NCBI GenBank assembly: GCA_029555025.1
Contig: JAKPTZ010000051.1
Location: forward strand, 62,001-126,000
Reading direction: 5' to 3'
DNA: 64,000 bases
DNA from: Deltaproteobacteria bacterium
GTDB taxonomy: Bacteria > Myxococcota_A > UBA9042 > DTJE01
Position 1 is the stretch's first letter. Each line of letters opens with the position of its first letter. Below, one piece after another: positions 1 to 64,000 of the stretch. The notes beneath the pieces are model-generated. The model saw nothing but the letters and a program-made list of their open reading frames with translations, was not told the origin of the DNA and did not search any database. The position numbers and the translations under genes are program-made.

Positions 1-360
1 CAGAACGCCGGATCCTTCATTGCGTATCTCGATGTCAACGGCCAGGCGGTGGCGATGTCCGATTTCGCCCCGAATTTTTTTGACGCCGCCGTTGATGGAT
101 CCGGTTCGTTCGGCAGGGAAACGGGTAACATCAACACCGCAAGCTGGCGCAGCCGGATGGTGTATTCGCAGCTTTCGACAAGGGCACCCGGGTACCAGGT
201 GGGCGAGCACTGTTTCATCCGATACACTTCGATTACAGACGGCTTTTACCAGAACCAGCCGAATTTTGCCGATCCCGACGATATCGAAAGAAACCGTGAA
301 CGAAACGCCCTGGCCCGCGACATGGCAACGATCTTTGTCGGTCCGATCCTTTGCCCGTGA
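1..360 (+). CDS. partial protein upstream of PilY1, possibly a PilX/PilW-type minor pilus protein
   Basis: The reading frame is open from the first base of the window and ends at TGA 358-360, so only the C-terminal 119 residues are seen. I do not recognise the sequence itself. It has aromatic and Asn/Gly-rich stretches and a Cys three residues before the end region. It lies only 8 bases before the PilY1-type gene, the place where minor pilins (PilV, PilW, PilX) usually sit, so a pilus-assembly role is inferred from context only. The N-terminal prepilin signal that would settle this lies outside the window. Confidence 0.6.
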   Translation, partial: QNAGSFIAYLDVNGQAVAMSDFAPNFFDAAVDGSGSFGRETGNINTASWRSRMVYSQLSTRAPGYQVGEHCFIRYTSITDGFYQNQPNFADPDDIERNRERNALARDMATIFVGPILCP

Positions 361-368
361 GGTGCACC

Positions 369-3300
369 ATGAGAATTTTCAAGATTTTTGCCGGACTCTC
401 GATGGTCGCACTGACATTGGCCGGTCGCCCGGCCTACGCGGTTGACCCCCTTTTCGACCCGCCTCCACCGGTCGTCCACATCCTTCTGGACACGTCCGGA
501 AGCATGCAGTACGACTCCCAGGGCTCGACGAACGAGGATTACTGGGATCTTGCGGACGACGCGGTTCCGGTGTGCTCGCCGGATCCCGGGGTTTCGGGAA
601 AGAGTCGTTACATAGTCGCCACCGAAGTACTTTGCGGCACGCTTCAGGATTACTGGTGCGAATACGAAAGCCGCGGCATCGGTTCGTCACACTGCCCGAA
701 CGCCGACTGCTACTGGTCTGTTCCGCACGTCAAGGCACACGGTACCAGGATGAACGACGGCCTTCTCGATCGGGTCGGCGCCAGCTTCAAATTCGGCGTG
801 ATGACGATGGATTCCAATCCGCTGCCGTTCACAAATTCAAGCGGCGGTTACAGTTACGGGCCGGAGTGGCTGATCGACCTTGGCGCGCAAAACGAGAATT
901 CCCCGATCGGTCGCCTGGTTCCGCCAAGCGCTTCCGACGACCCGGCCGACATCACGACGACCAACGCCCGTGTCAGACAGTCGATTCTTGACGCCCGCCC
1001 ATGGAGCGTGACCGTTCTTGGCCCGATGCTTTACGATGCGGAATACCTGATCCGGAATCACCCCGTTCACACCGCCGACCCATACGACGCATGCCGTGAA
1101 AAGCACATCATCCTTATAACCGATGGCCGGAACAACACCGGGCTGGACATCTTCACTTACCTTGATCCGGTCGCTCAGGCCAACAGGCTGCGGCGGCTGG
1201 GGTTCGAAGTGTGGGTGGTCGGATTCAACATGGCCCCCGGATACAGCGAGGAATTGTGGGAAATTGCGACCTACAACGGAGCGCTTCCGGACGACCACCT
1301 GCTTTACGCGACCGATGGCATCGACCTTGCGAACGCGCTTCGGCAGATATTTTCAAACGTCGCCAGATCAACCCAGTCAAGGACGCGGCCGGTGGTAACC
1401 CAGAACACCGGCAACTACACCGACGTTCAATACCAGTTCAACGCCGGGTACGCGGTCGCCATGGACGCGACGGGCGGTAACTACATCCCGGACGTGATGC
1501 AGGGCATCCTTGAAAGGTCGGTTTACAAATGCGGCGTGACCTCGCTGGTTCCGGGCACCGCCGGACTCGGATCCATACAGAGCATCGGCGACAAGCTCAG
1601 TTCAACCGGCGACGGACTCCGAAATATCTACACCATGGTCGCCGGCGACCTGGAATCATTTGAAAACGGCACGAGCGACATCACGAACGAAATGCTGGCG
1701 GCCCCAAACCCGGCCGCCGGCCCCGTCCCCGACTTCGGCCGGGACACCGTTTCAGGCTGGTGCAAATCGGCACACCTCTCGGGCACGAATGAGGAAAAGC
1801 TGGCCCAGTGGCGCCTGAACCTTTTCAACTACGTCCGGGCGACCGCCGATTCGTGCAGGGCGTCGTACAAACTGGGCGCCATCTATCACTCAACGCCGGC
1901 CCTGCACGACAACCTGCGGGACGTGAACCTGCCGATTCCATCGTTTACAAACTACAAGCAGTCGATTTCCACAAGACCCGGCATGCTTTACGTCGCGACC
2001 CACGACGGGATGCTTCACGCGTTCAGAACCGACAGGCCGGACGCGCGGTATGAACCGGACACATGGGGAAAGGAACTCTGGGCCTATATTCCGGCCCACC
2101 AGCTTCCTTACCTGAAGTTGCTGCCCGAGGGACGGGAGACGCTTCTTGACGGGTCGCCCGTCGTGGCGGATCTGATCCTTTCGAGAACGGCCACGTCCAG
2201 GTTGACCGAGGATGAGGACAGTTGGAAATCGGTTCTGCTCTTCGGGGATCGAGGGGGCGGACGCGGATATTCCGCGCTTGACGTAACCGACCCGACAAAC
2301 GGCAACTGGTCGGTTCTGTGGGAGATCTCCGCGGCAAACGGCAGGTGTCCGGGTGGCTCGATCACCTGCAATCCCGGCGGAGCTTCCGAATACGAGAACG
2401 ACTTCCAGAAGCTCGGATACACCTTCGGCAGGCCGGCCATCGGCACTGTGATGATATGCCCCGACATGTCGGGAACCTGCGCCCAGACCAGGCTCGAGGA
2501 AGTCGGGGTCGCGGTGTTCGGCGGCGGCAGTTCCGAGGGCATCGCCGGGGCCGGCATTGGAAGGACGTTGTACGTCGTTCGACTGGACACCGGGGAAAAA
2601 CTCGCGGAGTTCAGAACCGGAAACTCCGACGGCGACGATTCGGACGTCGTCAGCAGTTGCGATTACCTTCAGGGGAACATCGATGCCGACATCGTGGGCG
2701 ACATCACGTGCATCTCGACAATGCCCGGCACCTTCCTGACAAGATGCTGGGTGGGCGACTCGGCCGGGCGCCTGTGGCGCGTCGAACTTGGATCGCCCGA
2801 CAGATCCGAGTGGCGCATGAGCCTTCTTTACGACCCGTACGACTTCACCGGAGGCGCGCCGGCGGTGAATGCCGCCATAAGGGCGCCGGCATATGAAGCA
2901 CCCGCGGTTTCAACGACGCGGGGGACGAACGAACCGGTTGTGATATACACCGGCGGCGACATGGACAACCTTCGAACGGTCAACCAGGCCAGCTTCGTCG
3001 TGTCCCTGACGGACAGCATCGTTGACGTGATCCCCGCCGATTGTTCGCCATGGCTCGACAACGCTTGCTGGCGCCAGATTGATGGCGGACTTTACTCCGG
3101 TCCCAAAGTGAACTGGAAGCACTTCATCGGATACGACACTTCATTGCACCTGGTGTCGGGCGAAGTTGCCGGGTCAAGGGTTATGGGTGCCCCGCAAATT
3201 TACGGGGGCGTCACATACTTCACATCTTTCCATCCCAGCCCCGGAAACTTGTGCATTCCCGGTACCGGTCGGCTTTACGGGGTCGATTACATGCGCAATA

Positions 3301-3671
3301 CCGGAAGCTGCGACTCGCCATACCCGAAGCTGTCGCTTGCGTCGGATCCGTTCAACTTCCAGACCTACATCGATATCGGGGATGAAATCCGGGGCGCCCT
3401 GCCCTATGGCGTGGTGGTCGTGGATCGCCCATCGTGCTTCGGTTCCAGCAGCATTTACGATGCCGGTGCCGGCGGCGCTTCGGGAAATCCGCTTGGCACG
3501 TCAGGTTCGGGCCAGCCCCAGCTTGTGGTTCAGACCGGCGTATATACCGGCGAAATCGGCGAGCAGCCCGCACAGGGAAGCACCGACAGATCAATCAACC
3601 AGATTATGCGAACCATCGGACAGACCATGCAGTCCATTGTGGTCGGAACCTGGGGTGCCGTTTTCGATTGA
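369..3671 (+). CDS. pilY1: PilY1-like type IV pilus tip/assembly protein
   Basis: A 1100-residue exported protein. ATG 369 is chosen over an in-frame upstream start because it follows GAGGTG and gives a clean signal peptide (MRIFKIFAGLSMVALTLAG). Residues 35-330 form a von Willebrand A domain with the MIDAS motif DTSGS at 41-45. The C-terminal half is the PilY1 beta-propeller, recognisable by RPGMLYVATHDGMLHAF followed by ELWAYIPAHQLPYL and LLDGSPVVADL. PilY1 proteins sit at the pilus tip, act in pilus extension and adhesion, and can bind calcium. An acidic loop GNSDGDDSD could be such a site, but this is inference. It lies directly after a partial gene that may be a minor pilin. The family call is firm; the adhesive specificity is unknown. 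Confidence 0.9.
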   Translation: MRIFKIFAGLSMVALTLAGRPAYAVDPLFDPPPPVVHILLDTSGSMQYDSQGSTNEDYWDLADDAVPVCSPDPGVSGKSRYIVATEVLCGTLQDYWCEYESRGIGSSHCPNADCYWSVPHVKAHGTRMNDGLLDRVGASFKFGVMTMDSNPLPFTNSSGGYSYGPEWLIDLGAQNENSPIGRLVPPSASDDPADITTTNARVRQSILDARPWSVTVLGPMLYDAEYLIRNHPVHTADPYDACREKHIILITDGRNNTGLDIFTYLDPVAQANRLRRLGFEVWVVGFNMAPGYSEELWEIATYNGALPDDHLLYATDGIDLANALRQIFSNVARSTQSRTRPVVTQNTGNYTDVQYQFNAGYAVAMDATGGNYIPDVMQGILERSVYKCGVTSLVPGTAGLGSIQSIGDKLSSTGDGLRNIYTMVAGDLESFENGTSDITNEMLAAPNPAAGPVPDFGRDTVSGWCKSAHLSGTNEEKLAQWRLNLFNYVRATADSCRASYKLGAIYHSTPALHDNLRDVNLPIPSFTNYKQSISTRPGMLYVATHDGMLHAFRTDRPDARYEPDTWGKELWAYIPAHQLPYLKLLPEGRETLLDGSPVVADLILSRTATSRLTEDEDSWKSVLLFGDRGGGRGYSALDVTDPTNGNWSVLWEISAANGRCPGGSITCNPGGASEYENDFQKLGYTFGRPAIGTVMICPDMSGTCAQTRLEEVGVAVFGGGSSEGIAGAGIGRTLYVVRLDTGEKLAEFRTGNSDGDDSDVVSSCDYLQGNIDADIVGDITCISTMPGTFLTRCWVGDSAGRLWRVELGSPDRSEWRMSLLYDPYDFTGGAPAVNAAIRAPAYEAPAVSTTRGTNEPVVIYTGGDMDNLRTVNQASFVVSLTDSIVDVIPADCSPWLDNACWRQIDGGLYSGPKVNWKHFIGYDTSLHLVSGEVAGSRVMGAPQIYGGVTYFTSFHPSPGNLCIPGTGRLYGVDYMRNTGSCDSPYPKLSLASDPFNFQTYIDIGDEIRGALPYGVVVVDRPSCFGSSSIYDAGAGGASGNPLGTSGSGQPQLVVQTGVYTGEIGEQPAQGSTDRSINQIMRTIGQTMQSIVVGTWGAVFD

Positions 3672-3696
3672 TCCGGCATGGGCCACCCTTCAACAG

Positions 3697-3725
3697 TTGC
3701 CATCATTCGGTTTTGGTGCTAAAAA
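3697..3725 (+). promoter_or_regulatory. candidate sigma70 promoter for tRNA-Gln
   Basis: TTGCCA at 3697-3702 and TAAAAA at 3720-3725 are separated by 17 bases, about 55 bases before the mature tRNA. Both boxes are imperfect, so this is tentative. Confidence 0.4.
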
Positions 3726-3782
3726 TCACCGTCCCGTATCCTGCGGTTGCCCAGGCGGTGACCGGAAGCGGAAATTTGTGAT

Positions 3783-3853
3783 TCTCCGGTCGTCCAATGG
3801 CAGGACTCAGGATTTTGGTTCCTGATATCGGGGTTCGAATCCCTGCCGGAGAG
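3783..3853 (+). tRNA. tRNA-Gln (anticodon TTG)
   Basis: The cloverleaf folds completely. The acceptor TCTCCGG pairs with CCGGAGA, the 4-bp D stem GTCC/GGAC encloses a GG-containing loop, the anticodon stem CAGGA/TCCTG carries loop TTTTGGT with anticodon TTG, and the T arm is CGGGG-TTCGAAT-CCCTG. The discriminator base is G 3853. CCA is not encoded. Total length is 71 nt. Confidence 0.95.
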
Positions 3854-3904
3854 CTGGAACCCCATTTTTGACAGGATTAACTGACACTTTCAAGGTAGCA
3901 AAGC

Positions 3905-4678
3905 ATGTCGAACAAACTTTCGATCAAGAGTGAGCAGCCGGCCAGGGACAACCTGAAGGGACCGGATGAGTTTCAGCAGTACGTGGCAAAGGTCGCGGAC
4001 TTTTTCCGCGTCTATGGAACCAGGATTGCCATCGCCGCCGGCGCTGTTGTCGTCGTTCTGATTGCCGTCGTTCTGATTGGCAAGGTGATGAAGTCTTCCA
4101 GCCTGAAGACGGCCTCGGAGTTTTCCGAAAACTTCACGAAGGTTTCGGCCCAGATCCTGCCCAACGGATCGATGGAAGGACTTCCCGTTGCCAACCGCCA
4201 GGAAGTTGATTCGGCCAGGAAGGCGCTTGCCGAGTTCGCAGGCAGGAACGAAGGCAAGGAAATTTTCGGGCTTGCACGCATCGGCGAGGGTATCGCGGCA
4301 CTTCAGGCCGGGGACGCCGCCGGCGCCGCTGACATCCTGAAGGCCGTTCTTGACGGCGGAAAACTTGATCCGGCGCTTGTCGCGATTGCCAACGAGGCCT
4401 TCGCCGTAGCCGCCGACCAGGCTGGCCGTCGCGAGGACGCGATAAAGGCGTACGAACTGATCGCGGCCGGCAACGGCAGAATGTCGAAGGTTTATGCCCT
4501 TCTTCACCTGGGCGACATGTTCAACCCGGCAATGAAGGTCTCTGACGACCAGCCGATCGATGCCGCCAAGGCCACGGATTATTATAACCGTGCCAACGAA
4601 GCCGCGGCTTCCATCAGCTCGTTTGAAGCCATGATGATGCAGGGCACGGTTAAGTCCCGCATCGCCCTTATGCAGTGA
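3905..4678 (+). CDS. YfgM-like tetratricopeptide membrane protein
   Basis: 257 residues. The N-terminus is a short charged cytoplasmic segment (about 1-35), followed by one strong membrane helix (about residues 38-60, IAIAAGAVVVVLIAVVLIG) and an Ala/Glu/Lys-rich helical-repeat domain that reads as TPR-like. In E. coli the YfgM protein has this layout, associates with SecYEG and is encoded next to bamB. The next gene here is a BamB-like propeller 55 bases downstream, which supports the assignment. No catalytic residues are expected. The function (periplasmic chaperone or translocon accessory) is inferred from family and neighbour. Confidence 0.7.
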   Translation: MSNKLSIKSEQPARDNLKGPDEFQQYVAKVADFFRVYGTRIAIAAGAVVVVLIAVVLIGKVMKSSSLKTASEFSENFTKVSAQILPNGSMEGLPVANRQEVDSARKALAEFAGRNEGKEIFGLARIGEGIAALQAGDAAGAADILKAVLDGGKLDPALVAIANEAFAVAADQAGRREDAIKAYELIAAGNGRMSKVYALLHLGDMFNPAMKVSDDQPIDAAKATDYYNRANEAAASISSFEAMMMQGTVKSRIALMQ

Positions 4679-4733
4679 ACGGTATCGTCCGGAGACCCGG
4701 GCGTGCGGCACCTGCCTGACAGGAATCATTGTG

Positions 4734-5876
4734 ATGCGAATCCTTCAGTCAATCGTCCTGCCGGCAATCCTGATCCTGTCGCTTCCGGCGCTGGCCCAGA
4801 TACCGCCCGTCTCGGGTGGAATGACAAGGGGTGCCTTCAGCAGCGCGAGGATTGAAGGGCGCTGGGGCGTAAAGGTCTGGTCGAACAGGCTGCTGGATAT
4901 CAGTCCGCGGGAATTCGGCCGGTGTTCCGCCCACCCGAAGCATCCGGTCGTCGTGTGCGGATCCGCCGACGGATATTTCAGGGCGCTGCACAAGGACAAC
5001 GGCGAACTCATCTGGACATTCAAGACATCGGCTGCCCTTCGTGCCGCGCCGGCCTTTTTCGGTGACCAGGTCATTCTGGCGGCGGCCGACGGCTGCCTGC
5101 ACACGCTCGATGTCAGGGATGGCGCGGCGGTCTGGAAGAAGCCTTACTGCGTTGACAATCCCATCTGGGGTGATCCGGTGGTGACGCCGGACATCATCTA
5201 TTTTTCGGTGCTGGGGAACCAGGTATATGCAATCGGGCGAGAAGATGGCCGCCTGCGCTTCAAGGTTCAGCGCGACAGGCCACAGGCGATGAGCAGCGAA
5301 GGCATCAGCGAGCCGGTCATCGATGGGGATGTGCTCTATTCGGCGTTTTCCGATGGCGTGCTGGTGGCAAGCAACCGTTTCAACGGTCGCGAACTTTGGC
5401 ACCAGGATCTGACCGATGACTCGAACGGACCGACCGACGCGGATTCAACCCCGGTGGTGAAGGACGGCGTCGTTTTTTCGGGCGCGTTTTCGGCAGGCCC
5501 GGTGGCGCTGAAGGCATCCGACGGAACGATCCTCTGGAAGGGGCGGCGTTTCGGGGTCGATCAACCGGTGATTTTCGGCCGTCTGCTGATCGTCGCGGAT
5601 GCGGAAGGATTCGTCACCGCTTTTAACCGCGCCGACGGCACCGAGAGCTGGACGACGAAACTCGACACCCCGGCGGCATGGAACCCGATTCTCGTCGAGG
5701 ACATGCTGGTGGTGGGCGGAGATCGCGGACTGTGGCTCCTCAGGCCGTCCGATGGAAAGGTTCTTTCGCGAACGGCACTTCCGTTCGGAGTGACAACCGA
5801 ACCCGGGGTTGACCGACTGGATCTTTACTTCCCGGCGCCCGGGGGAACCGTTAACAAGGCTGCCCTTGTGCGCTGA
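4734..5876 (+). CDS. BamB-like PQQ-type beta-propeller outer-membrane assembly protein
   Basis: About 380 residues with a signal peptide (MRILQSIVLPAILILSLPALAQ) and no lipobox Cys, so unlike E. coli BamB it is probably not lipidated. Repeated PQQ-propeller blades are visible: VVVCGSADGYFRALHKDNGE, VILAAADGCLHTLDVRDG and later VVFSGAFSAGPVALKASDG. BamB binds BamA and helps insert beta-barrel proteins. The neighbouring YfgM-like gene mirrors the E. coli yfgM-bamB order, although der, the third gene there, lies about 41 kb away here (45.7 kb). GTG 4731 is immediately before ATG 4734 and could be the true start. Confidence 0.75.
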   Translation: MRILQSIVLPAILILSLPALAQIPPVSGGMTRGAFSSARIEGRWGVKVWSNRLLDISPREFGRCSAHPKHPVVVCGSADGYFRALHKDNGELIWTFKTSAALRAAPAFFGDQVILAAADGCLHTLDVRDGAAVWKKPYCVDNPIWGDPVVTPDIIYFSVLGNQVYAIGREDGRLRFKVQRDRPQAMSSEGISEPVIDGDVLYSAFSDGVLVASNRFNGRELWHQDLTDDSNGPTDADSTPVVKDGVVFSGAFSAGPVALKASDGTILWKGRRFGVDQPVIFGRLLIVADAEGFVTAFNRADGTESWTTKLDTPAAWNPILVEDMLVVGGDRGLWLLRPSDGKVLSRTALPFGVTTEPGVDRLDLYFPAPGGTVNKAALVR

Positions 5877-5910
5877 AGCCCCAGGTTCAATTCGATTTTC
5901 ATCAAAGGGC

Positions 5911-6013
5911 GGCGAATTTTCATTCCAGACGGGCGAATTTTCATTCCAAGCGGGCGAATTTTCATTCCAAACGGGCGAATTTTCATTCCAAACGGGCGAA
6001 TTTTCATTCGCCC
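5911..6013. repeat. 21-bp tandem repeat array, five copies
   Basis: Units begin at 5911, 5932, 5953, 5974 and 5995, each starting GGCGAATTTTCATTCC with only one or two substitutions between units. A weaker related fragment precedes them at 5892-5904. The last unit changes to CATTCGCCC and so closes a hairpin. Frames through the array encode only monotonous heptapeptides and are not taken as genes. Confidence 0.9.
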
Positions 6014-6017
6014 CTAC
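5994..6017 (-). repeat. REP-like palindromic element
   Basis: GGGCGAA and TTCGCCC form a perfect 7-bp stem around a 6-base loop (5994-6013), followed by CTAC, so the minus strand starts GTAGGGGCGAA. The 20-base core recurs with one change at 13815-13834 in another intergenic region. Dispersed elements of the GTAGGGGCGA type are common in environmental genomes. Confidence 0.65.
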
Positions 6018-6110
6018 TGGCCTTGAAACCGGGCAGTGTGTAAAATTCGGCGGGTGCGTTTTTGTATTGGAAGACGGCGGACATCGCCTGGAGATCCCTG
6101 GAGGTTTCAG

Positions 6111-7574
6111 ATGAGATTATTCCCGGTTACGGCCTTTGCGGGCGTGATGATGCTTCTGGTCGCCTGCGGCAACGGTTCCGGTGATCAGGACGTGGTTGGC
6201 GGCGACAACAACGTCACCAGGCCGGACAATGGCACGATCAATTTCGACGTCGTCAACCCCGATATTCCCACCATCAACAAGGAATGCCAGACGAACCTGG
6301 AATGCCAGGAAAAGAACGGCGGCGAATGGTGGGCCTGTCAGAAGTGCGAGACGGAATGGAAATGCGTCCAGCCAGCGGCCATGGGCGAACCCGGCTGGGG
6401 CTGTGTCGAGAACGTGAACTGCGGTTCCGAGGCTTACTGCCATTCGTGCGAAAACGTATGCAAGCCGCTGCTTGAAGCATGTCAGACGTGCGAAAACGAT
6501 GAGCAGTGCGCCGGACAGATGTCACACTGCGTCGACAAGGTCAACTATCAGGGTGTTGAATCCGAACTTCCCGGCAAGATCTGCGCCCCGTGGTGCCCGC
6601 TTTCGACGAAGGTTTGTGCCGTTCCGGGCGCGCCGCAGGGTTCATATGTCTGCGCGGACATCGGCGACGCGTCAAACGGCGTTTGCGTCCCGGCCACGAT
6701 GAACTGCGACTCGACGATCGAGAAGTGCGAATCCGACGAAGACTGCGAACAGGAAGGCTTCAAGTGTTACACCGATCTTGGCATCTGCGGCTGCCGGGAT
6801 GCCCTGTCCTGTGAACTCGGCCAGGCGTGCCACCCGGTCACCCACCAGTGCATGATGGGCTGCGCCGATGACAACGAATGCGGAAATGGCACAGTATGCT
6901 CCCAGGGATTGTGCGTTCCGCCCTGCACCGGCACTCTGGAAAAGCAGAATGTCCAGGGCTGCACCGGCACCGTGCCCGACGGTTACATGTGGGACTGCGA
7001 CGAAACCGGACACTGCTTCGTACCGGGCATGTGCTTCCAGCCTTCGGACTGCAAGGAACCGGCCACGTACTGCGACGCGGAAACCCACAAATGCCTCTCC
7101 GGATGCATGTTCGACTTTGACTGCAAGACTTTCAGCCAGATCTGCGACACGACGACAAACCCCGGGACGTGCATCAGGCGTCCGTGCAAGGGTAATTACT
7201 CGTGTTCGTGCGGCGAGGTCTGCGAACTGACCCAGGGCGAATGCCAGACGGCCGAGGGCAACTACTGCGCCGTTTGCGACCAGCAGGCGGACGATCCCTG
7301 CGGCAACGAGGACACCCTGTGCATCGGCTTCCAGGACAAGGACGGCAATGACATGGGTTCATACTGCATGCCACCTTGTTCAAGCGACCCGGACAACCTG
7401 TGCCCCCAGGGCTGGCAGTGCCAGGAAGTCAAAAACCAGGATGGTTCGCCAGCGGGCAAGGTCTGTGTCCGCCACTGCTACCAGAAGGTGGCCGGCGGAT
7501 GCGCCATGGGCGACGCACCGGATCCCCAGCCGGCCGACGGCACGACTTCCGAGACCGCGACCGCCGACATGTAG
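6111..7574 (+). CDS. Cys-rich surface lipoprotein
   Basis: 487 residues. ATG 6111 follows a strong GGAGG. The signal peptide ends in a lipobox (LLVACGNG, Cys at about residue 20) and is followed by an Asp/Gly/Asn-rich linker. The rest is dominated by tightly spaced Cys pairs, for example CQTNLECQEKNGG, CESDEDCEQEGFKC and CADDNECGNGTVC. These look like small EGF- or metallothionein-like disulfide repeats as found in Myxococcota surface proteins. No enzyme motif is seen. It is probably anchored to the outer membrane and extracellular. The function is unknown. Confidence 0.8.
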   Translation: MRLFPVTAFAGVMMLLVACGNGSGDQDVVGGDNNVTRPDNGTINFDVVNPDIPTINKECQTNLECQEKNGGEWWACQKCETEWKCVQPAAMGEPGWGCVENVNCGSEAYCHSCENVCKPLLEACQTCENDEQCAGQMSHCVDKVNYQGVESELPGKICAPWCPLSTKVCAVPGAPQGSYVCADIGDASNGVCVPATMNCDSTIEKCESDEDCEQEGFKCYTDLGICGCRDALSCELGQACHPVTHQCMMGCADDNECGNGTVCSQGLCVPPCTGTLEKQNVQGCTGTVPDGYMWDCDETGHCFVPGMCFQPSDCKEPATYCDAETHKCLSGCMFDFDCKTFSQICDTTTNPGTCIRRPCKGNYSCSCGEVCELTQGECQTAEGNYCAVCDQQADDPCGNEDTLCIGFQDKDGNDMGSYCMPPCSSDPDNLCPQGWQCQEVKNQDGSPAGKVCVRHCYQKVAGGCAMGDAPDPQPADGTTSETATADM

Positions 7575-7653
7575 TCACCACGACACCTTTTCCTGATTTC
7601 CTGCAATAATTGCGCGACAGCTTGGCAACGATGCCGCGAACCGCGGAGGCTGC

Positions 7654-8688
7654 ATGTCCCGAAAGACCACCATGGAAACGCTTAAGGGCGGGATGCTCCT
7701 GATGATCCTGCTTCTGCTCCTTCTGCTGATCGCCGGGGGAATCGTACGATGGCGATATGGCGCGCGCGATCGCGGCCCGGCAGTCAAGGTCACCGTCAAC
7801 GTCCAGGGGGACACACGCCAGCCCAACACGGACGCAGGTGCCGGGATCGACGATCAGTGGGCCGGGGGAGTGTTTCCCGTGCCGAAGGGTACCGTTGAGA
7901 CATCCCGGGCAATCGACGCGACGGTTCCCGGCTCGCACTCTGTCGACACGGATATCGATGGGGCGGTGGCGGGAATCCAGCATCGAAGAATCTTCTGCCG
8001 AACCGTCGCCAGGGAATCGGATCCCGCGGCGGGCGTGCAGATCTGTTCGGTACTTTTCGATGACGCTCTTGACGCGCTTGTCGTGTTCGGACGCATGTCG
8101 CCCGGGCCATCTTCGTTGCGCATGCCAGGCCTGACTTCGGGTTCGGTCGATCCGGACGGTTTTCACCTCGTCAAGGGCACCCGGTACTTCAGAATCCGGC
8201 GAGGCAGCCAGACCGAAGATGCCCGCGCTGTCGCAATGGCGGCAGTCTCGATGATCGCCTCATCCGCGCCGGCGGCGTCGGATACCGGGTTTGAACGACT
8301 TCTGCCAACCCGTGGCCGAGTCGAGGGTTCATGGAAGATCCGTTCGGGAACAGACATCGGTCTTGATTTCCTTGGAACGGTTCTGACCTGCGATTACAGC
8401 GCGCCACGGTTCGAAATGAGCCTGTTCATGAAGAAGGCGGGGACGACCGAATCTGCCGGAAAGCTGCTGGAACAGGCCATTCAGTCGGCCGTCAGGCAGG
8501 GCGCGGTTGAACAGCACGTTCCGGCGACCGAAAGCGGCCTGAAGGTCTTCCAGGTCGGCGCCACGCTCGAAGTGTATGGCATTGCCGGCACGACGGTCTT
8601 CGGGATCAGGCGGGCTTCCGGAATTACCCAGGCCATCGAACTGGCACGGGAAATCATCTTGCTTCAGGACGGGACTTCGCCCTTTTGA
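7654..8688 (+). CDS. membrane-anchored protein of unknown function
   Basis: 344 residues. ATG 7654 follows GGAGG with good spacing. A single hydrophobic segment at about residues 10-33 is followed by a basic stop-transfer stretch, so the bulk is probably extracytoplasmic. The C-terminal half has a regular alpha/beta pattern but no motif I recognise. The last 35 bases overlap antisense with the end of the convergent gene at 8654-9325, which is unusual and could make expression of the two interfere. Confidence 0.7.
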   Translation: MSRKTTMETLKGGMLLMILLLLLLLIAGGIVRWRYGARDRGPAVKVTVNVQGDTRQPNTDAGAGIDDQWAGGVFPVPKGTVETSRAIDATVPGSHSVDTDIDGAVAGIQHRRIFCRTVARESDPAAGVQICSVLFDDALDALVVFGRMSPGPSSLRMPGLTSGSVDPDGFHLVKGTRYFRIRRGSQTEDARAVAMAAVSMIASSAPAASDTGFERLLPTRGRVEGSWKIRSGTDIGLDFLGTVLTCDYSAPRFEMSLFMKKAGTTESAGKLLEQAIQSAVRQGAVEQHVPATESGLKVFQVGATLEVYGIAGTTVFGIRRASGITQAIELAREIILLQDGTSPF

Positions 8689-9325
8689 GCATCACGGTTG
8701 AAATTTCCAGGCTGGCTCCACCGCAGTCGATTCGATGAATTCCGTTCGCTGGCGGCCAGTCAATCTGCGCCTCGCACAGGACGCTCTGACGGCCATTCGG
8801 CCGTTCGTCATGTGAGCTGGCCCCGGAATCGCGGGACTTCCCTTCCGAAATGCGCTGGGAAGCCTGATCGGCCGCCGGAACCCCTCCATCGACCTTGTAA
8901 TCCCCGATCAACCCGTCGAAACCGGTCGCCAGGACGTCATCCTGCATCGCGGGGCCTTCCCTGAAAGTGGGCGGGCGGGCACCGGATGCCACGGGGCTCT
9001 TGACGTGCTCGCCCGGCGCGCGCTTCGGTATCCAATTACTGACAATGAACCTGATTGGCATTGATTTCGCGGTCTTGAACGTGATCCGGTTACCGAATTC
9101 GGCGTCCCCGGGCGATCTCCAGTCGGTCTGGAAAAGGCGCCGCTTTCCAACCAGGATCTCGATCGAGACGCGCCCCCCGATATCCATCCCCGGCACCCGG
9201 CCAGACAGCCTTTCAATCGTAACGAGGGCCGATTCCATCGCCGAATCCGAAGCAGAAACGGCGTCGGCCGATACCAGGAGCATCACTGCCGCCAGCCCCA
9301 GGAAGATTTTCGCCGATTCATGCAT
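8654..9325 (-). CDS. small exported protein of unknown function
   Basis: 223 residues with a signal peptide (IFLGLAAVMLLVSADAVSA) and a polar, Ser/Arg/Asp-rich C-terminal half with two Cys near the end. ATG 9325 is chosen because it overlaps the stop of the preceding helicase gene by 8 bases (ATGCATGA), a coupling pattern repeated in this genome. No family is recognised. Convergent overlap with the plus-strand gene ending at 8688. Confidence 0.65.
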   Translation of the reverse strand: MHESAKIFLGLAAVMLLVSADAVSASDSAMESALVTIERLSGRVPGMDIGGRVSIEILVGKRRLFQTDWRSPGDAEFGNRITFKTAKSMPIRFIVSNWIPKRAPGEHVKSPVASGARPPTFREGPAMQDDVLATGFDGLIGDYKVDGGVPAADQASQRISEGKSRDSGASSHDERPNGRQSVLCEAQIDWPPANGIHRIDCGGASLEISTVMLKRAKSRPEAR

Positions 9326-12269
9326 CCCTGCCGCCGCCAAAAAGATCCTGCTGCAATGCCCTGTGCCTGACAACCGACTCGGCCCGAACCTGAACCACCA
9401 AATCACCCAGGCCGTCCAGGAAGCGGCTTCGAACCGGAAGCCCCTGACGCCCGGCCGAGGACCACGAAAGAAAAAGGTTCCTTCGTGCCCGTGTCATCGC
9501 CACAAAAAGAAGCCTGCGCTCCTCATCTTCATCGAAATCGCCGCCTGTTGCCAGTGGAACCATGCCGTGATTCAAGCCGACCACGAAAACATTATCGAAT
9601 TCCAGCCCCTTCGACGCGTGCATGGTCAGAAGGTGAATCCTTTCCGGATCAAGACCGAACGCATCAACCTGGCAAAGAGTCACAAGCCGATCGAAAGCCG
9701 GGCCGCATTCGGTCGCCCCGGCCAGGTCGAGAAGAATCCTGACCTGGCGGGCCGGCGGCTCGATGCCCGATCCGGCCAGCGCGCGGGAAACCACGGAATC
9801 CAGGCGGTTCATCGGATCGGCCTCCCGGATTGCCCGCATGGCGACACGAACCCAGTCCATGTGCCACAGGGGCGCATCGGACGCGGTCTCATAAGGCAGG
9901 CCGGCGGCGTCCAGGGCCTTTGCGACGGGCAGCAGGGCGTTGTGCGTGCGCCCGAGGATCGCGATGTCCCCAAGGCCGGTCAACACACCGCTGGCCGCCG
10001 AATCAAGCATGTCGGTTCCGCCAAGCATCGTGGTGATCCTGCCTGCAATCCAGCCGGCCTCGTCCCGCGTATGTCGGGCGGAGCACAGAATGACCGGCCG
10101 ACCGCCCTGATGCACCGAACGGATCGCGGCCGCCGACCCCGATGCGGATCGTCCGAGAACCGCAGTGGCCGCCGACGCGACTTCCGGGGTAAGCCTGTGC
10201 GTAAGACATATGACATGTTTGAAACAACCGGGCCAGTCGGCCTGGAATCTGTCAAATACCTGTGGAACGGCACCGCGAAAGCCGTAAATCGACTGATCCG
10301 GGTCGCCGACACAAAAGACGGTGGCACCGCCAGCGGCCATCAGGCGCAACATCTCATACTGGTCGTCCGAAATGTCCTGGAATTCGTCAACAAGGATGTG
10401 CGCGAAGCACGATGCCAGAGACGGGTCAAGCCGCATTTCCCGAATGAATGCCGGGACAAGGCCGTCCAGTGTCAGGTGGCCGACGGGAAGTTCGGCGTCG
10501 GGTGACACGTCCACGACCACCTGGGGAAGCTCTTGCCCCCTTTCCCGCGCGGCCCTCTTCAACATCGAAAGCGCCAGCGCGTGAAATGTCGTCACGACCG
10601 GCCCGATGCCCACCACGGCCGTAATTCGCTCGGCGGCCTCGCCTGCGGCCCGGTTCGTGAAAGTCACGACCAGGATTGAGGCGGGGGCAACTCCGGACTC
10701 CACCAGGGCGGCAACCCTTGCCACCATTGTCCTGGTCTTTCCGGTTCCCGGGCCCGCGACCACAATGGCATTGCAGCCCAGACAATTCGCCGCGGCGGCC
10801 TGTTCGGGAGTAAGACCGGATGATGACGGCACCACGTCGTCTGCGCGGGGGCAGTCAAAAAGATCCTCCGGGACGGCGGCGATGCCCGCCCTGGCAACGC
10901 CTTCCCGACGGCACCTGGTCGGGGCCCGGGTTCCGAACATCTGGCCCTGCCCCTTGATCATTTCGACTTCACCGGGCCCGAAAATTCCAATCCTTCCGTA
11001 TTCGCCGTCAAACCCCGGTTCGCGAACCACACGTCCTTCCCGGATTCGCCTGACGGCCTCGGCCAGTGCGTACTCACGGTCGGCATCGAGCTGCCCCGGA
11101 TCAATCCACCCCAGTATGTCCAGTTCCGAACCGAAGCGCGCCACAAGACTGTCGATCGCGGACTGAACCCGGCCGGATCCCTCACCGCATCCAAGGATGC
11201 CGGAAAGAACCTCGCCAAGAGGCACCAGGCCAATCTGGCCGGGAAAACCGGCGGGAACTTCAGTCCTGTCGGCAAGTTGCGCCACTCTTCCAAGAACGCC
11301 GGGGGTCAACCTGCCGCCACACACCGGACATATGCCGCCAAGACGCATGGATTCCGACGGTTCGCACGAAAATCCACACTTGCGATGACCGTCCAGGTGA
11401 TATTTGCCTTCCTCGGGAAAGAATTCGACCGTTCCCTCCAGGCGGGTCGGCCCGGGAAGCCCTTTCAGCGCCGAAACAAGACCGTCCCAGGATCGCTGGC
11501 CGGAAAAAATCGTGGCCTCGCGACCAAGTTTGGATACTGAATGCGCGTCCGATGACGATGTCAGCGAAAACCTGTCCAGCGCCGACCAGAGACGATTCAT
11601 TCCCACGTCGGAAGACAGCCCGGTTTCGACCGCGAAGATATAAGGCGTCAGATCTTCAAAGCATTCCTCGATCGTGTCGAAGCCGGACATGGCGCCGAAT
11701 ACCGAAAAATGAGGCGTCCAGATATGGGCCGGAATCAGGAACGCGCCCGGATTGATGTCCATGGCCAGTTGCAGGATCCGCATCGGATCAAGGCCAAGTA
11801 TTGGACGGCCATCCGAAGTGATGTTTCCAAGTCGGCCAAGCGCGATCGAAAACCTTGAAGCCGATTCGAGCGACGGCATGAAGACCAGCGAGTGAACCTT
11901 CCTGGTTCGACCGTTCTTCTTGTAGATCGATGAAATCTCGCCTGAAATGATGAATTTCACCGGGCGGCGGGCCTGTTCCGGAACCAGGCCGGAAACTTGG
12001 CCGGCAATCGACGGCGCCGCTTCCAGCAGGCCGCCACCGTCCTCGACCAGGCTGTTTCGAATTTCGCCGAACCACTCGGGATGGGTGAAATCCCCGGTCG
12101 CCACCAGATCGATACCCTTCATCTGGCACGCCCTGAGGATGGCCGGAATGGTCAGATCACGACTGGTCGCACGGGAAAACCTGGAATGAATGTGAAGATC
12201 GGCAAGGAAGCGATCTGAACCACAGTACATGGCAACAACCCGCGCGTCGGTGATGACAGGTTCGACCAT
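9318..12269 (-). CDS. EndoQ-like PHP endonuclease fused to UvrD-type helicase
   Basis: About 983 residues. The N-terminal part is a PHP metallo-phosphoesterase: DLHIHSRFSRA near residue 24, then GDFTHPEWF, VHSLVFMP, IPAHIWTP and SSDAHS, followed by a zinc-ribbon (CGFSC, then CPVCGG). This order matches Endonuclease Q (TIGR00375/COG1379), which in Thermococcales nicks 5' of hypoxanthine, uracil and abasic sites. From about residue 485 it is a complete superfamily 1A helicase: GPGTGKT, VTFTNRAAGE, DEFQD, GDPDQSIYGFRG, TMHASKGLEFD, VAMTRARRN. The probable role is incision at deaminated bases coupled to strand unwinding in repair. The start is uncertain: ATG 12269, 12230 and GTG/ATG near 12350 are all in frame and none has a clear ribosome site. 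Confidence 0.85.
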   Translation of the reverse strand: MVEPVITDARVVAMYCGSDRFLADLHIHSRFSRATSRDLTIPAILRACQMKGIDLVATGDFTHPEWFGEIRNSLVEDGGGLLEAAPSIAGQVSGLVPEQARRPVKFIISGEISSIYKKNGRTRKVHSLVFMPSLESASRFSIALGRLGNITSDGRPILGLDPMRILQLAMDINPGAFLIPAHIWTPHFSVFGAMSGFDTIEECFEDLTPYIFAVETGLSSDVGMNRLWSALDRFSLTSSSDAHSVSKLGREATIFSGQRSWDGLVSALKGLPGPTRLEGTVEFFPEEGKYHLDGHRKCGFSCEPSESMRLGGICPVCGGRLTPGVLGRVAQLADRTEVPAGFPGQIGLVPLGEVLSGILGCGEGSGRVQSAIDSLVARFGSELDILGWIDPGQLDADREYALAEAVRRIREGRVVREPGFDGEYGRIGIFGPGEVEMIKGQGQMFGTRAPTRCRREGVARAGIAAVPEDLFDCPRADDVVPSSSGLTPEQAAAANCLGCNAIVVAGPGTGKTRTMVARVAALVESGVAPASILVVTFTNRAAGEAAERITAVVGIGPVVTTFHALALSMLKRAARERGQELPQVVVDVSPDAELPVGHLTLDGLVPAFIREMRLDPSLASCFAHILVDEFQDISDDQYEMLRLMAAGGATVFCVGDPDQSIYGFRGAVPQVFDRFQADWPGCFKHVICLTHRLTPEVASAATAVLGRSASGSAAAIRSVHQGGRPVILCSARHTRDEAGWIAGRITTMLGGTDMLDSAASGVLTGLGDIAILGRTHNALLPVAKALDAAGLPYETASDAPLWHMDWVRVAMRAIREADPMNRLDSVVSRALAGSGIEPPARQVRILLDLAGATECGPAFDRLVTLCQVDAFGLDPERIHLLTMHASKGLEFDNVFVVGLNHGMVPLATGGDFDEDEERRLLFVAMTRARRNLFLSWSSAGRQGLPVRSRFLDGLGDLVVQVRAESVVRHRALQQDLFGGGRDA

Positions 12270-12306
12270 GGTGTCCGGTCGGGCATGCCTCGCCCGGACG
12301 TCAGGC

Positions 12307-13695
12307 TCAGGCCTGTCGGCGGCGCCATGCAAGGCACAGGGCACATCCAAGGATCAGCAGCGCAAGGCCGGCCGGCCCGGTTCCGGGACCGTTGCCGGTC
12401 GAACAGCCGGAATCCTTTTTCGGTGGAGTCCAGCCCTTCAGGTCGATGCCTTCCTCGACATCCTCGATCTGGCCGCCCTGGTCATCACCGGCGAATGCGT
12501 CGCGATCGGCACCGTCGGACACGATTGCGATGTCGCTGTCTTCTTCGACGACAACGGGCGGTTCGTCGGTGAACCTCAGGACGGTCGCCTCCTCGCCGGC
12601 GGCAAGGCAGTAATACGGAGTCACACAACGAATGACCTGCATGGTCATCTGATGCTCGGTCGGATCCGGCAGGACGGGAACCGGCGTCACGCCGTCCGAA
12701 ATCCTGAAGATAACGCCGAAGCTGTCTTCCTCGCCGTTGGGAATTCCGGCGACGACAAAAAGATTGTCCTCATCAAATACGGCGATATCGTTGACCCACT
12801 GGATGGGAGCCAGTTCACCAACCTGCGGAAATACGATTGGCGTCCAGTTCCGGCCGCCGTCCGTGGTGCGGGACAGGCCGTAATTCGTTCCATCGTCGGT
12901 GATCATGTACCCGACGTTTTCATTCACGAAATGAAGCTTGCGGGCATAGACGGTCTGATCTTGGAAAAGGATCTCCCACGTCATGTCTTTGGGATCGGCA
13001 ACCTGCAGATCCGACGTCTTCATCAGCGCACCGACAGGATTGACCGTGCGGGTCTTCTTGTCTTCGCTTTCCGTCATGGACTGGTTCATCAGGAAGCCGA
13101 CGTTGTCGTTCAGGATGAAGCCGCCCTGGATTGACATGAATTTCACGTCGCCGATGGTCGGGACGAACCAGGATTTTGCATCGCCGCCCCCGTTCTTTGA
13201 AATCAGGACGATTGTGTCCGTTCCATAAAACCACACAAGTTTCGTTCCGAAGGCATTGAAATTGGAGGGCGCAGACGGTCGCTTGAAGAAGGGATCCGTA
13301 AATGTCGTCCACTTGTTGCCGCCGTCCTTGGAAAGCATCAAGGGGGTCTTCATGGCCATCGTCTGCGTGTTGATGTCGGTCGCAAGCATCAGGCAGTTGT
13401 CGGGGGCCGTGCACTGCATGTTCATTGGAACAAGCATATCGCCCGATGCGGGCGGCATGAATTCGCCCCACGTCCCGTTCGGATTCATCTTGAATCCGGT
13501 GAACTTGTCGTTCTGTGGATCGGCCGGATCCGGGATGCTTCCGAATCCAAAGGCATGGGTTTCATCCGGAACCTCCAGCATGAATATGAAACCACCCTGA
13601 ATCTGGTTGGTGATTTCCCACGTGCCGGCAAAGGCCGAGGACGAAAACATGATTGCCAGAGCGACAACAACCGTTGACTGGATCGCAATCCTCAT
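12307..13695 (-). CDS. exported beta-propeller (YCF48/BNR-like) with MYXO-CTERM-like anchor
   Basis: 462 residues. ATG 13695 follows CCGGAGG and opens a signal peptide (MRIAIQSTVVVALAIMFSSS). The body has repeated blades with WT-G motifs typical of YCF48/BNR propellers, such as LSKDGGNKWTTF and SRTTDGGRNWTPIVF. An acidic linker precedes the tail DSGCSTGNGPGTGPAG, then a hydrophobic helix and RRRQA. Cys, one helix and an Arg cluster at the very end fit the MYXO-CTERM sorting signal (TIGR03901), which directs surface anchoring in Myxococcota. The ligand of the propeller is unknown. Confidence 0.8.
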   Translation of the reverse strand: MRIAIQSTVVVALAIMFSSSAFAGTWEITNQIQGGFIFMLEVPDETHAFGFGSIPDPADPQNDKFTGFKMNPNGTWGEFMPPASGDMLVPMNMQCTAPDNCLMLATDINTQTMAMKTPLMLSKDGGNKWTTFTDPFFKRPSAPSNFNAFGTKLVWFYGTDTIVLISKNGGGDAKSWFVPTIGDVKFMSIQGGFILNDNVGFLMNQSMTESEDKKTRTVNPVGALMKTSDLQVADPKDMTWEILFQDQTVYARKLHFVNENVGYMITDDGTNYGLSRTTDGGRNWTPIVFPQVGELAPIQWVNDIAVFDEDNLFVVAGIPNGEEDSFGVIFRISDGVTPVPVLPDPTEHQMTMQVIRCVTPYYCLAAGEEATVLRFTDEPPVVVEEDSDIAIVSDGADRDAFAGDDQGGQIEDVEEGIDLKGWTPPKKDSGCSTGNGPGTGPAGLALLILGCALCLAWRRRQA

Positions 13696-13814
13696 TGTGG
13701 AACCTCCGGGATGAAACAGAGTACGACGCGTTATTTGACACGATTTCTTCAACTTTTGCCAGACGTATCAAGCGATCCGACGGCGCTGAGGCAACGGCAT
13801 GACAGGTACGCGGC

Positions 13815-13834
13815 GGGCGGATTTTCATTCGCCC
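13815..13834 (-). repeat. second REP-like palindromic element
   Basis: GGGCGGATTTTCATTCGCCC differs by one base from the hairpin core at 5994-6013. It is framed by GTAC on both sides (13807-13810 and 13835-13838), which extends the stem across a bulge. Confidence 0.6.
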
Positions 13835-13867
13835 GTACGGATCGCGGGGCGGATCGGGCCGGACCAT

Positions 13868-13901
13868 AAGTGTCCGGTGAGGCCTCTCGAACCGGACACT
13901 T
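13868..13901. repeat. 11-bp perfect inverted repeat
   Basis: AAGTGTCCGGT (13868-13878) and ACCGGACACTT (13891-13901) pair perfectly around a 12-base loop. There is no T-run on either side, so it is not a standard terminator. It may be a protein-binding site or another dispersed palindrome. Confidence 0.6.
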
Positions 13902-13990
13902 CATGGCCGGCCACAGGCACGACTGCGTCATTCATCGAGCGTGGAATTCCGAATCGTGGGGCGTGCGGCGTGGGGCATACGGCAGACAAA

Positions 13991-14764
13991 TTACTTCGAG
14001 GCTTCCTCGCCGAACCCAAGGATTTCATCGATATTGGGCTGCAGGACGATCTCGATGCGACGGTTCAGTGCCCGGCCTTCCGGAGTTTCGTTGTCGCCGG
14101 TCGGCTTCGTTTCCCCGTAACCGGCGACCGACAGCCTGCCGGCGGGCATGCCGGATTCGACCATGTAAAGAACGACTTCCATCGCGCGATTCACCGACAG
14201 GCGCCAGTTCTTCTCATCGCTTCCGACGCTGTCAGTATGACCGGCAACCTGGAATTCCCGGCCCTCGATGCCGCTGAGCAGCCCGACGAGTTGCGCCAGC
14301 GCCTGACGACCGACTTCCTTGATCTTGTACTCACCGGAATCGAACAGGAACTGCTCACCGATCTCGACAATCATTCGCCCCTTGTCGGTACGCACGCTGA
14401 GTTTGCCTGAAACAACCATTGAATCCAGAAGGTTCCGCAATTGGGCCAGTTTCGCCTTGCGTTCCTCGGCCTGGCGCCGAAGCCGTTCGATTTCCTTCAA
14501 CTGATTGGTGACTTCTTCCGACAGCGCGCCTTCCTTCTGGGCAAGCACGTTCTTTTCCTGGGCCAGAAGCGATTTTTCCTGGCGCAGGCGCTCCAGATCC
14601 TCGTTCAGACGGCCACGCTGGGTGACCAGATCGCCCTTCTGCCTCTCGAGCGTCGAAATCTGTTCCTTCAAGGCATTGGTGTCACGAAGATAGTCTTCCT
14701 GCTTGATGCCACATCCACCGACAAGCACCGCGCCGGCGACAAGAACGATAGTCAGCTTCTTCAT
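13991..14764 (-). CDS. OmpA-family peptidoglycan-binding lipoprotein with coiled coil
   Basis: 257 residues. ATG 14764 overlaps the UbiB-like stop by 4 bases (ATGA). The lipobox LVGGC ends the signal peptide (MKKLTIVLVAGAVLVGGC). Residues about 28-100 are a Glu/Gln/Lys/Leu heptad coiled coil, and the C-terminal 140 residues are an OmpA domain with the peptidoglycan-binding signature VAGHTDSVGSDEKN and later GYGETKPTGDN, GRALNRRIEI. It probably ties the outer membrane to the cell wall. It closes a four-gene operon whose other members are enzymes, so a shared role is not obvious. Confidence 0.9.
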   Translation of the reverse strand: MKKLTIVLVAGAVLVGGCGIKQEDYLRDTNALKEQISTLERQKGDLVTQRGRLNEDLERLRQEKSLLAQEKNVLAQKEGALSEEVTNQLKEIERLRRQAEERKAKLAQLRNLLDSMVVSGKLSVRTDKGRMIVEIGEQFLFDSGEYKIKEVGRQALAQLVGLLSGIEGREFQVAGHTDSVGSDEKNWRLSVNRAMEVVLYMVESGMPAGRLSVAGYGETKPTGDNETPEGRALNRRIEIVLQPNIDEILGFGEEASK

Positions 14765-16410
14765 CTGCGACCTCCCCTGAAAGAAAACATGGACCAAAGG
14801 AAACCGATGAACGCCATGCCCGAAAGGACGGCGGACAATACACCAAACGCATTACGGGTAGAATCCCCGGAACCGATCATCCACGCGGAGCCGAAAAAGA
14901 ACGCGCAGAACATGAATGCGAAGATGGCCCGGTTGACAAGGATACCCCGATGTCGGAAGGCATCCCGATCGCCCGCGTTCCTGACGATGATCTGGTGTTC
15001 GCCGCGCCTGATCCTGCCCAGGATTCGTCGTATATCGTAGGGGGCTTCCTTCAGCAGGCCGAGCGCTTCCATGCCGACCCGGGCAAGCGACCTTGCCTGC
15101 TTGTCCGCGTCCAGCATGCGATCGACGGAAAGCTTCTGCAGGTATGGCTGAATGAACTCGACCGGTCTGAAGTCCGGACAGACCTCCCAGCCGATGCCCT
15201 CGATGATGGCAATCGCCTTGCCGACCATCAGGAGATCCGCCGGAATACGAACCGAATGGCGCCTTGCCGCCTCAATCACGCCGGCCATGAAAGCGTCCAT
15301 CCGCACGTCGCGCAGGGCGGCCCCGCGCCACTGCCCCATCAGCGAGGAAAGATCGGCGCGCAGAATCCTGACATCGGTGTCGTCGCTTATCACGTCCATA
15401 TCGACAAGAACGTTAATCAGCATATCGACATCGGACGCGGCCACGGCCAGCATGAACGACGTCATTTCATCGATTCGCCGCGAGTCAACAGACGCGACCG
15501 TTCCATAATCGAGCAAGGCGACAACGCCGTCCTTCATCACGAAGAAGTTGCCCGGATGCGGGTCGGCGTGAAAAAACCCAAATTCGAATATGGAGCGAAG
15601 GATAATGCGCATCCCGTTTTCGACAACCGACTTAAGGTCGATTCCGGCGGCCTTGATCGATTCGGTGTCGGTTACTTTGAAACCATCGACGAAATCCATG
15701 ACGATGACACGCGACGTACAGAATTCCGTCACGGGCCGCGGCACGAACAGCGTCGGGTCATCGACGAACTGGTCGGCATACCTGATCTGGTTCGCGACCT
15801 CGACTTGAAAGTCGAGTTCCCGAAGAAGATTCCGGCGAAACTCCTCGACCACCGCCCGCGCGTTCATCCGGGCGAACATCGGGACACGTCTTTCAAGAAG
15901 GGCTGCCAGCCAGCGAAGCATTCGAAGATCGACATCCACCTGTCCGGCGATGCCTGGTCGCTGAACCTTCAACACCACCTTGCGGCCATCCAGCAGCGTG
16001 CCCGCATGAACCTGACCGATCGACGCGGCCGCCAGCGGCACTTCATCCAGGCTGGCGAAGACGTCGCTCAAAGACCGCCCGGTCTGAGACAGGAAGACCT
16101 GCTTGACCTGCTCGAACGGAAACGGCGGCACTTCGTCGTGAAGCTTCTTGAATTCCCTGATGAAATCGGCGGGAAGAAGATCCGGCCTGGTGGCCAGCAT
16201 CTGACCGAGCTTGACGAAGGTCGGACCCAGATCGGTGATCACCATCCTGGCCCGTTCGGCCGCATCCGGCAAATCGGAAGAGCGCCCGCCGCGAATCCTT
16301 CGAATGATGGCGCCACAGAACGGCACAAGGCCAAGACGCGCGGCAAGATCGTCAAAGCCGTATCTGGACAGTATTGACGCAATCTGGCGCAGGCGTCCCG
16401 GAGCGTTCAT
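14761..16410 (-). CDS. ABC1/AarF/UbiB-type atypical kinase
   Basis: 549 residues with the family hallmarks in order: LGQMLATRPDLLP, then PLAAASIGQVHAG (the Ala-rich nucleotide loop that replaces the usual Gly loop), VVLKVQRPG, FFHADPHPGNFFVM (catalytic region) and LLDYGTV (metal-binding). Two or more membrane helices lie near the C-terminus (residues about 490-540). Bacterial UbiB proteins support ubiquinone or other prenyl-lipid synthesis as ATPases. No ubi genes are seen in the window, so the exact substrate pathway is open. It lies between a glycosyltransferase gene and an OmpA lipoprotein gene. Confidence 0.9.
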   Translation of the reverse strand: MNAPGRLRQIASILSRYGFDDLAARLGLVPFCGAIIRRIRGGRSSDLPDAAERARMVITDLGPTFVKLGQMLATRPDLLPADFIREFKKLHDEVPPFPFEQVKQVFLSQTGRSLSDVFASLDEVPLAAASIGQVHAGTLLDGRKVVLKVQRPGIAGQVDVDLRMLRWLAALLERRVPMFARMNARAVVEEFRRNLLRELDFQVEVANQIRYADQFVDDPTLFVPRPVTEFCTSRVIVMDFVDGFKVTDTESIKAAGIDLKSVVENGMRIILRSIFEFGFFHADPHPGNFFVMKDGVVALLDYGTVASVDSRRIDEMTSFMLAVAASDVDMLINVLVDMDVISDDTDVRILRADLSSLMGQWRGAALRDVRMDAFMAGVIEAARRHSVRIPADLLMVGKAIAIIEGIGWEVCPDFRPVEFIQPYLQKLSVDRMLDADKQARSLARVGMEALGLLKEAPYDIRRILGRIRRGEHQIIVRNAGDRDAFRHRGILVNRAIFAFMFCAFFFGSAWMIGSGDSTRNAFGVLSAVLSGMAFIGFLWSMFSFRGGRR

Positions 16411-16465
16411 AAAATCAATCCCGGGGAAACCTCAAGACGCGCGATTTCCCCTCTGACGAACCCGG

Positions 16466-17173
16466 TCAGGATAACACAAGCTCCCGTCGAAGGGCCATCA
16501 TCTCAAGGATCACGCGCAGGATTCGTCGAACTGAAAGCACCTTGCTCCGACCGGCCTGCCTGGCGACGCAACTGATAGTCACCATGCCAGGAGCAACGCC
16601 TGCCCGAAGCATCCGAAGCGGAACCTCGACATTTGCCATGAACGTGCGGCTTCGAATCGGCATTCCTTCAATCAGGCTTCGCCGAAACACCATCGTTCCG
16701 GTAAAGGCACACCTGTTCTTCAGAAGAAGAAGGGCCGTCGTCTGGTATCCCCAGGTTATGAACGCCCTCAACGGGCCGTCGCCCCGCTTTTCATATTCCG
16801 AAAGCACCAGATCATGCGATTCCAGCAGCGGCAGGAACCTGGCAAGAGTTTCCGGATGAACCTGTGCGTCACCGGGAAGCTGAGTCACGAAACGACATGA
16901 TGCGGCCCCGTACCCACTTGCAATTGCGGCGCCCATGCCGCGGTTCGTGCCGTGATGAACGACGCGAACCCTGGCATCCGACAAGGCCAGTTCATCGGCG
17001 ATTCTGCCGGTGTCGTCGGCCGACCCGTCATCGACGATGATCACCTCGCCACTCCCCCCCGGAACATGCCGATCAAGGAAGTTCAACGAGTCCATGGCCT
17101 GGCGCCTGATCGTCGCGCCCTCGTTAAACGCCATGATAACGATGGAAAGATACCCCGGACTTTCGTCAGCCAT
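16466..17173 (-). CDS. family 2 glycosyltransferase
   Basis: 235 residues. ATG 17173 overlaps the preceding stop by 8 bases (ATGGCTGA), so it is probably translationally coupled to the amidohydrolase gene. The GT-A fold starts with SIVIMAFNEGATI, then VIIVDDGSADDT and the donor-binding QLPGDAQVHPET. A longer minus-strand frame exists upstream but would overlap the amidohydrolase by about 80 bases. No membrane helices are evident, unlike DPM1-type enzymes with a C-terminal anchor. Sugar donor and acceptor cannot be told from sequence. Confidence 0.85.
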   Translation of the reverse strand: MADESPGYLSIVIMAFNEGATIRRQAMDSLNFLDRHVPGGSGEVIIVDDGSADDTGRIADELALSDARVRVVHHGTNRGMGAAIASGYGAASCRFVTQLPGDAQVHPETLARFLPLLESHDLVLSEYEKRGDGPLRAFITWGYQTTALLLLKNRCAFTGTMVFRRSLIEGMPIRSRTFMANVEVPLRMLRAGVAPGMVTISCVARQAGRSKVLSVRRILRVILEMMALRRELVLS

Positions 17174-17930
17174 TATCAAATCCAAACAGTTTCCGGGCGT
17201 TGCCGCCAAGAACCATCGAACGGGCCTGTTCATCCAGGCCGATTGCATCGATTACGGCCAGGAACGAGACCGGCGAATTCAGATTGTGATCGGAACCGAA
17301 AAGCACCCGATCGGCCCCGACAATGCCGATTGCCTCCGCAACAATCCAGTATTCCCGGATGCTTTCCGTACCCATGAACACGTTACGAAGCCCGCGCGAC
17401 GCCACCCCGACGGCAGCCGACAGGACAAGCGACGGAGAATCCCCTCCCATGTGGGCCATCACGAATTTGACGTCGGGCCAGGCGTCGGCTGCCTGCAGAA
17501 GCAGCCCGTACCCGGCCATTTCCTGCCAGCGCCCGCAATGCACGATGACCGGAAGCCCGCGCTGACGGGCCGCTGAAATCGCCGGCGACCAGGAATCGTG
17601 ATTCACCGGAACGCGACAGAAAGATGGATGAATCTTGACCGCGCGAAAGTCGTGCGCGTCAAGCAGGCCGCCAATCGCGGAGTCGTCCGGGATCGCCCAG
17701 GCGGCAACTGCGAATCGAACTGGCCCCGCGTAGGACGCGAGAGAACCGATCAGGCCGGCGTTATCACCGGAATCGGTCGGCATTACAAGGGCACCGTCGA
17801 TTCCGGACGAAGCCAGGACGGCCGCGGACTGCTCAAGGCTGGTTGAGTGCCCCCTGAAATCCGGCAGAACCCATCTGCCCACGTGAACGTGCGAATCGAA
17901 AATCCCGCCAGTTGAAACGCTTCCTACCAT
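17166..17930 (-). CDS. amidohydrolase-2 family TIM-barrel metal hydrolase
   Basis: 254 residues with metal-ligand motifs in the usual order: FDSHVHVG near the N-terminus, a Lys in VKIHPSF, VIVHCGRWQ, MAHMGG and LFGSDHN near the end. The family includes decarboxylases and lactonases; the substrate is not predictable. ATG 17930 is preferred over a frame opening at 18137, because a promoter at 17967-17996 would place transcription start inside the longer version and the longer N-terminus lacks homology-like composition. First gene of a four-gene minus operon. Confidence 0.8.
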   Translation of the reverse strand: MVGSVSTGGIFDSHVHVGRWVLPDFRGHSTSLEQSAAVLASSGIDGALVMPTDSGDNAGLIGSLASYAGPVRFAVAAWAIPDDSAIGGLLDAHDFRAVKIHPSFCRVPVNHDSWSPAISAARQRGLPVIVHCGRWQEMAGYGLLLQAADAWPDVKFVMAHMGGDSPSLVLSAAVGVASRGLRNVFMGTESIREYWIVAEAIGIVGADRVLFGSDHNLNSPVSFLAVIDAIGLDEQARSMVLGGNARKLFGFDNG

Positions 17931-17966
17931 TAATAAAACCCCAATAACACCTTGCAGGGCAGCGGT

Positions 17967-17996
17967 ATTGTAAACCGGCCGCGCCGTCCAGGCCAA
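17967..17996 (-). promoter_or_regulatory. candidate sigma70 promoter of the amidohydrolase-GT2-UbiB-OmpA operon
   Basis: On the minus strand TTGGCC (17996-17991) and TACAAT (17972-17967) are 18 bases apart, giving a leader of about 30 bases before ATG 17930. Confidence 0.5.
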
Positions 17997-18003
17997 TCCT
18001 ACC

Positions 18004-18032
18004 TTGACAATGGCAACCCGCGGCCATAGATA
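18004..18032 (+). promoter_or_regulatory. candidate sigma70 promoter of the FmdB-like gene
   Basis: A consensus TTGACA at 18004-18009 is 17 bases before TAGATA at 18027-18032. The transcript would have a leader of about 100 bases before ATG 18136. Confidence 0.5.
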
Positions 18033-18135
18033 TTGCCTGCCCGCCTGGACAGGTTCCCTGTTTGTGACCGACCGGGGGACGCGGGCTGATGTTCGGTGCC
18101 CGGCATTTCGCCTGGTAATAAGAGATGGTGCCTTC

Positions 18136-18387
18136 ATGCCGACTTATGAATACAGATGCCAAAAATGCGGAAATCAGTTTGAAAAGGTTCAGAAGATGTC
18201 GGATGCCCCGGTGGCCGAGTGCCCTGCGTGCGGTGCTGGCGACGCTCAGCGCCTGATATCGCATTCATCCTTTGTTCTTAAGGGATCCGGCTGGTACTGC
18301 AGCGACTATTCCAAAAAGTCTTCCGGAACGACTCCCGAACCGTCGGGCGGCTGCTGCGGATGCGAATCCGGCAAATGCTCCCACTGA
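18136..18387 (+). CDS. FmdB-family zinc-ribbon protein
   Basis: 83 residues. The start MPTYEYRCQKCGNQFEKVQ is the family signature, with zinc-ribbon pairs CQKC (8-11) and CPAC (34-37). The tail is Gly/Cys-rich (GGCCGCESGKCSH), a second possible metal site more developed than in many homologues. The family is often called a putative regulatory protein, but its role is not settled; proposals include transcriptional or ribosome-linked functions. It stands alone, about 160 bases upstream of rplC, with its own promoter. Confidence 0.9.
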   Translation: MPTYEYRCQKCGNQFEKVQKMSDAPVAECPACGAGDAQRLISHSSFVLKGSGWYCSDYSKKSSGTTPEPSGGCCGCESGKCSH

Positions 18388-18447
18388 CGACGCCTGTTCC
18401 CGGGCGGCGCGACAACAGAAAGACTTCATTCCCGTCAAAGTTTGCGA

Positions 18448-18476
18448 TTGACACGAACCTGCCGCCAGATTACTAT
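18448..18476 (+). promoter_or_regulatory. strong sigma70 promoter for rplC-dapF-folE-nrnA
   Basis: Perfect TTGACA (18448-18453), exactly 17 bases, then TACTAT (18471-18476). Predicted start near 18483, giving a leader of about 70 bases before rplC. Confidence 0.75.
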
Positions 18477-18551
18477 ATTGCGCCGTTTGAGTATGGCCTT
18501 GACGGCCTTTACCGCGGTTTGATTACTGATATTGATGATTCGGAGTTGAAT

Positions 18552-19217
18552 ATGTCGATCGCAATCCTTGGCAAGAAGATCGGAATGACGCAGTTTTTCG
18601 ACGAAGACGGAAGGCGTCTGCCGGTAACGGTCATTCAGGCTGGTCCCTGCCAGGTCATCAAGGTCAAGACCGCTGAAGGTCGCGATGGTTACGATGCCGT
18701 GGTTCTGGGTCTGGGCAACAAGAAGGAATACAAAATCTCCAAGCCCGTGCTTGGCCAGTACAAGAAGGCCGGGCTGACCGTGTGGCCGACAACGGTCAAG
18801 GAAATCCGCGTTACCCAGGACGAAGCCCTGATGTACCCGGAAGGCGGCACCGTTGACGTGTCGATGTTCCAGGCCGGCGAAAAGGTTGACGTCACCGGAA
18901 CCAGCAAGGGCCACGGATTTGCGGGCGTCATGAAGCGCCACGGTTTCCACGGCTCGCTGCGTTCGCATGGCCGTGCCCATGAATGCCACCGTCACGGCGG
19001 TTCGATCGGCATGTGCCAGTTTCCCGGCCGTGTCATCAAGGGCAAGAAGATGGCCGGTCATTACGGCGTTGACACCCACACGATGCTGAACCTGAAGGTC
19101 GTCGCGGTGTTCCCGGAACAGAACCTGATCATGGTCAGGGGCCCCGTTGCCGGCGCCACTAACGGCCAGGTCATCCTTCGCAAGGCCACCAAGGTTCGCA
19201 AGCGCAAGGCCCTGTAA
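18552..19217 (+). CDS. rplC: 50S ribosomal protein L3
   Basis: 221 residues. ATG 18552 follows GGAG with 6-7 bases spacing. Begins MSIAILGKKIGMTQFFDEDG, the classic L3 start, and contains GTSKGHGFAGV, KRHGFHG and GSIGMCQFPGRV, KGKKMAGH, including the Gln that is methylated by PrmB in E. coli. L3 nucleates 23S rRNA folding near the peptidyl-transferase centre. The oddity is its setting: no rpsJ upstream and no rplD, rplW or rplB downstream. It is followed by dapF, so it has left the S10 operon or is a second copy. The Cys/His-rich central loop (HECHRHGG) is also unusual. Confidence 0.95.
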   Translation: MSIAILGKKIGMTQFFDEDGRRLPVTVIQAGPCQVIKVKTAEGRDGYDAVVLGLGNKKEYKISKPVLGQYKKAGLTVWPTTVKEIRVTQDEALMYPEGGTVDVSMFQAGEKVDVTGTSKGHGFAGVMKRHGFHGSLRSHGRAHECHRHGGSIGMCQFPGRVIKGKKMAGHYGVDTHTMLNLKVVAVFPEQNLIMVRGPVAGATNGQVILRKATKVRKRKAL

Positions 19218-19251
19218 TCCGGATCACGTCCCCGATTCATCCTTATGGACA

Positions 19252-19268
19252 ACACCGGCACCCGGTGT
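19252..19268 (+). other. hairpin between rplC and dapF
   Basis: ACACCGG-CAC-CCGGTGT is a perfect 7-bp stem with a 3-base loop. No U-tract follows, so it is more likely an RNA-processing or stabilising hairpin that separates a highly expressed rplC message from dapF than a terminator. Confidence 0.45.
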
Positions 19269-19280
19269 AATGATGTCGCC

Positions 19281-20162
19281 ATGAAATTTTTCAAATATCA
19301 CGGCACCGGAAACGACTTTCTCGTGGTTGACGCCAGGGACGGCCATCCTGCCGGCCTTACGCCGGAGGCGGCCCGCCTTCTGTGCGACCGGAACTTCGGC
19401 GTCGGCGGCGACGGAATACTGCTGGTCGAACGCGGAACCGCATCTTCATGGTTCATGCGGGTCATCAACAGTGACGGTACCCAGGCGGAAATGTGCGGCA
19501 ACGGCATCCGGTGCGTGGCGAAGTTCATCGCCGAACACCTGTGGGAAGGCGATGCCCCGAATTCAATCCCGGTCGAGACCCCTGCCGGCATCAGGCTTTG
19601 CAGGCTGACCCGCGACCGTTCGGGTGTCGTGTCCACCGTCGCGGTCAGCATGGGCGCCCCGAAGACCGAACGAGCCGACATTCCCATGACCGGCCGCGGC
19701 AGCCCTTTCAACGTCGCGGTTACCGTGGCCGGGCGCCCTTTCGTTGGGAACGCCGTCAACATGGGAAATCCGCACTTCGTCATTTTTGAAGACATCCACG
19801 GCGCCGATGCCGGACACTGGGGGTCAATCCTCGGATCTGATGAACTTTTTCCGTCGGGTGCCAATATCGAATTCGCCGGGCGCATCGACGACAACCATTT
19901 CAGGCTTACCGTTTTCGAACGGGGGTGTGGCCTGACGATGGCCTGCGGCACCGGGGCTTCGGCAACGGCCGTCGCTGCGGTGTCAAACGGACTGGCGTCA
20001 TCCGGAAGGCCGATCCGCATGGATCTTCCGGGAGGACCGCTGTTCATTACCGTTGCCGACGACATGTCCGACGTAATACTGGAAGGTCCCGCCATGGAAG
20101 TGTTTTCGGGATCTGTCGATATCCAGGCGCTTTGCCGTACCCGGGGAGCCGACCATGAATGA
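19281..20162 (+). CDS. dapF: diaminopimelate epimerase
   Basis: 293 residues. It interconverts LL- and meso-diaminopimelate for lysine and peptidoglycan synthesis. ATG 19281 gives the family start MKFFKYHGTGNDFLVVDA. The two catalytic cysteines are present in EMCGNGIRCVA and MACGTGASA. The residue run before the second Cys is ERGCGLTMACGTG rather than the usual ERGxGET form, so two near-active-site positions differ. The stop overlaps the folE start by 8 bases (ATGAATGA). It has no own promoter that I can see and probably depends on the rplC promoter. Confidence 0.95.
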   Translation: MKFFKYHGTGNDFLVVDARDGHPAGLTPEAARLLCDRNFGVGGDGILLVERGTASSWFMRVINSDGTQAEMCGNGIRCVAKFIAEHLWEGDAPNSIPVETPAGIRLCRLTRDRSGVVSTVAVSMGAPKTERADIPMTGRGSPFNVAVTVAGRPFVGNAVNMGNPHFVIFEDIHGADAGHWGSILGSDELFPSGANIEFAGRIDDNHFRLTVFERGCGLTMACGTGASATAVAAVSNGLASSGRPIRMDLPGGPLFITVADDMSDVILEGPAMEVFSGSVDIQALCRTRGADHE

Positions 20163-20715
20163 GAAGGATTTCGAAGGATTCATGAACGGCTTCATCGCCG
20201 AACTTGGTGACGATCCGTCACGCCCCGGCCTTGAACGAACCCCCGCCCGTGTCTGGGAATCCATGCATTACCTTACGCGGGGATATCGTGAGGATCTCAA
20301 CGAACTGATGGCCGGCGCGACGTTCGCCGATCCCTCCAGGGACCTGGTCATGGTCAGGGATATCGCTTTCAACTCGATCTGCGAGCATCACGTTTTGCCA
20401 TTTTTCGGCACGGTGACGGTGGGCTACATCCCGAACGGCAGTCTCATCGGCCTGTCGAAAATTGCCCGTGTCGTTGACCACTTCGCTTGCCGGCTGCAGG
20501 TTCAGGAAAGGATGACCGCCCAGATCGCGGACACGCTGGTTGACGTATTGAACCCCCGGGCACTTGCCGTGACCGTTACGGCGAAGCACCTGTGCATGGC
20601 TGTCCGGGGCGTCTCGAAACAGGACTCGAACGCTGTCACGTTCGCATGGCGCGGACAATGGAGCGACGATGAAGCCGGCCGGGGCGAATTCCTTGCTGGA
20701 ATCGGCCTGCGCTGA
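20155..20715 (+). CDS. folE: GTP cyclohydrolase I
   Basis: 186 residues, usual length. It converts GTP to dihydroneopterin triphosphate, the first step of folate (and often queuosine) synthesis. The zinc ligands are in SICEHHVLPFFG (Cys and His) and the second Cys in KHLCMAVRGV. The substrate-binding segment GLSKIARVVDHFACRLQVQE is intact. ATG 20155 lies inside the dapF stop region, so the two are translationally coupled. Confidence 0.95.
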   Translation: MNEKDFEGFMNGFIAELGDDPSRPGLERTPARVWESMHYLTRGYREDLNELMAGATFADPSRDLVMVRDIAFNSICEHHVLPFFGTVTVGYIPNGSLIGLSKIARVVDHFACRLQVQERMTAQIADTLVDVLNPRALAVTVTAKHLCMAVRGVSKQDSNAVTFAWRGQWSDDEAGRGEFLAGIGLR

Positions 20716-20721
20716 CCACTG

Positions 20722-21741
20722 GTGAACATGCTCATGAAACCCGACCCTCTTTCATCGCCACAGGCCCAGGAAACGATTCGACTGATTGAAGCGGCTGCCA
20801 CGGTCGTGCTGGTGACCCATGACGGACCGGACGGGGACGGTATCGGCTCGCAGATCGGACTTGCGCGCGCGCTTCGCAGGGCTGGTCGAAAGGTCTGGAT
20901 CGTCAACGCTGGCAGCTACCCAAGATCCATCCGCTTCCTGGACAGCGGCAACGACGTGATCGTTTTCAACGAAAGCCATCACCAGAGAAACCCGCATCTT
21001 TTTCAGGAAGCCGACCTTGTGATACTGGTCGATACCGGTGAATTCGAACGGATTGGATGCCTTGGCGAAAGGGTACAGGCAAGGCAGGGGCCCGTGGTCT
21101 GCATCGATCATCACCAGCCCGGCGAGCGTGCCATACCCGGGATAGTGGCGCCTGACTTCACTTCGTGCGGCGAACTGATTGTTCATGTAATCGACGCACT
21201 CGGAATTGAAATCACGAAAGACGTCGCGACGGCGCTTTACGGCGCGATCCTTTCCGACACCCAGCAGTTCAGGTTCACGAAACAGGATCCGGACGTTTTC
21301 GCAGTTGCTGCCCGCCTTGTTGCCGCCGGCGCCGAACCGGAAACCATCGCCGGCAGGATGTTCGGGACGATGACCCGGGATCGCCTGACGCTGATGACCA
21401 GGATTTTCAATTCGGCACGCTTTGAATGCGGTGGACGACTGGTCCACAGCGTCATGACCCAGGAGATGATTTCGGATCTATCGGTCGATCGCGAGGAAAT
21501 CCGAAACATGGTCAACCTGATCGGCGACCTGGAAGGCGTCGAAATATCTGCGCTTTTCAAGGTTTTTAAGCCCGGGGTGGTCAAGGTATCAATGCGCTGC
21601 AAGCAGGGACTGGTCATATCGGACGTGGCGGAGATCCTTGGCGGTGGCGGCCACAAGCAGGCGGCTGGTGCCGATATCGAGGGAGATCTGGCCCAGATTC
21701 AGGCAAGCGTCGTCAAGATGCTGATAAATAAACTGAATTGA
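20722..21741 (+). CDS. nrnA: DHH/DHHA1 phosphoesterase, NrnA-type oligoribonuclease/pAp phosphatase
   Basis: 339 residues from GTG 20722, six bases after folE; ATG 20728 or 20734 may be used instead. N-terminal DHH domain: VTHDGPDGDGIGSQIGLA, DTGEFERIG, then the name-giving DHHQPG and a following Asp motif (GAILSDTQQFRF). The C-terminal DHHA1 domain ends with GGGGHKQAAG. NrnA degrades short RNA oligonucleotides and removes the 3' phosphate of pAp. The frame ends 6 bases from the convergent glgA stop, so there is no room for a terminator. Confidence 0.85.
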   Translation: MNMLMKPDPLSSPQAQETIRLIEAAATVVLVTHDGPDGDGIGSQIGLARALRRAGRKVWIVNAGSYPRSIRFLDSGNDVIVFNESHHQRNPHLFQEADLVILVDTGEFERIGCLGERVQARQGPVVCIDHHQPGERAIPGIVAPDFTSCGELIVHVIDALGIEITKDVATALYGAILSDTQQFRFTKQDPDVFAVAARLVAAGAEPETIAGRMFGTMTRDRLTLMTRIFNSARFECGGRLVHSVMTQEMISDLSVDREEIRNMVNLIGDLEGVEISALFKVFKPGVVKVSMRCKQGLVISDVAEILGGGGHKQAAGADIEGDLAQIQASVVKMLINKLN

Positions 21742-21747
21742 AAGCAG

Positions 21748-23178
21748 TCATTTCCTGACGGCCTGGTAAAGTTCGGCGTACCTGGCGGCCGAGTTCTTCC
21801 ACGAAAAGTCCTTCGCCATCCCACGAACCCTGACTTCCCCGAAACGAACGTCGTCGCCAAACAGCCTTGCCGCACGCTCGATCGCATCGCAGAAGGCCCT
21901 GAACTCGAATGGGCTGAACTTGATCCCGGTGCCGCCGGCCGGGTCGGCATCCACATCGATCACCGTATCGTCAAGGCCACCCACCGCATGCACAACAGGG
22001 ATGGTTCCGTAACGCAAGGAATACATCTGGTTAAGTCCGCACGGCTCGTATCTTGAAGGCATCAGGAAAAAGTCGGAGCCGGCCTCAATCGTGTGGGCGA
22101 CAGCCTCGCTGTATTCGAGCTTGACCGAAACCCGGTCGGGATAGCCGGCAGCGGCCGTCCGGATCATGTCCTCGACGGCGCGTTCCCCGGTACCGAGAAC
22201 GACCAGCATGCCACCAAGTTCCACAATCTTCGGAATGATTCCGGCCAGCAGGTCGTATCCCTTCTGATAGGCAAGACGGCCGACAACGCCGAAAAGCGGG
22301 CCGCCGCTGTCAGCAAGCCCGAAATGCCGCAGAAGTGCCTGACGGTTGACATCCTTGCCTGACATGTCGTCGATGCCGAACCGAGCCGCAATCAACTCAT
22401 CAGTTTCCGGGTTCCACTGGGCGTAATCAACACCGTTCAGGATGCCGCAGAAACGATTACCCAGACTGCGCAGGATTCCGTCCATGCCGTAGCCCATCTC
22501 GGGACTCAGGACCTCACGGGAATAGCGCGGGCTGACAGTGGTGACGCGATCGGAATAGACAAGTCCAGCCTTCAGGAAACTGACCTGTCCCCAGAACTCG
22601 ACGCCGTCGGGGTTATAAACGTCCCACGGAATCCCGATTTCCGGCGCGATGACGCCCGGGAAAGTCCCCTGGTATCCCATGTTGTGAACGGTCATCACCG
22701 TTCGATACTGATTCTGCAAACGAATGCGGTTGAACAGCGGAACCAGGCCGGACTGCCAGTCATGGCAATGAATGACGTCGACCTTCAGGTTGAAGCGCTT
22801 GATGACCTCGAACACGGCCGCGCAGAAGAACGCGAAGCGCAGATGGTTGTCGCCATAGGCGCCGTCACGCGTGCCATAAACGCCCTCGCGCGTGAAAAGG
22901 TCATGATTTTCAAGAAGGAAGACCTTGACGCCCGCCGGTGTCGTGGCCTGGAACACGCCGAACTGAATCAGGCGACCGGCAAGGACGACATCGACCACCT
23001 GTTCAGTGAATGATACGCCACAGGCCTGGCGATCCACCGTGGAATACAGCGGCGTAATCGTATGCACATTGTGACCAAGACCGGAAAGCGCCGACGGCAG
23101 CGAAAAGGAAACGTCCGCAAGTCCGCCTGTTTTCGAGAACGGGATGACTTCCGAAGTCACGTTCAGGATATTCAGCAT
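21748..23178 (-). CDS. glgA: glycogen/starch synthase, ADP-glucose type
   Basis: 476 residues, standard length for GT5. The N-terminal substrate motif is SKTGGLADV (Lys binds ADP-glucose). Other signatures are HNMGYQG, GILNGVDYAQWNPETD and the C-terminal donor site SRYEPCGLNQMYSLRYG with the conserved Glu. Makes alpha-1,4-glucan. No other glycogen genes are seen nearby. It lies 83 bases downstream of valS on the same strand and probably has its own or a shared transcript. Confidence 0.95.
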   Translation of the reverse strand: MLNILNVTSEVIPFSKTGGLADVSFSLPSALSGLGHNVHTITPLYSTVDRQACGVSFTEQVVDVVLAGRLIQFGVFQATTPAGVKVFLLENHDLFTREGVYGTRDGAYGDNHLRFAFFCAAVFEVIKRFNLKVDVIHCHDWQSGLVPLFNRIRLQNQYRTVMTVHNMGYQGTFPGVIAPEIGIPWDVYNPDGVEFWGQVSFLKAGLVYSDRVTTVSPRYSREVLSPEMGYGMDGILRSLGNRFCGILNGVDYAQWNPETDELIAARFGIDDMSGKDVNRQALLRHFGLADSGGPLFGVVGRLAYQKGYDLLAGIIPKIVELGGMLVVLGTGERAVEDMIRTAAAGYPDRVSVKLEYSEAVAHTIEAGSDFFLMPSRYEPCGLNQMYSLRYGTIPVVHAVGGLDDTVIDVDADPAGGTGIKFSPFEFRAFCDAIERAARLFGDDVRFGEVRVRGMAKDFSWKNSAARYAELYQAVRK

Positions 23179-23261
23179 TTCACGAATCCGCGTCTGTCTG
23201 GACCTGACGGGATACTAGCAGGGATTAAGCTGCAAATTCAACGATTCTTGTGTGGAATTTG

Positions 23262-25970
23262 TCAGTCGCGAAGGGCCTTCCGGGCTTCGTTCATCCGATT
23301 CATCAGTTCACGGGCGGCATCCGCCTTTTCGCGGACCTCGTCCACGACCTCTGGACTGGCGTTGGCGATGAAGGCCTGGTTCGACAGCTTCGCGTCGAAC
23401 TTTTCCAGATCCTTGCCGTTGCGGGCGATTTCCTTTTCCAGGCGCGCGATTTCCGCCGCGATCCTGTCCTGGCCGATGACCACGAAGCAGTCGGCCGTGG
23501 TGCCGACGACGACGGCCGAACCGGCCGGCCTGGTCGCGTCCATCCTGATATCCAGGCTGGCGACACGGCCAAGGCGGGCCACCTCTTCCTGCATAGATCG
23601 GATGAACCCGTCAATCTCGGCGGAATGCGGCTTGATGACGACGGGCAGTTCCTCCCTGGGCGGCACCATCGCCTGGGCGCGGACGCCACGGACTGCGCTG
23701 ATGACTTCCAGGACGGACTCGACCGCGGCGGCGTCTTCCGGGAACTGCGGCATGCCTTCGCCGGTCGGGTAATTCGCGACCATGACACTGTCTTCGTCGT
23801 GCGACAGGAACGGGCGCAGCTTCTGCCAAATCTCTTCGGTCACGTAAGGCATGAACGGGTGCATCGACCGCAGGACGTGGTCCAGGACATGAATCAGCAC
23901 GGTCTGGACCGCGCGGCGGCGTTCCGGATCGGTCTGGACATCGTCGGAATCGGGCATCAGCGAGCCCTTGGCCAGTTCAAGGTACCAGTCGCAGAACTGG
24001 TGCCAGGTGAACTGGTACAGGACCGACGCGGCCTCGTTGAACCTGAATTCATCCAGCGCCTTGTTGCAGTCCGCGCTGGCCTGGGCAAGACCGTTCAGGA
24101 TCCAGCGGTCGGCGCGGCCCAGCTTCGGGTTGGCGGCGACGACCGCCGGGTCGGACGGGACCGTGCCCGTGAAGTCGTCCAGGTTCATGAATATGAATCG
24201 CGCGGCGTTCCAAAGCTTGTTGACGAACTCGCGGTATCCCTTCAGGCGATCCATCGACAGCTTGATGTCGCGACCCTGGGCCGTCATGTTAGCAAGTGTA
24301 AAGCGCAGGGCGTCGGAGCCGACCTCTTCGACGACTTCCAGCGGATCGATGACGTTGCCCTTGGTCTTGCTCATCTTCAGGCCGTGCTCGTCGCGCACCA
24401 TGGCGTGCAGGTATATCGTCTTGAACGGCACGTCGTCCATGAAGTGGATGCCCATCATCATCATGCGGGCGACCCAGAAGAAGATGATGTCGAACCCGGT
24501 CTCCATGACGGTGGTCGGGTAGAAGGTCTTCAGGGCGGCTGTCCGGTCGGGCCAGCCGAGAGTCGAGAAGGGCCACAGGCCGCTGCTGAACCACGTGTCC
24601 AGCACGTCCTCGTCCTGGACCAGTCGGCGGCTGCCGCACTTCGGGCAGACGGTGTCCGGACCGGGGTCGGTTTCGCCGACGTACATGCCGTCACAACCGG
24701 GCTCCTGGCAGTACCAGACCGGGATCTGGTGTCCCCACCAGAGCTGGCGGCTGATACACCAGTCGCGGATGTTCTCCATCCAGTTCATGTAGGTCTTTTC
24801 CCACGAACCCGGGACGAACTGCGTACGGCCGTCGCGGACCGCGTCGATCGCGGGGCGGGCCAGCGGCTCGGCGCGGACGAACCACTGCATCGAGACCATC
24901 GGTTCGACGATGACCCCGCTGCGCTGGCAGTGGCCGACGCGGTGGGCGTAATCCTCGACCTTGACCAGCAGGCCGGCTTCGGCCAGATCGGCCTCGACCA
25001 GCTTGCGCGCGGCGAATCGCTCCATGCCGCGGTACTTTTCCGGGACGTTGTCGTTCAGGTTGCCCAGCTTGTCCAGGATCGACAGAACCGGCAGATTGTG
25101 GCGCTTGCCGGTCTCGAAGTCGTTGAAGTCGTGGGCCGGCGTGATCTTGACGGCGCCGGTGCCGAATTCCATGTCAACTGCCTGGTCGTCTCCGATGATC
25201 GGGATCTTCTTGCCGGTCAGCGGCAGATCGACCGTCTTCCCGATCAGGTGCGCATGGCGCGGATCCTTCGGGTGGACGGCAACCGCCGTGTCGCCGAACA
25301 TCGTCTCGGGTCGCGTTGTGGCCACCACCAGGGACTCGGACGTTCCGGTCACCGGGTAAGCGATGTGCCACATGTGGGACTTCAGTTCCTTCTCCTCGAC
25401 TTCCAGGTCGGAAAGCACGGTCTGGATGCCGGGCGACCAGTTCACCATGCGCTGGGCGCGGTAAATCAGGCCTTCCTCGTACAGGCGCGTGAACACGACG
25501 CGAACCGCGCGGGACAGGCCATCGTCCAGGGTGAAGCGTTCACGTTCCCAATCGACCGACACGCCCAGGGCGGCCATCTGCTCAACGATGCGATCGTGAT
25601 GGCGGTGCTTGACCTGCCAGACGCGCTCGATGAACTTTTCGCGCCCCAGATCGAACCTGGACAGGCCCTCGGTCGCCTTCAGTTCGCGCTCGACAACCAT
25701 CTGGGTGGCGATGCCGGCGTGATCCGTGCCGGGCAGCCACAGCGTGTTGAAGCCGCTCATCCGCTTCCAGCGGATCAGGATGTCCTGGATCGTCAGCGTC
25801 AGCGCGTGTCCCATGTGAAGCTGGCCGGTGACGTTGGGCGGCGGAATGACTATGCAATATGGCGGCTTGTCGCTGACGTCGGCGGCGCGGAAGTATCCGG
25901 CCCTGTTCCAGACGTCATACCAGCGACCTTCGATTTCCCTGTGTTCGTAACCTTTCGCGAGCGGCTCCAT
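23262..25970 (-). CDS. valS: valyl-tRNA synthetase
   Basis: 902 residues, class I. The HIGH motif is HMGH in [16 protein letters not shown] and the KMSKS motif is MSKTKGN. The editing domain with GTDHAG (before) and [13 protein letters not shown] is complete. A zinc-knuckle-like CQEPGCDG...CPKCGS sits near residues 410-435 as in several bacterial ValRS. The C-terminal 65 residues form the tRNA-binding coiled coil. The start ATG 25970 follows AGGGG. A large plus-strand open frame covers the same DNA but is its mirror and has no ribosome site. Confidence 0.98.
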
Positions 25971-26153
25971 CAGGCACCCCTGGACAAAGTTTTCAGGGGC
26001 GAAATTATACAGGCAAAAGGCTCGCTCGGACAGTATCTTGACATGAACGCAGGTGTTCGCGGGTTATTGCTAATATATTATTAGTAACTCCACAAATCTG
26101 GCTGGTAATGATAATATATTGATTGCTAACTGGACTTCTGGCGGGACAATTTC
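25971..26153. promoter_or_regulatory. divergent promoter region between valS and hipBA
   Basis: A 183-base region that is clearly AT-richer from 26060 to 26130 than its surroundings. On the minus strand a perfect TATAAT lies at 26009-26004, suited to valS, with only a weak -35. On the plus strand a TTGACA lies at 26038-26043, followed by the palindromic operator at 26067-26087. Confidence 0.5.
26067..26087. promoter_or_regulatory. palindromic operator, probably for the HipB-like repressor
   Basis: TTGCTAATA-TAT-TATTAGTAA: two 9-base arms with one mismatch around three bases. A further half-site ATTGCTAA occurs at 26122-26129, with TAATG (26106-26110) as a possible weak partner on the left. 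Two spaced operators upstream of a hipBA pair is the known autoregulation layout; binding itself is inferred. Confidence 0.6.
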
Positions 26154-26465
26154 ATGAGCTCCGTTAACCTGACATTGACAGGCCCGTCCGACATGGCAGC
26201 CTCGCTGGCGAGCCGGATCAGGGACCTTCGCCTGTTACGTGGATGGACCCAGGCCACGCTGTCCCGGCGCGCCGGCGTGACTGCATCGTCCTACCGCCGC
26301 TTCGAGACAACCGGCCATGCCTCGCTTGAACTGGTCCTGAAGGTAGCGCACGCCTTGTCGCGCCTGAACGAGTTTGAACAACTCTTCGAACCCCCGCCTG
26401 CCCGGAGCATCGAACAACTTGAACAGCGGATCACCCAGCCAATCCGAAAAAGGGGCCACATATGA
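26154..26465 (+). CDS. HipB-like Xre-family antitoxin/repressor
   Basis: 103 residues. The Xre helix-turn-helix spans about residues 15-70: SRIRDLRLLRGWTQATLSRR, AGVTASSYRRFETTG. The C-terminal 30 residues are Pro/Glu/Arg-rich and probably bind the HipA partner. The stop overlaps the HipA start by 4 bases (ATGA), typical of toxin-antitoxin pairs. It most likely represses its own promoter at the AT-rich palindromes upstream. Confidence 0.85.
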   Translation: MSSVNLTLTGPSDMAASLASRIRDLRLLRGWTQATLSRRAGVTASSYRRFETTGHASLELVLKVAHALSRLNEFEQLFEPPPARSIEQLEQRITQPIRKRGHI

Positions 26466-27715
26466 AAAAGCTCGAGGTGCGCTTCACACGCAGCCCCGGC
26501 GATTCGATACCTGTCGGCACGCTGGCCTGGGATCGTGGCAGGACATATTTCGAATATGCCTCTGACTTCCTGGCCACCGGCCTGAACATTTCGCCATTCC
26601 GCCTGCCTTTCGAGCCTGGCCTGTTCGAGCATCGCGACCACGAATTCGGCCCGCTGCCCGGCGTGTTCGACGATTCCCTTCCCGACGGGTGGGGCCTGCT
26701 GCTGATGGATCACCATATTCGCTCTCTTGGCCTGAACCCGGCCGGGGTAAGCCCCCTGGACCGCCTGGCCTGGCTGGGCACAGGAACCATGGGCGCGCTG
26801 ACATATCACCCGCCAGCCGGCCGGGACAGCGGCGACATCAATATCTTTGTACTTCATGAACTGGCCCGCCAGTCGCAGGAGATACTTGCCGGCCTTGCTG
26901 TGGATGTCCTGCCGCAACTGCTCAGGGCCGGCGTGTCTCCGGGCGGCGCCAGACCGAAGGTGCTGGTGGGGTACAACCCCGCCACCAGCGAAATCATCTC
27001 CGGCGAAGGTGATCTGCCCGAGGGTTCTGAGCACTGGATCGTCAAATTCTTCGCAAGGGAAGACCAACCTGACACCGGTGCTGTCGAATACGCCTATTCG
27101 CTGATGGCCCGCGGGGCAGGTATCGTGATGCCGCCGACGCGCCTTTTCAAAACCGCTGAAGGCGACCGATTCTTCGGCATCAGGCGCTTTGATCGCGACG
27201 GCAACCGGCGCTGTCACGTTCACACCTTCGGCAATCTGATCCACGCGAACTTCCGAATCCCATCATCCGACTACACCGACCTGCTCAAGGCCACGAGCCT
27301 GTTGACACGAAATCACCAGGAAGTGCTGCGTGCATTTCGTTACATGGTCTTCAATGTGCTGACCCACAACCGCGACGACCACGTGAAGAACTTCGCATTT
27401 ATCCTGGATGACAGGATCGCTGGAACAGGCTCGCCGCAGGGCGGCGACTGGTCGCTTTCACCCGCGTACGACCTGCTGTTCACGCATGGGCCTGGCGGCG
27501 AGCACTCCATGACGGTGGCCGGCGAGGGCAGAAGCCCCACTCGACAGCACATGCTCAGAGTGGCCGAGCGGGCTGATCTTTCCACGCGCGAAGCCGACGC
27601 AATCATCGTCGAGGTTCAGGACGCAGTCGCCCGGTGGCCCGACCACGCATCCGCCGCCGGCGTAGGCACGGCCACAACGGAAGCGATCGCCCGGTTCCTG
27701 ACCCGGCTTCCATAA
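26462..27715 (+). CDS. HipA-like serine/threonine kinase toxin
   Basis: 417 residues. N-terminal HipA_N subdomain (about 1-105), then a kinase core: GGARPKVLVGY is the ATP-binding and autophosphorylation-loop region, HNRDDHVKNFAFI the catalytic loop (Asp, Lys, Asn) and LSPAYDLLFT the metal-binding DFG-like motif. All catalytic residues look intact. HipA of E. coli phosphorylates glutamyl-tRNA synthetase and causes persistence; other HipA-type kinases have different targets, so the target here is not known. It is co-transcribed with the antitoxin gene. Confidence 0.9.
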   Translation: MKKLEVRFTRSPGDSIPVGTLAWDRGRTYFEYASDFLATGLNISPFRLPFEPGLFEHRDHEFGPLPGVFDDSLPDGWGLLLMDHHIRSLGLNPAGVSPLDRLAWLGTGTMGALTYHPPAGRDSGDINIFVLHELARQSQEILAGLAVDVLPQLLRAGVSPGGARPKVLVGYNPATSEIISGEGDLPEGSEHWIVKFFAREDQPDTGAVEYAYSLMARGAGIVMPPTRLFKTAEGDRFFGIRRFDRDGNRRCHVHTFGNLIHANFRIPSSDYTDLLKATSLLTRNHQEVLRAFRYMVFNVLTHNRDDHVKNFAFILDDRIAGTGSPQGGDWSLSPAYDLLFTHGPGGEHSMTVAGEGRSPTRQHMLRVAERADLSTREADAIIVEVQDAVARWPDHASAAGVGTATTEAIARFLTRLP

Positions 27716-27784
27716 AATCGCGGCAGAACTCCCGATTAGCTATATGATCGCCGATGACACGCTTCTGCGCCGGACAGGTATCAG

Positions 27785-29956
27785 ATGGTCGGAACGGATG
27801 ACAGGATTGCGGCGATCGGCGGGATGCCGTCCGAAGAGGACATCGTGCTGTTCGGGCCGGGCTGTCAGATGGGCTGCACATTCTGCCCCCATTCGGGCGG
27901 CCGTGCAGGGCACCGCATGGAAACAGTGCTGGCGCCTGACTTCAGGCTGCCACTTGCCCACCGGGTGACGATACTGGCCGGGGACGTCGTCAGGAAAGAG
28001 GTCGCGCCGCTGGTATCCGCCCTGCGCTCCCAGGGCTCCGTGGAAGTATTCGCATACGCCCACCCGGGAACGTGGGATCTGGACGCCCTGGACGAACTGA
28101 CCTCGGCCGGCCTTACCGGAATCCAACTGATGCTGCCTGCGGCACGCAAGGCCGAACTTGCGGCGCTGACCGGCGGCAAGGGTTCACTTGGCCTGGTGGC
28201 GCGCCTGATCGATCACGCCAATCGCCGGGGGCTTCGCGTCGCGGCCGAAATCCCGGTCGTGGAATCGTCCGCCACATTGATTGACGATACCGTCCAAAGG
28301 TTCCTGAAGATTACCGCCCTGCCCGACCGCGTGGCGCTGCGCTTTGTCGCCGAGTTCCATCCGGTTCGCGGCCCGGTTCCATGGGATCATTCCATTGCCA
28401 CGCCGCACGTTGCCGCGGCGTCCGCGCTGTGCCGGGGCCGGCAGGTGCCGCTGATCCTGGCTCACCCCGAAGCCCCGCCCCCGTGCGTGATGGACGTTCC
28501 CGACGCCAGCGCCGCCATGTACCCCGGACTTTCCATGTACGGCCTTCCCCGCGGGGCGCCACGTCCTTTCGCGGCCTGCGGGTCGTGTGCGGCCGCTGCC
28601 GTGTGTCATGCTGAAGGACGTTTTCTGGGCGGGGCCGAGCCAGTGCTGACCGCGCCGCTCGCGCTGACAGGCACGGCAGGAAGCGATGCTCCAGGTCCAG
28701 TCGCCGGGATCCGTCCCGAAAGATCACGGTATATGGCCAGCGAAGGCACTGACCGACGCAAAGGACTGGATCAGCCGGACACACCCGGGCCAAATGCTTC
28801 GACCATCTGGCGCAGGCAGGCCGATCTGAACCTTCTGCGTGTCGAACTCGAAAGGCGGCGAATCGCGTGCCGTTATCCATGGGAACAGCTTGAGGCTCAC
28901 GATATCCGTGGCGTGGTGACACCGTGCGCCGGCGGATGGCCGCTTGAATCGACCGTCAACGACTGCGTTTCGTGGCATGGCGGCAGCCTGCTGACCGCCT
29001 GGAACTCGCCCGGCATGCAGAACACCCGCCGCGCGGTCGCCGCCGGCCGGGCCCACGACACATGCAAGCGTGACTGCCCCGCTTTCCACGGCGGACCGAT
29101 GGGCGCCGTCCCTTCGATGTCGGCCCCGACGACCGGCGTGATGTTTGACAACATCATCGACAACGTCCGCGAGATGCTGGACGGTGCGACCGTGCTTCAA
29201 AGCCGCCCGCAGTCCATCAGCTTCTCGCCGACCATGCGCTGCACGAACCGCTGCCGCATGTGCGACATCCACGAAGTCATGGAAGCAATGGGCCGGCCGG
29301 CCGAGATCCGGGAAATGCCGGACAGCCTGTTCGACGAGCTTCTGGAACTGCTGCCGACGACCCGCATGCTGGCGCTGACAGGCGGCGAACCGCTGGTTTC
29401 GAAGCGCATGCGCGACCTGCTGAAACGATTCTCTGCCGACAGGTTCCCCGACGGCGCCGTCACCATCACGACGAACGGCCAGCTTCTGCGGGAAACCATC
29501 CTGCGCGATCTTTCCCGAACCAGAATCAGGCAGTTCTATGTATCGCTGAACGCGGCGGATGACGCCATGTACGAATATGTCTCGGGCATCCCGGGCGGCT
29601 TCACCCGCGTGAAGAACCACCTGTCCCTGCTGATGGACATGGCCCCGCGGATGGCAGGCCGCCCCGGCGTCATCGTCAGCTTCGTCGTCATGCGTTCGAA
29701 CTTCACGCAGCTTCCGGCGTTCCTTGACCTGGCGCTTGGACTGAAGACCGGCATCCGCCTGCTGCCGATCGAGCGCGACCGCATGGGCGAGTCGATCTTC
29801 ACCGACGAACCGACGCTTGCAGCCGTCCATGCCATGCTGACCGGCACGGTGATGCCATCCATCGAACGCCTGCCCTGGGGCTACCGCGCGGAAATCGCCA
29901 GGCTGTTCTCGATCATCGACGGCCGCCTTTCCCGCCGCGACTTCAGTCCGCTGTAA
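27785..29956 (+). CDS. tandem radical-SAM protein with two CxxxCxxC motifs
   Basis: 723 residues, ATG 27785 preceded by AGG. Two radical-SAM-type clusters are present: CQMGCTFC at residues 27-34 and CTNRCRMC at 486-493. The second core is canonical, with TGGEPLVSKR at 532-541 as the SAM-binding motif and ITTNGQ after it. In the first core the GGE position reads LAGDV, so SAM binding may be altered. Extra Cys sets occur at 265, 268, 274 after the first core, and at 381, 394, 427, 431 between the cores; the latter, with AWNSPGMQNTRRAV and CKRDCPAF, resembles a SPASM-like auxiliary-cluster region, placed before instead of after its core. Probably cytosolic. The substrate is unknown and no precursor peptide gene was seen next to it. 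Confidence 0.8.
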   Translation: MVGTDDRIAAIGGMPSEEDIVLFGPGCQMGCTFCPHSGGRAGHRMETVLAPDFRLPLAHRVTILAGDVVRKEVAPLVSALRSQGSVEVFAYAHPGTWDLDALDELTSAGLTGIQLMLPAARKAELAALTGGKGSLGLVARLIDHANRRGLRVAAEIPVVESSATLIDDTVQRFLKITALPDRVALRFVAEFHPVRGPVPWDHSIATPHVAAASALCRGRQVPLILAHPEAPPPCVMDVPDASAAMYPGLSMYGLPRGAPRPFAACGSCAAAAVCHAEGRFLGGAEPVLTAPLALTGTAGSDAPGPVAGIRPERSRYMASEGTDRRKGLDQPDTPGPNASTIWRRQADLNLLRVELERRRIACRYPWEQLEAHDIRGVVTPCAGGWPLESTVNDCVSWHGGSLLTAWNSPGMQNTRRAVAAGRAHDTCKRDCPAFHGGPMGAVPSMSAPTTGVMFDNIIDNVREMLDGATVLQSRPQSISFSPTMRCTNRCRMCDIHEVMEAMGRPAEIREMPDSLFDELLELLPTTRMLALTGGEPLVSKRMRDLLKRFSADRFPDGAVTITTNGQLLRETILRDLSRTRIRQFYVSLNAADDAMYEYVSGIPGGFTRVKNHLSLLMDMAPRMAGRPGVIVSFVVMRSNFTQLPAFLDLALGLKTGIRLLPIERDRMGESIFTDEPTLAAVHAMLTGTVMPSIERLPWGYRAEIARLFSIIDGRLSRRDFSPL

Positions 29957-30055
29957 GGGATGACGTTCCCCGCAACACGCCGAACCAGCGGTGTTTTAGT
30001 ATCAAAAATGCGCATCAGGCATTAAAATAACCCGGTTTCAATTCCGGAGGGTCTG

Positions 30056-30706
30056 ATGCCCGCTCAACTGGTACTGGCATCCGCGTCGCCAAGACGCCTG
30101 GAACTGCTTGAAAAGGTGGGGTTTTCGGTCAAGGCCATGCCCGCCATCATCGATGAATCCCAGCACCTGGACGAAATGCCCGACACGTTCGTCAAGCGCG
30201 TTGCCCGCGCCAAGGTCCTGACCGTCGTCGATCGAATCCAGCAGACCCTTTACACAGATCCGGAACAGGCGCGAATCCAGCGGGGGCTGCGCCGCGACGT
30301 GCCGCTACGGTGGGTGCTCGGCGCCGATACCGTCGTCGTAATTGACAACGACATCATCGGCAAGCCCACCGATCACGCCCATGCCGTGGAAATCCTGACC
30401 CGCCTTCAGGGCCGGGAACACTACGTCCTTACCGGTTTCTGCCTGTACGACATGCAGAAGTCCAAGGAAGGCCTGCAGGCCGTCCAGACAAACGTCCGCA
30501 TGAAGGAAATGTCCGTCAAGGAAATCGAACGGTACCTGACGGTCGGGGAATCGATGGACAAGGCCGGCGCCTATGCCATCCAGGGTGTCGGCATGTACCT
30601 TATTGACAGCCTGGTCGGCAGCTATACGAACGTGGTCGGTCTTCCCGTCTGTCAGGTCGTCGAAATGATGGACGAAATGAACGCCCGTGATATCCTGCCG
30701 TACTAG
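30056..30706 (+). CDS. maf: Maf-family nucleotide pyrophosphatase
   Basis: 216 residues, ATG 30056 after a strong GGAGG. Starts LVLASASPRRLELLEKVG, the Maf signature that binds the nucleotide. The catalytic Asp is in LGADTVVVIDNDIIGKP and the later motifs are REHYVLTGFC and AGAYAIQG. The family hydrolyses non-canonical or pyrimidine nucleoside triphosphates (dTTP, UTP or m5 variants) and is linked to septum control. A 25-residue insertion with YTDPEQARIQRGLRRD before the catalytic Asp makes it longer than the usual 190-200 residues. Confidence 0.92.
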   Translation: MPAQLVLASASPRRLELLEKVGFSVKAMPAIIDESQHLDEMPDTFVKRVARAKVLTVVDRIQQTLYTDPEQARIQRGLRRDVPLRWVLGADTVVVIDNDIIGKPTDHAHAVEILTRLQGREHYVLTGFCLYDMQKSKEGLQAVQTNVRMKEMSVKEIERYLTVGESMDKAGAYAIQGVGMYLIDSLVGSYTNVVGLPVCQVVEMMDEMNARDILPY

Positions 30707-30756
30707 GGGGGATTTCCCCGGTGCCCGATTGATTCCCGTTCAGCCTGGATGCTGCC

Positions 30757-31467
30757 GTGACTCGCGAAGAATCGATACGTTCCGGATTGAATGACGTAAG
30801 GGACGGAATCGTCCTGGCTTGCGGACAATCCGGCCGCTCGGTCGATGAAATCACCCTGATCGCGGTATCGAAGTTCATGTCGGTGCAGGACATCGAGACG
30901 GCCTTTAATGCCGGCCAGCTTCACTTCGGCGAAAACTACGCCCAGGAACTTCTTGTCAAGGCATCGAGCCCGCAGCTTGCCGGAAAGCCAATCCGGTGGC
31001 ACTTCCAGGGTGGGCTCCAGTCGCGCAAGGTTCGCGATATCATTCCGGTCGCATCCACCATTCAGTCGGTTGATCGCGATTCGGTCATCGACGAGCTTGC
31101 CAGGAGGACGGATCCCGCGGCCCCCGTCGATGTGTTCCTCGAGGTCAATACCGGTGGCGAGGCCCAGAAGTCGGGGGCTGCCCCTGCCAATGCCGAACGG
31201 CTGTGCCGGCGGCTGATTCAAATTCCTGGTGTTCGCCTTAAAGGGCTTATGACTATCCCCCCATTTCTTGAAGATCCCGAAGCTTCTCGCCCGTACTTCG
31301 TGGCGCTGCGTCGTCTTCGGGACGAACTGCGCGCGCGTCTTGGAGCATCCGGCGACGTCCTTGCCGGACTGTCGATGGGAATGACCTCGGATTACAAGGT
31401 CGCGATACAGGAAGGCGCCACCGTCGTTCGCGTCGGGACCGCCATTTTCGGGGCACGCACACCTTAA
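30757..31467 (+). CDS. YggS-type PLP homeostasis protein
   Basis: 236 residues from GTG 30757. The PLP-binding Lys lies in LIAVSKFMSVQDI. Later motifs are HFGENYAQEL, WHFQGGLQSRK, FLEVNTGGEAQKSG and LSMGMTSDYKVAIQEGATVVRVGTAIFG, all characteristic of the alanine-racemase-like fold III proteins of the YggS/PROSC group. These bind pyridoxal phosphate and keep its pool in balance without known catalysis. The usual ...HFIGxLQxNK is changed to HFQGGLQSRK. It lies 50 bases after maf. Confidence 0.9.
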   Translation: MTREESIRSGLNDVRDGIVLACGQSGRSVDEITLIAVSKFMSVQDIETAFNAGQLHFGENYAQELLVKASSPQLAGKPIRWHFQGGLQSRKVRDIIPVASTIQSVDRDSVIDELARRTDPAAPVDVFLEVNTGGEAQKSGAAPANAERLCRRLIQIPGVRLKGLMTIPPFLEDPEASRPYFVALRRLRDELRARLGASGDVLAGLSMGMTSDYKVAIQEGATVVRVGTAIFGARTP

Positions 31468-31486
31468 CAGCGGGGCTGACGCCGGG

Positions 31487-33541
31487 ATGAAGGTTGAACG
31501 CAGGTTCGCGGCAGGAACGGTCGAAATCCTGGTGCTTGTTTTCTTTTTCGGCCTTCTCTTCCTGTATTCGTTCCATCCGAACTGGGACATCGACATCTTC
31601 TGGCACCTTGAAACCGGTGAGTGGATTTCGAATAACCACAGGCTGCCGGACACCGACATCTTTTCGTCCATCGACAAGACCAGGCCCTGGATGACTTTCC
31701 AGTGGGCGTACGAGGTCATCACATATCAGGTCAACGCAAGGCTTGGGTTCAAGGCCGTGCGACTGATGCACGCGCTTCTTTACATGGGCGCCTTCGCGCT
31801 GTTGTACGCGACGTACCGACGCAGGCTTTCGTCCAGATCGGTCGCGCTTGCCCTGCTTGTGACCACACTGGTCCTGGCCGAGGATCGTTTCAGGGTACGT
31901 CCCGAGGCGTTCAACTTCTTCTTCACGGCCATCGTGCTGCCAATACTGCTGGACTGTGCCAAACCAGGCGCGCCAAGGCCCAGGATCCGGACAATCGTTT
32001 TGATTGCCGCCGTATCGCTGCTGTGGGCGAACATCCACGCCGGGGGCGCACTGACCCTGCTTGTCGGCTCGGGGGCGATGCTCGGGGGCACCCTTCTGGG
32101 CCTCGTTCTGAACCGGAACGGGGAATCGGTCATCAGGCTGAAGTACAACGCATGGGTCTTTGGCACCGCGGCCTTCCTGATGGCCATTTCACCGAACTTC
32201 ATCAGGGGCAACATCCACGCCTTCACGATGGTCAACCACAGCAGGCTCCTGATTCCCGAATGGCATCCGCCTGCCGCCTACTTCATGCCATCGATGGGCG
32301 GACAGCTTACCGTCCACACTTTCCTTTGCGGAACGATTCCATATCTTGTCCTGGGTTGGGCGATGCTGGCTTTCGGGCTCGCCCTGACGCGGGCGATCGG
32401 CTCCAGGCGGGACAACGACCCCGATCGACGTGAAAAGCCTTTCGGAATCCTGCTGACCGCCCTCTTCTTCGCGGTGATCGCGGCCCAGTCGTCCAGGTTC
32501 GTCTATACCAGTTCATTCGCCATCTTCCTGCTTCTGCTGTCAAAGCCGCGCATGCTTGGCCAGATTGCATCGAACCCGAGCTGGCGCGTCATCTTCATGC
32601 TCGTTGCGGGATTCCTGACGCTGGCATCTTTCCAGTACTCGGTGGCTGGAAAAAAGGATGGCCTGAAAGGGCAGTTCCGGATGCTGAGTCTCGATAACGA
32701 ACCGGATCGCTTCCCGGAAAAGGCATCGGACGCGATCGCCGCGATGGGACTTGAAGGCCGGATATTCCATTTCACGGCGTGGGGTGGATACCTTCTTTAC
32801 CGGCATTTCCCCGAATGCGCTGTTTTCACGGACGGCCGCGGGAACTTCACCCTGGATGAAAGAAAGGTTCTTATCGACACGCATCGGCCGTGGGGACGCG
32901 AGGACGCCCTTGAAGAGGCCTGGTCGAAATATCCATTTGAAATCCTTCTTCTTCCCCGACCGGTTTTCCCGATGCTGACGTGGGACAGAACGAAATGGAT
33001 GCTGATTTATCGTGACGACATATCCGAAGCATTCCTTCGGGTAACGCCTGAAAATCAAACCAATATCCAGCGCGCGATGGCCTGGTGGAAGGTTGTCGGG
33101 ATATCATCGACGAGCGATCCGGTTGCCTTCCAGGAAGATTACCGCCGGGTTCGGGGATTGATTGACATCAGGGATCCCAGGCTGGACGCAAAATTGACCA
33201 ACGCGGCGCAGCAGGCGCACACCGACAGCCTTGCAAACCGGGTGTCCGGGCTTCACGACGGCGCGTTGATCCTGTTCGGCGTCGGGCTTCACGAAAAGGC
33301 GACGAAGTTCTTCAGGATGATCCTTGATGAAGGCATCCGGCATTCGACGGCCGCGCTTTACCTTGCCTGGTGCCAGTATCTTGGCAACCGGGAAGACCTT
33401 GCGCGTGAAACCTTGATGAAGAATTTCAGTTCCCCGGATATCCTTGGAATGCCGGATCGCGGCCCGTTAAGACAGACGGGGCTGAGGATCCTGGACGAGC
33501 TCGGCGCCAGGGTGGGCCTGCGGAAGGCAGCCCCCCAGTGA
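31487..33541 (+). CDS. polytopic GT-C-like membrane protein
   Basis: 684 residues, 19 bases after the YggS-type gene. About 10 hydrophobic segments cover residues 10-390, followed by a soluble helical C-terminal part with repeat-like pairs. The first loop has WDIDIFWHLETGEWI followed by LPDTDIFSS and a Trp-rich FQWAYEV, the arrangement seen in uncharacterised GT-C-type glycosyltransferase families with an acidic pair in the first extracytoplasmic loop. That would suggest transfer of a lipid-linked sugar to a protein or glycan; this is inference. No acceptor is known. Confidence 0.7.
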   Translation: MKVERRFAAGTVEILVLVFFFGLLFLYSFHPNWDIDIFWHLETGEWISNNHRLPDTDIFSSIDKTRPWMTFQWAYEVITYQVNARLGFKAVRLMHALLYMGAFALLYATYRRRLSSRSVALALLVTTLVLAEDRFRVRPEAFNFFFTAIVLPILLDCAKPGAPRPRIRTIVLIAAVSLLWANIHAGGALTLLVGSGAMLGGTLLGLVLNRNGESVIRLKYNAWVFGTAAFLMAISPNFIRGNIHAFTMVNHSRLLIPEWHPPAAYFMPSMGGQLTVHTFLCGTIPYLVLGWAMLAFGLALTRAIGSRRDNDPDRREKPFGILLTALFFAVIAAQSSRFVYTSSFAIFLLLLSKPRMLGQIASNPSWRVIFMLVAGFLTLASFQYSVAGKKDGLKGQFRMLSLDNEPDRFPEKASDAIAAMGLEGRIFHFTAWGGYLLYRHFPECAVFTDGRGNFTLDERKVLIDTHRPWGREDALEEAWSKYPFEILLLPRPVFPMLTWDRTKWMLIYRDDISEAFLRVTPENQTNIQRAMAWWKVVGISSTSDPVAFQEDYRRVRGLIDIRDPRLDAKLTNAAQQAHTDSLANRVSGLHDGALILFGVGLHEKATKFFRMILDEGIRHSTAALYLAWCQYLGNREDLARETLMKNFSSPDILGMPDRGPLRQTGLRILDELGARVGLRKAAPQ

Positions 33542-33636
33542 TCCACCCGGGGTTGCGGGCGGACGTCCGCTTCATGGGAGCATCGGGACTGTCGGGTTGC
33601 ATTAATCTTCCGGCAGGCATTAATAAGGAGGTCACC

Positions 33637-34611
33637 ATGTCAAAGATTCTGGACACCGTACTTCTGCTGGCGCTTCCCGCGTCGGGCAAGTCCGAGGTGC
33701 GCACCTGGCTTGCGTCGGTTCCACCGGAAAAATGCGTCAGCGACTTCCATATCGGCGAAACCGTGCAGCTTGACGATTACCCGTACGTACATTTCATGCG
33801 CTGCATCGACGACGCCATGAGGGCCGCCGGCCATGCCGGACCGTTCTTCCACGCAAACGACAGGCCTTTCAAGGATCCCAGGGACTGGTGCACGCTTATT
33901 GAACTGCTGAACGAAGACTACGCGGCCCTGAAGGGATGCATTCGATTCACGGTAAAGGATCCGGTCGCATATCTTTTCGAACGCATCGACTCGGCTGCCC
34001 TGCGTGCCGGCGCCCCTGTCAGGCTTGGCGTGCTTCCTGCCGACGTCGTCGATGCGGTCAGGCCGGCGCTTGAGGCCGAGGCTGCAAGGATCGTCACGGA
34101 TCTGGAAGCGGGCAAGCCCGACTCGCTGGAAGGACGCACCATCGTTATTGAATTCGCACGCGGCGGCGCCCACGGTTCGACGATGCCCCTGTTTGAACCT
34201 TTCGGTTACCGGGCGTCATTGAAGCAGCTTTCACCGGCGATTCTGAAGAATGCCGGAATCCTTTACATCGCCGTCACGCCGGAAGAATCGCGGCGCAAGA
34301 ACTATGAGCGGACGGATCCGAACGACCCGGGTTCGATCCTGAACCACGGCGTGCCGATTGACGTCATGATGGGCGATTACGGTTGCGACGACATGGCCTG
34401 GCTGCTGTCCCGGTCGGATGTCCCCGGAACGGTTCGCGTCGAAAGGGCCGGCCAGGTATTCCACGTGCCTCTTTCGATATTCGACAATAACGGCGACCGG
34501 ACGACGTTCGTAAGGCGCGGTCAGGCAAACTGGAAGAAGGAAGAAGTCGAATACCTGCGCGACGGGCTCAAGGCAGCCTTCGACCACCTCGCCGGATCCG
34601 ACAGGTTCTAG
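33637..34611 (+). CDS. P-loop nucleotide-binding protein of unknown function
   Basis: 324 residues. ATG 33637 follows AAGGAGG, which rules out the longer upstream reading. The N-terminus holds a Walker A-like ALPASGKSE (residues about 12-20) after a beta strand, as in small kinases or uncharacterised P-loop families. A Walker B partner is not evident; conserved-looking acidic segments are MMGDYGCDD and EFARGG. The frame ends on a CTAG whose four bases also carry the stop of the convergent FHA gene. I do not recognise the family. Confidence 0.7.
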   Translation: MSKILDTVLLLALPASGKSEVRTWLASVPPEKCVSDFHIGETVQLDDYPYVHFMRCIDDAMRAAGHAGPFFHANDRPFKDPRDWCTLIELLNEDYAALKGCIRFTVKDPVAYLFERIDSAALRAGAPVRLGVLPADVVDAVRPALEAEAARIVTDLEAGKPDSLEGRTIVIEFARGGAHGSTMPLFEPFGYRASLKQLSPAILKNAGILYIAVTPEESRRKNYERTDPNDPGSILNHGVPIDVMMGDYGCDDMAWLLSRSDVPGTVRVERAGQVFHVPLSIFDNNGDRTTFVRRGQANWKKEEVEYLRDGLKAAFDHLAGSDRF

Positions 34612-35393
34612 CGACCACCGGCGATCCCGCCAATCTTCCAGCCGGCAATGGTCACGGCAACCGCGGCGACAAGGATTGCCACGACCCATATCTTCCAGCG
34701 GTTGGCTTCCGCCCACAACACCAGCGGATGGAACATAATCGGGGACGGCATCTGAGACAAAGTCGCTTCGTTCGGAAGTTCAACCACCAACTCGACGGTG
34801 CCAAGCCGAAGGACGTCCCCCTGGGCCAGCCTGGCAACCTTGACCGGAACTCCGTTGACCTCGACGCCATTGGAACTGCCAAGATCGTTGATGACCACCG
34901 TCTTGTCATGCCTCCTGACAACCCTTGCATGACGGCGGCTGATTGAAGGATGGACAACGGCGACGTCGGCGTCCTCGGCACGCCCGACCAGGGCCGGCGA
35001 CTTGGCGAAGGAAAGCACCTGGCCCTCGAAACCGGCCGATGTGCCCTTCAGGCGAAGGTATGTTCCGTCATCCAGTCGCGCACCGGAAACCGAGAGCACG
35101 AACTCCCCGATGCGGATCAGGTCGTCTATCCTGATTTCGCGCGTGCCGACGATCCGGACGTCGTTGACAAGAACGCCGTTTGCACTTCCAAGATCCTGGA
35201 TAAGCAGCCCGCCGTCGTGAACGACAAAGGCCGCGTGAGTCCTGGATACCCGCTCGGAATCAAGCACGATATCGCACGAATCGGCCCGACCGATGATGAA
35301 ACGTCCAGACCTGAATGCATACTCTGAAGTGCCCCCGCCAAGGGAGTTCCTGACGGTGACCTTGAACAGTGGAAGATTTTCCGGGCTACCCAT
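34608..35393 (-). CDS. double-FHA membrane protein
   Basis: 261 residues with two forkhead-associated domains. FHA1: IIGRADSCDIVL, RVSRTHAAF, DLGSANGVLVNG-like (DLGSANGVLVND). FHA2: LVGRAEDADVAVVHPSISRRHARV and DLGSSNGVEVNG. A single membrane helix closes the protein (WVVAILVAAVAVTIAGWKIG). Such modules read phosphothreonine on partner proteins at the membrane. It is 41 bases downstream of the FHA-pseudo-CpaF gene on the same strand, so the two probably act in one pathway. The start could be GTG 35417 instead. No kinase gene of the Ser/Thr type is seen close by except the HipA-like one 7 kb away. Confidence 0.85.
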   Translation of the reverse strand: MGSPENLPLFKVTVRNSLGGGTSEYAFRSGRFIIGRADSCDIVLDSERVSRTHAAFVVHDGGLLIQDLGSANGVLVNDVRIVGTREIRIDDLIRIGEFVLSVSGARLDDGTYLRLKGTSAGFEGQVLSFAKSPALVGRAEDADVAVVHPSISRRHARVVRRHDKTVVINDLGSSNGVEVNGVPVKVARLAQGDVLRLGTVELVVELPNEATLSQMPSPIMFHPLVLWAEANRWKIWVVAILVAAVAVTIAGWKIGGIAGGR

Positions 35394-35434
35394 AAACCGC
35401 CACGAGCCCCCGGACACCGGGAACCTGGCCGGGG

Positions 35435-37462
35435 TCAGCCTTCAACAGGAACACTGGAGACCTCGGTCGAATCGTCCGCCGCAGGGATGGTCGCGCCGGC
35501 GGGGCTTCCGTCCGGCAGGTCAATCCTGATAAGCGGCGAGCCGGACTTCACGTTGCCGGCATCGACGTTTTCATACACGCCGGTCACGACCGTGCGGCCT
35601 TCGGAATTGAAGCCGAGCACCACGATGAACCTGGCAAGCCTGTCAACAAGGGCATCCACGCAGGCCGCATCCACGCCGGGACTGGCGAACTGGATCATCA
35701 GCTTCAACCGGTTCAGGCAGTCCTCGGCCGACGACGAGACGATGCTGACAAGCAAGCCGTCGAAACCGCCAAGGCCAAGTTCCTGCAGCAGACCGGCGTC
35801 CGAGCTTTCAACGCCGTTCATAACGATGTAGTCGGGCAGCACGCGGCTGATGATCTGGGCGGCGCCCGAGGACGCCTGGGCAAGTGCGTTCCGCCTGATG
35901 GAAACCAGGTTCGGCAGGTTGATGTCGATGTCGCGACGGCCGCCAAGGGCAAGAACGCGGGACTCGGCTCCGACCATCATCGCCAGGGAATTCGTGATCA
36001 CGCAACGCGTGGTGTATGGCGGGCCACAGACGATGATGTTTCCGCGTGCCTCGACAGCGGCCTTCAAAGCCTGGATGGTCTTTTCGGAAAGCCCCGCCGA
36101 TTCCTTCAGTTGCAGTTCGGTCATCGCGGCGGCCATCGGGCGCTCGATGACTATAATCCTTCCCTGATCAATGAACGGCGCGCCAAGTATCTGAAGTGTC
36201 GAACCGTCGGGCAGACGGCCTTCGACCAGCGGCTGCGACAACGCCTGGGAACCGATCCCGGCCAGCGAACACAGCTTGACTGCCACGCGATTGAAAGTGT
36301 TGAAGTTTGAGAATACTTCGTTGATCGTCCTTGAACCTGCGTCCTCGATTACCTGGATGCCTTCAAGTCCGCCGACTATGATCGCCTTGATTGCCGGGTT
36401 GGAAAGAAGTTCCTCGAGTGGGCCCAGGCCGGCAAATTCAAACAACACCTTCTGGGTGATGTCGATCGGGTCAACATCGGCTGGAATCTGGTTTTCGCGG
36501 CGAAGCCTGTCAACAAGGCGCATCACGCCGTCCGACAACTTCTGCCATTCGGCGTCGGTGAAGTCGGCCTTTTCCGGCGGAATGGAGCCGAAGACTTCCC
36601 GACCGGCCAGTTCTGAAAGCGCGCGCAGTGCCGCGTGGCCATCCTTGCCGCCCGAGTATCCAAGCCTTCTGGCAAGACCGCTGACCGCGGTGGCCGGATC
36701 GACCGCGACTGGAATGGGTTCCGGCTGGACTGCCGCTGCGGGAACAGGGGCGGGTGCCGGAACAGGCGCCGCGGGAGCGACCGGGGCAGCCGCGGGGGCC
36801 GGCGCGGGTGCGGGGGCCGGCGCAGGTGCAGGGGCAGGACGCGGTGCGGGCGCCGGCTTCGGCACTTCAACCACTTTCGGGGGCGGTGCAACCGGCTGAA
36901 CCGGTTCAACCTGGGGCTGTATCGGCGCAACGGGCTCCTCAATTTCGACTTCCACCTCGAACTCGGTCGCGGCCGAAGGCTCCTGTGGCATGTCCGGAAG
37001 CTGATCCAGGACGGAATCGCCCGGAAGCGGCGGCATTTCCATCAAATCGGATGCGACATCGGCCGCCGCCGACGGGGAAGCGATGTCAAAAGCCGGCATC
37101 GCGATGGTTGCGCCGCGGGCTTCCGCCTGTTCAGGCTCGGGCTGAACCTCGACCGACTGTCCGGCATCAGGCTCGACCTGCGTGACCTGAAGCACATAGT
37201 CACCGATATAGACCCGATCCTCGACCACAAGCTCCCTTGGGGACGAAATGCGGCGCCCGTTGACGTACGACCCGTTGGTGCTCTTCAAATCCTCGAAGAC
37301 GATATGGCCGTCCGCCAGCCTGATTACGGCGTGACGCTTCGACACGTTCGGCTTCGGAAGCACGATTCCATTGTTCTGAACGCGACCGATGAAAACTTCG
37401 TCGGAAGCGAAAAACCACTCCTTCTCGGTACCGCCCTTCTCGATGACCGTTACCTTAAGCAT
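35435..37462 (-). CDS. FHA domain fused to a degenerate CpaF/VirB11-type ATPase
   Basis: 675 residues. ATG 37462 after GGGGA. Residues 1-100 are an FHA domain (FIGRVQNNGIVL, NVSKRHAVI, STNGSYVNG). A long Pro/Ala-rich flexible linker follows (about 150-270). The C-terminal 370 residues match the CpaF/TadA secretion ATPase in layout (PLVEGRLPDGSTLQILGAPF, IIVIERP). However, the Walker A is GPPYTTRC (residues 480-487) and lacks Gly-Lys-Thr; the Walker B region reads DYIVMNGVESSD without the catalytic Glu of GEVRG; and the His-box position is GLLVSIVSSSAED with no His. All three catalytic motifs are gone while the fold-defining sequence is kept, so it is a pseudo-ATPase, perhaps a scaffold or a partner for an active ATPase elsewhere. 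Confidence 0.85.
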   Translation of the reverse strand: MLKVTVIEKGGTEKEWFFASDEVFIGRVQNNGIVLPKPNVSKRHAVIRLADGHIVFEDLKSTNGSYVNGRRISSPRELVVEDRVYIGDYVLQVTQVEPDAGQSVEVQPEPEQAEARGATIAMPAFDIASPSAAADVASDLMEMPPLPGDSVLDQLPDMPQEPSAATEFEVEVEIEEPVAPIQPQVEPVQPVAPPPKVVEVPKPAPAPRPAPAPAPAPAPAPAPAAAPVAPAAPVPAPAPVPAAAVQPEPIPVAVDPATAVSGLARRLGYSGGKDGHAALRALSELAGREVFGSIPPEKADFTDAEWQKLSDGVMRLVDRLRRENQIPADVDPIDITQKVLFEFAGLGPLEELLSNPAIKAIIVGGLEGIQVIEDAGSRTINEVFSNFNTFNRVAVKLCSLAGIGSQALSQPLVEGRLPDGSTLQILGAPFIDQGRIIVIERPMAAAMTELQLKESAGLSEKTIQALKAAVEARGNIIVCGPPYTTRCVITNSLAMMVGAESRVLALGGRRDIDINLPNLVSIRRNALAQASSGAAQIISRVLPDYIVMNGVESSDAGLLQELGLGGFDGLLVSIVSSSAEDCLNRLKLMIQFASPGVDAACVDALVDRLARFIVVLGFNSEGRTVVTGVYENVDAGNVKSGSPLIRIDLPDGSPAGATIPAADDSTEVSSVPVEG

Positions 37463-37598
37463 TGGAGTCCCCGGTTTAATGCCGTTGCTGATTTTTCCAA
37501 AGCCGGGGGTACATGTCAAACTGAAAGCCGGTACAATCGACACCCGGAAGAATATATATCGGCTGAAAAGTACCGATAAATTTTAAGGGACATCCGTT

Positions 37599-38690
37599 TT
37601 GGCATTTCGAAACCAGAAAACCGACCGAATCAGGCGCCTTGCGCAGTGCGTCAATCTGGCGATCCTGGCGCTTGTTCTGACAGCCTGCTCGCCGAAAATG
37701 ACCCAGTTGACGATGGAACCGCTGGAATTCGCCGGGATCCGGACTGCGGACGGCGTCAAGGTCCAGACAATGGATCCGGAACTCCTTTTCAACGACGGGG
37801 CCGAAGCCTTCAAGGCCGGTGATTTTGATCAGGCCGCCAGGTTCTTCTCGGTGGTGTGTGAAAGATTCCCCGACTCCAGCTTCGGGCCGCCTGCCCTTTT
37901 CAACCTGGGGCTGGCAAGGCTTCGCCACGGCCGCCCGGCTGACGCCGCAACAGCCTTCAGGCGCTTTCTGGAAAAGTTTCCCGGAGAGGGTGATATTGAA
38001 CAGGTGCGACTCCGCCTTGCCGAAGCCCTTCTGGAGTCAGGAGACTGGGCCGCCGCCGAATCGGTTCTCGGGGCAATGATGGTCGCGGCCGCGCCTCGAC
38101 CGGCCGTCGAGCTGGAAATCCGCGCCGGCCTGGCGCGAGCGCTTCGCAAGCAGGGACGCCTGAAGGAATCCATGGACCAGGTCGATGCCGCCATGCAGGT
38201 CTATGACAGGCACCTTGTCGATCCCGACATCAAGGGAAACTTCCATGCCGCAATGGCATCCTTTGAAGGCGGGGAGGTCTGGCACGACCTGTTTGCCTCG
38301 ATCAAGTTCATCCTTCCCAAGGATCGGATGGAAAAGGATCTTTCCGACAAGGGAACGATGTTCATCAAGGCCCAGGCGGGCTACATGCGGACGGTGCGCG
38401 TCGGCAACATATTCTGGGCCTCGAAGGCCGGCGTCCGCATCGGGCAGCTATACGAGGAATTTTACGACGACATCATGAAGGCCGAGGTTCCGCCCGAACT
38501 TGACGATCACCAGCTTGGGCAGTACATGGCCGAGCTTCGGCGCCAGGCACGCCCTCTTCTGTCCAAGTCGATTGAACTGTATGAGCGCAACATGAAGGTT
38601 GCCCGTTCCTACGGGGCGAAGGACGAATGGTTCGCCGACATGAAGGCCCGCCTTGACCGCCTGAAGGAACTGCTGAAAGGCATCGAATAG
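37599..38690 (+). CDS. TPR lipoprotein, BamD/YbgF-like repeats
   Basis: 363 residues from TTG 37599 with AAGGGA about 10 bases upstream. The signal peptide ends in the lipobox LVLTACSPK (Cys at about residue 30). TPR units follow: LLFNDGAEAFKAGDFDQAARFF, ALFNLGLARLRHGRPADAATAF, LRLAEALLESGDWAAAESVL. The repeats up to about residue 200 look like those of outer-membrane assembly lipoproteins; the C-terminal 150 residues are helical and unrecognised. Divergent from the FHA-pseudo-CpaF gene over a 136-base region, which may place them under joint control. Role: inferred envelope scaffold. Confidence 0.8.
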   Translation: MAFRNQKTDRIRRLAQCVNLAILALVLTACSPKMTQLTMEPLEFAGIRTADGVKVQTMDPELLFNDGAEAFKAGDFDQAARFFSVVCERFPDSSFGPPALFNLGLARLRHGRPADAATAFRRFLEKFPGEGDIEQVRLRLAEALLESGDWAAAESVLGAMMVAAAPRPAVELEIRAGLARALRKQGRLKESMDQVDAAMQVYDRHLVDPDIKGNFHAAMASFEGGEVWHDLFASIKFILPKDRMEKDLSDKGTMFIKAQAGYMRTVRVGNIFWASKAGVRIGQLYEEFYDDIMKAEVPPELDDHQLGQYMAELRRQARPLLSKSIELYERNMKVARSYGAKDEWFADMKARLDRLKELLKGIE

Positions 38691-38756
38691 GATCCACCGG
38701 ATCAGACCGCGCAGCCACCCGCCACGGATGGTACAGTACGATTGAATCAAGATGGT

Positions 38757-39617
38757 TCAAGATTTCCGGCAGTGCTCCCGGACGACCCGGATTTCGGGGC
38801 CGACGCCGTTTCGCGGCGCGGTGGACAGGCAGAAGCATTCCGGGTGGGACAGGCCGCTGGCCGACTTGAAATCCTCGATGGCGCAGGCCGGGGTATTGTG
38901 ATCATCGCTCAGATGCATCAACGTTACGACTGACGGCTTGCGGGCGCTGAGATTGTAGACGCGGCCGATAAACCGGCCCGCGTCGATGTTACCAAGGTGG
39001 CCGGTCGCCGACTGCACGCGGTGGCGATCCCGCAATCCCCTGGCGCTGTGACGCAGCATGTTTTCGTTATAGTTGGACTCGATGAATATGGCGTCGGCAT
39101 CCATGAAGTGACCGATCAGGTCGTCTCCCGTCCGACCGATATCGGTGGCGACGGTCACCTTCGGGAACTCCATCCCGGCCGGCCGCAGGACGAAGCCCAT
39201 CGTCGGCACGTCGTGTGGCACGAAGAACGTCGTCACGTCGATATCCCCGATGACTATCCTGGTACCGGGCGCGAGAACCTGCAGGACGCCGTGATCCGGC
39301 AGACGGCCGGTCTTGTTGACCATCATTTCGGTGGCCTTGTTCAGCGTGTCAATCTGGCCCAGGATCGGAATGCCCATGTCGCAGCAGAACTTCAGCCCGG
39401 CAAAAGCCAGGTGATCGCAATGGCCGTGGCTGATCAACGCGGCCCTGATCTGAAGCGGTTCAACACCGCATTCGGCCAGCCGTTCCCGAATCAATCGCTG
39501 GGATCCAAGGCCGGCATCGATAAGGATGGTGGTCGAACCGGATCGGACCACGGCCATGTTGCCGCATGAACCGCTTCCAAGCGTCCTGAATGAGAGTTCC
39601 GCGTTCACGGTATTCAC
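38757..39617 (-). CDS. WalJ/YycJ-like metallo-beta-lactamase-fold hydrolase
   Basis: 286 residues. GTG 39617 is chosen because it overlaps the truB stop as GTGA; a longer reading from GTG 39638 is possible. Starts FRTLGSGSCGNMAVV, ILIDAGLG, and the metal motif SHGHCDHL, all typical of the YycJ (WalJ) group, with later metal ligands at TGHLGNIDAGRF and LMHLSDDHN. The family acts on DNA as a 5' exonuclease-like enzyme in Gram-positives. Its place at the end of the nusA-infB-truB operon is unusual for the family and suggests a nucleic-acid role, but this is inference. Confidence 0.82.
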   Translation of the reverse strand: MNTVNAELSFRTLGSGSCGNMAVVRSGSTTILIDAGLGSQRLIRERLAECGVEPLQIRAALISHGHCDHLAFAGLKFCCDMGIPILGQIDTLNKATEMMVNKTGRLPDHGVLQVLAPGTRIVIGDIDVTTFFVPHDVPTMGFVLRPAGMEFPKVTVATDIGRTGDDLIGHFMDADAIFIESNYNENMLRHSARGLRDRHRVQSATGHLGNIDAGRFIGRVYNLSARKPSVVTLMHLSDDHNTPACAIEDFKSASGLSHPECFCLSTAPRNGVGPEIRVVREHCRKS

Positions 39618-40297
39618 CGAAAATTCTGCAGCCGCCACAGGGGCCAGGCGTCAGACACGTTGTAGGGGCCAACGACCGTTCGACGCAATGCAACCAGGTG
39701 CGCCGGACAGCCGAGCGCCCGACCGATGTCACGTCCCAGGGATCGCATGTAGGCGCCCTTCCCGCACTTTACGACAAAAACGGCGTCCGGGCCGATCATT
39801 TCGACGAAATCGATCGAATCAATCCGAACCGGCCTGGCATCGGCCGCGACCGGGTTTCCCTGCCTGGCGTACCAGTAAAGCGGCTTGCCGTGAAGCTTCA
39901 GCGCTGAAAACACTGGGGGCTCCTGCATTATCGAACCGGTAAAGAGCTTCAGCGCGTCCAGGATCGCGCCCGTGGATGGGACGATTCCGCGGGGAAGATC
40001 CAGCGGCACGCCGGTCAGATCGCACGAATCAGTTTCGCAGGCAAAACGAACCGTCATCACGTATTCCTTGTCGCCTTGCAGGAGTTCGTCGGCCTGGCGC
40101 GTGAACTCGCGTCCGACCATTACCGGGAGCAGGCCGGAAGCAAACGGGTCAAGCGTGCCGCCGTGACCGGTTCGGCTTACGTGCATCAGCCGCTTGACGA
40201 TGGAAACAACCCTGGTGGATGTGATACCGACAGGTTTATCGACCAGTATCAGGCATGGAGGAACCGGAAGGGTCGCGAATCTTTCGTCGTCAGTCAT
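39614..40297 (-). CDS. truB: tRNA pseudouridine(55) synthase
   Basis: About 227 residues. ATG 40297 forms an 8-base overlap with the rbfA stop (ATGACTGA), so it is preferred over an ATG 30 bases upstream. Signature LILVDKPVGITS and the catalytic Asp in TGHGGTLDPFASGLLPV. Makes Psi55 in the T loop of tRNAs. Sits directly after rbfA, as in most bacteria. The PUA domain at the C-terminus is short or missing: the protein ends soon after GKGAYMRSLGRDIG and LRRTVVGPYNV, which is the minimal form seen in several phyla. Confidence 0.95.
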   Translation of the reverse strand: MTDDERFATLPVPPCLILVDKPVGITSTRVVSIVKRLMHVSRTGHGGTLDPFASGLLPVMVGREFTRQADELLQGDKEYVMTVRFACETDSCDLTGVPLDLPRGIVPSTGAILDALKLFTGSIMQEPPVFSALKLHGKPLYWYARQGNPVAADARPVRIDSIDFVEMIGPDAVFVVKCGKGAYMRSLGRDIGRALGCPAHLVALRRTVVGPYNVSDAWPLWRLQNFR

Positions 40298-40709
40298 CTT
40301 TTCCGTCAAAGGCATTGTCCCGGTCAAATCCTTCGTCGGCGGCGACCTGATCCATGGTTCTGCCGCCGGAAAGGTCCTTCAGAAGGGACTCGATCCTGGC
40401 GCCCTTGTCGGGAACGTCGTCGTAATGAAAAACCAGTTCGGGGGTCTTGAACAGGTTCAACTGGGTCGCCAGCCGGGTTCGAAGGAACCCCGCGGCCTTG
40501 CGAAGGGCACGAAGCATCTGCTTGCGCGCTTCCGGGTCATCCTGCATGCACCTGACATTTATGCGCGCCAGCGAGAAATCGGCCGATACCTTGACGTGCG
40601 TCACTATTGCCTTCGACGCATCCGGATCCCGAACCTCGTTAAGCAGGATGGTGGAAATGGCCTCGCGAATCACGCTGCTTGCCCTGTCGGTTCTCTTGTA
40701 CGGCTGCAT
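40290..40709 (-). CDS. rbfA: 30S ribosome-binding factor
   Basis: 139 residues. KH-type fold protein that assists maturation of the 16S 5' end. Recognisable by ISTILLNEVRDPDASKAIVT and the block VSADFSLARINVRCM. Lies between the DUF503 gene and truB in the standard order. Confidence 0.93.
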   Translation of the reverse strand: MQPYKRTDRASSVIREAISTILLNEVRDPDASKAIVTHVKVSADFSLARINVRCMQDDPEARKQMLRALRKAAGFLRTRLATQLNLFKTPELVFHYDDVPDKGARIESLLKDLSGGRTMDQVAADEGFDRDNAFDGKDD

Positions 40710-40720
40710 CGCGCACCTGA

Positions 40721-41008
40721 CTATAAATGAATCAACTCAACCGAATAATCTTCAATTTCCGCCAGATACAGTTCCTGGATGAATGTCACGGCCTTGTCGA
40801 TAACCGAATTGACCACGCAGTGATCGCTTCCGACAGCGGCCATCGCCAGCACGGCGGTTCCCGGGACGTCCTCATCAACCAGTTCGGCAAGACACACGTT
40901 GAAAGACGCGCGCGTCCTTCCAATAATCTTCTTCACGACGCTGCGCTTCGTGTCGGCCCACTCCGATTCGGGAATGGCGACCGTGATCCTGCAGACTCCG
41001 ACGACCAT
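40721..41008 (-). CDS. DUF503/YlxP-like small protein
   Basis: 95 residues. Starts MVVGVCRITVAIPES, then SVVKKIIGRTRASFNVCLAEL, which fits the DUF503 (YlxP-like) family found between infB and rbfA in many bacteria. The function is not established; a role in ribosome maturation is assumed from gene order. Confidence 0.9.
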   Translation of the reverse strand: MVVGVCRITVAIPESEWADTKRSVVKKIIGRTRASFNVCLAELVDEDVPGTAVLAMAAVGSDHCVVNSVIDKAVTFIQELYLAEIEDYSVELIHL

Positions 41009-41023
41009 GGCGCACCCCAGTCA

Positions 41024-43657
41024 TCAGGCATTCGGCGAACTGATCGTCTCGCGGACTTCCTCGAACTCGTAGAACTCAAGGATGTCGCCCTGGGCGATGT
41101 CCTCGAATCCATCGACACCGATACCGCATTCAAGCCCGGACTTGACCTCGCGGGCATCGTCCTTGAACCGCTTCAGGCTGAAGAGCTTTCCTTCAAACAC
41201 CTTCTTGCCCTCGCGCATCACATGGACCGTGCAGTTGCGGTTGACGACGCCTTCGAAGACCATCGAACCTGCAATCTTGCCGACCTTGGACACAGCGAAG
41301 ACCTGGCGGACTTCGGCCTTTCCAATCAGCTTGGCCACCAGCTTCGGGGCAAGCAGACCTTCCATCGCCTTCTTCAGGTCGTCGATAACGTCGTATATGA
41401 CCGAGTACCGCTTGATATCGACCTTTTCCTGGTCGGCCAGGCTGCGGGCCTTCGGATCGACGTTGACGTTGAAACCCACGATAACGGCGTTTGCCGCGAT
41501 TGCCAGGTTGACGTCGGATTCAGCCACGTTGCCGACCGCCTGATGGATAATCTTCAACGTGATCATCGGGTGCTTCAACTTCAGAACCGAATCGACCAGC
41601 GGGGCCATCGATCCCTGGACGTCTGCCTTGACGATGACCTTCAGATCCTTCACGTCGCCGGACTGAACCATGTTGAACAGGTCTTCGAGGCTGACACGGG
41701 AAGCGCCGACGGCGGCCCTTGCCTTGCGGTTGGTCTCGATCTGGAAATCGGCGATTTCGCGCGCCTTCTTTTCATCGGCCACGACGGCGAACACATCGCC
41801 GGCATCCGGCACGGTATCGAGACCGGCCACCCTGACCGGAGTCGCGGGACCGGCTTCCTCGAGCGTTCTTCCCTTGTCGTCAACCATCAGTCGGACGCGA
41901 CCGTGTGCCATTCCGGAAACCACCGCATCGCCGACGCGCAGCGTACCGGACTGAACCAGAACCGTCGCAACCGGTCCCAGCGCCCTGTCGAGCTGGGATT
42001 CCAGGACAACGCCGCGGGCCGGTTTGTTCGGGTTCGCCTTCAGTTCCATCACTTCGGACTGAAGAAGGATCATCTCCTTCAACCTGTCGACGCCGATATT
42101 CTTCTTGGCGGAAATCTCGCAGATGATCGTGTCGCCGCCCCACTCCTCCGAAATCAAGCCTTCCTGGGCCAGTTCCTGCTTGGTCTTGTCCAGATTTGCG
42201 TCCGGCTTGTCGATCTTGTTGATCGCGACGATTATCGGAGCGCCCGACTCACGTGCGTGGGCGATGGCTTCCTTCGTCTGGGCCATGACGCCGTCGTCGG
42301 CCGCGACCATCAGAATGACGATGTCGGTCGCGGAAGCACCGCGTGCCCGCATCGCGGTAAATGCTTCGTGGCCGGGGGTGTCCAGGAAGACGATGTCGCC
42401 CCCGTCGGTCTTGACCTTGTAAGCGCCGATATGCTGGGTGATGCCGCCGGCCTCGTGATCGGCGACGTCGGCATTCCGAATCTGGTCAAGCAACGTGGTC
42501 TTGCCGTGGTCAACGTGACCCATGACAGTAATAACCGGCGGACGCGGACGCAGGTCCTCGGGGTTGTCCTCGATTTCGCGAAGCTGTTCATCCAGGCAGA
42601 ACCCGGTCTTCTCGACCGTGAACCCGAAATCGTTGGCAAGCAGCGAAGCCGTCTCGAAATCAATGGCCTGGTTGACCGAGGCCATGATTCCAAGGCCCAT
42701 CAGCTTGCGGACCAGTTCCGTCGCCTTCTGGCTCATGCGATGGGCCAGTTCGGCCACCGTGATCTCGTCGCACTCGACCTTGATGTTACGCTTGACCTGG
42801 CTGGGCATAGTGACCTGCGTCTTCATCGCCCTGCCGCGGCGCTGAGGCTTCGGAGCCTTTCGCCGATTCTGGTTTCGCTGCTCGAAATGATCCGATTCGT
42901 CCTCGGCGCCGTACGAAAAGTCCTGAAGGGTAATAACGCCACGACGACGGTCGAAAACCAGTTTCTTGCCGCCCTTGGCCTTTGCATCATCCTTGTCAAC
43001 AACCTGGCTGGCCTTCGGGACGTCTTCGTCCTTGCGTGGCTTCTGCTTGCCCTTTCTCTGCGACTCTTCCTTTTCGCGCGCCGCCGTTTCGGCCGCCGTT
43101 TCCGGACGGGCATCCGCGGGAGCACCAGATCGCACGGCGGCGGTCTTGACGCCGGCCTCGGGCGGTACATCCGACGCCGCATCGATCGCGCGCTCCTGCG
43201 ACGGAGCCTCGACCGAAACGGGCGTAACCACATCTACAACCGCCGGTTCGACAACGGCTGCCTCGACTTTTGCCTCGGGCACATCCCCCGTAACGGCTCC
43301 CTCGGCCACGACAGGCTGTTCGGCCGCGACCTCGGCGACCACCGGCTCGGTTGCCGCGGTCTCGGAAACCGGAACAGGAGCCGCGGGGGCGGCATCTTCC
43401 GGCTTGGGGGCTTCCCCCTGACCAGGCGCGGCGACGGCACCGGCACGACGACGAACGATGCGCCCACCGTCCATCCTCTTGACCTGAACCTCACCCTCTT
43501 TCTGGATCGCGAAAAGCTTCCTGATCCGATCCTCCTGCTCCCTGGTCAAGGGGGCAAGATGATCCTTCAGGATCTCGCCGGAATCCCGCAGCTTCTTCAG
43601 CACGTCGGCGGATTCGACGCCCAGTTCCTTCGCGACCTCATAGACGCGTCTGCCCAT
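41024..43657 (-). CDS. infB: translation initiation factor IF-2
   Basis: 877 residues. GTPase that places fMet-tRNA on the 30S subunit. The N-terminal IF2_N helix ([20 protein letters not shown]) is followed by a Pro/Ala/Val-rich linker of about 240 residues. The G domain has [14 protein letters not shown] (G1), GGITQHIGA (G2), DTPGHEAF (G3), NKIDKPDAN (G4) and SAKKNIGVD (G5). The C-terminal domains bind fMet-tRNA. The linker is long and low in complexity, as usual for the gene. Confidence 0.98.
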
Positions 43658-43666
43658 ACGGAAACC

Positions 43667-43939
43667 TCACTTCAAAGCTTCCCCCAGCCGGGCAAGAACC
43701 GCTTCGCGATCCGGCCCCGGAGGAACTCTCAGCGCGCGTGCCAGATGCCCGCGCAGAACGGCTCTTTTCAAACATTCGGGGTTGCGGCACACATAAGCGC
43801 CCCTGCCACCCCTGGCAAGCGCCGTATCGAGTTCGAACGCTCCGTCCGCCCCGATCACGACCCTTGCAAGCTCCGCCCGGTCGCGAAGCTTCCCGCACCC
43901 GACACACTTACGTTCGGGGCGGAAAGGAACATCGGTCAA
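43667..43939 (-). CDS. YlxR-family (DUF448) RNA-binding protein
   Basis: 90 residues. Carries the signature RKCVGCGKLRDRAEL, then GRGAYVCRNPECLKRAV. ATG 43939 overlaps the nusA stop by 4 bases. YlxR binds RNA or nucleoid-linked factors, and its place between nusA and infB is nearly universal in bacteria that have it. Confidence 0.93.
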   Translation of the reverse strand: MTDVPFRPERKCVGCGKLRDRAELARVVIGADGAFELDTALARGGRGAYVCRNPECLKRAVLRGHLARALRVPPGPDREAVLARLGEALK

Positions 43940-45393
43940 ACGGGATCCCCCGCCTCGCCGACGGAAGCTGCCGCGTCACCGGCCACAGGGGATTCCGGCC
44001 CCGCCGATGCCCCGGCATCACCGTTCGAACCATCGGCATCGCCGGCCTTTTCACGACCGGAGACCGACTCGTCCTTAAGGCGCTGCTTCAGTTCGAACGC
44101 CGTCTGCTGAATCGCCTCGGCCTTCTCGCGCCCGATGCCCGGGATCGCGGCCAGTTCATTTTCGTCGGCGTTCAACAGGTTATCCGGCGAATGGTAGCCA
44201 AGCTTGAACAGGTATTCGGCCGTCGATTCGTCAATGCCTTCCAGCTTGACCAGTTCGGTCTTCAGCCTGTCCTTCAGTTCCTGGATCCTCGATTCACCGT
44301 GAATCTCAATATTCCAGTCAAGCAGCTTGCTGGCCAGCTTGACGTTCTGACCGCGACGACCGATTGCCAGCGAAAGCTGGTCATCGGCCACGATCAATTC
44401 GACCTGGTGGTTATTTTCATCAATCAGGACCCTCTGAACGACGGCCGGAGCGATCGCCGCGCACACATACCTGGCCAGGTCAACCGACCACGGAATGATG
44501 TCGATCTTTTCGCCCCGAAGCTCCTGGACAACCGCCTGAACCCTGGAGCCCTTCATGCCGACGCAGGCGCCGACCGGATCCACATCGGAATCGGAAGACG
44601 CGACCGCGACCTTCGTCCTTTCGCCGGCTTCCCGGGCGACCGCCATGATCTTGACGATTCCTTCATAAATTTCGGGAACTTCCTTTTCAAACAGCTTCGT
44701 CACGAAGCGAGGATCGGTTCGCGACAGAATAATCTGATGGCCGCGCGGCTCCTTCGTCACATCCTTCACGAAGGCCTGGACGCGATCGCCGGCACGGTAC
44801 GATTCCCTGGGACACTGTTCGCGCAAGGGAAGAATGGCCTCGGCCTTGCCAAGATCCACGATGACGTTGCCCTTTTCAAACCTGCGCGCAACACCGGTGA
44901 CCAGGTCACCCAGGCGATCCCTGTATTCGTTATAGACCTGGGTCCGCTCAGCTTCCTGAACCTTCTGAAGGACGACGTGCTTGGCGGTCTGGGCGGCGAT
45001 TCGACCAAAGGCGTTGCGGTAGGTCTGAATCTTCAGGATGTCGCCGTGCTTCATGTCCTCTTCGCGGGCCTTGTCCTTGTCCGCTTCAAGGTAAAAAATC
45101 TGGAAACCCAGTTCGTCGCCGGGCTGGGCCTCGGGGTCAACCATCTCCGCCTCGGCGGCAGAAAGCTGCGTCAGGGGGCTGTCAACCTCATCGACGACCG
45201 TCATGTACTGAAACAGTTCCACCTGGCCGACGTCCGGGTTAAAACTTGCTTCCAGCGAACGCTCCTCGCCGAATACCTTGCGGGCGGCCTTCAGGATCGC
45301 CTCTTCAAGGGCCTCGATGAAGACATCCCTGGGGATACCCTTTTCCCGGCTTACAAGATCAATAATTTCGGACCAGTTGGTTTCGGTCGACAT
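43936..45393 (-). CDS. nusA: transcription termination/antitermination protein NusA
   Basis: 485 residues. ATG 45393 follows GGAGG. Domain order is N-terminal (RNA polymerase binding; IPRDVFIEALEEAILKAARK), S1 (YRAGDRVQAFVKDV), KH1 (VGACVGMKGSRVQAVVQEL), KH2 (IGRRGQNVKLASKLL) and a C-terminal helix-hairpin-helix/AR1-like part (LLNADENELAAIPGIGREKA) ending in a Gly/Asp/Ala-rich tail. In most bacteria rimP lies immediately upstream; here the 275 bases before nusA hold none. Confidence 0.97.
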   Translation of the reverse strand: MSTETNWSEIIDLVSREKGIPRDVFIEALEEAILKAARKVFGEERSLEASFNPDVGQVELFQYMTVVDEVDSPLTQLSAAEAEMVDPEAQPGDELGFQIFYLEADKDKAREEDMKHGDILKIQTYRNAFGRIAAQTAKHVVLQKVQEAERTQVYNEYRDRLGDLVTGVARRFEKGNVIVDLGKAEAILPLREQCPRESYRAGDRVQAFVKDVTKEPRGHQIILSRTDPRFVTKLFEKEVPEIYEGIVKIMAVAREAGERTKVAVASSDSDVDPVGACVGMKGSRVQAVVQELRGEKIDIIPWSVDLARYVCAAIAPAVVQRVLIDENNHQVELIVADDQLSLAIGRRGQNVKLASKLLDWNIEIHGESRIQELKDRLKTELVKLEGIDESTAEYLFKLGYHSPDNLLNADENELAAIPGIGREKAEAIQQTAFELKQRLKDESVSGREKAGDADGSNGDAGASAGPESPVAGDAAASVGEAGDPV

Positions 45394-45489
45394 CGTGTCC
45401 TCCGCACAGACCATGTTACTGGCAACGGCACCATCATGCGGCATCCGTCCTGGATGAACGCATAAGTCATTGAAAAGAACTCTCGGCCA

Positions 45490-45499
45490 CCCCCCCCCC
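45490..45499. repeat. homopolymer of ten C
   Basis: Ten consecutive C on the plus strand within the nusA leader. Long homopolymers in G+C-rich genomes are prone to slippage or to sequencing error. Confidence 0.9.
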
Positions 45500-45602
45500 G
45501 GCGAACGCAATTACCCGCAATCATGTTTGATAATTAAGGCAGTGTGGCGACTGGAGGGGAACCAGCCAGAGGAACGTACGCCTTTTACCGCAGACCGGAA
45601 AA

Positions 45603-45628
45603 AAATACAAGCATAACAATGCTTTTTT
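45603..45628 (-). terminator. rho-independent terminator of der (bidirectional)
   Basis: AAGCAT-AACA-ATGCTT forms a 6-bp stem at 45609-45624. On the minus strand it is followed by GTATTTTTTT, on the plus strand by TTTT. Lies about 45 bases after the der stop. Confidence 0.7.
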
Positions 45629-45668
45629 GTCGAAAACGATCGCACGTCGGGCCAATCGCGACTTAAGG

Positions 45669-47003
45669 CTATCTCTGAACCAGCCGGATTGGGACGCCCT
45701 CGAAGTCGTACCTGGAGTAAAGTTCGCGTTGAAGATACCGGAAATAGCTTGTATCGATGCGTCCGGTGCCGCTGCAGAAGAGCAGGATGGTCGGGGGATT
45801 CACCTGAACCTGCGTGATGAACTTGATTCGAACGGTCTTCGCCCCGTGACTGGCCGGCGGGTGACGCTCGATGACTTCCGAGAAGAAGCGGTTCAGTTCG
45901 GATGTCCCAATCCTGGAGAAAAGGCCGGCATGTACGTGATCGACGACCGGCAGCAATTTTCCGACATTCTTGCCGGTAAGCGCCGACGTGAACACGACCG
46001 GGGCGAAACTGGTGAAGGCCATTTCGTCCTGCATGTGAAGCTTGAAATCGCCGGCCGCATTTCCGCCGGTCTTCAGATCCCACTTATTGACGACGATGAC
46101 GAGGCCGCGCCCCCGGTCGATGACCAGCGAGGCCAGTTTCTTGTCCTGATCGGTCACGCCTTCCGAGGAATCTATCAGCAGCACCACCACATGGCAATTC
46201 TCGATGGCCCGGATCGTCCTGGCAACGCTCATGCGTTCGACACCCCGTTCCACCGCGCGACGACGCCTGATTCCCGCGGTATCGACCAGGACATACTCCC
46301 GGCCGTTCGCGTGAAACACGGTATCGATGGCGTCCCTGGTGGTTCCCGGGACGTCGCTTGTAAGGAATCTTTCCTTCCCGAGAAGGGCATTGGCCAACGT
46401 TGACTTGCCGACGTTCGGCCTGCCCAGAAGGGTGATCCTGCATGGACCGGACATCTCGTCGTCGGCCGACGCTTCTCCGTCGTCGTTTGCGACGGTCGGC
46501 ATCGGAATCGTCTCGACAAGTGCGTCAAGCAGTTCAGCGACGCCAGAGCCGCCCTCTGCCGTCATCGGATACAACTCCGTGGCCCCGAGCCCATAGAAGT
46601 CGGACACCAGCGAATCGGCCGCCGGCGTGTCAATCTTGTTGACAGCCACCAAGACCGTCATCCCGGAACGCCTGATCTGGTGCCAGATGACCTGGTCGAT
46701 TGGAAGCAGTCCCTGGCGGCCATCGACGACGAACACCAGCGCGTCGGCCTCGGCAATCGCCGTCTCGACCTGAGCGGCCATCAGAACCAGCATTCCGTCC
46801 TCGGAACCAGGCTCGAATCCGCCGGTGTCCTCGACGATGAACTCGCGTCCGCAATGCTCGGCCTCGCCGTACTGACGATCCCTGGTCACCCCGGGAAAGT
46901 CATCGACGATTGCGGCGCGACGACCAAGAATCCTGTTGAAAAGCGTTGACTTGCCGACGTTCGGCCTGCCGATTATGGCAATGATCGGTTTTGCCGTGCT
47001 CAT
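45669..47003 (-). CDS. der: ribosome biogenesis GTPase Der (EngA)
   Basis: 444 residues. ATG 47003 follows AAGGAGG. Two GTPase domains in tandem, each with its own P-loop: IIGRPNVGKSTLFN and LLGRPNVGKSTLAN, the G3 motifs DTGGF and DTAGI, and G4 NKID and NKWD. The C-terminal KH-like domain ends with RYDFEGVPIRLV. Acts in 50S subunit maturation. It is transcribed toward nusA but separated from it by a terminator, so it is likely a single-gene unit. Confidence 0.98.
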   Translation of the reverse strand: MSTAKPIIAIIGRPNVGKSTLFNRILGRRAAIVDDFPGVTRDRQYGEAEHCGREFIVEDTGGFEPGSEDGMLVLMAAQVETAIAEADALVFVVDGRQGLLPIDQVIWHQIRRSGMTVLVAVNKIDTPAADSLVSDFYGLGATELYPMTAEGGSGVAELLDALVETIPMPTVANDDGEASADDEMSGPCRITLLGRPNVGKSTLANALLGKERFLTSDVPGTTRDAIDTVFHANGREYVLVDTAGIRRRRAVERGVERMSVARTIRAIENCHVVVLLIDSSEGVTDQDKKLASLVIDRGRGLVIVVNKWDLKTGGNAAGDFKLHMQDEMAFTSFAPVVFTSALTGKNVGKLLPVVDHVHAGLFSRIGTSELNRFFSEVIERHPPASHGAKTVRIKFITQVQVNPPTILLFCSGTGRIDTSYFRYLQRELYSRYDFEGVPIRLVQR

Positions 47004-47036
47004 GATGACCTCCTTGAAAATGGTCGTATGACGGCG

Positions 47037-47058
47037 GCCCGGCATCTGGCGGCCGGGC
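47037..47058 (-). other. hairpin in the der leader
   Basis: GCCCGGC (47037-47043) and GCCGGGC (47052-47058) form a perfect 7-bp stem with an 8-base loop, about 35 bases before the der start. A possible -10 TAAAAT lies upstream of it at 47073-47078. It could influence der translation; no effect can be shown from sequence. Confidence 0.4.
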
Positions 47059-47108
47059 GAAATCAGGCGCGGATTTTACAGAAAAATTCGATTATTACCA
47101 CACATGAA

Positions 47109-49352
47109 TCATTTTTCGGCAGGTGAGACGGCGGCGCGTGTCGGTTGCGTGCCCAGAAGCGCGGCGGCGCGGCGAAGCGAATCACGGGCAAGGTCATGCC
47201 TGCCGGCCCGACCCGCAACACCTGCAAGCGTCTGCCAGCCACGCGCGTATCCCGGATTGATGGAAAGCGAATTTGCGACAAGCTTCACGGCGATGCCGCT
47301 GTCGCCACCGGCGTCGGCAAGAACGCCGAGGTTGTGCCACGCCCTGAAATCATCGGGATTGACGGTGACGGCCCTTTGAAGAAGCTTCAGCGCGTCGCCA
47401 TCACGGCCGGCCATCGCGGCACGCGTTCCAAGCAGCCGGTTGAATTCGGCAAGCCAGGCACGTCCCCAGCGATCCAGCCCGTGAAGATGCGTCATCGACG
47501 CCAGCGACGCGATTTGAACTTCGCGGAACGGGCCATCGGGCGACCCGCCTGGCCCGGAGGCAACAGGAGCGGCCGCGACCCACAACGGAAAGGCCGGTTG
47601 GAAAAGGTCAATGACGGATTCATCGACCCTGCCCTCGCCCGGTTCAAGGAAAACGGGCGCCAGCGGCATGAACGTCCGAACGGCCCGGGCCAGTCCGTCT
47701 GACGCGGTCTCGCCAGCCGATTCAAAAGGCCTGGCATCAACGGCGTCAAGAATACTGGCCCGCCCGCCCGCCGGGAACGCCAGACGAAACGGATTCAGGC
47801 GCCGCGTCACGAAAGCTTGATCGGACAGATGCTGTTTGACCAGGATCGCCAGATCGGGCCGTGAATCCTCAACCGCCTGGCGACCAAGAAGGATCGAGGA
47901 AAGGTCGTCCGATGCCGTCATCACGATGGATCCCCACGGATAATCGCGAACGACGTGATCGGTGATCTCCCTTGCGCCATGCAAGCCGGACATATCGCGA
48001 TCGGCCGGCGCCGAAATCCACTGGAATACGACAAGAAGCGCGGCAAGGCCACCTGTTGCCAGCCATCCTGCCGTACCGGCACGCCCGATCATCGCGAAGG
48101 CAATCTCGGACGCCCCGATTCCCGCCAGAACGGCCGTGGCCCAGGTCGCGGTCATCAGAACCTGAAGGTCGAAAATCCCCATCGGGTTTATAAAGACGGC
48201 AAAGGCCAGGTCGGCCAGGATCAGGAACAAAAGAATTACGACTGCAAGCGGACGCCGGCGGCCCCCAAGGACAACCCCCGAAATCGCGAGCGGCAGGATC
48301 GGCCACAGCGACTCGACCAGGTTGCGCCCGGCCATCGTGGCGTTGGCGACAATCTCGACGATGCCCGAGCCGCCAATCCGCCCGCCGAACGAATCCCGGA
48401 TCCGCTGGCCTGAAAGGTGGGCGACGAACCTGTCAAGACTGGATGGATCGCCCCAGTTGAGCAGCGGATCGCGCCCGGCGGCGACCGGAAGGTACAGGAC
48501 GACGAAAGTGCCGATAACCCCGGCCATCATGACCAGAAACCCGGTTCGAAACAGGCCCCTGAGCCTGTCGGGACCGCAGGCGCCGCATCGGGCAAGCCCG
48601 ACCAGGCAGGCAAGGATCACAAACGAACCGTAAAGCGGCATCGTGATGTGAACGCCGGCACCGATACCAGCTATGGAAGCGGCTGCAGCAAGCAGCCTGG
48701 CATCCCTGCGCTGAACCGATTCCAATCCAAGAAAGACGACCGCGGCCAGTCCCAGCATCGAAATGGAATAGACCTCGGTGGTCGTGGCGTGAAGCCAGGC
48801 GTTCGCCGATCCAAGGAAGGCCAACGGCGCGACCCACCAAAGGGCGGCGGGAATCGATTCAGACCTTCGGGTTACGCGATCGGCAAGCAGCCAGGACATG
48901 GCGGCGGCAAGTGCAGCGGCAAGTCCCGACAGAAGGTTGATGCGGAAGAAGGCGGTTCCCGCGGGAATGAACGAAAACAGCTTGCCCGCCATGCAGAACG
49001 CGGGGAATCCGGTCGGATGCGGAACACCGAGGCCGACGGCGGCGCCGGCAAGTTCCCCGCCATCCCTGAAATAGACGTCGGGGGCGCAAAGGGCCCACAG
49101 CACGGCCGTTGCCGCAACGGTAACGATAACGAAGCGATCGTGGCCCTTGACGACAGGCACCGATTCACCCACGGCGCGGCGCGACAAAGCCCACCCCGCA
49201 ACCAGGACCGCTGCACCGCCCGCGACCGTCAATCCAGCGACAATAGCCGCGACCATAAGCCACTGAATCGGAAAAATGATGGCAAGTCCGGTTACCGTGG
49301 CCGCGACGGCCGCGATTGGAACCATTACGATTGGTGGAATGGTTCTTTTCAA
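47109..49352 (-). CDS. DUF2723 polytopic membrane protein with TPR tail
   Basis: 747 residues from TTG 49352 with GGAAG 8 bases upstream. About 12 hydrophobic segments; the first long periplasmic loop is VYFRDGGELAGAAVGLGVPH with the DUF2723 acidic motif and HPTGFPAFCMAGKLFSF after it. The family is related to protein O-mannosyltransferases of the GT-C fold. The C-terminal 110 residues form TPR-like pairs (ALKLLQRAVTVNPDDFRAWHNLG). Likely role: glycosylation at the cell surface, inferred. It is the last gene of a minus-strand group with a lipoprotein and a PEGA protein. Confidence 0.82.
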   Translation of the reverse strand: MKRTIPPIVMVPIAAVAATVTGLAIIFPIQWLMVAAIVAGLTVAGGAAVLVAGWALSRRAVGESVPVVKGHDRFVIVTVAATAVLWALCAPDVYFRDGGELAGAAVGLGVPHPTGFPAFCMAGKLFSFIPAGTAFFRINLLSGLAAALAAAMSWLLADRVTRRSESIPAALWWVAPLAFLGSANAWLHATTTEVYSISMLGLAAVVFLGLESVQRRDARLLAAAASIAGIGAGVHITMPLYGSFVILACLVGLARCGACGPDRLRGLFRTGFLVMMAGVIGTFVVLYLPVAAGRDPLLNWGDPSSLDRFVAHLSGQRIRDSFGGRIGGSGIVEIVANATMAGRNLVESLWPILPLAISGVVLGGRRRPLAVVILLFLILADLAFAVFINPMGIFDLQVLMTATWATAVLAGIGASEIAFAMIGRAGTAGWLATGGLAALLVVFQWISAPADRDMSGLHGAREITDHVVRDYPWGSIVMTASDDLSSILLGRQAVEDSRPDLAILVKQHLSDQAFVTRRLNPFRLAFPAGGRASILDAVDARPFESAGETASDGLARAVRTFMPLAPVFLEPGEGRVDESVIDLFQPAFPLWVAAAPVASGPGGSPDGPFREVQIASLASMTHLHGLDRWGRAWLAEFNRLLGTRAAMAGRDGDALKLLQRAVTVNPDDFRAWHNLGVLADAGGDSGIAVKLVANSLSINPGYARGWQTLAGVAGRAGRHDLARDSLRRAAALLGTQPTRAAVSPAEK

Positions 49353-49370
49353 ATGATCTTCCGAAGCTGC

Positions 49371-51302
49371 CTAGCGCGGCAGGTACAACTCGGCGCCGGC
49401 GGCGAAGTCACCGCCGACCGAACTGAAGCCGCCGGTGATCAGGACGGACCCGTCAAGCAGGCCGCCGGTGACCAGCGTCGCGGAATGCCCGATCCTGGGC
49501 TTATCCATCTTCAGACCCGACTCCACAACCTTCAGGCCGGCTTCATCGACACGAAGGAGTACGGCATCCTGAACGATAGACCCGTTTCGATCCACGCCGC
49601 CGGTGACCAGGACGGATCTGTCATCCGCCAGAACCGTCGTCCGGTGAAGCGATCTCGACAGCGCGGCGACGTCACCGGAACCCATTGCCACTTCCGAGAC
49701 GATTACAGTGCCGGCCGCTTCGTCCACCTGAAGGCTGTATGGAACGGCAGGGTTGGTGCCTGAACTGTCGGATGTGCCGCCGACTGTCCACACCCTGTCA
49801 CCGGCAACAAACGCGGTCGCTCCGGAAAGCATCGCGGGAACCTGGCCGGAACCTGTAAGCACCTTGACCGAGTCGTTCGATGAATAATAGATTTCCGCGA
49901 ACCTGTTTTGATCGCTTGTACCGCCGATGGTCAGATACCTGGTGCAAAGGCCAAGCGACATCTCCAGGCAGACTCCGGTCGGCATGAACCTGGCGACACC
50001 CTTGCCGGGTGCCAGTTCATTGCACGAGATCCCATTGGTGTCGGAGACGTTGCAGACCATCGAAATGCGGGACGGTCCCGAAACCAGATCGCCGCCCATG
50101 TCCGTTATCTGAGCCCCGGCGCGAACCAGGAAACCAGGCCTTGACCTGGATACGCCCACAACCGCGGACGCGATAATCGGTGTCTCCATCGTGGCGCGGG
50201 AAACCGCGCCGGTCGTTGTGTCAATCAAGTACATGTACGGGGAATACTCGACCGGACACGAATCGACACATTCCTGCGACTCGATCACCGGGGATGCCAC
50301 AACGCCCTCGATGGCGCCCGTTCCGGCAGTTGACGTGCCGCCGACCACGACCAACCTGGTCGCGTCAATCATGGCGGCGGAGGCAAGTCCAAGGCCGGCA
50401 TCAAGCGCCCGGTCGTGCTCGAGGATTTCGAACAGTCCGGTTCCCCCATCCATGAAGAAGGTCTCGGGTGCCAGAACCTCGTCGGTATAGCCGGCAACCT
50501 TCATCCGACCGGCATCCAGGAAGCTGAATCCGCCGACAGTCACGACGTCGCCCCCGGAAGTCGACACGGATGCGGCAAAAGCCCTGTCACCACGCGTATT
50601 CAAGGGGAAAAGGGATTCCAGTCTGCACGTCCCGTCCAGGCACAGCGCGCCGGGATGGACGTTGTACTGCATCACCTTCGTGCCATCCGGACAGTCGCCC
50701 TGGTCTATCTCCCAGTCCTCGCATTCAACCGTGACCGGGCACGGGCACACCTCGGGCTTGTCCGGGTCTTCACAGGGAATCACACGCCGGCAGTCGGCAT
50801 CGGTCAGGCAGGTCACAACCGGATCGCCCGGTTCCGGATTCAACCTGCGATCCGGCAAGGCAAGCCGATTGAAAAGGCCGATTGAATTGACCGGGATGTA
50901 ATAGAAGGCATCACCGGTGCCCTGCTTCGTAACCCTCATGCCGCCGCGAACGCCCTTGCTGACAAGCTGGCCAGGGCTGCATTCCCTGTCGGCGTATCCA
51001 AGGTACATCACGACATAATCGGATCCCTCGGGAAGGTTGCCGATATTGAAGCCCTGGGAATAGCCCGAACACCCGGACTCAAAAAACGGCTTGTCCGCAA
51101 GAAACCGGTCCCGGTTCCTAAAAAGCTTGATGACGAACGACTTCACCCTGACACCGCTTGAAGCCGCCGCCCCGGAGTGGGCAACGCCCATCGATATCGA
51201 GCCTTCCCCCCCGGAACCGTTCCATGAGCCGACAAGACCGTCATCGCAGCCGGCAGCCATCATCGCAACCGAAATCATGAACGCGAAAGCGCGCAACTTC
51301 AT
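49371..51302 (-). CDS. large repeat lipoprotein (kelch-like)
   Basis: 643 residues. ATG 51302 after GGAGG. Lipobox AAGCDDG near residue 18, then a Ser/Gly-rich linker. The C-terminal 400 residues show 6-7 repeats of the form VTVGGFSFLD, VVVGGTSTAGTG, VWTVGGTSDSSGTN, VLVTGGVDRNG, VLITGGFSSVGG, which is kelch-repeat propeller-like. A Cys/Asp-rich insert (CEDPDKPEVCPCPVTVECEDWE) lies between. Probably an outer-membrane or surface propeller. The function is unknown. Confidence 0.78.
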   Translation of the reverse strand: MKLRAFAFMISVAMMAAGCDDGLVGSWNGSGGEGSISMGVAHSGAAASSGVRVKSFVIKLFRNRDRFLADKPFFESGCSGYSQGFNIGNLPEGSDYVVMYLGYADRECSPGQLVSKGVRGGMRVTKQGTGDAFYYIPVNSIGLFNRLALPDRRLNPEPGDPVVTCLTDADCRRVIPCEDPDKPEVCPCPVTVECEDWEIDQGDCPDGTKVMQYNVHPGALCLDGTCRLESLFPLNTRGDRAFAASVSTSGGDVVTVGGFSFLDAGRMKVAGYTDEVLAPETFFMDGGTGLFEILEHDRALDAGLGLASAAMIDATRLVVVGGTSTAGTGAIEGVVASPVIESQECVDSCPVEYSPYMYLIDTTTGAVSRATMETPIIASAVVGVSRSRPGFLVRAGAQITDMGGDLVSGPSRISMVCNVSDTNGISCNELAPGKGVARFMPTGVCLEMSLGLCTRYLTIGGTSDQNRFAEIYYSSNDSVKVLTGSGQVPAMLSGATAFVAGDRVWTVGGTSDSSGTNPAVPYSLQVDEAAGTVIVSEVAMGSGDVAALSRSLHRTTVLADDRSVLVTGGVDRNGSIVQDAVLLRVDEAGLKVVESGLKMDKPRIGHSATLVTGGLLDGSVLITGGFSSVGGDFAAGAELYLPR

Positions 51303-51318
51303 GGTATTGCCTCCAGGA

Positions 51319-52458
51319 TTACCGGAACATCGGGTAAAGGGTTACGTCCCTCGGAGCATAACCGCCCCAGGGCGAGAAGCCGGCTTCACCCGGCGTGGAG
51401 TCACCCTGTGAAGCCAGGATGCCCGCGATTGTTCCGGCGCCGACAACGGCGACGCCGATGATGGTCCAGAACCACCACTTCTTATAGACAGGTTCCGAAT
51501 TGACGGAGGACCGATTCTCAATCGGTTCGGCCGGGGGCGCGACAGGTTCCGGCATGGGCGCGGGCTCGACAACGGCAACGACCGGCGGCGGCAAGGGTTC
51601 CACCGGAGCCACCACAGGCGGGGGCACAGGTTCCACGGGAGCCACAACAGGTGCGGCAACGGCGGGGGCCGGGGCGGCGGCCGGGACAGCCGCGGCGGCC
51701 GCGGGAGGAACGACGGCGACCGGCGCGACGGCTGCGGCGACCGGTGCCTTGCGATCAAGCTTAACTTCAAGCCTGTCGGGCGAACCGTCCCGGACGATCG
51801 CCTGCTGAGTGCTTGAAATGTATCCGTCCTTCTGGACTGAAATCTCGTACTCGGCCGGTTCCAGGCTCAACCTCACCGGGGTCATTCCAGAAAAATCCCC
51901 ATTTACGAAAACTTCCGCGCCGGAAGGGTCTGAAGCCACGGACAGATCCAACCTGGTGACAACCGGCGCAACCACCGGGGCGACCTCGGGAACCGGCCCC
52001 AGCGTCTTGACGATAACTCCGGCAACCATCTCCTCAAGCTGATCGCCGGAATTACCGGTGACTTCGGGATCCATTGAATTTCCACCAGCCACGCTGACCA
52101 TGTGCGCGGTAACGCGGAACATGCCGCGAACATTCTCGACGACCAGCAGAAGGACTTCATCGACACCGGCTGATGAACCGATGGTCTTCAGGCAGGCTTC
52201 GTCCAGATCCTCGCAACCGGCCTCAAGCATGATATCCAGGGGATCATCTGAAGGAACCGGCTGCATGCGGACATCCGGATACTTCACAAGCTGCCGCACC
52301 ATGGCCTGCGTCAGCCCGTCAATCCTGTCCTCGACCTGCTTGTCGCCCATCACCTTCAAGGGAAGCAGGCGCCTTGCCTCGGCGGCATCAGACCGCGAAG
52401 GTGTCGCCACCACGACAACAGCCAGGATGGAAACCAATGAAATAAGGAACTTATTCAT
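51319..52458 (-). CDS. PEGA-domain envelope protein
   Basis: 379 residues. A signal peptide, then a domain (about 30-160) resembling the N-part of FlgT/TolB-like or LpoB-type proteins without firm match. A PEGA domain follows (DLSVASDPSGAEVFVNGDFS, GMTPVRLSLEPAEYEISVQ), then a Pro/Ala/Val-rich spacer of about 100 residues and a single membrane helix (WWFWTIIGVAVVGAGTIAGI) near the C-terminus. PEGA domains bind surface carbohydrate or act as stalk modules. It is first in its minus-strand group, ahead of the repeat lipoprotein and the DUF2723 protein. Confidence 0.8.
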   Translation of the reverse strand: MNKFLISLVSILAVVVVATPSRSDAAEARRLLPLKVMGDKQVEDRIDGLTQAMVRQLVKYPDVRMQPVPSDDPLDIMLEAGCEDLDEACLKTIGSSAGVDEVLLLVVENVRGMFRVTAHMVSVAGGNSMDPEVTGNSGDQLEEMVAGVIVKTLGPVPEVAPVVAPVVTRLDLSVASDPSGAEVFVNGDFSGMTPVRLSLEPAEYEISVQKDGYISSTQQAIVRDGSPDRLEVKLDRKAPVAAAVAPVAVVPPAAAAAVPAAAPAPAVAAPVVAPVEPVPPPVVAPVEPLPPPVVAVVEPAPMPEPVAPPAEPIENRSSVNSEPVYKKWWFWTIIGVAVVGAGTIAGILASQGDSTPGEAGFSPWGGYAPRDVTLYPMFR

Positions 52459-52487
52459 ATCAGACCGTCCCAGGGGATACCGGTGTT

Positions 52488-52516
52488 ATACTAGCCAGCC
52501 GTAAAGGGGGTGTCAA
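52488..52516 (-). promoter_or_regulatory. sigma70 promoter of the PEGA gene
   Basis: On the minus strand TTGACA (52516-52511), 17 bases, then TAGTAT (52493-52488). The -35 box lies 3 bases upstream of the ATG of the divergent lipoprotein gene, so the two transcription units are tightly interlocked. Confidence 0.65.
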
Positions 52517-52518
52517 CG

Positions 52519-53334
52519 ATGGATGGCCGGTTCGAACGGCGGTTCATGCGTCCAACAAATCTGGCGGTGATGGTTTCCGCGCTTGCTGTCCTTGCCGCCA
52601 TTTCCGGATGCGCCCAAATCACGCGGTACGCAAGTGGCCCCCAGCCTCGCGCCGCTTCGCCCGGCCCCGACTGGAAAATGCTTTCCCCTGAGCTCGGGGT
52701 GAATGAATTCGAATCTTCGCCCGCGGTCCAGATCAGGGGCAGGCTTGCCGGCATAAGTGAATTGGTGGCCGAGGGCCGTACGCTCCTGTTCCGCATGACC
52801 GACGTCGAGTTCGGTTTCGGCGACAAGGTGCCGGAAGCCAGCTTCAGCCTGCTTCTGTGGGGCCCGGGAATGCCGGATCTCCAGCCGGGCGCCCAGATCA
52901 GCGTCGTGATGAACCGGCGGCAACCGCGCGAGTTGATTGTGACGGATGAACGCGGGCCGGTTATCCGGGCCTTCTCCGGGGAAGTCCTTCCGCCCCCGGA
53001 TGGCGTGAATCCGATCCACCTTGCGGCCCTGCCTGAAACCGGCTACTCGGAAGTCGTGCTTTCGGATCTGCTCTGCAATCACACCTGGGTTCATTCAAGG
53101 ATTGCCGTCACGACCGACGAAAGCAGGCTTGTCATGAAGCCGGGCGAGCATCCGACGTTGACCGGCACCCATGCCGGCTATTCGATGAAATGGCTTATGT
53201 CCGGCGCGGACTCCATGTTTCTTGACGAATCAAGCTGCCAGGAGGACATCGAACCTTCTGCCTGGTTCGTGTGGATGCGGGTGGCCACCCTTGGCAAGGC
53301 GAAACAGGACACCTTCCGGAAACTGCGACGATAA
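52519..53334 (+). CDS. lipoprotein of unknown function
   Basis: 271 residues. ATG 52519 follows AAAGGGGG at suitable distance; the GTG 52510 in the same frame would be too close to it. Lipobox ISGCAQ near residue 33 after a hydrophobic stretch. The body is a beta-rich region (FGDKVPEASFSLLLWGPGMP, QPGAQISVVMNR) and a later part with His/Cys residues (LLCNHTWVHSRIAV, LDESSCQED). No family recognised. Ends two bases before the stop of the convergent prfB gene. Confidence 0.7.
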   Translation: MDGRFERRFMRPTNLAVMVSALAVLAAISGCAQITRYASGPQPRAASPGPDWKMLSPELGVNEFESSPAVQIRGRLAGISELVAEGRTLLFRMTDVEFGFGDKVPEASFSLLLWGPGMPDLQPGAQISVVMNRRQPRELIVTDERGPVIRAFSGEVLPPPDGVNPIHLAALPETGYSEVVLSDLLCNHTWVHSRIAVTTDESRLVMKPGEHPTLTGTHAGYSMKWLMSGADSMFLDESSCQEDIEPSAWFVWMRVATLGKAKQDTFRKLRR

Positions 53335-53336
53335 TC

Positions 53337-54438
53337 TCAGACGCCGGCCGCCTTCAGCAGGTACGCTTCGATGAACGGCTGCAGTTCCCCGTCCAGGACG
53401 GCCGACGTGTTGCCGGTCTCGTATCCGGTGCGGACATCCTTCACGAGCTGGTATGGATGAAGGACGTACGACCTGATCTGGCTGCCGAAATCGATACCCA
53501 TCTTCGCGGCCTCGCGGGCATCCTTTTCAGCGTCCCTCATCTGGCGTTCACGTTCGTACAGGCGTGCCTTCAACAGTTTCATCGCTGTTGACCGGTTCTT
53601 CATCTGCGAACGCTCGTTCTGGCACTGGACGACAATTCCGGTCGGCAGGTGCGTCATGCGGACGGCCGAATCGGTCTTGTTTACGTGCTGCCCGCCGGCC
53701 CCGCCGGAACGGAACGTGTCGATCCTCAGATCCTCTTCCTTGACTTCGACTTCAATCGTGTCCTCGATGTCGGGAATGACATCGACGCTGGCGAAAGTGG
53801 TGTGACGCCTTGCATTCGCATCGAACGGCGATATGCGAACAAGCCGGTGCACCCCGTGTTCCGCCTTCAGATACCCGAAAGCGTGGTCGCCCTCGACGGA
53901 AAAGGTAACGCTCTTGATGCCGGCCTCGTCGCCAGGCTGCTCATCCATCATTGCGACCTTGAATCCGGCCTTTTCGCAGTACATCAAGTACATGCGAAGA
54001 AGCATGGCGACCCAGTCCTGAGACTCGGTTCCGCCGGCTCCGGAATGAATGGTGACCAGCGCGGGGGCCGTGTCGTTTTCCCCGGACATCATCCTGGCAA
54101 ATTCCAACGCGGAAACCTTGTGCTCGACCGCGATCAGTGCCGCGTCGATTTCCTGGTCAAACTCGACGGCCTGCTCCATGTCGGCCATTTCAAGCAGTTC
54201 GGCCGCGTCCCGGAGCATCCTTGCCGGCTCTTCCCAGGCCTCGATTTCCTTCTGGATCTGGTTCTTTTCGCGCATGATCGCCTGGGCCTTGCGCTGATCG
54301 GCCCAGAAACCCGCGCTGGTAGAAAGCTGTTCTATCTCGGCGATTCTGGCTTCCCTGGTCGGACGGTCAAAGATACCTCCCGAGAACCTGGGTTCTCTCA
54401 CTAAGGTCGGCTATCTTCGCCCTGTGGTTGTCGAACAT
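53337..54438 (-). CDS. prfB: peptide chain release factor 2, with programmed +1 frameshift
   Basis: RF2 recognises UGA and UAA. The true start is ATG 54438 (MFDNHRAKIADLSERTQVLG), which reads into an in-frame TGA at 54369-54367 after 23 codons. The usual +1 shift at CTT-TGA-C (54372-54366), helped by the AGG/GGGAGG before it, joins this frame to DRPTREARIAEIE and the rest. The anticodon-mimic region gives SPF after ISPFDANA, and the catalytic motif is GGAGGQHVNKTDSAV. Total about 366 residues. An annotation without the shift would lose the first 23 residues. Confidence 0.95.
54366..54381 (-). promoter_or_regulatory. programmed +1 frameshift site of prfB
   Basis: GGGAGG-TAT-CTT-TGA-C on the minus strand: an internal Shine-Dalgarno-like sequence three bases before the slippery CTT and a poor-context TGA stop. 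It autoregulates RF2: low RF2 lets the ribosome shift. This arrangement is widely conserved. Confidence 0.9.
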
Positions 54439-54778
54439 TGCATTCACCCTGTCAAATCGAGCCGCCCGGATTGTCCCCGATGGCGCCCTTCAAGTCAATC
54501 TGCGCCCGGGCTGAGTCATCCCCTCATAGGAAGGGAGTACGCCCTCGCATCGCATCGGGTGGGGTATGCCGCTCCAGGCTTCCCCGCCGCCTGCCCCGGC
54601 CATCGGCGTACGCCCGGCGATTATCGAAGCGCGATTTCAGGTTGTGGCGACATTGATTCGCAGCACCGTCCAGAATAGAATGACTGCAAAATAAATGCCG
54701 AGAGTCTTGGATCACTTGTGGATTATGATGCTCACATAAGGCTTGTGATTCATGATCCTGACCCAAAGGATGTACCAG
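54439..54778. other. 340-base intergenic region
   Basis: Between the divergent prfB and the ASH lipoprotein gene. It holds a promoter at 54653-54681. A 159-residue minus-strand open frame that crosses this region overlaps the start of the lipoprotein gene and has no ribosome site, so I do not call it. No RNA gene was seen. Confidence 0.5.
54653..54681 (+). promoter_or_regulatory. candidate sigma70 promoter of the ASH/PKD lipoprotein gene
   Basis: TTGATT (54653-54658), 17 bases, then TAGAAT (54676-54681), about 95 bases before ATG 54779. Confidence 0.5.
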
Positions 54779-56647
54779 ATGAAAAGAGTCCCTGGAATTT
54801 TGTTTCTCTGTCTGGCAGGCATGATGACTTTCATGGCGGCCTGTGCCGGTTCGACCGATCAGCAGGACGTCATCAACCAGGACGACCTGGGTTATGACAC
54901 GGCTCCGGAACCGGTCGCAAAAATTGTGGTTACACCAAACCCGCTTGACCTGGATTTTGTCCCGGTCGGGGTGATTCCAGCCCGGGAGAATCTGACCATT
55001 CACAATCCCGGCTTGAAGGAACTGGAAATTTTCAAAGTTGAAGGCCTCGCTTATTCGGAAGGATTTTCTTTCGTCTGGCCCTGCCGGCGATATGCCGATT
55101 CGACTATTCCGGACGCCTGGGCAACCGACAAGGACGCCAGCATTCCAGTTTCCGTGTCCTACCGGGAGGCGGACCTGTTTACTTTGGATTCAACCGTATG
55201 CGCGGAAGCGGTCGTGATCAATCCTGGAAACTCGATTGATATTCCTGTCTTCTATACCGCCACAAAACCCACTCCTGCGATGTTCCAGTTTCGTTTCCAC
55301 AGCAATGATCCGGACTATGACAGCACCGTTGGCGAGGCCTTCACGGTCACGGTCCAGGCCAACATGAGCGGACCGTGCATCCAGGTCATGCCGAATCCGA
55401 TTGAATTCGGTTCGACCATTGCAGCGACCGGCGTCAAGGGCGTTCCGGTCACCATCACGAGCTGCGGCGACGAACCGCTTGAAATCACGGCTATCCGCAT
55501 GGATGGCGATAACTGTGCGGAATTCAGCTTCGACCTTACCGGAACGGGCGAGTTCGACAGCACGAACCCGCTGGTCATCCAGCCCGGTCTTTCAACCAGC
55601 GTCATCGCGAAATACACCCCGGCCGATGTCAGCCCCAAGGACTCGGACAAAATGTTCATTCCCGACGAGTGCCTCATGGTGGTTGATAACAATTCAGCCA
55701 GGCTGTCGGTCGAGATTCCGATGTCCGGCATTGGCACCGAGGCGGAATGCGCCGTTTGCCGGTTCCAGATGATGGAAGGCGATGTCCAGCTTGCCGAAAA
55801 CGCCGAGGTACTGCCCCAGGTCATCATCAAGATGGTGAACAACAGTTATGATCCGACCATTGGCGGCGGCATCAAGTCTTACGACTGGACGGTCAGGCAA
55901 CCAAACGAATCGGCCCAGGTATTCAATCCCGCTTCGACATGGAAGGATCCGACCTTCCAGCCAAACATTGTTGGCGATTACGAATTCTGTCTTGAAGTGT
56001 TTAACAACGACGGTTGTTCCGACAGTTGCTGCAAATCGATTCAGGTCGTTCCACCGGGTGGCCTTCACATCGAACTGACCTGGAATACGCCGTCCGACCC
56101 GGATCAGACGGATGAGTGCGAACTTACTGTCAATTGCGGCGCCGACCTTGACCTGCACATCGTTCATCCCCTTGCAGCCCCGGAAGGCGGGATTATTGAT
56201 CCGGAAACGGGATCACGTTACGGATTCTTCGACCCCAGGTGGGACTGCATCGGCTGGATGAATCCACATCCAACGTGGGATGACGACAATCCGGGTGACC
56301 CGCTGTACCAACCCAACTTCGACCTTGACGACACCGACGGCGCCGGCCCGGAAAACTTCACGTACCCCAGGCCGGATCCCAAGTACTCGACGACACACCC
56401 GAACTGCTACAAGGTTGGCGTCCACTACTACGATGACCACACGTTCGGCAAGTCGTACCCGACTGTGAAGATATTCATCAACGGCGAGGAACCGATTTCG
56501 GTCACGCTTGAATCGGGCATGACGATGCTGGATATGTGGGACGTCGGCCGCATCTGCTACTACGACGACGCCCAACCCTTCTTTGAAAGGAAAAATGGCG
56601 ATGGAACGCCCCACGTCATCCAGAACTACGTGGTGCAGTGGTTCTAG
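54779..56647 (+). CDS. surface lipoprotein with ASH-like and PKD-like domains
   Basis: 622 residues. ATG 54779 after AAGGA. Lipobox MAACAGS near residue 24. Two choice-of-anchor/ASH (SPD-2, hydin-like) beta-sandwich domains follow (VVTPNPLDLDFVPVGVI; later QVMPNPIEFGSTI, PVTITSCGDEPLEI). A PKD-like domain comes next (QVFNPASTWKDPTF, GDYEFCLEVFNNDGC), then an Asp/Pro/Tyr-rich C-terminal part with several Cys, for example CGADLDLHIVHP. It looks like a large surface adhesin or scaffold. G+C seems lower than in the neighbours. The partner is unknown. Confidence 0.75.
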   Translation: MKRVPGILFLCLAGMMTFMAACAGSTDQQDVINQDDLGYDTAPEPVAKIVVTPNPLDLDFVPVGVIPARENLTIHNPGLKELEIFKVEGLAYSEGFSFVWPCRRYADSTIPDAWATDKDASIPVSVSYREADLFTLDSTVCAEAVVINPGNSIDIPVFYTATKPTPAMFQFRFHSNDPDYDSTVGEAFTVTVQANMSGPCIQVMPNPIEFGSTIAATGVKGVPVTITSCGDEPLEITAIRMDGDNCAEFSFDLTGTGEFDSTNPLVIQPGLSTSVIAKYTPADVSPKDSDKMFIPDECLMVVDNNSARLSVEIPMSGIGTEAECAVCRFQMMEGDVQLAENAEVLPQVIIKMVNNSYDPTIGGGIKSYDWTVRQPNESAQVFNPASTWKDPTFQPNIVGDYEFCLEVFNNDGCSDSCCKSIQVVPPGGLHIELTWNTPSDPDQTDECELTVNCGADLDLHIVHPLAAPEGGIIDPETGSRYGFFDPRWDCIGWMNPHPTWDDDNPGDPLYQPNFDLDDTDGAGPENFTYPRPDPKYSTTHPNCYKVGVHYYDDHTFGKSYPTVKIFINGEEPISVTLESGMTMLDMWDVGRICYYDDAQPFFERKNGDGTPHVIQNYVVQWF

Positions 56648-56721
56648 AAATCCCGACATGACCTGACCGGCTCAATGTTTCATCCAAATGAATGACAGGA
56701 CTGCCGTTGTCCGCGCCAGGC

Positions 56722-56750
56722 TTGACATCGGACGGGCTGTAATACATAGT
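56722..56750 (+). promoter_or_regulatory. sigma70 promoter of the metal operon
   Basis: A perfect TTGACA (56722-56727) with a -10 such as CATAGT (56745-56750, 17-base spacer). The -10 lies inside the palindromic operator, so bound repressor would block RNA polymerase. Confidence 0.6.
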
Positions 56751-56756
56751 ATTACA
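56738..56756. promoter_or_regulatory. perfect 19-bp palindromic operator, TGTAATAC-ATA-GTATTACA
   Basis: Two 8-base arms in perfect inverted symmetry around ATA, placed over the -10 of the operon and 24 bases before the RHH regulator start. This fits binding of the dimeric/tetrameric ribbon-helix-helix protein encoded next. The site is found directly in the sequence; the regulator match is inference. Confidence 0.7.
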
Positions 56757-56779
56757 CCACTTCCGGAGGGGACTCCGAC

Positions 56780-57064
56780 ATGGAAAAGTCCGACGTCATC
56801 ACGTTCAAGGTGGATGGCGAACTGAAAGACGCGCTGAACCGAATGAAGAACCGTTCGGAATTCATCAGGTCGGCACTGATGGCGGCTCTGGACGGCACAT
56901 GTCCGCTTTGCCGCGGTTCCGGCACGCTGACGCCACGCCAGATGACCCACTGGCAGAGGTTTTCGATGGCGCACCACATCAGCGAGTGCGGGGAATGCCA
57001 TGGAATCGTGATCGAATGCGGCGATGCGAACGACGACGAATCCTGTATTGGAGGTCACCCGTGA
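56780..57064 (+). CDS. ribbon-helix-helix metal-responsive regulator with Cys/His tail
   Basis: 94 residues. ATG 56780 follows GGAGG. Residues 5-37 are a CopG/NikR-type ribbon-helix-helix (VITFKVDGELKDALN, then NRSEFIRSALMAAL). The rest is a probable metal-binding domain: C41PLC44, H57, H65-H66, C70GEC73H74, C80. CxxC plus CxxCH suggests zinc. It is the first gene of a metal-transport operon, its stop shares a GTGA with the ZnuA-like start, and a perfect palindrome covers its promoter. Together this points to a zinc-sensing self-repressor distinct from Zur (Fur family). It lacks the ACT-like domain of NikR. Binding and metal identity are inferred. Confidence 0.82.
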   Translation: MEKSDVITFKVDGELKDALNRMKNRSEFIRSALMAALDGTCPLCRGSGTLTPRQMTHWQRFSMAHHISECGECHGIVIECGDANDDESCIGGHP

Positions 57065-58146
57065 AAAGGCGGTTTTTTCAGGCCCTGCTGGTGTCAGCGA
57101 TCGTTATGATCCCGGCGTTTTCCCACGCGCTTGAAGGAAGGACCAAGGTTCTTTCGACGACTTTTCCCATCTGGCTGCTTACCGGAATTGTCACCGTCGG
57201 CGATGCCGGGATTTCGAACGACCTGCTCATCGCGCCTTCCATGGGATGTCCGCACGACTACTCGGTCACGCCGAACGACCTTTCCAGGATGGCCGCGGCC
57301 GACGTGATCATCATCAATGGACTTGGAATGGACGATTCGCTGGTTCAGGGCAAGAACCGGGCTTCCGGCGGCAAGGCCGTCGTTATCGATTCTTCCAGCG
57401 GTATCCAGGGCGTCATGGATTACTCACACGGCGAAGGCGCCCGCAAAACCGTCGCCCATCATGACAAGACGGCCGGCGACAAGACTGGACATGAAGGACA
57501 CCACCACGAGGATCATTTTGGCGCCGGGCACCATGAGTGCCCGCATTATGCCGAACACCATGGGAACGACGGCAGGCAGGACGACGCTGCCGGACACGCG
57601 CATGAAGCCGGCCACGTCCACAAGGGAACCAACCCCCACTTGTTCGCAAGCCCTTTGATGGCAGCCAGGATTGCAAGGAACATCGCAAGGGAACTTGGGT
57701 CGATCCGACCTTCGTCAAAGGATCTGTACGAACGAAACGCGACCGCTTTCGAGGCCAGGATGAACAGGCTGACGGCCGATTTCCAGGCAGCCGTCAAAAG
57801 ACTGAAGAACGTAAGGATTGTGACCCAGCACGGGGCCTTCGATTATCTGGCCAGGGACGTCGGGCTGCAGATAACGGCCTTCGTACAGGATCATCCCGGC
57901 TACGAACCGTCGGCCGCCGAGATGCTTGCCCTGACAAAAACCATCCGGGCCGGCGGCGCCGGGGCAATCTTTGTCGAGCCTCAGTACCCGCAGAAGGTTC
58001 CGCGGGCCCTGGCGGCCGAAGCCGGCATTCCGGTCGGACTGCTGGATCCGGTGGCAACCGGGCCGGCCGGGGCCGGAACCGATTATTACGAAAAGGTCAT
58101 GCGGCAGAATATCACCGCGCTGGAGAAGACACTTGGAACCCGCTGA
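57061..58146 (+). CDS. znuA: ZnuA-like zinc-binding protein with His-rich loop
   Basis: 361 residues from GTG 57061. A signal peptide (RFFQALLVSAIVMIPAFSHA) without lipobox, so probably a free periplasmic protein. Cluster A-I binding features: PHDYSVTPNDL (first His), a long His/Asp/Glu-rich loop of about 60 residues (with GHEGHHHEDHFGAGHHECPH in it), NPHLFASP, TQHGAFDYLARDVG (third His) and the C-terminal Asp in LLDPVA. Captures zinc for the ABC transporter. The loop is long, as in high-affinity zinc systems. Manganese cannot be excluded on sequence alone. Confidence 0.87.
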   Translation: MKRRFFQALLVSAIVMIPAFSHALEGRTKVLSTTFPIWLLTGIVTVGDAGISNDLLIAPSMGCPHDYSVTPNDLSRMAAADVIIINGLGMDDSLVQGKNRASGGKAVVIDSSSGIQGVMDYSHGEGARKTVAHHDKTAGDKTGHEGHHHEDHFGAGHHECPHYAEHHGNDGRQDDAAGHAHEAGHVHKGTNPHLFASPLMAARIARNIARELGSIRPSSKDLYERNATAFEARMNRLTADFQAAVKRLKNVRIVTQHGAFDYLARDVGLQITAFVQDHPGYEPSAAEMLALTKTIRAGGAGAIFVEPQYPQKVPRALAAEAGIPVGLLDPVATGPAGAGTDYYEKVMRQNITALEKTLGTR

Positions 58147-58969
58147 ATGCACCGACTGCGGTCAGAAGCGCGGCGACCTCTGCCGCCACGACCCGAAGAC
58201 GACGGCGATCTGCTTTGACGATGTTTCGGTCAACTTCGGCGGCGTCCAGGTTCTTGACTCCGTGACCGCAAGGATCCCGCGTGGCGGCTGCACGTGCATA
58301 GTCGGGCCGAACGGTGCCGGAAAGACCACGCTTCTGATGACCCTGCTTGGAAAGATCAGCCATTCCGGTGCCGTCAGGATCGGCAGCACCCCGGACGGCC
58401 GGGCCGCCAGGGTCGGGTACGTGCCGCAGCGCCTTGCATTTGACCGGGGAATGCCGCTTACGGTGATGGAATTTCTTGCAATGGGTTCACAGCGCAGGCC
58501 CCTGTGGCTCGGAATTTCCAGCGATATCCGAGAACGGGCGACCCGGCTTCTGGAAATGGTCGGGGCGGGCGCTTTGGCCCGGCGCAGAGTCGGGGCTCTC
58601 TCCGGCGGCGAACTGCAAAGAGTCCTGCTTGCACTGGCGTTTCAGCAGGATCCGGATCTGCTGATTCTTGACGAACCGGCCGCCGGCGTGGATTTCAGGG
58701 GAGGCCAGATCTTCTGCGAACTGCTTGAAAACCTGCGGGCCGAGCACGGCTTCACGCAGGTCATGGTAACGCACGACCTGGGCCTTGCCGCAAGCCACGC
58801 AACATACGCCATCCTGTTGAACGGACGCGTTATCGCGGAAGGTAATCCAACTGTAACGCTTAACCCGGAAAATCTTACCCGGGCTTTCGGAACGCATATG
58901 GGCGGGGCCGTCATCGGTCCGCTGTCGCATTCGTGCGGATGTGAAGGAACGGGGGCTGGCAATGCCTGA
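58133..58969 (+). CDS. znuC: ZnuC-like ABC ATPase with N-terminal Cys/His knuckle
   Basis: 278 residues from TTG 58133 after GGAG; no ATG or GTG start upstream of the ATPase core is in frame. ABC motifs: GPNGAGKTTLL (Walker A), LSGGELQRVLLA (signature), LLILDEPAAGVD (Walker B) and the switch His (VTHDLG). The N-terminus carries CTDCGQKRGDLCRH (residues 6-19), a possible small metal site not expected in ZnuC. It overlaps the znuA end by 14 bases. Confidence 0.85.
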   Translation: MEPAECTDCGQKRGDLCRHDPKTTAICFDDVSVNFGGVQVLDSVTARIPRGGCTCIVGPNGAGKTTLLMTLLGKISHSGAVRIGSTPDGRAARVGYVPQRLAFDRGMPLTVMEFLAMGSQRRPLWLGISSDIRERATRLLEMVGAGALARRRVGALSGGELQRVLLALAFQQDPDLLILDEPAAGVDFRGGQIFCELLENLRAEHGFTQVMVTHDLGLAASHATYAILLNGRVIAEGNPTVTLNPENLTRAFGTHMGGAVIGPLSHSCGCEGTGAGNA

Positions 58970-59828
58970 CTTGAGCCCGATTCTTGCCGTCATCGGCGCC
59001 CTGATACCGCTTGAGTGCATGCAGGCCGGCTTCATGCAACGAGCCATGCTGGGACTTCTGCTGCTCGCGCCCATGACTGCTGCCATGGGCGTCCAGGTCA
59101 TCAACCTTCGGATGGCCTTCTTTTCGGACGCGATAAGCCATTCCGCATTCGCCGGGATCGCCCTGGGCGCGCTGTTTTCGGTGCATCCGCACTGGTCTAT
59201 GCCGCTGCTCGGGGTTGCCGTCGGCATCGGAATAGTGGCCATCGGACGACATTCGATGCTGTCGTCGGACACCGTCATCGGTGTGTTCTTCGCGGCGGTC
59301 ACCGCCGGGGGAATCGCGCTTGTCAGCAGGGATCCTTCCCTTGCCAGGGACACCCAGATTTTCCTTTACGGCGACATCCTGACCATCGCGGACGTTGATC
59401 TGCTTCAACTTGGCGGACTTCTGCTCCTGTTTTCGGCTTTCCAGATTCTTGCGTTCAACCGGATTCTTTACATCTGCATCAACCCCGACCTGGCCGAAGT
59501 CCACCGCGTGAAAGTCTGGGCATACCAATACGTGTTCGCGGCGCTCCTGGCGCTTGTCGTCATCTTTTCCGTGTGGGCCATGGGTGTCCTGCTGGTGACC
59601 GCGATGCTCATCGTTCCGGCGGCCACGGCCCGCAACCTTGCAAGGTCAAGCGGAACCATGTTCTGGTGGGCCGTCGGAATCAGCGTTTCTTCGGCTGTCG
59701 GCGGACTGCTGCTTTCCGCGCATCAGTCGATCAGGACGGCAACCGGCGCGACAATCATCCTGATTTCATTTACATGGTTTCTGGTAAGCTTCGTGCCTGT
59801 CGCGCTTCGAAAGGAAAAGGCCCGATGA
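58962..59828 (+). CDS. znuB: ZnuB-like ABC permease
   Basis: 288 residues. ATG 58962 overlaps the ATPase stop by 8 bases (ATGCCTGA). Eight or so membrane helices with the family region VINLRMAFFSDAISHSAFAG, the ATPase-contact site ALGALF. Member of the ABC-3 family that also includes manganese permeases. Forms the channel with the ZnuC-like subunit. Confidence 0.88.
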   Translation: MPDLSPILAVIGALIPLECMQAGFMQRAMLGLLLLAPMTAAMGVQVINLRMAFFSDAISHSAFAGIALGALFSVHPHWSMPLLGVAVGIGIVAIGRHSMLSSDTVIGVFFAAVTAGGIALVSRDPSLARDTQIFLYGDILTIADVDLLQLGGLLLLFSAFQILAFNRILYICINPDLAEVHRVKVWAYQYVFAALLALVVIFSVWAMGVLLVTAMLIVPAATARNLARSSGTMFWWAVGISVSSAVGGLLLSAHQSIRTATGATIILISFTWFLVSFVPVALRKEKAR

Positions 59829-60952
59829 AAGCAAAAGTCCGACCGATCGGAATGCGGTCGTTCATTTTCGAAACACTGTTCCTTGTCGCCACCGTCACCC
59901 TGTTCTTCGCGGGACAGGCGATGGAATCGATGCGGACGCTTTCGCTGATCTTCGCAAGCATCGTCCTGGAGGCCGTGCCATTCATGCTTCTGGGCGCCGT
60001 CGTCGGCGGGCTGCTTGAAACCTTCGTCAGCCGCGAAAGAATCGCGTCGCTGCTTCCCCGTAAACGCTGGAAAACGGTTCTGATTGCGGCCGGCCTGGGG
60101 GTCATCTTCCCGGTGTGCGAATGCGCAATCGTTCCGATTGTCAGAAGGCTCTCAAGAAAGGGCCTGCCGATGGCGGGGGCCGTCGCGTACCTGCTTGGGG
60201 GACCGATCGCGAACCCAATCGTGGCCGGTTCGACGCTGGTCGCATACAAACTGGAATGGCCGATGATGGCGGCAAGATTCATCGGCGGCTACCTGATTGC
60301 GGTTGCCATCGGTCTTGCCATGGATCGCATTTTCAGGAAAAGGCAGGCTTTCGTCGATGACGTCGCGATGCCTGGCGCCGGCGCGGCCGGATGCGCGTGC
60401 GGCCACGACCACGACCACCAGGACGAACACGATGGCGAAAGCGGCCACGAACACGACCATGAGCATGAAGGCGGTCAGACATGCGCCTGCGGCCACCATC
60501 ACGCAGCGCCGAAGGGCCCGCGTTTTATTGACAAAATGCGTGCCGCCATGCTGCACGCGGCCGACGATTTCCTTGGGGTTGGCCATTACCTTGTGATCGG
60601 CGCGTTCATCGCGGCCATTGCCCAGACGTACATCGATCGCACGGTATTCACGCAGATCTTCCAGATTCCGGTTCTTTCGATCCTGATGATGATGGCGCTC
60701 GCGATCCTTTTGAACCTGTGCTCGGAGGCCGACGCATTCATCGCGGCATCCTTCCGTGGAATCATGCCCATGTCGGCGCAACTCGCCTTCCTTCTTACAG
60801 GTCCGATGTTCGACCTCAAACTGCTGCTGATGTACCAGGGACTTTTCCGCAAGAGGGCGATCGCGGCCCTGGCATCCCTGATCCTTGTTTCGGCCGCGCT
60901 TGTCTCGATTGCGGCCCATTACAGCGGCTTCTTCACGAAGGTGATGCCATGA
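59825..60952 (+). CDS. DUF318/YraQ-type permease with His-rich loop
   Basis: 375 residues. ATG 59825 overlaps the preceding stop by 4 bases. Two membrane bundles are joined by a cytoplasmic or periplasmic loop rich in His and Asp/Glu (HDHDHQDEHDGESGHEHDHE and CACGHHH). Signature VFPVCECAIVPIVRRLSRKG with the Cys-Glu-Cys and LLGGPIANPIVAGSTL, typical of the DUF318/ArsP-like group. The family exports or moves metal-related solutes in proposals; the direction is not known. It pairs in many genomes with the next gene. Confidence 0.8.
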   Translation: MKAKVRPIGMRSFIFETLFLVATVTLFFAGQAMESMRTLSLIFASIVLEAVPFMLLGAVVGGLLETFVSRERIASLLPRKRWKTVLIAAGLGVIFPVCECAIVPIVRRLSRKGLPMAGAVAYLLGGPIANPIVAGSTLVAYKLEWPMMAARFIGGYLIAVAIGLAMDRIFRKRQAFVDDVAMPGAGAAGCACGHDHDHQDEHDGESGHEHDHEHEGGQTCACGHHHAAPKGPRFIDKMRAAMLHAADDFLGVGHYLVIGAFIAAIAQTYIDRTVFTQIFQIPVLSILMMMALAILLNLCSEADAFIAASFRGIMPMSAQLAFLLTGPMFDLKLLLMYQGLFRKRAIAALASLILVSAALVSIAAHYSGFFTKVMP

Positions 60953-61965
60953 AGTCGCTGATTGCATTCATCTTCGCGCGTGCCAGAGTCATTGTTTTCT
61001 TCATCTGGGTATATGCCCTGATCGAGCTTCTTCAGGGTGGGCGTTACCTGACCTTCCTGCGACCGGAATTCGGCTATGTGCTTGGCGCGGCGCTTGCCAT
61101 GTTCCTGGCGGTAATGATCGCCGAGATGGGGCGCGAACCGGGCGACCGACTTCACTGGTCGGCCTTCCAGCGCCCACTGATACTGCTGATTCCGCTTCTT
61201 TTCCTGCTGAACGCCCAGGGCGCGTCACTCGACTACTACACTTTCAACAAACGATTCACGGGAACTGCCGGGATGGCGGTCAATGTGGAACCTTCTGACG
61301 ATTCGGGCGTCCCCGCGGGCGGCCGGGCGGCCGTTGACAACGGCCAGGCCGGGGAAGCCGGCACCGTTTCGGCTGACGACGCGGACGTTCCCTCTTCCCT
61401 GAACCCGTCAAAGACCGACCGGATAAGGTTCAGCCGCAAGTGGAACCAGGACGGGACACCGGGCAACGCTTCAGGCACCCCGTCAACCGGATCCGGGACG
61501 GACGTCGAGGCCGGCTCCCAGCCGCCACAGCAGCCACCGCACGAACCTGGCACGCTTCCTGAAGATCAACGCCCGAAGGGCGACAACGACGACGAAGCTG
61601 ACGACGACGGCACGCCGGACGTAATCGAAACGGCCCTGACATCGCTTTACGAGACGCCCAAGCTTTTCGAGGGCAAGCAGGTATCAGTGATTGGCATGGT
61701 CGACACGAACGAAGACATCGCGCGCCAGTTCGGCGACCGGGCAAAAGTCCTCTTCAGGTTCCTGATTTCATGCTGCGCGGCCGATGCCCAGCCGATCGCC
61801 CTGATTTTTGAAACAAAACAGTCCACGACCATCAAGGGTGAAAACGTCTGGATTCGCGTAAGCGGAAAATTCACCCTTCATAAAAAGGACGGCCGCACCA
61901 TCCCCGTGATCCGTGAAGCCTCCTTGAGCACCGTCCCCAGACCGGCGAACGAATACCTCTACTAG
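60949..61965 (+). CDS. DUF1980/TIGR03943-type partner of the permease
   Basis: 338 residues. ATG 60949 overlaps by 4 bases (ATGA). Two or three membrane helices in the first 90 residues, then an Asp/Ser/Pro-rich low-complexity linker (about 105-210) and a C-terminal domain with LFEGKQVSVIGMVDT, VLFRFLISCCAADAQPIALI and GENVWIRVSGKF. This C-terminal domain is the DUF1980 (YcgQ) core. The double Cys (ISCC) may bind metal or be redox active. It acts with the DUF318 permease. Confidence 0.82.
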   Translation: MKSLIAFIFARARVIVFFIWVYALIELLQGGRYLTFLRPEFGYVLGAALAMFLAVMIAEMGREPGDRLHWSAFQRPLILLIPLLFLLNAQGASLDYYTFNKRFTGTAGMAVNVEPSDDSGVPAGGRAAVDNGQAGEAGTVSADDADVPSSLNPSKTDRIRFSRKWNQDGTPGNASGTPSTGSGTDVEAGSQPPQQPPHEPGTLPEDQRPKGDNDDEADDDGTPDVIETALTSLYETPKLFEGKQVSVIGMVDTNEDIARQFGDRAKVLFRFLISCCAADAQPIALIFETKQSTTIKGENVWIRVSGKFTLHKKDGRTIPVIREASLSTVPRPANEYLY

Positions 61966-61967
61966 AC

Positions 61968-62055
61968 CGATGCCTTTACCGATGCCTTTTGACGATGCCT
62001 TTACCGATGCATTTTGCCGATGCATTTACCGATGCCTTCTGACGATCCCTTTCCT
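61968..62055. repeat. 25-bp tandem repeat of two CGATGC half-units
   Basis: Three 25-base units begin at 61968, 61993 and 62018. Each is CGATGCCTTTAC followed by CGATGCCTTTTGA with few changes, and a weaker seventh half-unit follows at 62043. Located directly after the DUF1980 stop. No spacer-type variation, so not a CRISPR. Confidence 0.85.
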
Positions 62056-62170
62056 GTACTGAATCGATGACCTTCATGATTGATGCGCACGATTCGCGGG
62101 GTTCCAGGTTCCCGTCCGCAGCATGGTGTCGCTCGGCAACGCCGCCGGCCTGAAGCCGAAATGCCGCGTC

Positions 62171-62998
62171 CTACTCAAGAATGGACGGGAATGCCCCGCG
62201 ATGAATCAGCGAAAGCCAGTCCATCATGATTGCGACCATGCAGTGGATGAATACCCCACCCCAGATGCTGCACGTGCGCAGTGAGAGGACGCCCAGCACA
62301 GTTCCCGCGATGATGGCACCGAAGGCCTCTGGCGCGGGCTTGGTGAAATGAATCATCAAGTACGGAAGAACCATGACCCAGACGGCCGAGGAACCCAGCT
62401 TGAACTTCATGGAATGAACCATGAATCCACGGAAGAAGAACTCAAGGCCGAAGAACTGGACACAATAAAGGAAATCCCACAGCAGCATGTCCCAGATGAA
62501 ACGGGGGTTGTGGTAAAACGGATAAGTCCTTTGAAAGGAATCGGAATAACTGACAAGAACGGTGCCCGCGGCGACCGGCAGGAACAGCAGCAGGTAAATC
62601 GGCAAGTGCTTGAAAAAGCCTTTCGGCGACAGGCCGTATTCGGAGAGTTTTTCCCGGAAGACCAGGCGGATGACCAGGGCGGGAATTACGAAGTAAAAGA
62701 ACAGGCAACCAAGCGACCAATAGGCGTTCCTGCTGATTGAAACGACGTCCAGCAGCGTGGCGCGAAGATCCCCGGGCTGCATGGAAACGACGAAATCGAT
62801 CGCATTCTGCATCACCCACTTCTGGGCAGGCCCGCCAATCACGAAGAAATTGTTCCCAAACAGAACGACGCACGCGACCAGCGCCGCGACGTTTGTCTTG
62901 AACTCCGGGGATCTATGGCGGTTCAAACCCTGACCGCGGAAATCGTCAATCGCGGTGAACTGGCCGGCAAGGAACGTGATTGCTTCCTGGATTTTCAT
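62171..62998 (-). CDS. CPBP-family (CAAX-like) membrane protein
   Basis: 275 residues. ATG 62998 opens MKIQEAITFLAGQF. About seven to eight membrane helices. The family motif EExxxR appears as LEFFFRG, with the first Glu replaced by Leu, FxxxH is kept approximately as PYLMIHF, and the later H-xxx-N appears as HCMVAIMMD, with Asp for Asn. The active-site set is thus partly changed, so protease activity is doubtful. Convergent to the metal operon. Confidence 0.75.
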   Translation of the reverse strand: MKIQEAITFLAGQFTAIDDFRGQGLNRHRSPEFKTNVAALVACVVLFGNNFFVIGGPAQKWVMQNAIDFVVSMQPGDLRATLLDVVSISRNAYWSLGCLFFYFVIPALVIRLVFREKLSEYGLSPKGFFKHLPIYLLLFLPVAAGTVLVSYSDSFQRTYPFYHNPRFIWDMLLWDFLYCVQFFGLEFFFRGFMVHSMKFKLGSSAVWVMVLPYLMIHFTKPAPEAFGAIIAGTVLGVLSLRTCSIWGGVFIHCMVAIMMDWLSLIHRGAFPSILE

Positions 62999-63111
62999 GG
63001 GACGGGATTCTAGCCTTGCGCAAGGCAAGTCGCAACAACCTTTGAAGGCGCGGACTTTGCACCGAAGCCGGTGCGGGCATAACCTTGACCCAGCTTCAGA
63101 CCGGATCGCGG

Positions 63112-64000
63112 ATGACCAGTGAATCCAGGCCCGAGCAAGCGAAAAACCCAAGGTCCTGGGTTTTCTCCACGTATTTCGCCGAGGGGCTGCCGTACATGCT
63201 GGTGCGGTACCTTTCTTCGGTTTATCTGACAGATATCGGCGTCCGGGAAGCCTATCTTGGATTCGTCAATTTCCTGGGCATCCCCTGGAATTTCAAGTTC
63301 CTGTGGGCACCGGCGGTCGATCTGTTCGCGACGCGACGAAAATGGTTGCTGGTCGTGGAACTTGCCCTGGTCGCCGGATTCGCCATTGTCGGGCTGCTGG
63401 CCGCGGCCGGTCCGGATGTCACGGCAGGAACGGCAGCACCCGCGGCCGATGGAATGCAGTCGCTTGCCGTCAGGTCAACCATCGTGCTCCTGGTGATGCT
63501 GGCATTCCTTTCGGCAACCCACGATATCGCGATTGACGGCTTCTACATGGAGGCAATCGACGACCCGACCAGGCAGGCGGCATATACGGGCCTGCGGGTG
63601 CTGGCGTATCGGCTTGCCGTGATCTTCACCAAGAGCGTGCTGGTCGCCATGGCCGGATGGGTCTCATGGACAGCCGGCTGGATCGGGGGTGCCGCAGCGC
63701 TTGGACTGCTGCTTCTGTACCACTGGCGGATGCTGCCGAACCCGACCGGGGCCGACAGGACGGCCCGCGATGGCGCTGCCATTGCCCGGGACTGGGGACG
63801 GGCCTTCACGACCTACCTTTCCCAGCCACGAGCCTGGCTTGTCCTTCTGTTCGTGGTGACCTACAAGCTGGGCGACGAGGTCCTGTTTTCCATGAACACC
63901 CCGTTCCTGATGCGCGAACTGGGGGTGACAAAGCCACAGTTGTCATGGGTTTCCGGGGTCTTCGGCACGGTGGCTTCGATCGCAGGGTCGCTGGTATCCG
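63112..64000 (+). CDS. AmpG-like MFS transporter (partial, runs off the window)
   Basis: At least 296 residues, open to the last base. Starts MTSESRPEQAKNPRSWVF, then FAEGLPYMLVRYLSSVYLTD and a first helix pair. LSATHDIAIDGFYMEAIDD is the AmpG/PAT-type signature of the second half of the N-terminal domain. Helices follow (WVSWTAGWIGGAAALGLLLL, LVLLFVVTYKLGDEVLFSM). AmpG imports muropeptides for recycling; the related PAT group carries acetyl-CoA. The actual substrate is not predicted. Promoter not found; the upstream gene is divergent. Confidence 0.8.
   Translation, partial: MTSESRPEQAKNPRSWVFSTYFAEGLPYMLVRYLSSVYLTDIGVREAYLGFVNFLGIPWNFKFLWAPAVDLFATRRKWLLVVELALVAGFAIVGLLAAAGPDVTAGTAAPAADGMQSLAVRSTIVLLVMLAFLSATHDIAIDGFYMEAIDDPTRQAAYTGLRVLAYRLAVIFTKSVLVAMAGWVSWTAGWIGGAAALGLLLLYHWRMLPNPTGADRTARDGAAIARDWGRAFTTYLSQPRAWLVLLFVVTYKLGDEVLFSMNTPFLMRELGVTKPQLSWVSGVFGTVASIAGSLVS

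Follow-up and report, generated by a model that had tools for sequence, protein, structure and literature searches.

The window, the whole 64,000-nt stretch of DNA that was analysed, contains six overlapping open reading frames on the + strand, in the order RHH regulator, znuA, znuC, znuB, ArsP_1/DUF318 and DUF1980. The first gene (56780..57064) encodes a 94-aa protein with a predicted N-terminal ribbon-helix-helix (RHH) region and a Cys/His tail, and a GGAGGG ribosome-binding site, read from the sequence, lies on the same strand at 56765..56770, about 10 nt upstream of the ATG. It is followed by the genes of a ZnuA-like substrate-binding protein (57061..58146; GTG start, 4-nt overlap with the RHH gene; PF01297, E=5e-54), a ZnuC-like ATPase (58133..58969; TTG start, 14-nt overlap with znuA), a ZnuB-like permease (58962..59828; 8-nt overlap with znuC; PF00950 (ABC-3), E=1e-53), an ArsP_1/DUF318 permease with a Cys/His-rich loop (59825..60952; 4-nt overlap with znuB; PF03773, E=2e-67) and a DUF1980/TIGR03943 partner protein (60949..61965; 4-nt overlap with the ArsP_1 gene; PF21537, E=3e-19). 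The six-gene operon with overlaps of 4, 8 or 14 nt, as described in the initial annotation, was verified by these coordinates. The ZnuA, ABC_tran, ABC-3, ArsP_1 and DUF1980_C models of Pfam were each matched above their own cut-off, and the DUF1980 partner also exceeded that of TIGR03943 in NCBIfam (94.3 vs 88.8 bits). A substrate-binding protein (PF01297), an ATPase and an ABC-3 permease are present within one unit, as required of a Znu/Azt-type ABC importer. An imperfect tandem repeat of ACCGATGCCTTT units was observed immediately downstream of the last gene (61966-62052).

The substrate of the transporter was inferred from sequence only. In NCBIfam the best models were zinc ones for the substrate-binding protein (AztC/ZnuA) and AztB for the ZnuB permease, all of them below cut-off, and weaker Mn models were also returned. 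The ZnuA-like protein has a signal peptide and a long His-rich loop, a feature that is usual in zinc-type substrate-binding proteins. The assignment to zinc is based on this loop, together with the matches to AztC/ZnuA and AztB that stay below cut-off. The best NCBIfam model for the ArsP_1 permease was that of SO_0444-type Cu/Zn efflux, again below cut-off. The window ZnuC carries an extra N-terminal CTDCGQKRGDLCRH stretch (C..C..C.H; 58133-58195), and its tail contains Cys; the ATPase may in this way have gained a metal-binding part.

A sigma70-type promoter, TTGACA-N17-CATAGT, was predicted on the + strand at 56722..56750 (10/12 consensus positions, weak evidence when taken alone). Its -10 element is overlapped by the predicted operator TGTAATAC-ATA-GTATTACA (56738..56756, no strand), which bears out the perfect 19-bp palindrome claimed for this position: TGTAATACATAGTATTACA is exact at 56738-56756, overlaps CATAGT and is unique in the window and in the genome with up to 3 mismatches. 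The same annotation had described this promoter as the only one; a promoter-like sequence does overlap the palindrome, but its uniqueness is weak by itself (2 promoter-like sites vs 1.6 in shuffles). The length of the palindrome was rejected as evidence, since the 64-kb window contains 7 perfect repeats with 8-bp arms and spacers of 0-6, and a simple expectation is about 7; the one at 56738-56756 is the sole AT-rich one among them. Its significance rests instead on its conservation in relatives. Only 2 sites within 1 mismatch of GTAWTACN3GTAWTAC were found in the window's own genome, compared with 1 for the motif read backwards, so that no large regulon can be claimed there. A one-mismatch operator, GTATTACTTTGTGTTAC, lies about 60 bp upstream of the gene of a secreted 250-aa protein without Pfam match (G000:C34:6384-6400; L081 2885-2901); this is a possible second target of the regulator in this genome.

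No Pfam or NCBIfam model covers the regulator above its cut-off. The Pfam model RHH_1 scored 17.3 bits against a cut-off of 20.5 on the window protein, and it matched 6 of 11 family members, with E values down to 0.0014. The motif TFKxD...NRSxFIRxA fits an RHH protein. Two AlphaFold (AF2) models showed both helices but no N-terminal strand, with low confidence (pLDDT 56 and 67); a PDB fold search with them gave no usable fold match, and they were too poor for the measurement of ligand geometry. The Cys/His residues of the window regulator are C41, C44, H57, H65, C70, C73 and C80. The five cysteines and H65 were invariant in 84 of 84 sequences, and H57 was present in 83. Together the five Cys and two His might build one bridged site, or a sensing site might exist beside a structural knuckle. 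The CPxCxGxG motif weakly resembles the zinc knuckles of DnaJ and anti-TRAP. A CPxCxGxG-like knuckle also occurs in more distantly related RHH proteins (L036-L040; L034 882-1484; L035 6976-7410), of which some are encoded next to ferredoxin-like genes and some have a longer Cys-rich tail; these are probably sister regulator families with other ligands.

The NikR models of Pfam and NCBIfam did not match the regulator, in which the C-terminal ACT-like Ni-binding domain of NikR is not recognised. Neither did PF01475, the Fur family model expected of a Zur, match the RHH protein. The genome of the window encodes a single Fur-family protein, away from the operon, whose sequence looks Fur-like. Thus, there is no obvious separate Zur in this genome.

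About 85 orthologues of the RHH protein were found in several phyla. Profile searches detected them in 27 of 345, 31 of 395 and 19 of 338 sampled genomes of three phyla, with further ones in records of Myxococcota and Candidatus Eisenbacteria. Ten loci with an orthologue came from a scan of genomes; the titles of their records name Victivallaceae, Spirochaeta, Alkalispirochaeta, Deltaproteobacteria, Proteobacteria, Candidatus Eisenbacteria and Myxococcales. Within the window's own phylum strong matches occurred in only 4 of 284 genomes, the window's own included, and the gene was absent from all 12 other members of its own family that were searched. This indicates that the distribution of the gene is patchy, by loss or transfer. 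No homologue was found in a plasmid collection, and in a tree of 86 proteins the sequences were too short to place that of the window.

The gene order is conserved: znuA, znuC or znuB lies directly downstream of the RHH gene in 66 of 76 search loci. At L008 and L012, znuBCA is convergent with the RHH gene, and in an Alkalispirochaeta genome the next gene encodes a PPDK_N-type protein and znu is located elsewhere. PPDK_N-domain proteins of about 900 aa are encoded at three spirochaete loci (L009 9294-12050, L014 9306-12059, L008 6961-9648), either downstream of the RHH gene or divergently from znuA across its operator boxes. Some orthologues have neither an operator nor an adjacent znu gene (L138-L140, L142, L148 and L149, also L032 and L033). 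Genes of a Peripla_BP_2/FecCD-type transporter diverge from an operator-less RHH gene in G562 (L217 6201-8349), and those of a FecCD-type permease and an ATPase diverge from an operator-bearing znuACB operon in G494 (L285 3317-5118).

The absence of the palindrome from relatives that carry this RHH family had been set beforehand as a refutation, and the outcome was the opposite. The window motif was fixed before the relatives were examined, and of the 10 loci found first, 8 gave a score far beyond that of shuffles. With a threshold of at least 12 of 14 positions, and no more than 120 bp from the start, the operator was present before the RHH gene in 70 of 84 loci; in the controls this threshold was reached by 32 of 16800 shuffles (0.2%), by 2 of the 632 other bins of 120 bp and, with the motif read backwards, by none of 84 regions. 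The operator is therefore conserved and tied to the RHH gene, but it is not essentially a 19-bp palindrome: the perfectly palindromic AT form accounts for 14 of 73 sites, and every combination of the two central bases is found (AA 14, AT 14, TA 17, TT 25). This indicates that the unit is an almost symmetric box of 7 bp that recurs after 10 bp, a full palindrome not being required. The operator is better read as two orientation-independent near-palindromic boxes one helical turn apart, GTAWTAC-N3-GTAWTAC, which in the window occupy 56739-56745 and 56749-56755 (centres 10 bp apart). At L008, znuA is preceded by a run of four boxes spaced at 10 bp. Where a sigma70-like promoter of at least 9/12 could be assigned, the operator overlapped it or was placed between -35 and -10 in 30 of 41 loci.

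A search upstream of znu genes in relatives, proposed in the initial annotation, revealed operators before linked and also unlinked znuA genes, as expected for a regulator of zinc uptake. In six genomes (G286, G290, G291, G494, G624 and G737) the operator precedes a znuA that does not adjoin the RHH gene, the distance being about 6 kb in G624 and about 68 kb in G737; the convergent znuA genes of L008 and L012 carry it as well. The best site of the Alkalispirochaeta alkalica genome (G291) precedes an unlinked znuA operon (G291:C57:82316). The operator is missing from the second znuA paralogue in each of G286, G289 and G291.

The exact pattern was present in 31 of 46 RHH-bearing genomes and in none of 24 genomes of the same phyla lacking the gene (70 genomes), and thus depended on the presence of the regulator; the motif read backwards matched 1 and 2 genomes, respectively. 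Presence of the site played no part in the choice of the RHH-bearing genomes, but they were not drawn at random, and in many of these genomes the exact site is that of the RHH promoter itself. Sixteen exact sites were located away from this promoter. Downstream of three of them is znuA (G494, G624, G737), of six a gene for a small secreted or membrane protein that contains HP..H and CxxC, and of two a gene for an outer-membrane-type protein (porin); GPP34-family genes lie about 200 bp downstream of a further three (L288, L290 and L292, in three genomes of one phylum). One exact site, in G032:C47, was discarded as an operator because it lies inside a coding ORF, and was taken as chance. The operator-preceded small proteins, seen in seven genomes (L278, L281, L282, L287, L289, L293 and L069), have HP..H, CxxC and a C-terminal PP; most lack a Pfam match, and one weakly matches DUF2946. 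They are likely zinc-starvation proteins of unknown role.

The coupling of DUF318 and DUF1980 to znu, which had also been pointed out, holds for the transcript unit of the window, but not as a feature of the family. Neither gene was found adjoining the RHH gene at any of the other inspected loci, some stretches of which were short, and for this reason both look like a local addition to the window operon. An ArsP_1 permease gene follows the unlinked operator-bearing znuA of G737, one cluster of this kind, indicating that the link between ArsP and zinc recurs; the next ORF (144 aa) did not match DUF1980. In Bacillus anthracis the ArsP_1 permease BAS1632 belongs to the Zur regulon (PMC6336718) and is likewise controlled by a zinc-uptake regulator, whereas the window ArsP_1 gene shares a transcript unit with znuACB and DUF1980, and its proposed regulator is of the RHH type. 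There is, then, a Zur precedent for a link of DUF318 to zinc control, which is rare in this RHH family.

We propose, with a probability of roughly 0.8, that the first gene of the operon encodes a metal-sensing RHH repressor, most likely corepressed by zinc, that controls the operon it belongs to as well as a regulon for zinc acquisition; the proposal rests on sequence, without data on binding, metal content or expression. The protein would be a dimer, and its C-terminal Cys/His module would bind metal, most likely zinc. When zinc is ample, metal-loaded dimers would lie side by side on the two GTAWTAC boxes over the core promoter, and the transcript of the regulator gene and znuACB-ArsP-DUF1980 would be off. 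When zinc drops, the metal would leave the protein, the repressor would come off the DNA and zinc import would be expressed. In other bacteria the same protein would act in trans on unlinked znuA genes and on other probable zinc-starvation genes. Repression is suggested by the operators that overlap or lie within promoters (the -10 element in the window), and since the operon serves uptake, the simplest model is that, as with Zur, the repressor binds DNA in its metal-loaded state. The binding of the protein to the boxes, the identity of the metal as zinc, its role as corepressor and the zinc dependence of DNA binding are inferred. MetJ/CopG-type RHH dimers bind side by side, and the box array matches that expectation; the two-dimer mode is inferred by analogy with MetJ/CopG/Arc-type repressors. 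Counting against this explanation are the RHH_1 score below cut-off, the low-confidence models, the orthologues without operator or znu and the absence from the 12 own-family members.

One important question is whether zinc is the signal. The regulator and its regulon might be real and the metal Mn, Ni or Co, or the Cys/His residues might hold a structural zinc while another signal is sensed. We regard this as improbable, though it cannot be set aside: such importers transport either Zn or Mn, weaker Mn models were returned, and the DnaJ/anti-TRAP-like knuckle could be only structural. Nevertheless, the best, though sub-threshold, substrate-binding protein and permease models are those of zinc transporters, the substrate-binding protein has its His-rich loop, no NikR-type metal domain supports Ni, and seven near-invariant Cys/His exceed the needs of one four-ligand site. 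It is far less probable that the operator belongs to another, unlinked regulator and that the RHH protein has only a passenger or accessory role in the znu operon. No data place the protein on the site and a few RHH loci lack it, but among the genomes tested exact sites were restricted to those bearing the RHH gene, and the site lies before this gene also at the loci with convergent znu. Antitoxins are common among small CopG/RHH proteins, but that this one should be the antitoxin of a toxin-antitoxin pair, by chance before znu, is barely credible, given the conserved Cys/His residues, the transporters and the lack of a toxin-like partner in the window operon or, as far as recognised, in the inspected neighbourhoods.

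The proposed zinc-responsive repressor resembles several known regulators. Zur (Fur family) likewise acts from an operator over the core promoter to repress znuABC and accessory zinc genes, whether these are linked to it or not; the RHH-type protein differs in lacking the Fur winged helix, in its operator and in its metal ligands. The gene of AdcR (MarR family) lies with those of a zinc ABC importer that AdcR controls, and the same link is proposed for the RHH regulator, but the fold and ligand set of AdcR are unrelated and the RHH regulator is just 94 aa. NikR, a repressor of a metal importer, combines an N-terminal RHH with a C-terminal metal module, an arrangement also predicted for this regulator, as is control of a metal importer; here the module is a Cys/His knuckle instead of an ACT-type domain, and the boxes are 10 bp apart from centre to centre, whereas the half-sites of NikR are widely split. 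Tandem short near-palindromic boxes, with one dimer expected per box, are found with MetJ, Arc and CopG, as in the four boxes of L008, but these repressors have SAM or no ligand and not a metal-binding tail. In a review of zinc regulators those named for import are Zur (Fur family) and AdcR (MarR family), and the words ribbon and CopG are absent from it (PMC6103462). No RHH regulator of zinc uptake was found described in the open full-text papers searched; subscription papers and regulon databases were outside the scope, and an earlier prediction is not excluded.

The initial suggestion that an RHH regulator is a different route to the control of zinc uptake is supported by the conserved site, the sites at unlinked znuA genes and their absence from the 24 genomes without the gene. 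This small protein is very probably an undescribed zinc-uptake switch that does the usual job of Zur, metal and direction being inferred. With rather less assurance than for the repressor itself, we consider it probable that it represents a third, independently evolved class of zinc-uptake repressor, with an RHH fold and a five-Cys two-His module, present in several phyla, where it would take the place of Zur or AdcR in the control of znu as well as of porins and small secreted proteins with CxxC. The regulator is a very small protein in which to study the metal switching of an RHH repressor, and the cultured species Alkalispirochaeta alkalica makes zinc control by an RHH regulator testable. 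The GTAWTAC operator is a ready DNA motif for the annotation of zinc regulons and, if the proposal is true, a widely distributed third architecture would explain the control of zinc in genomes without an obvious Zur.
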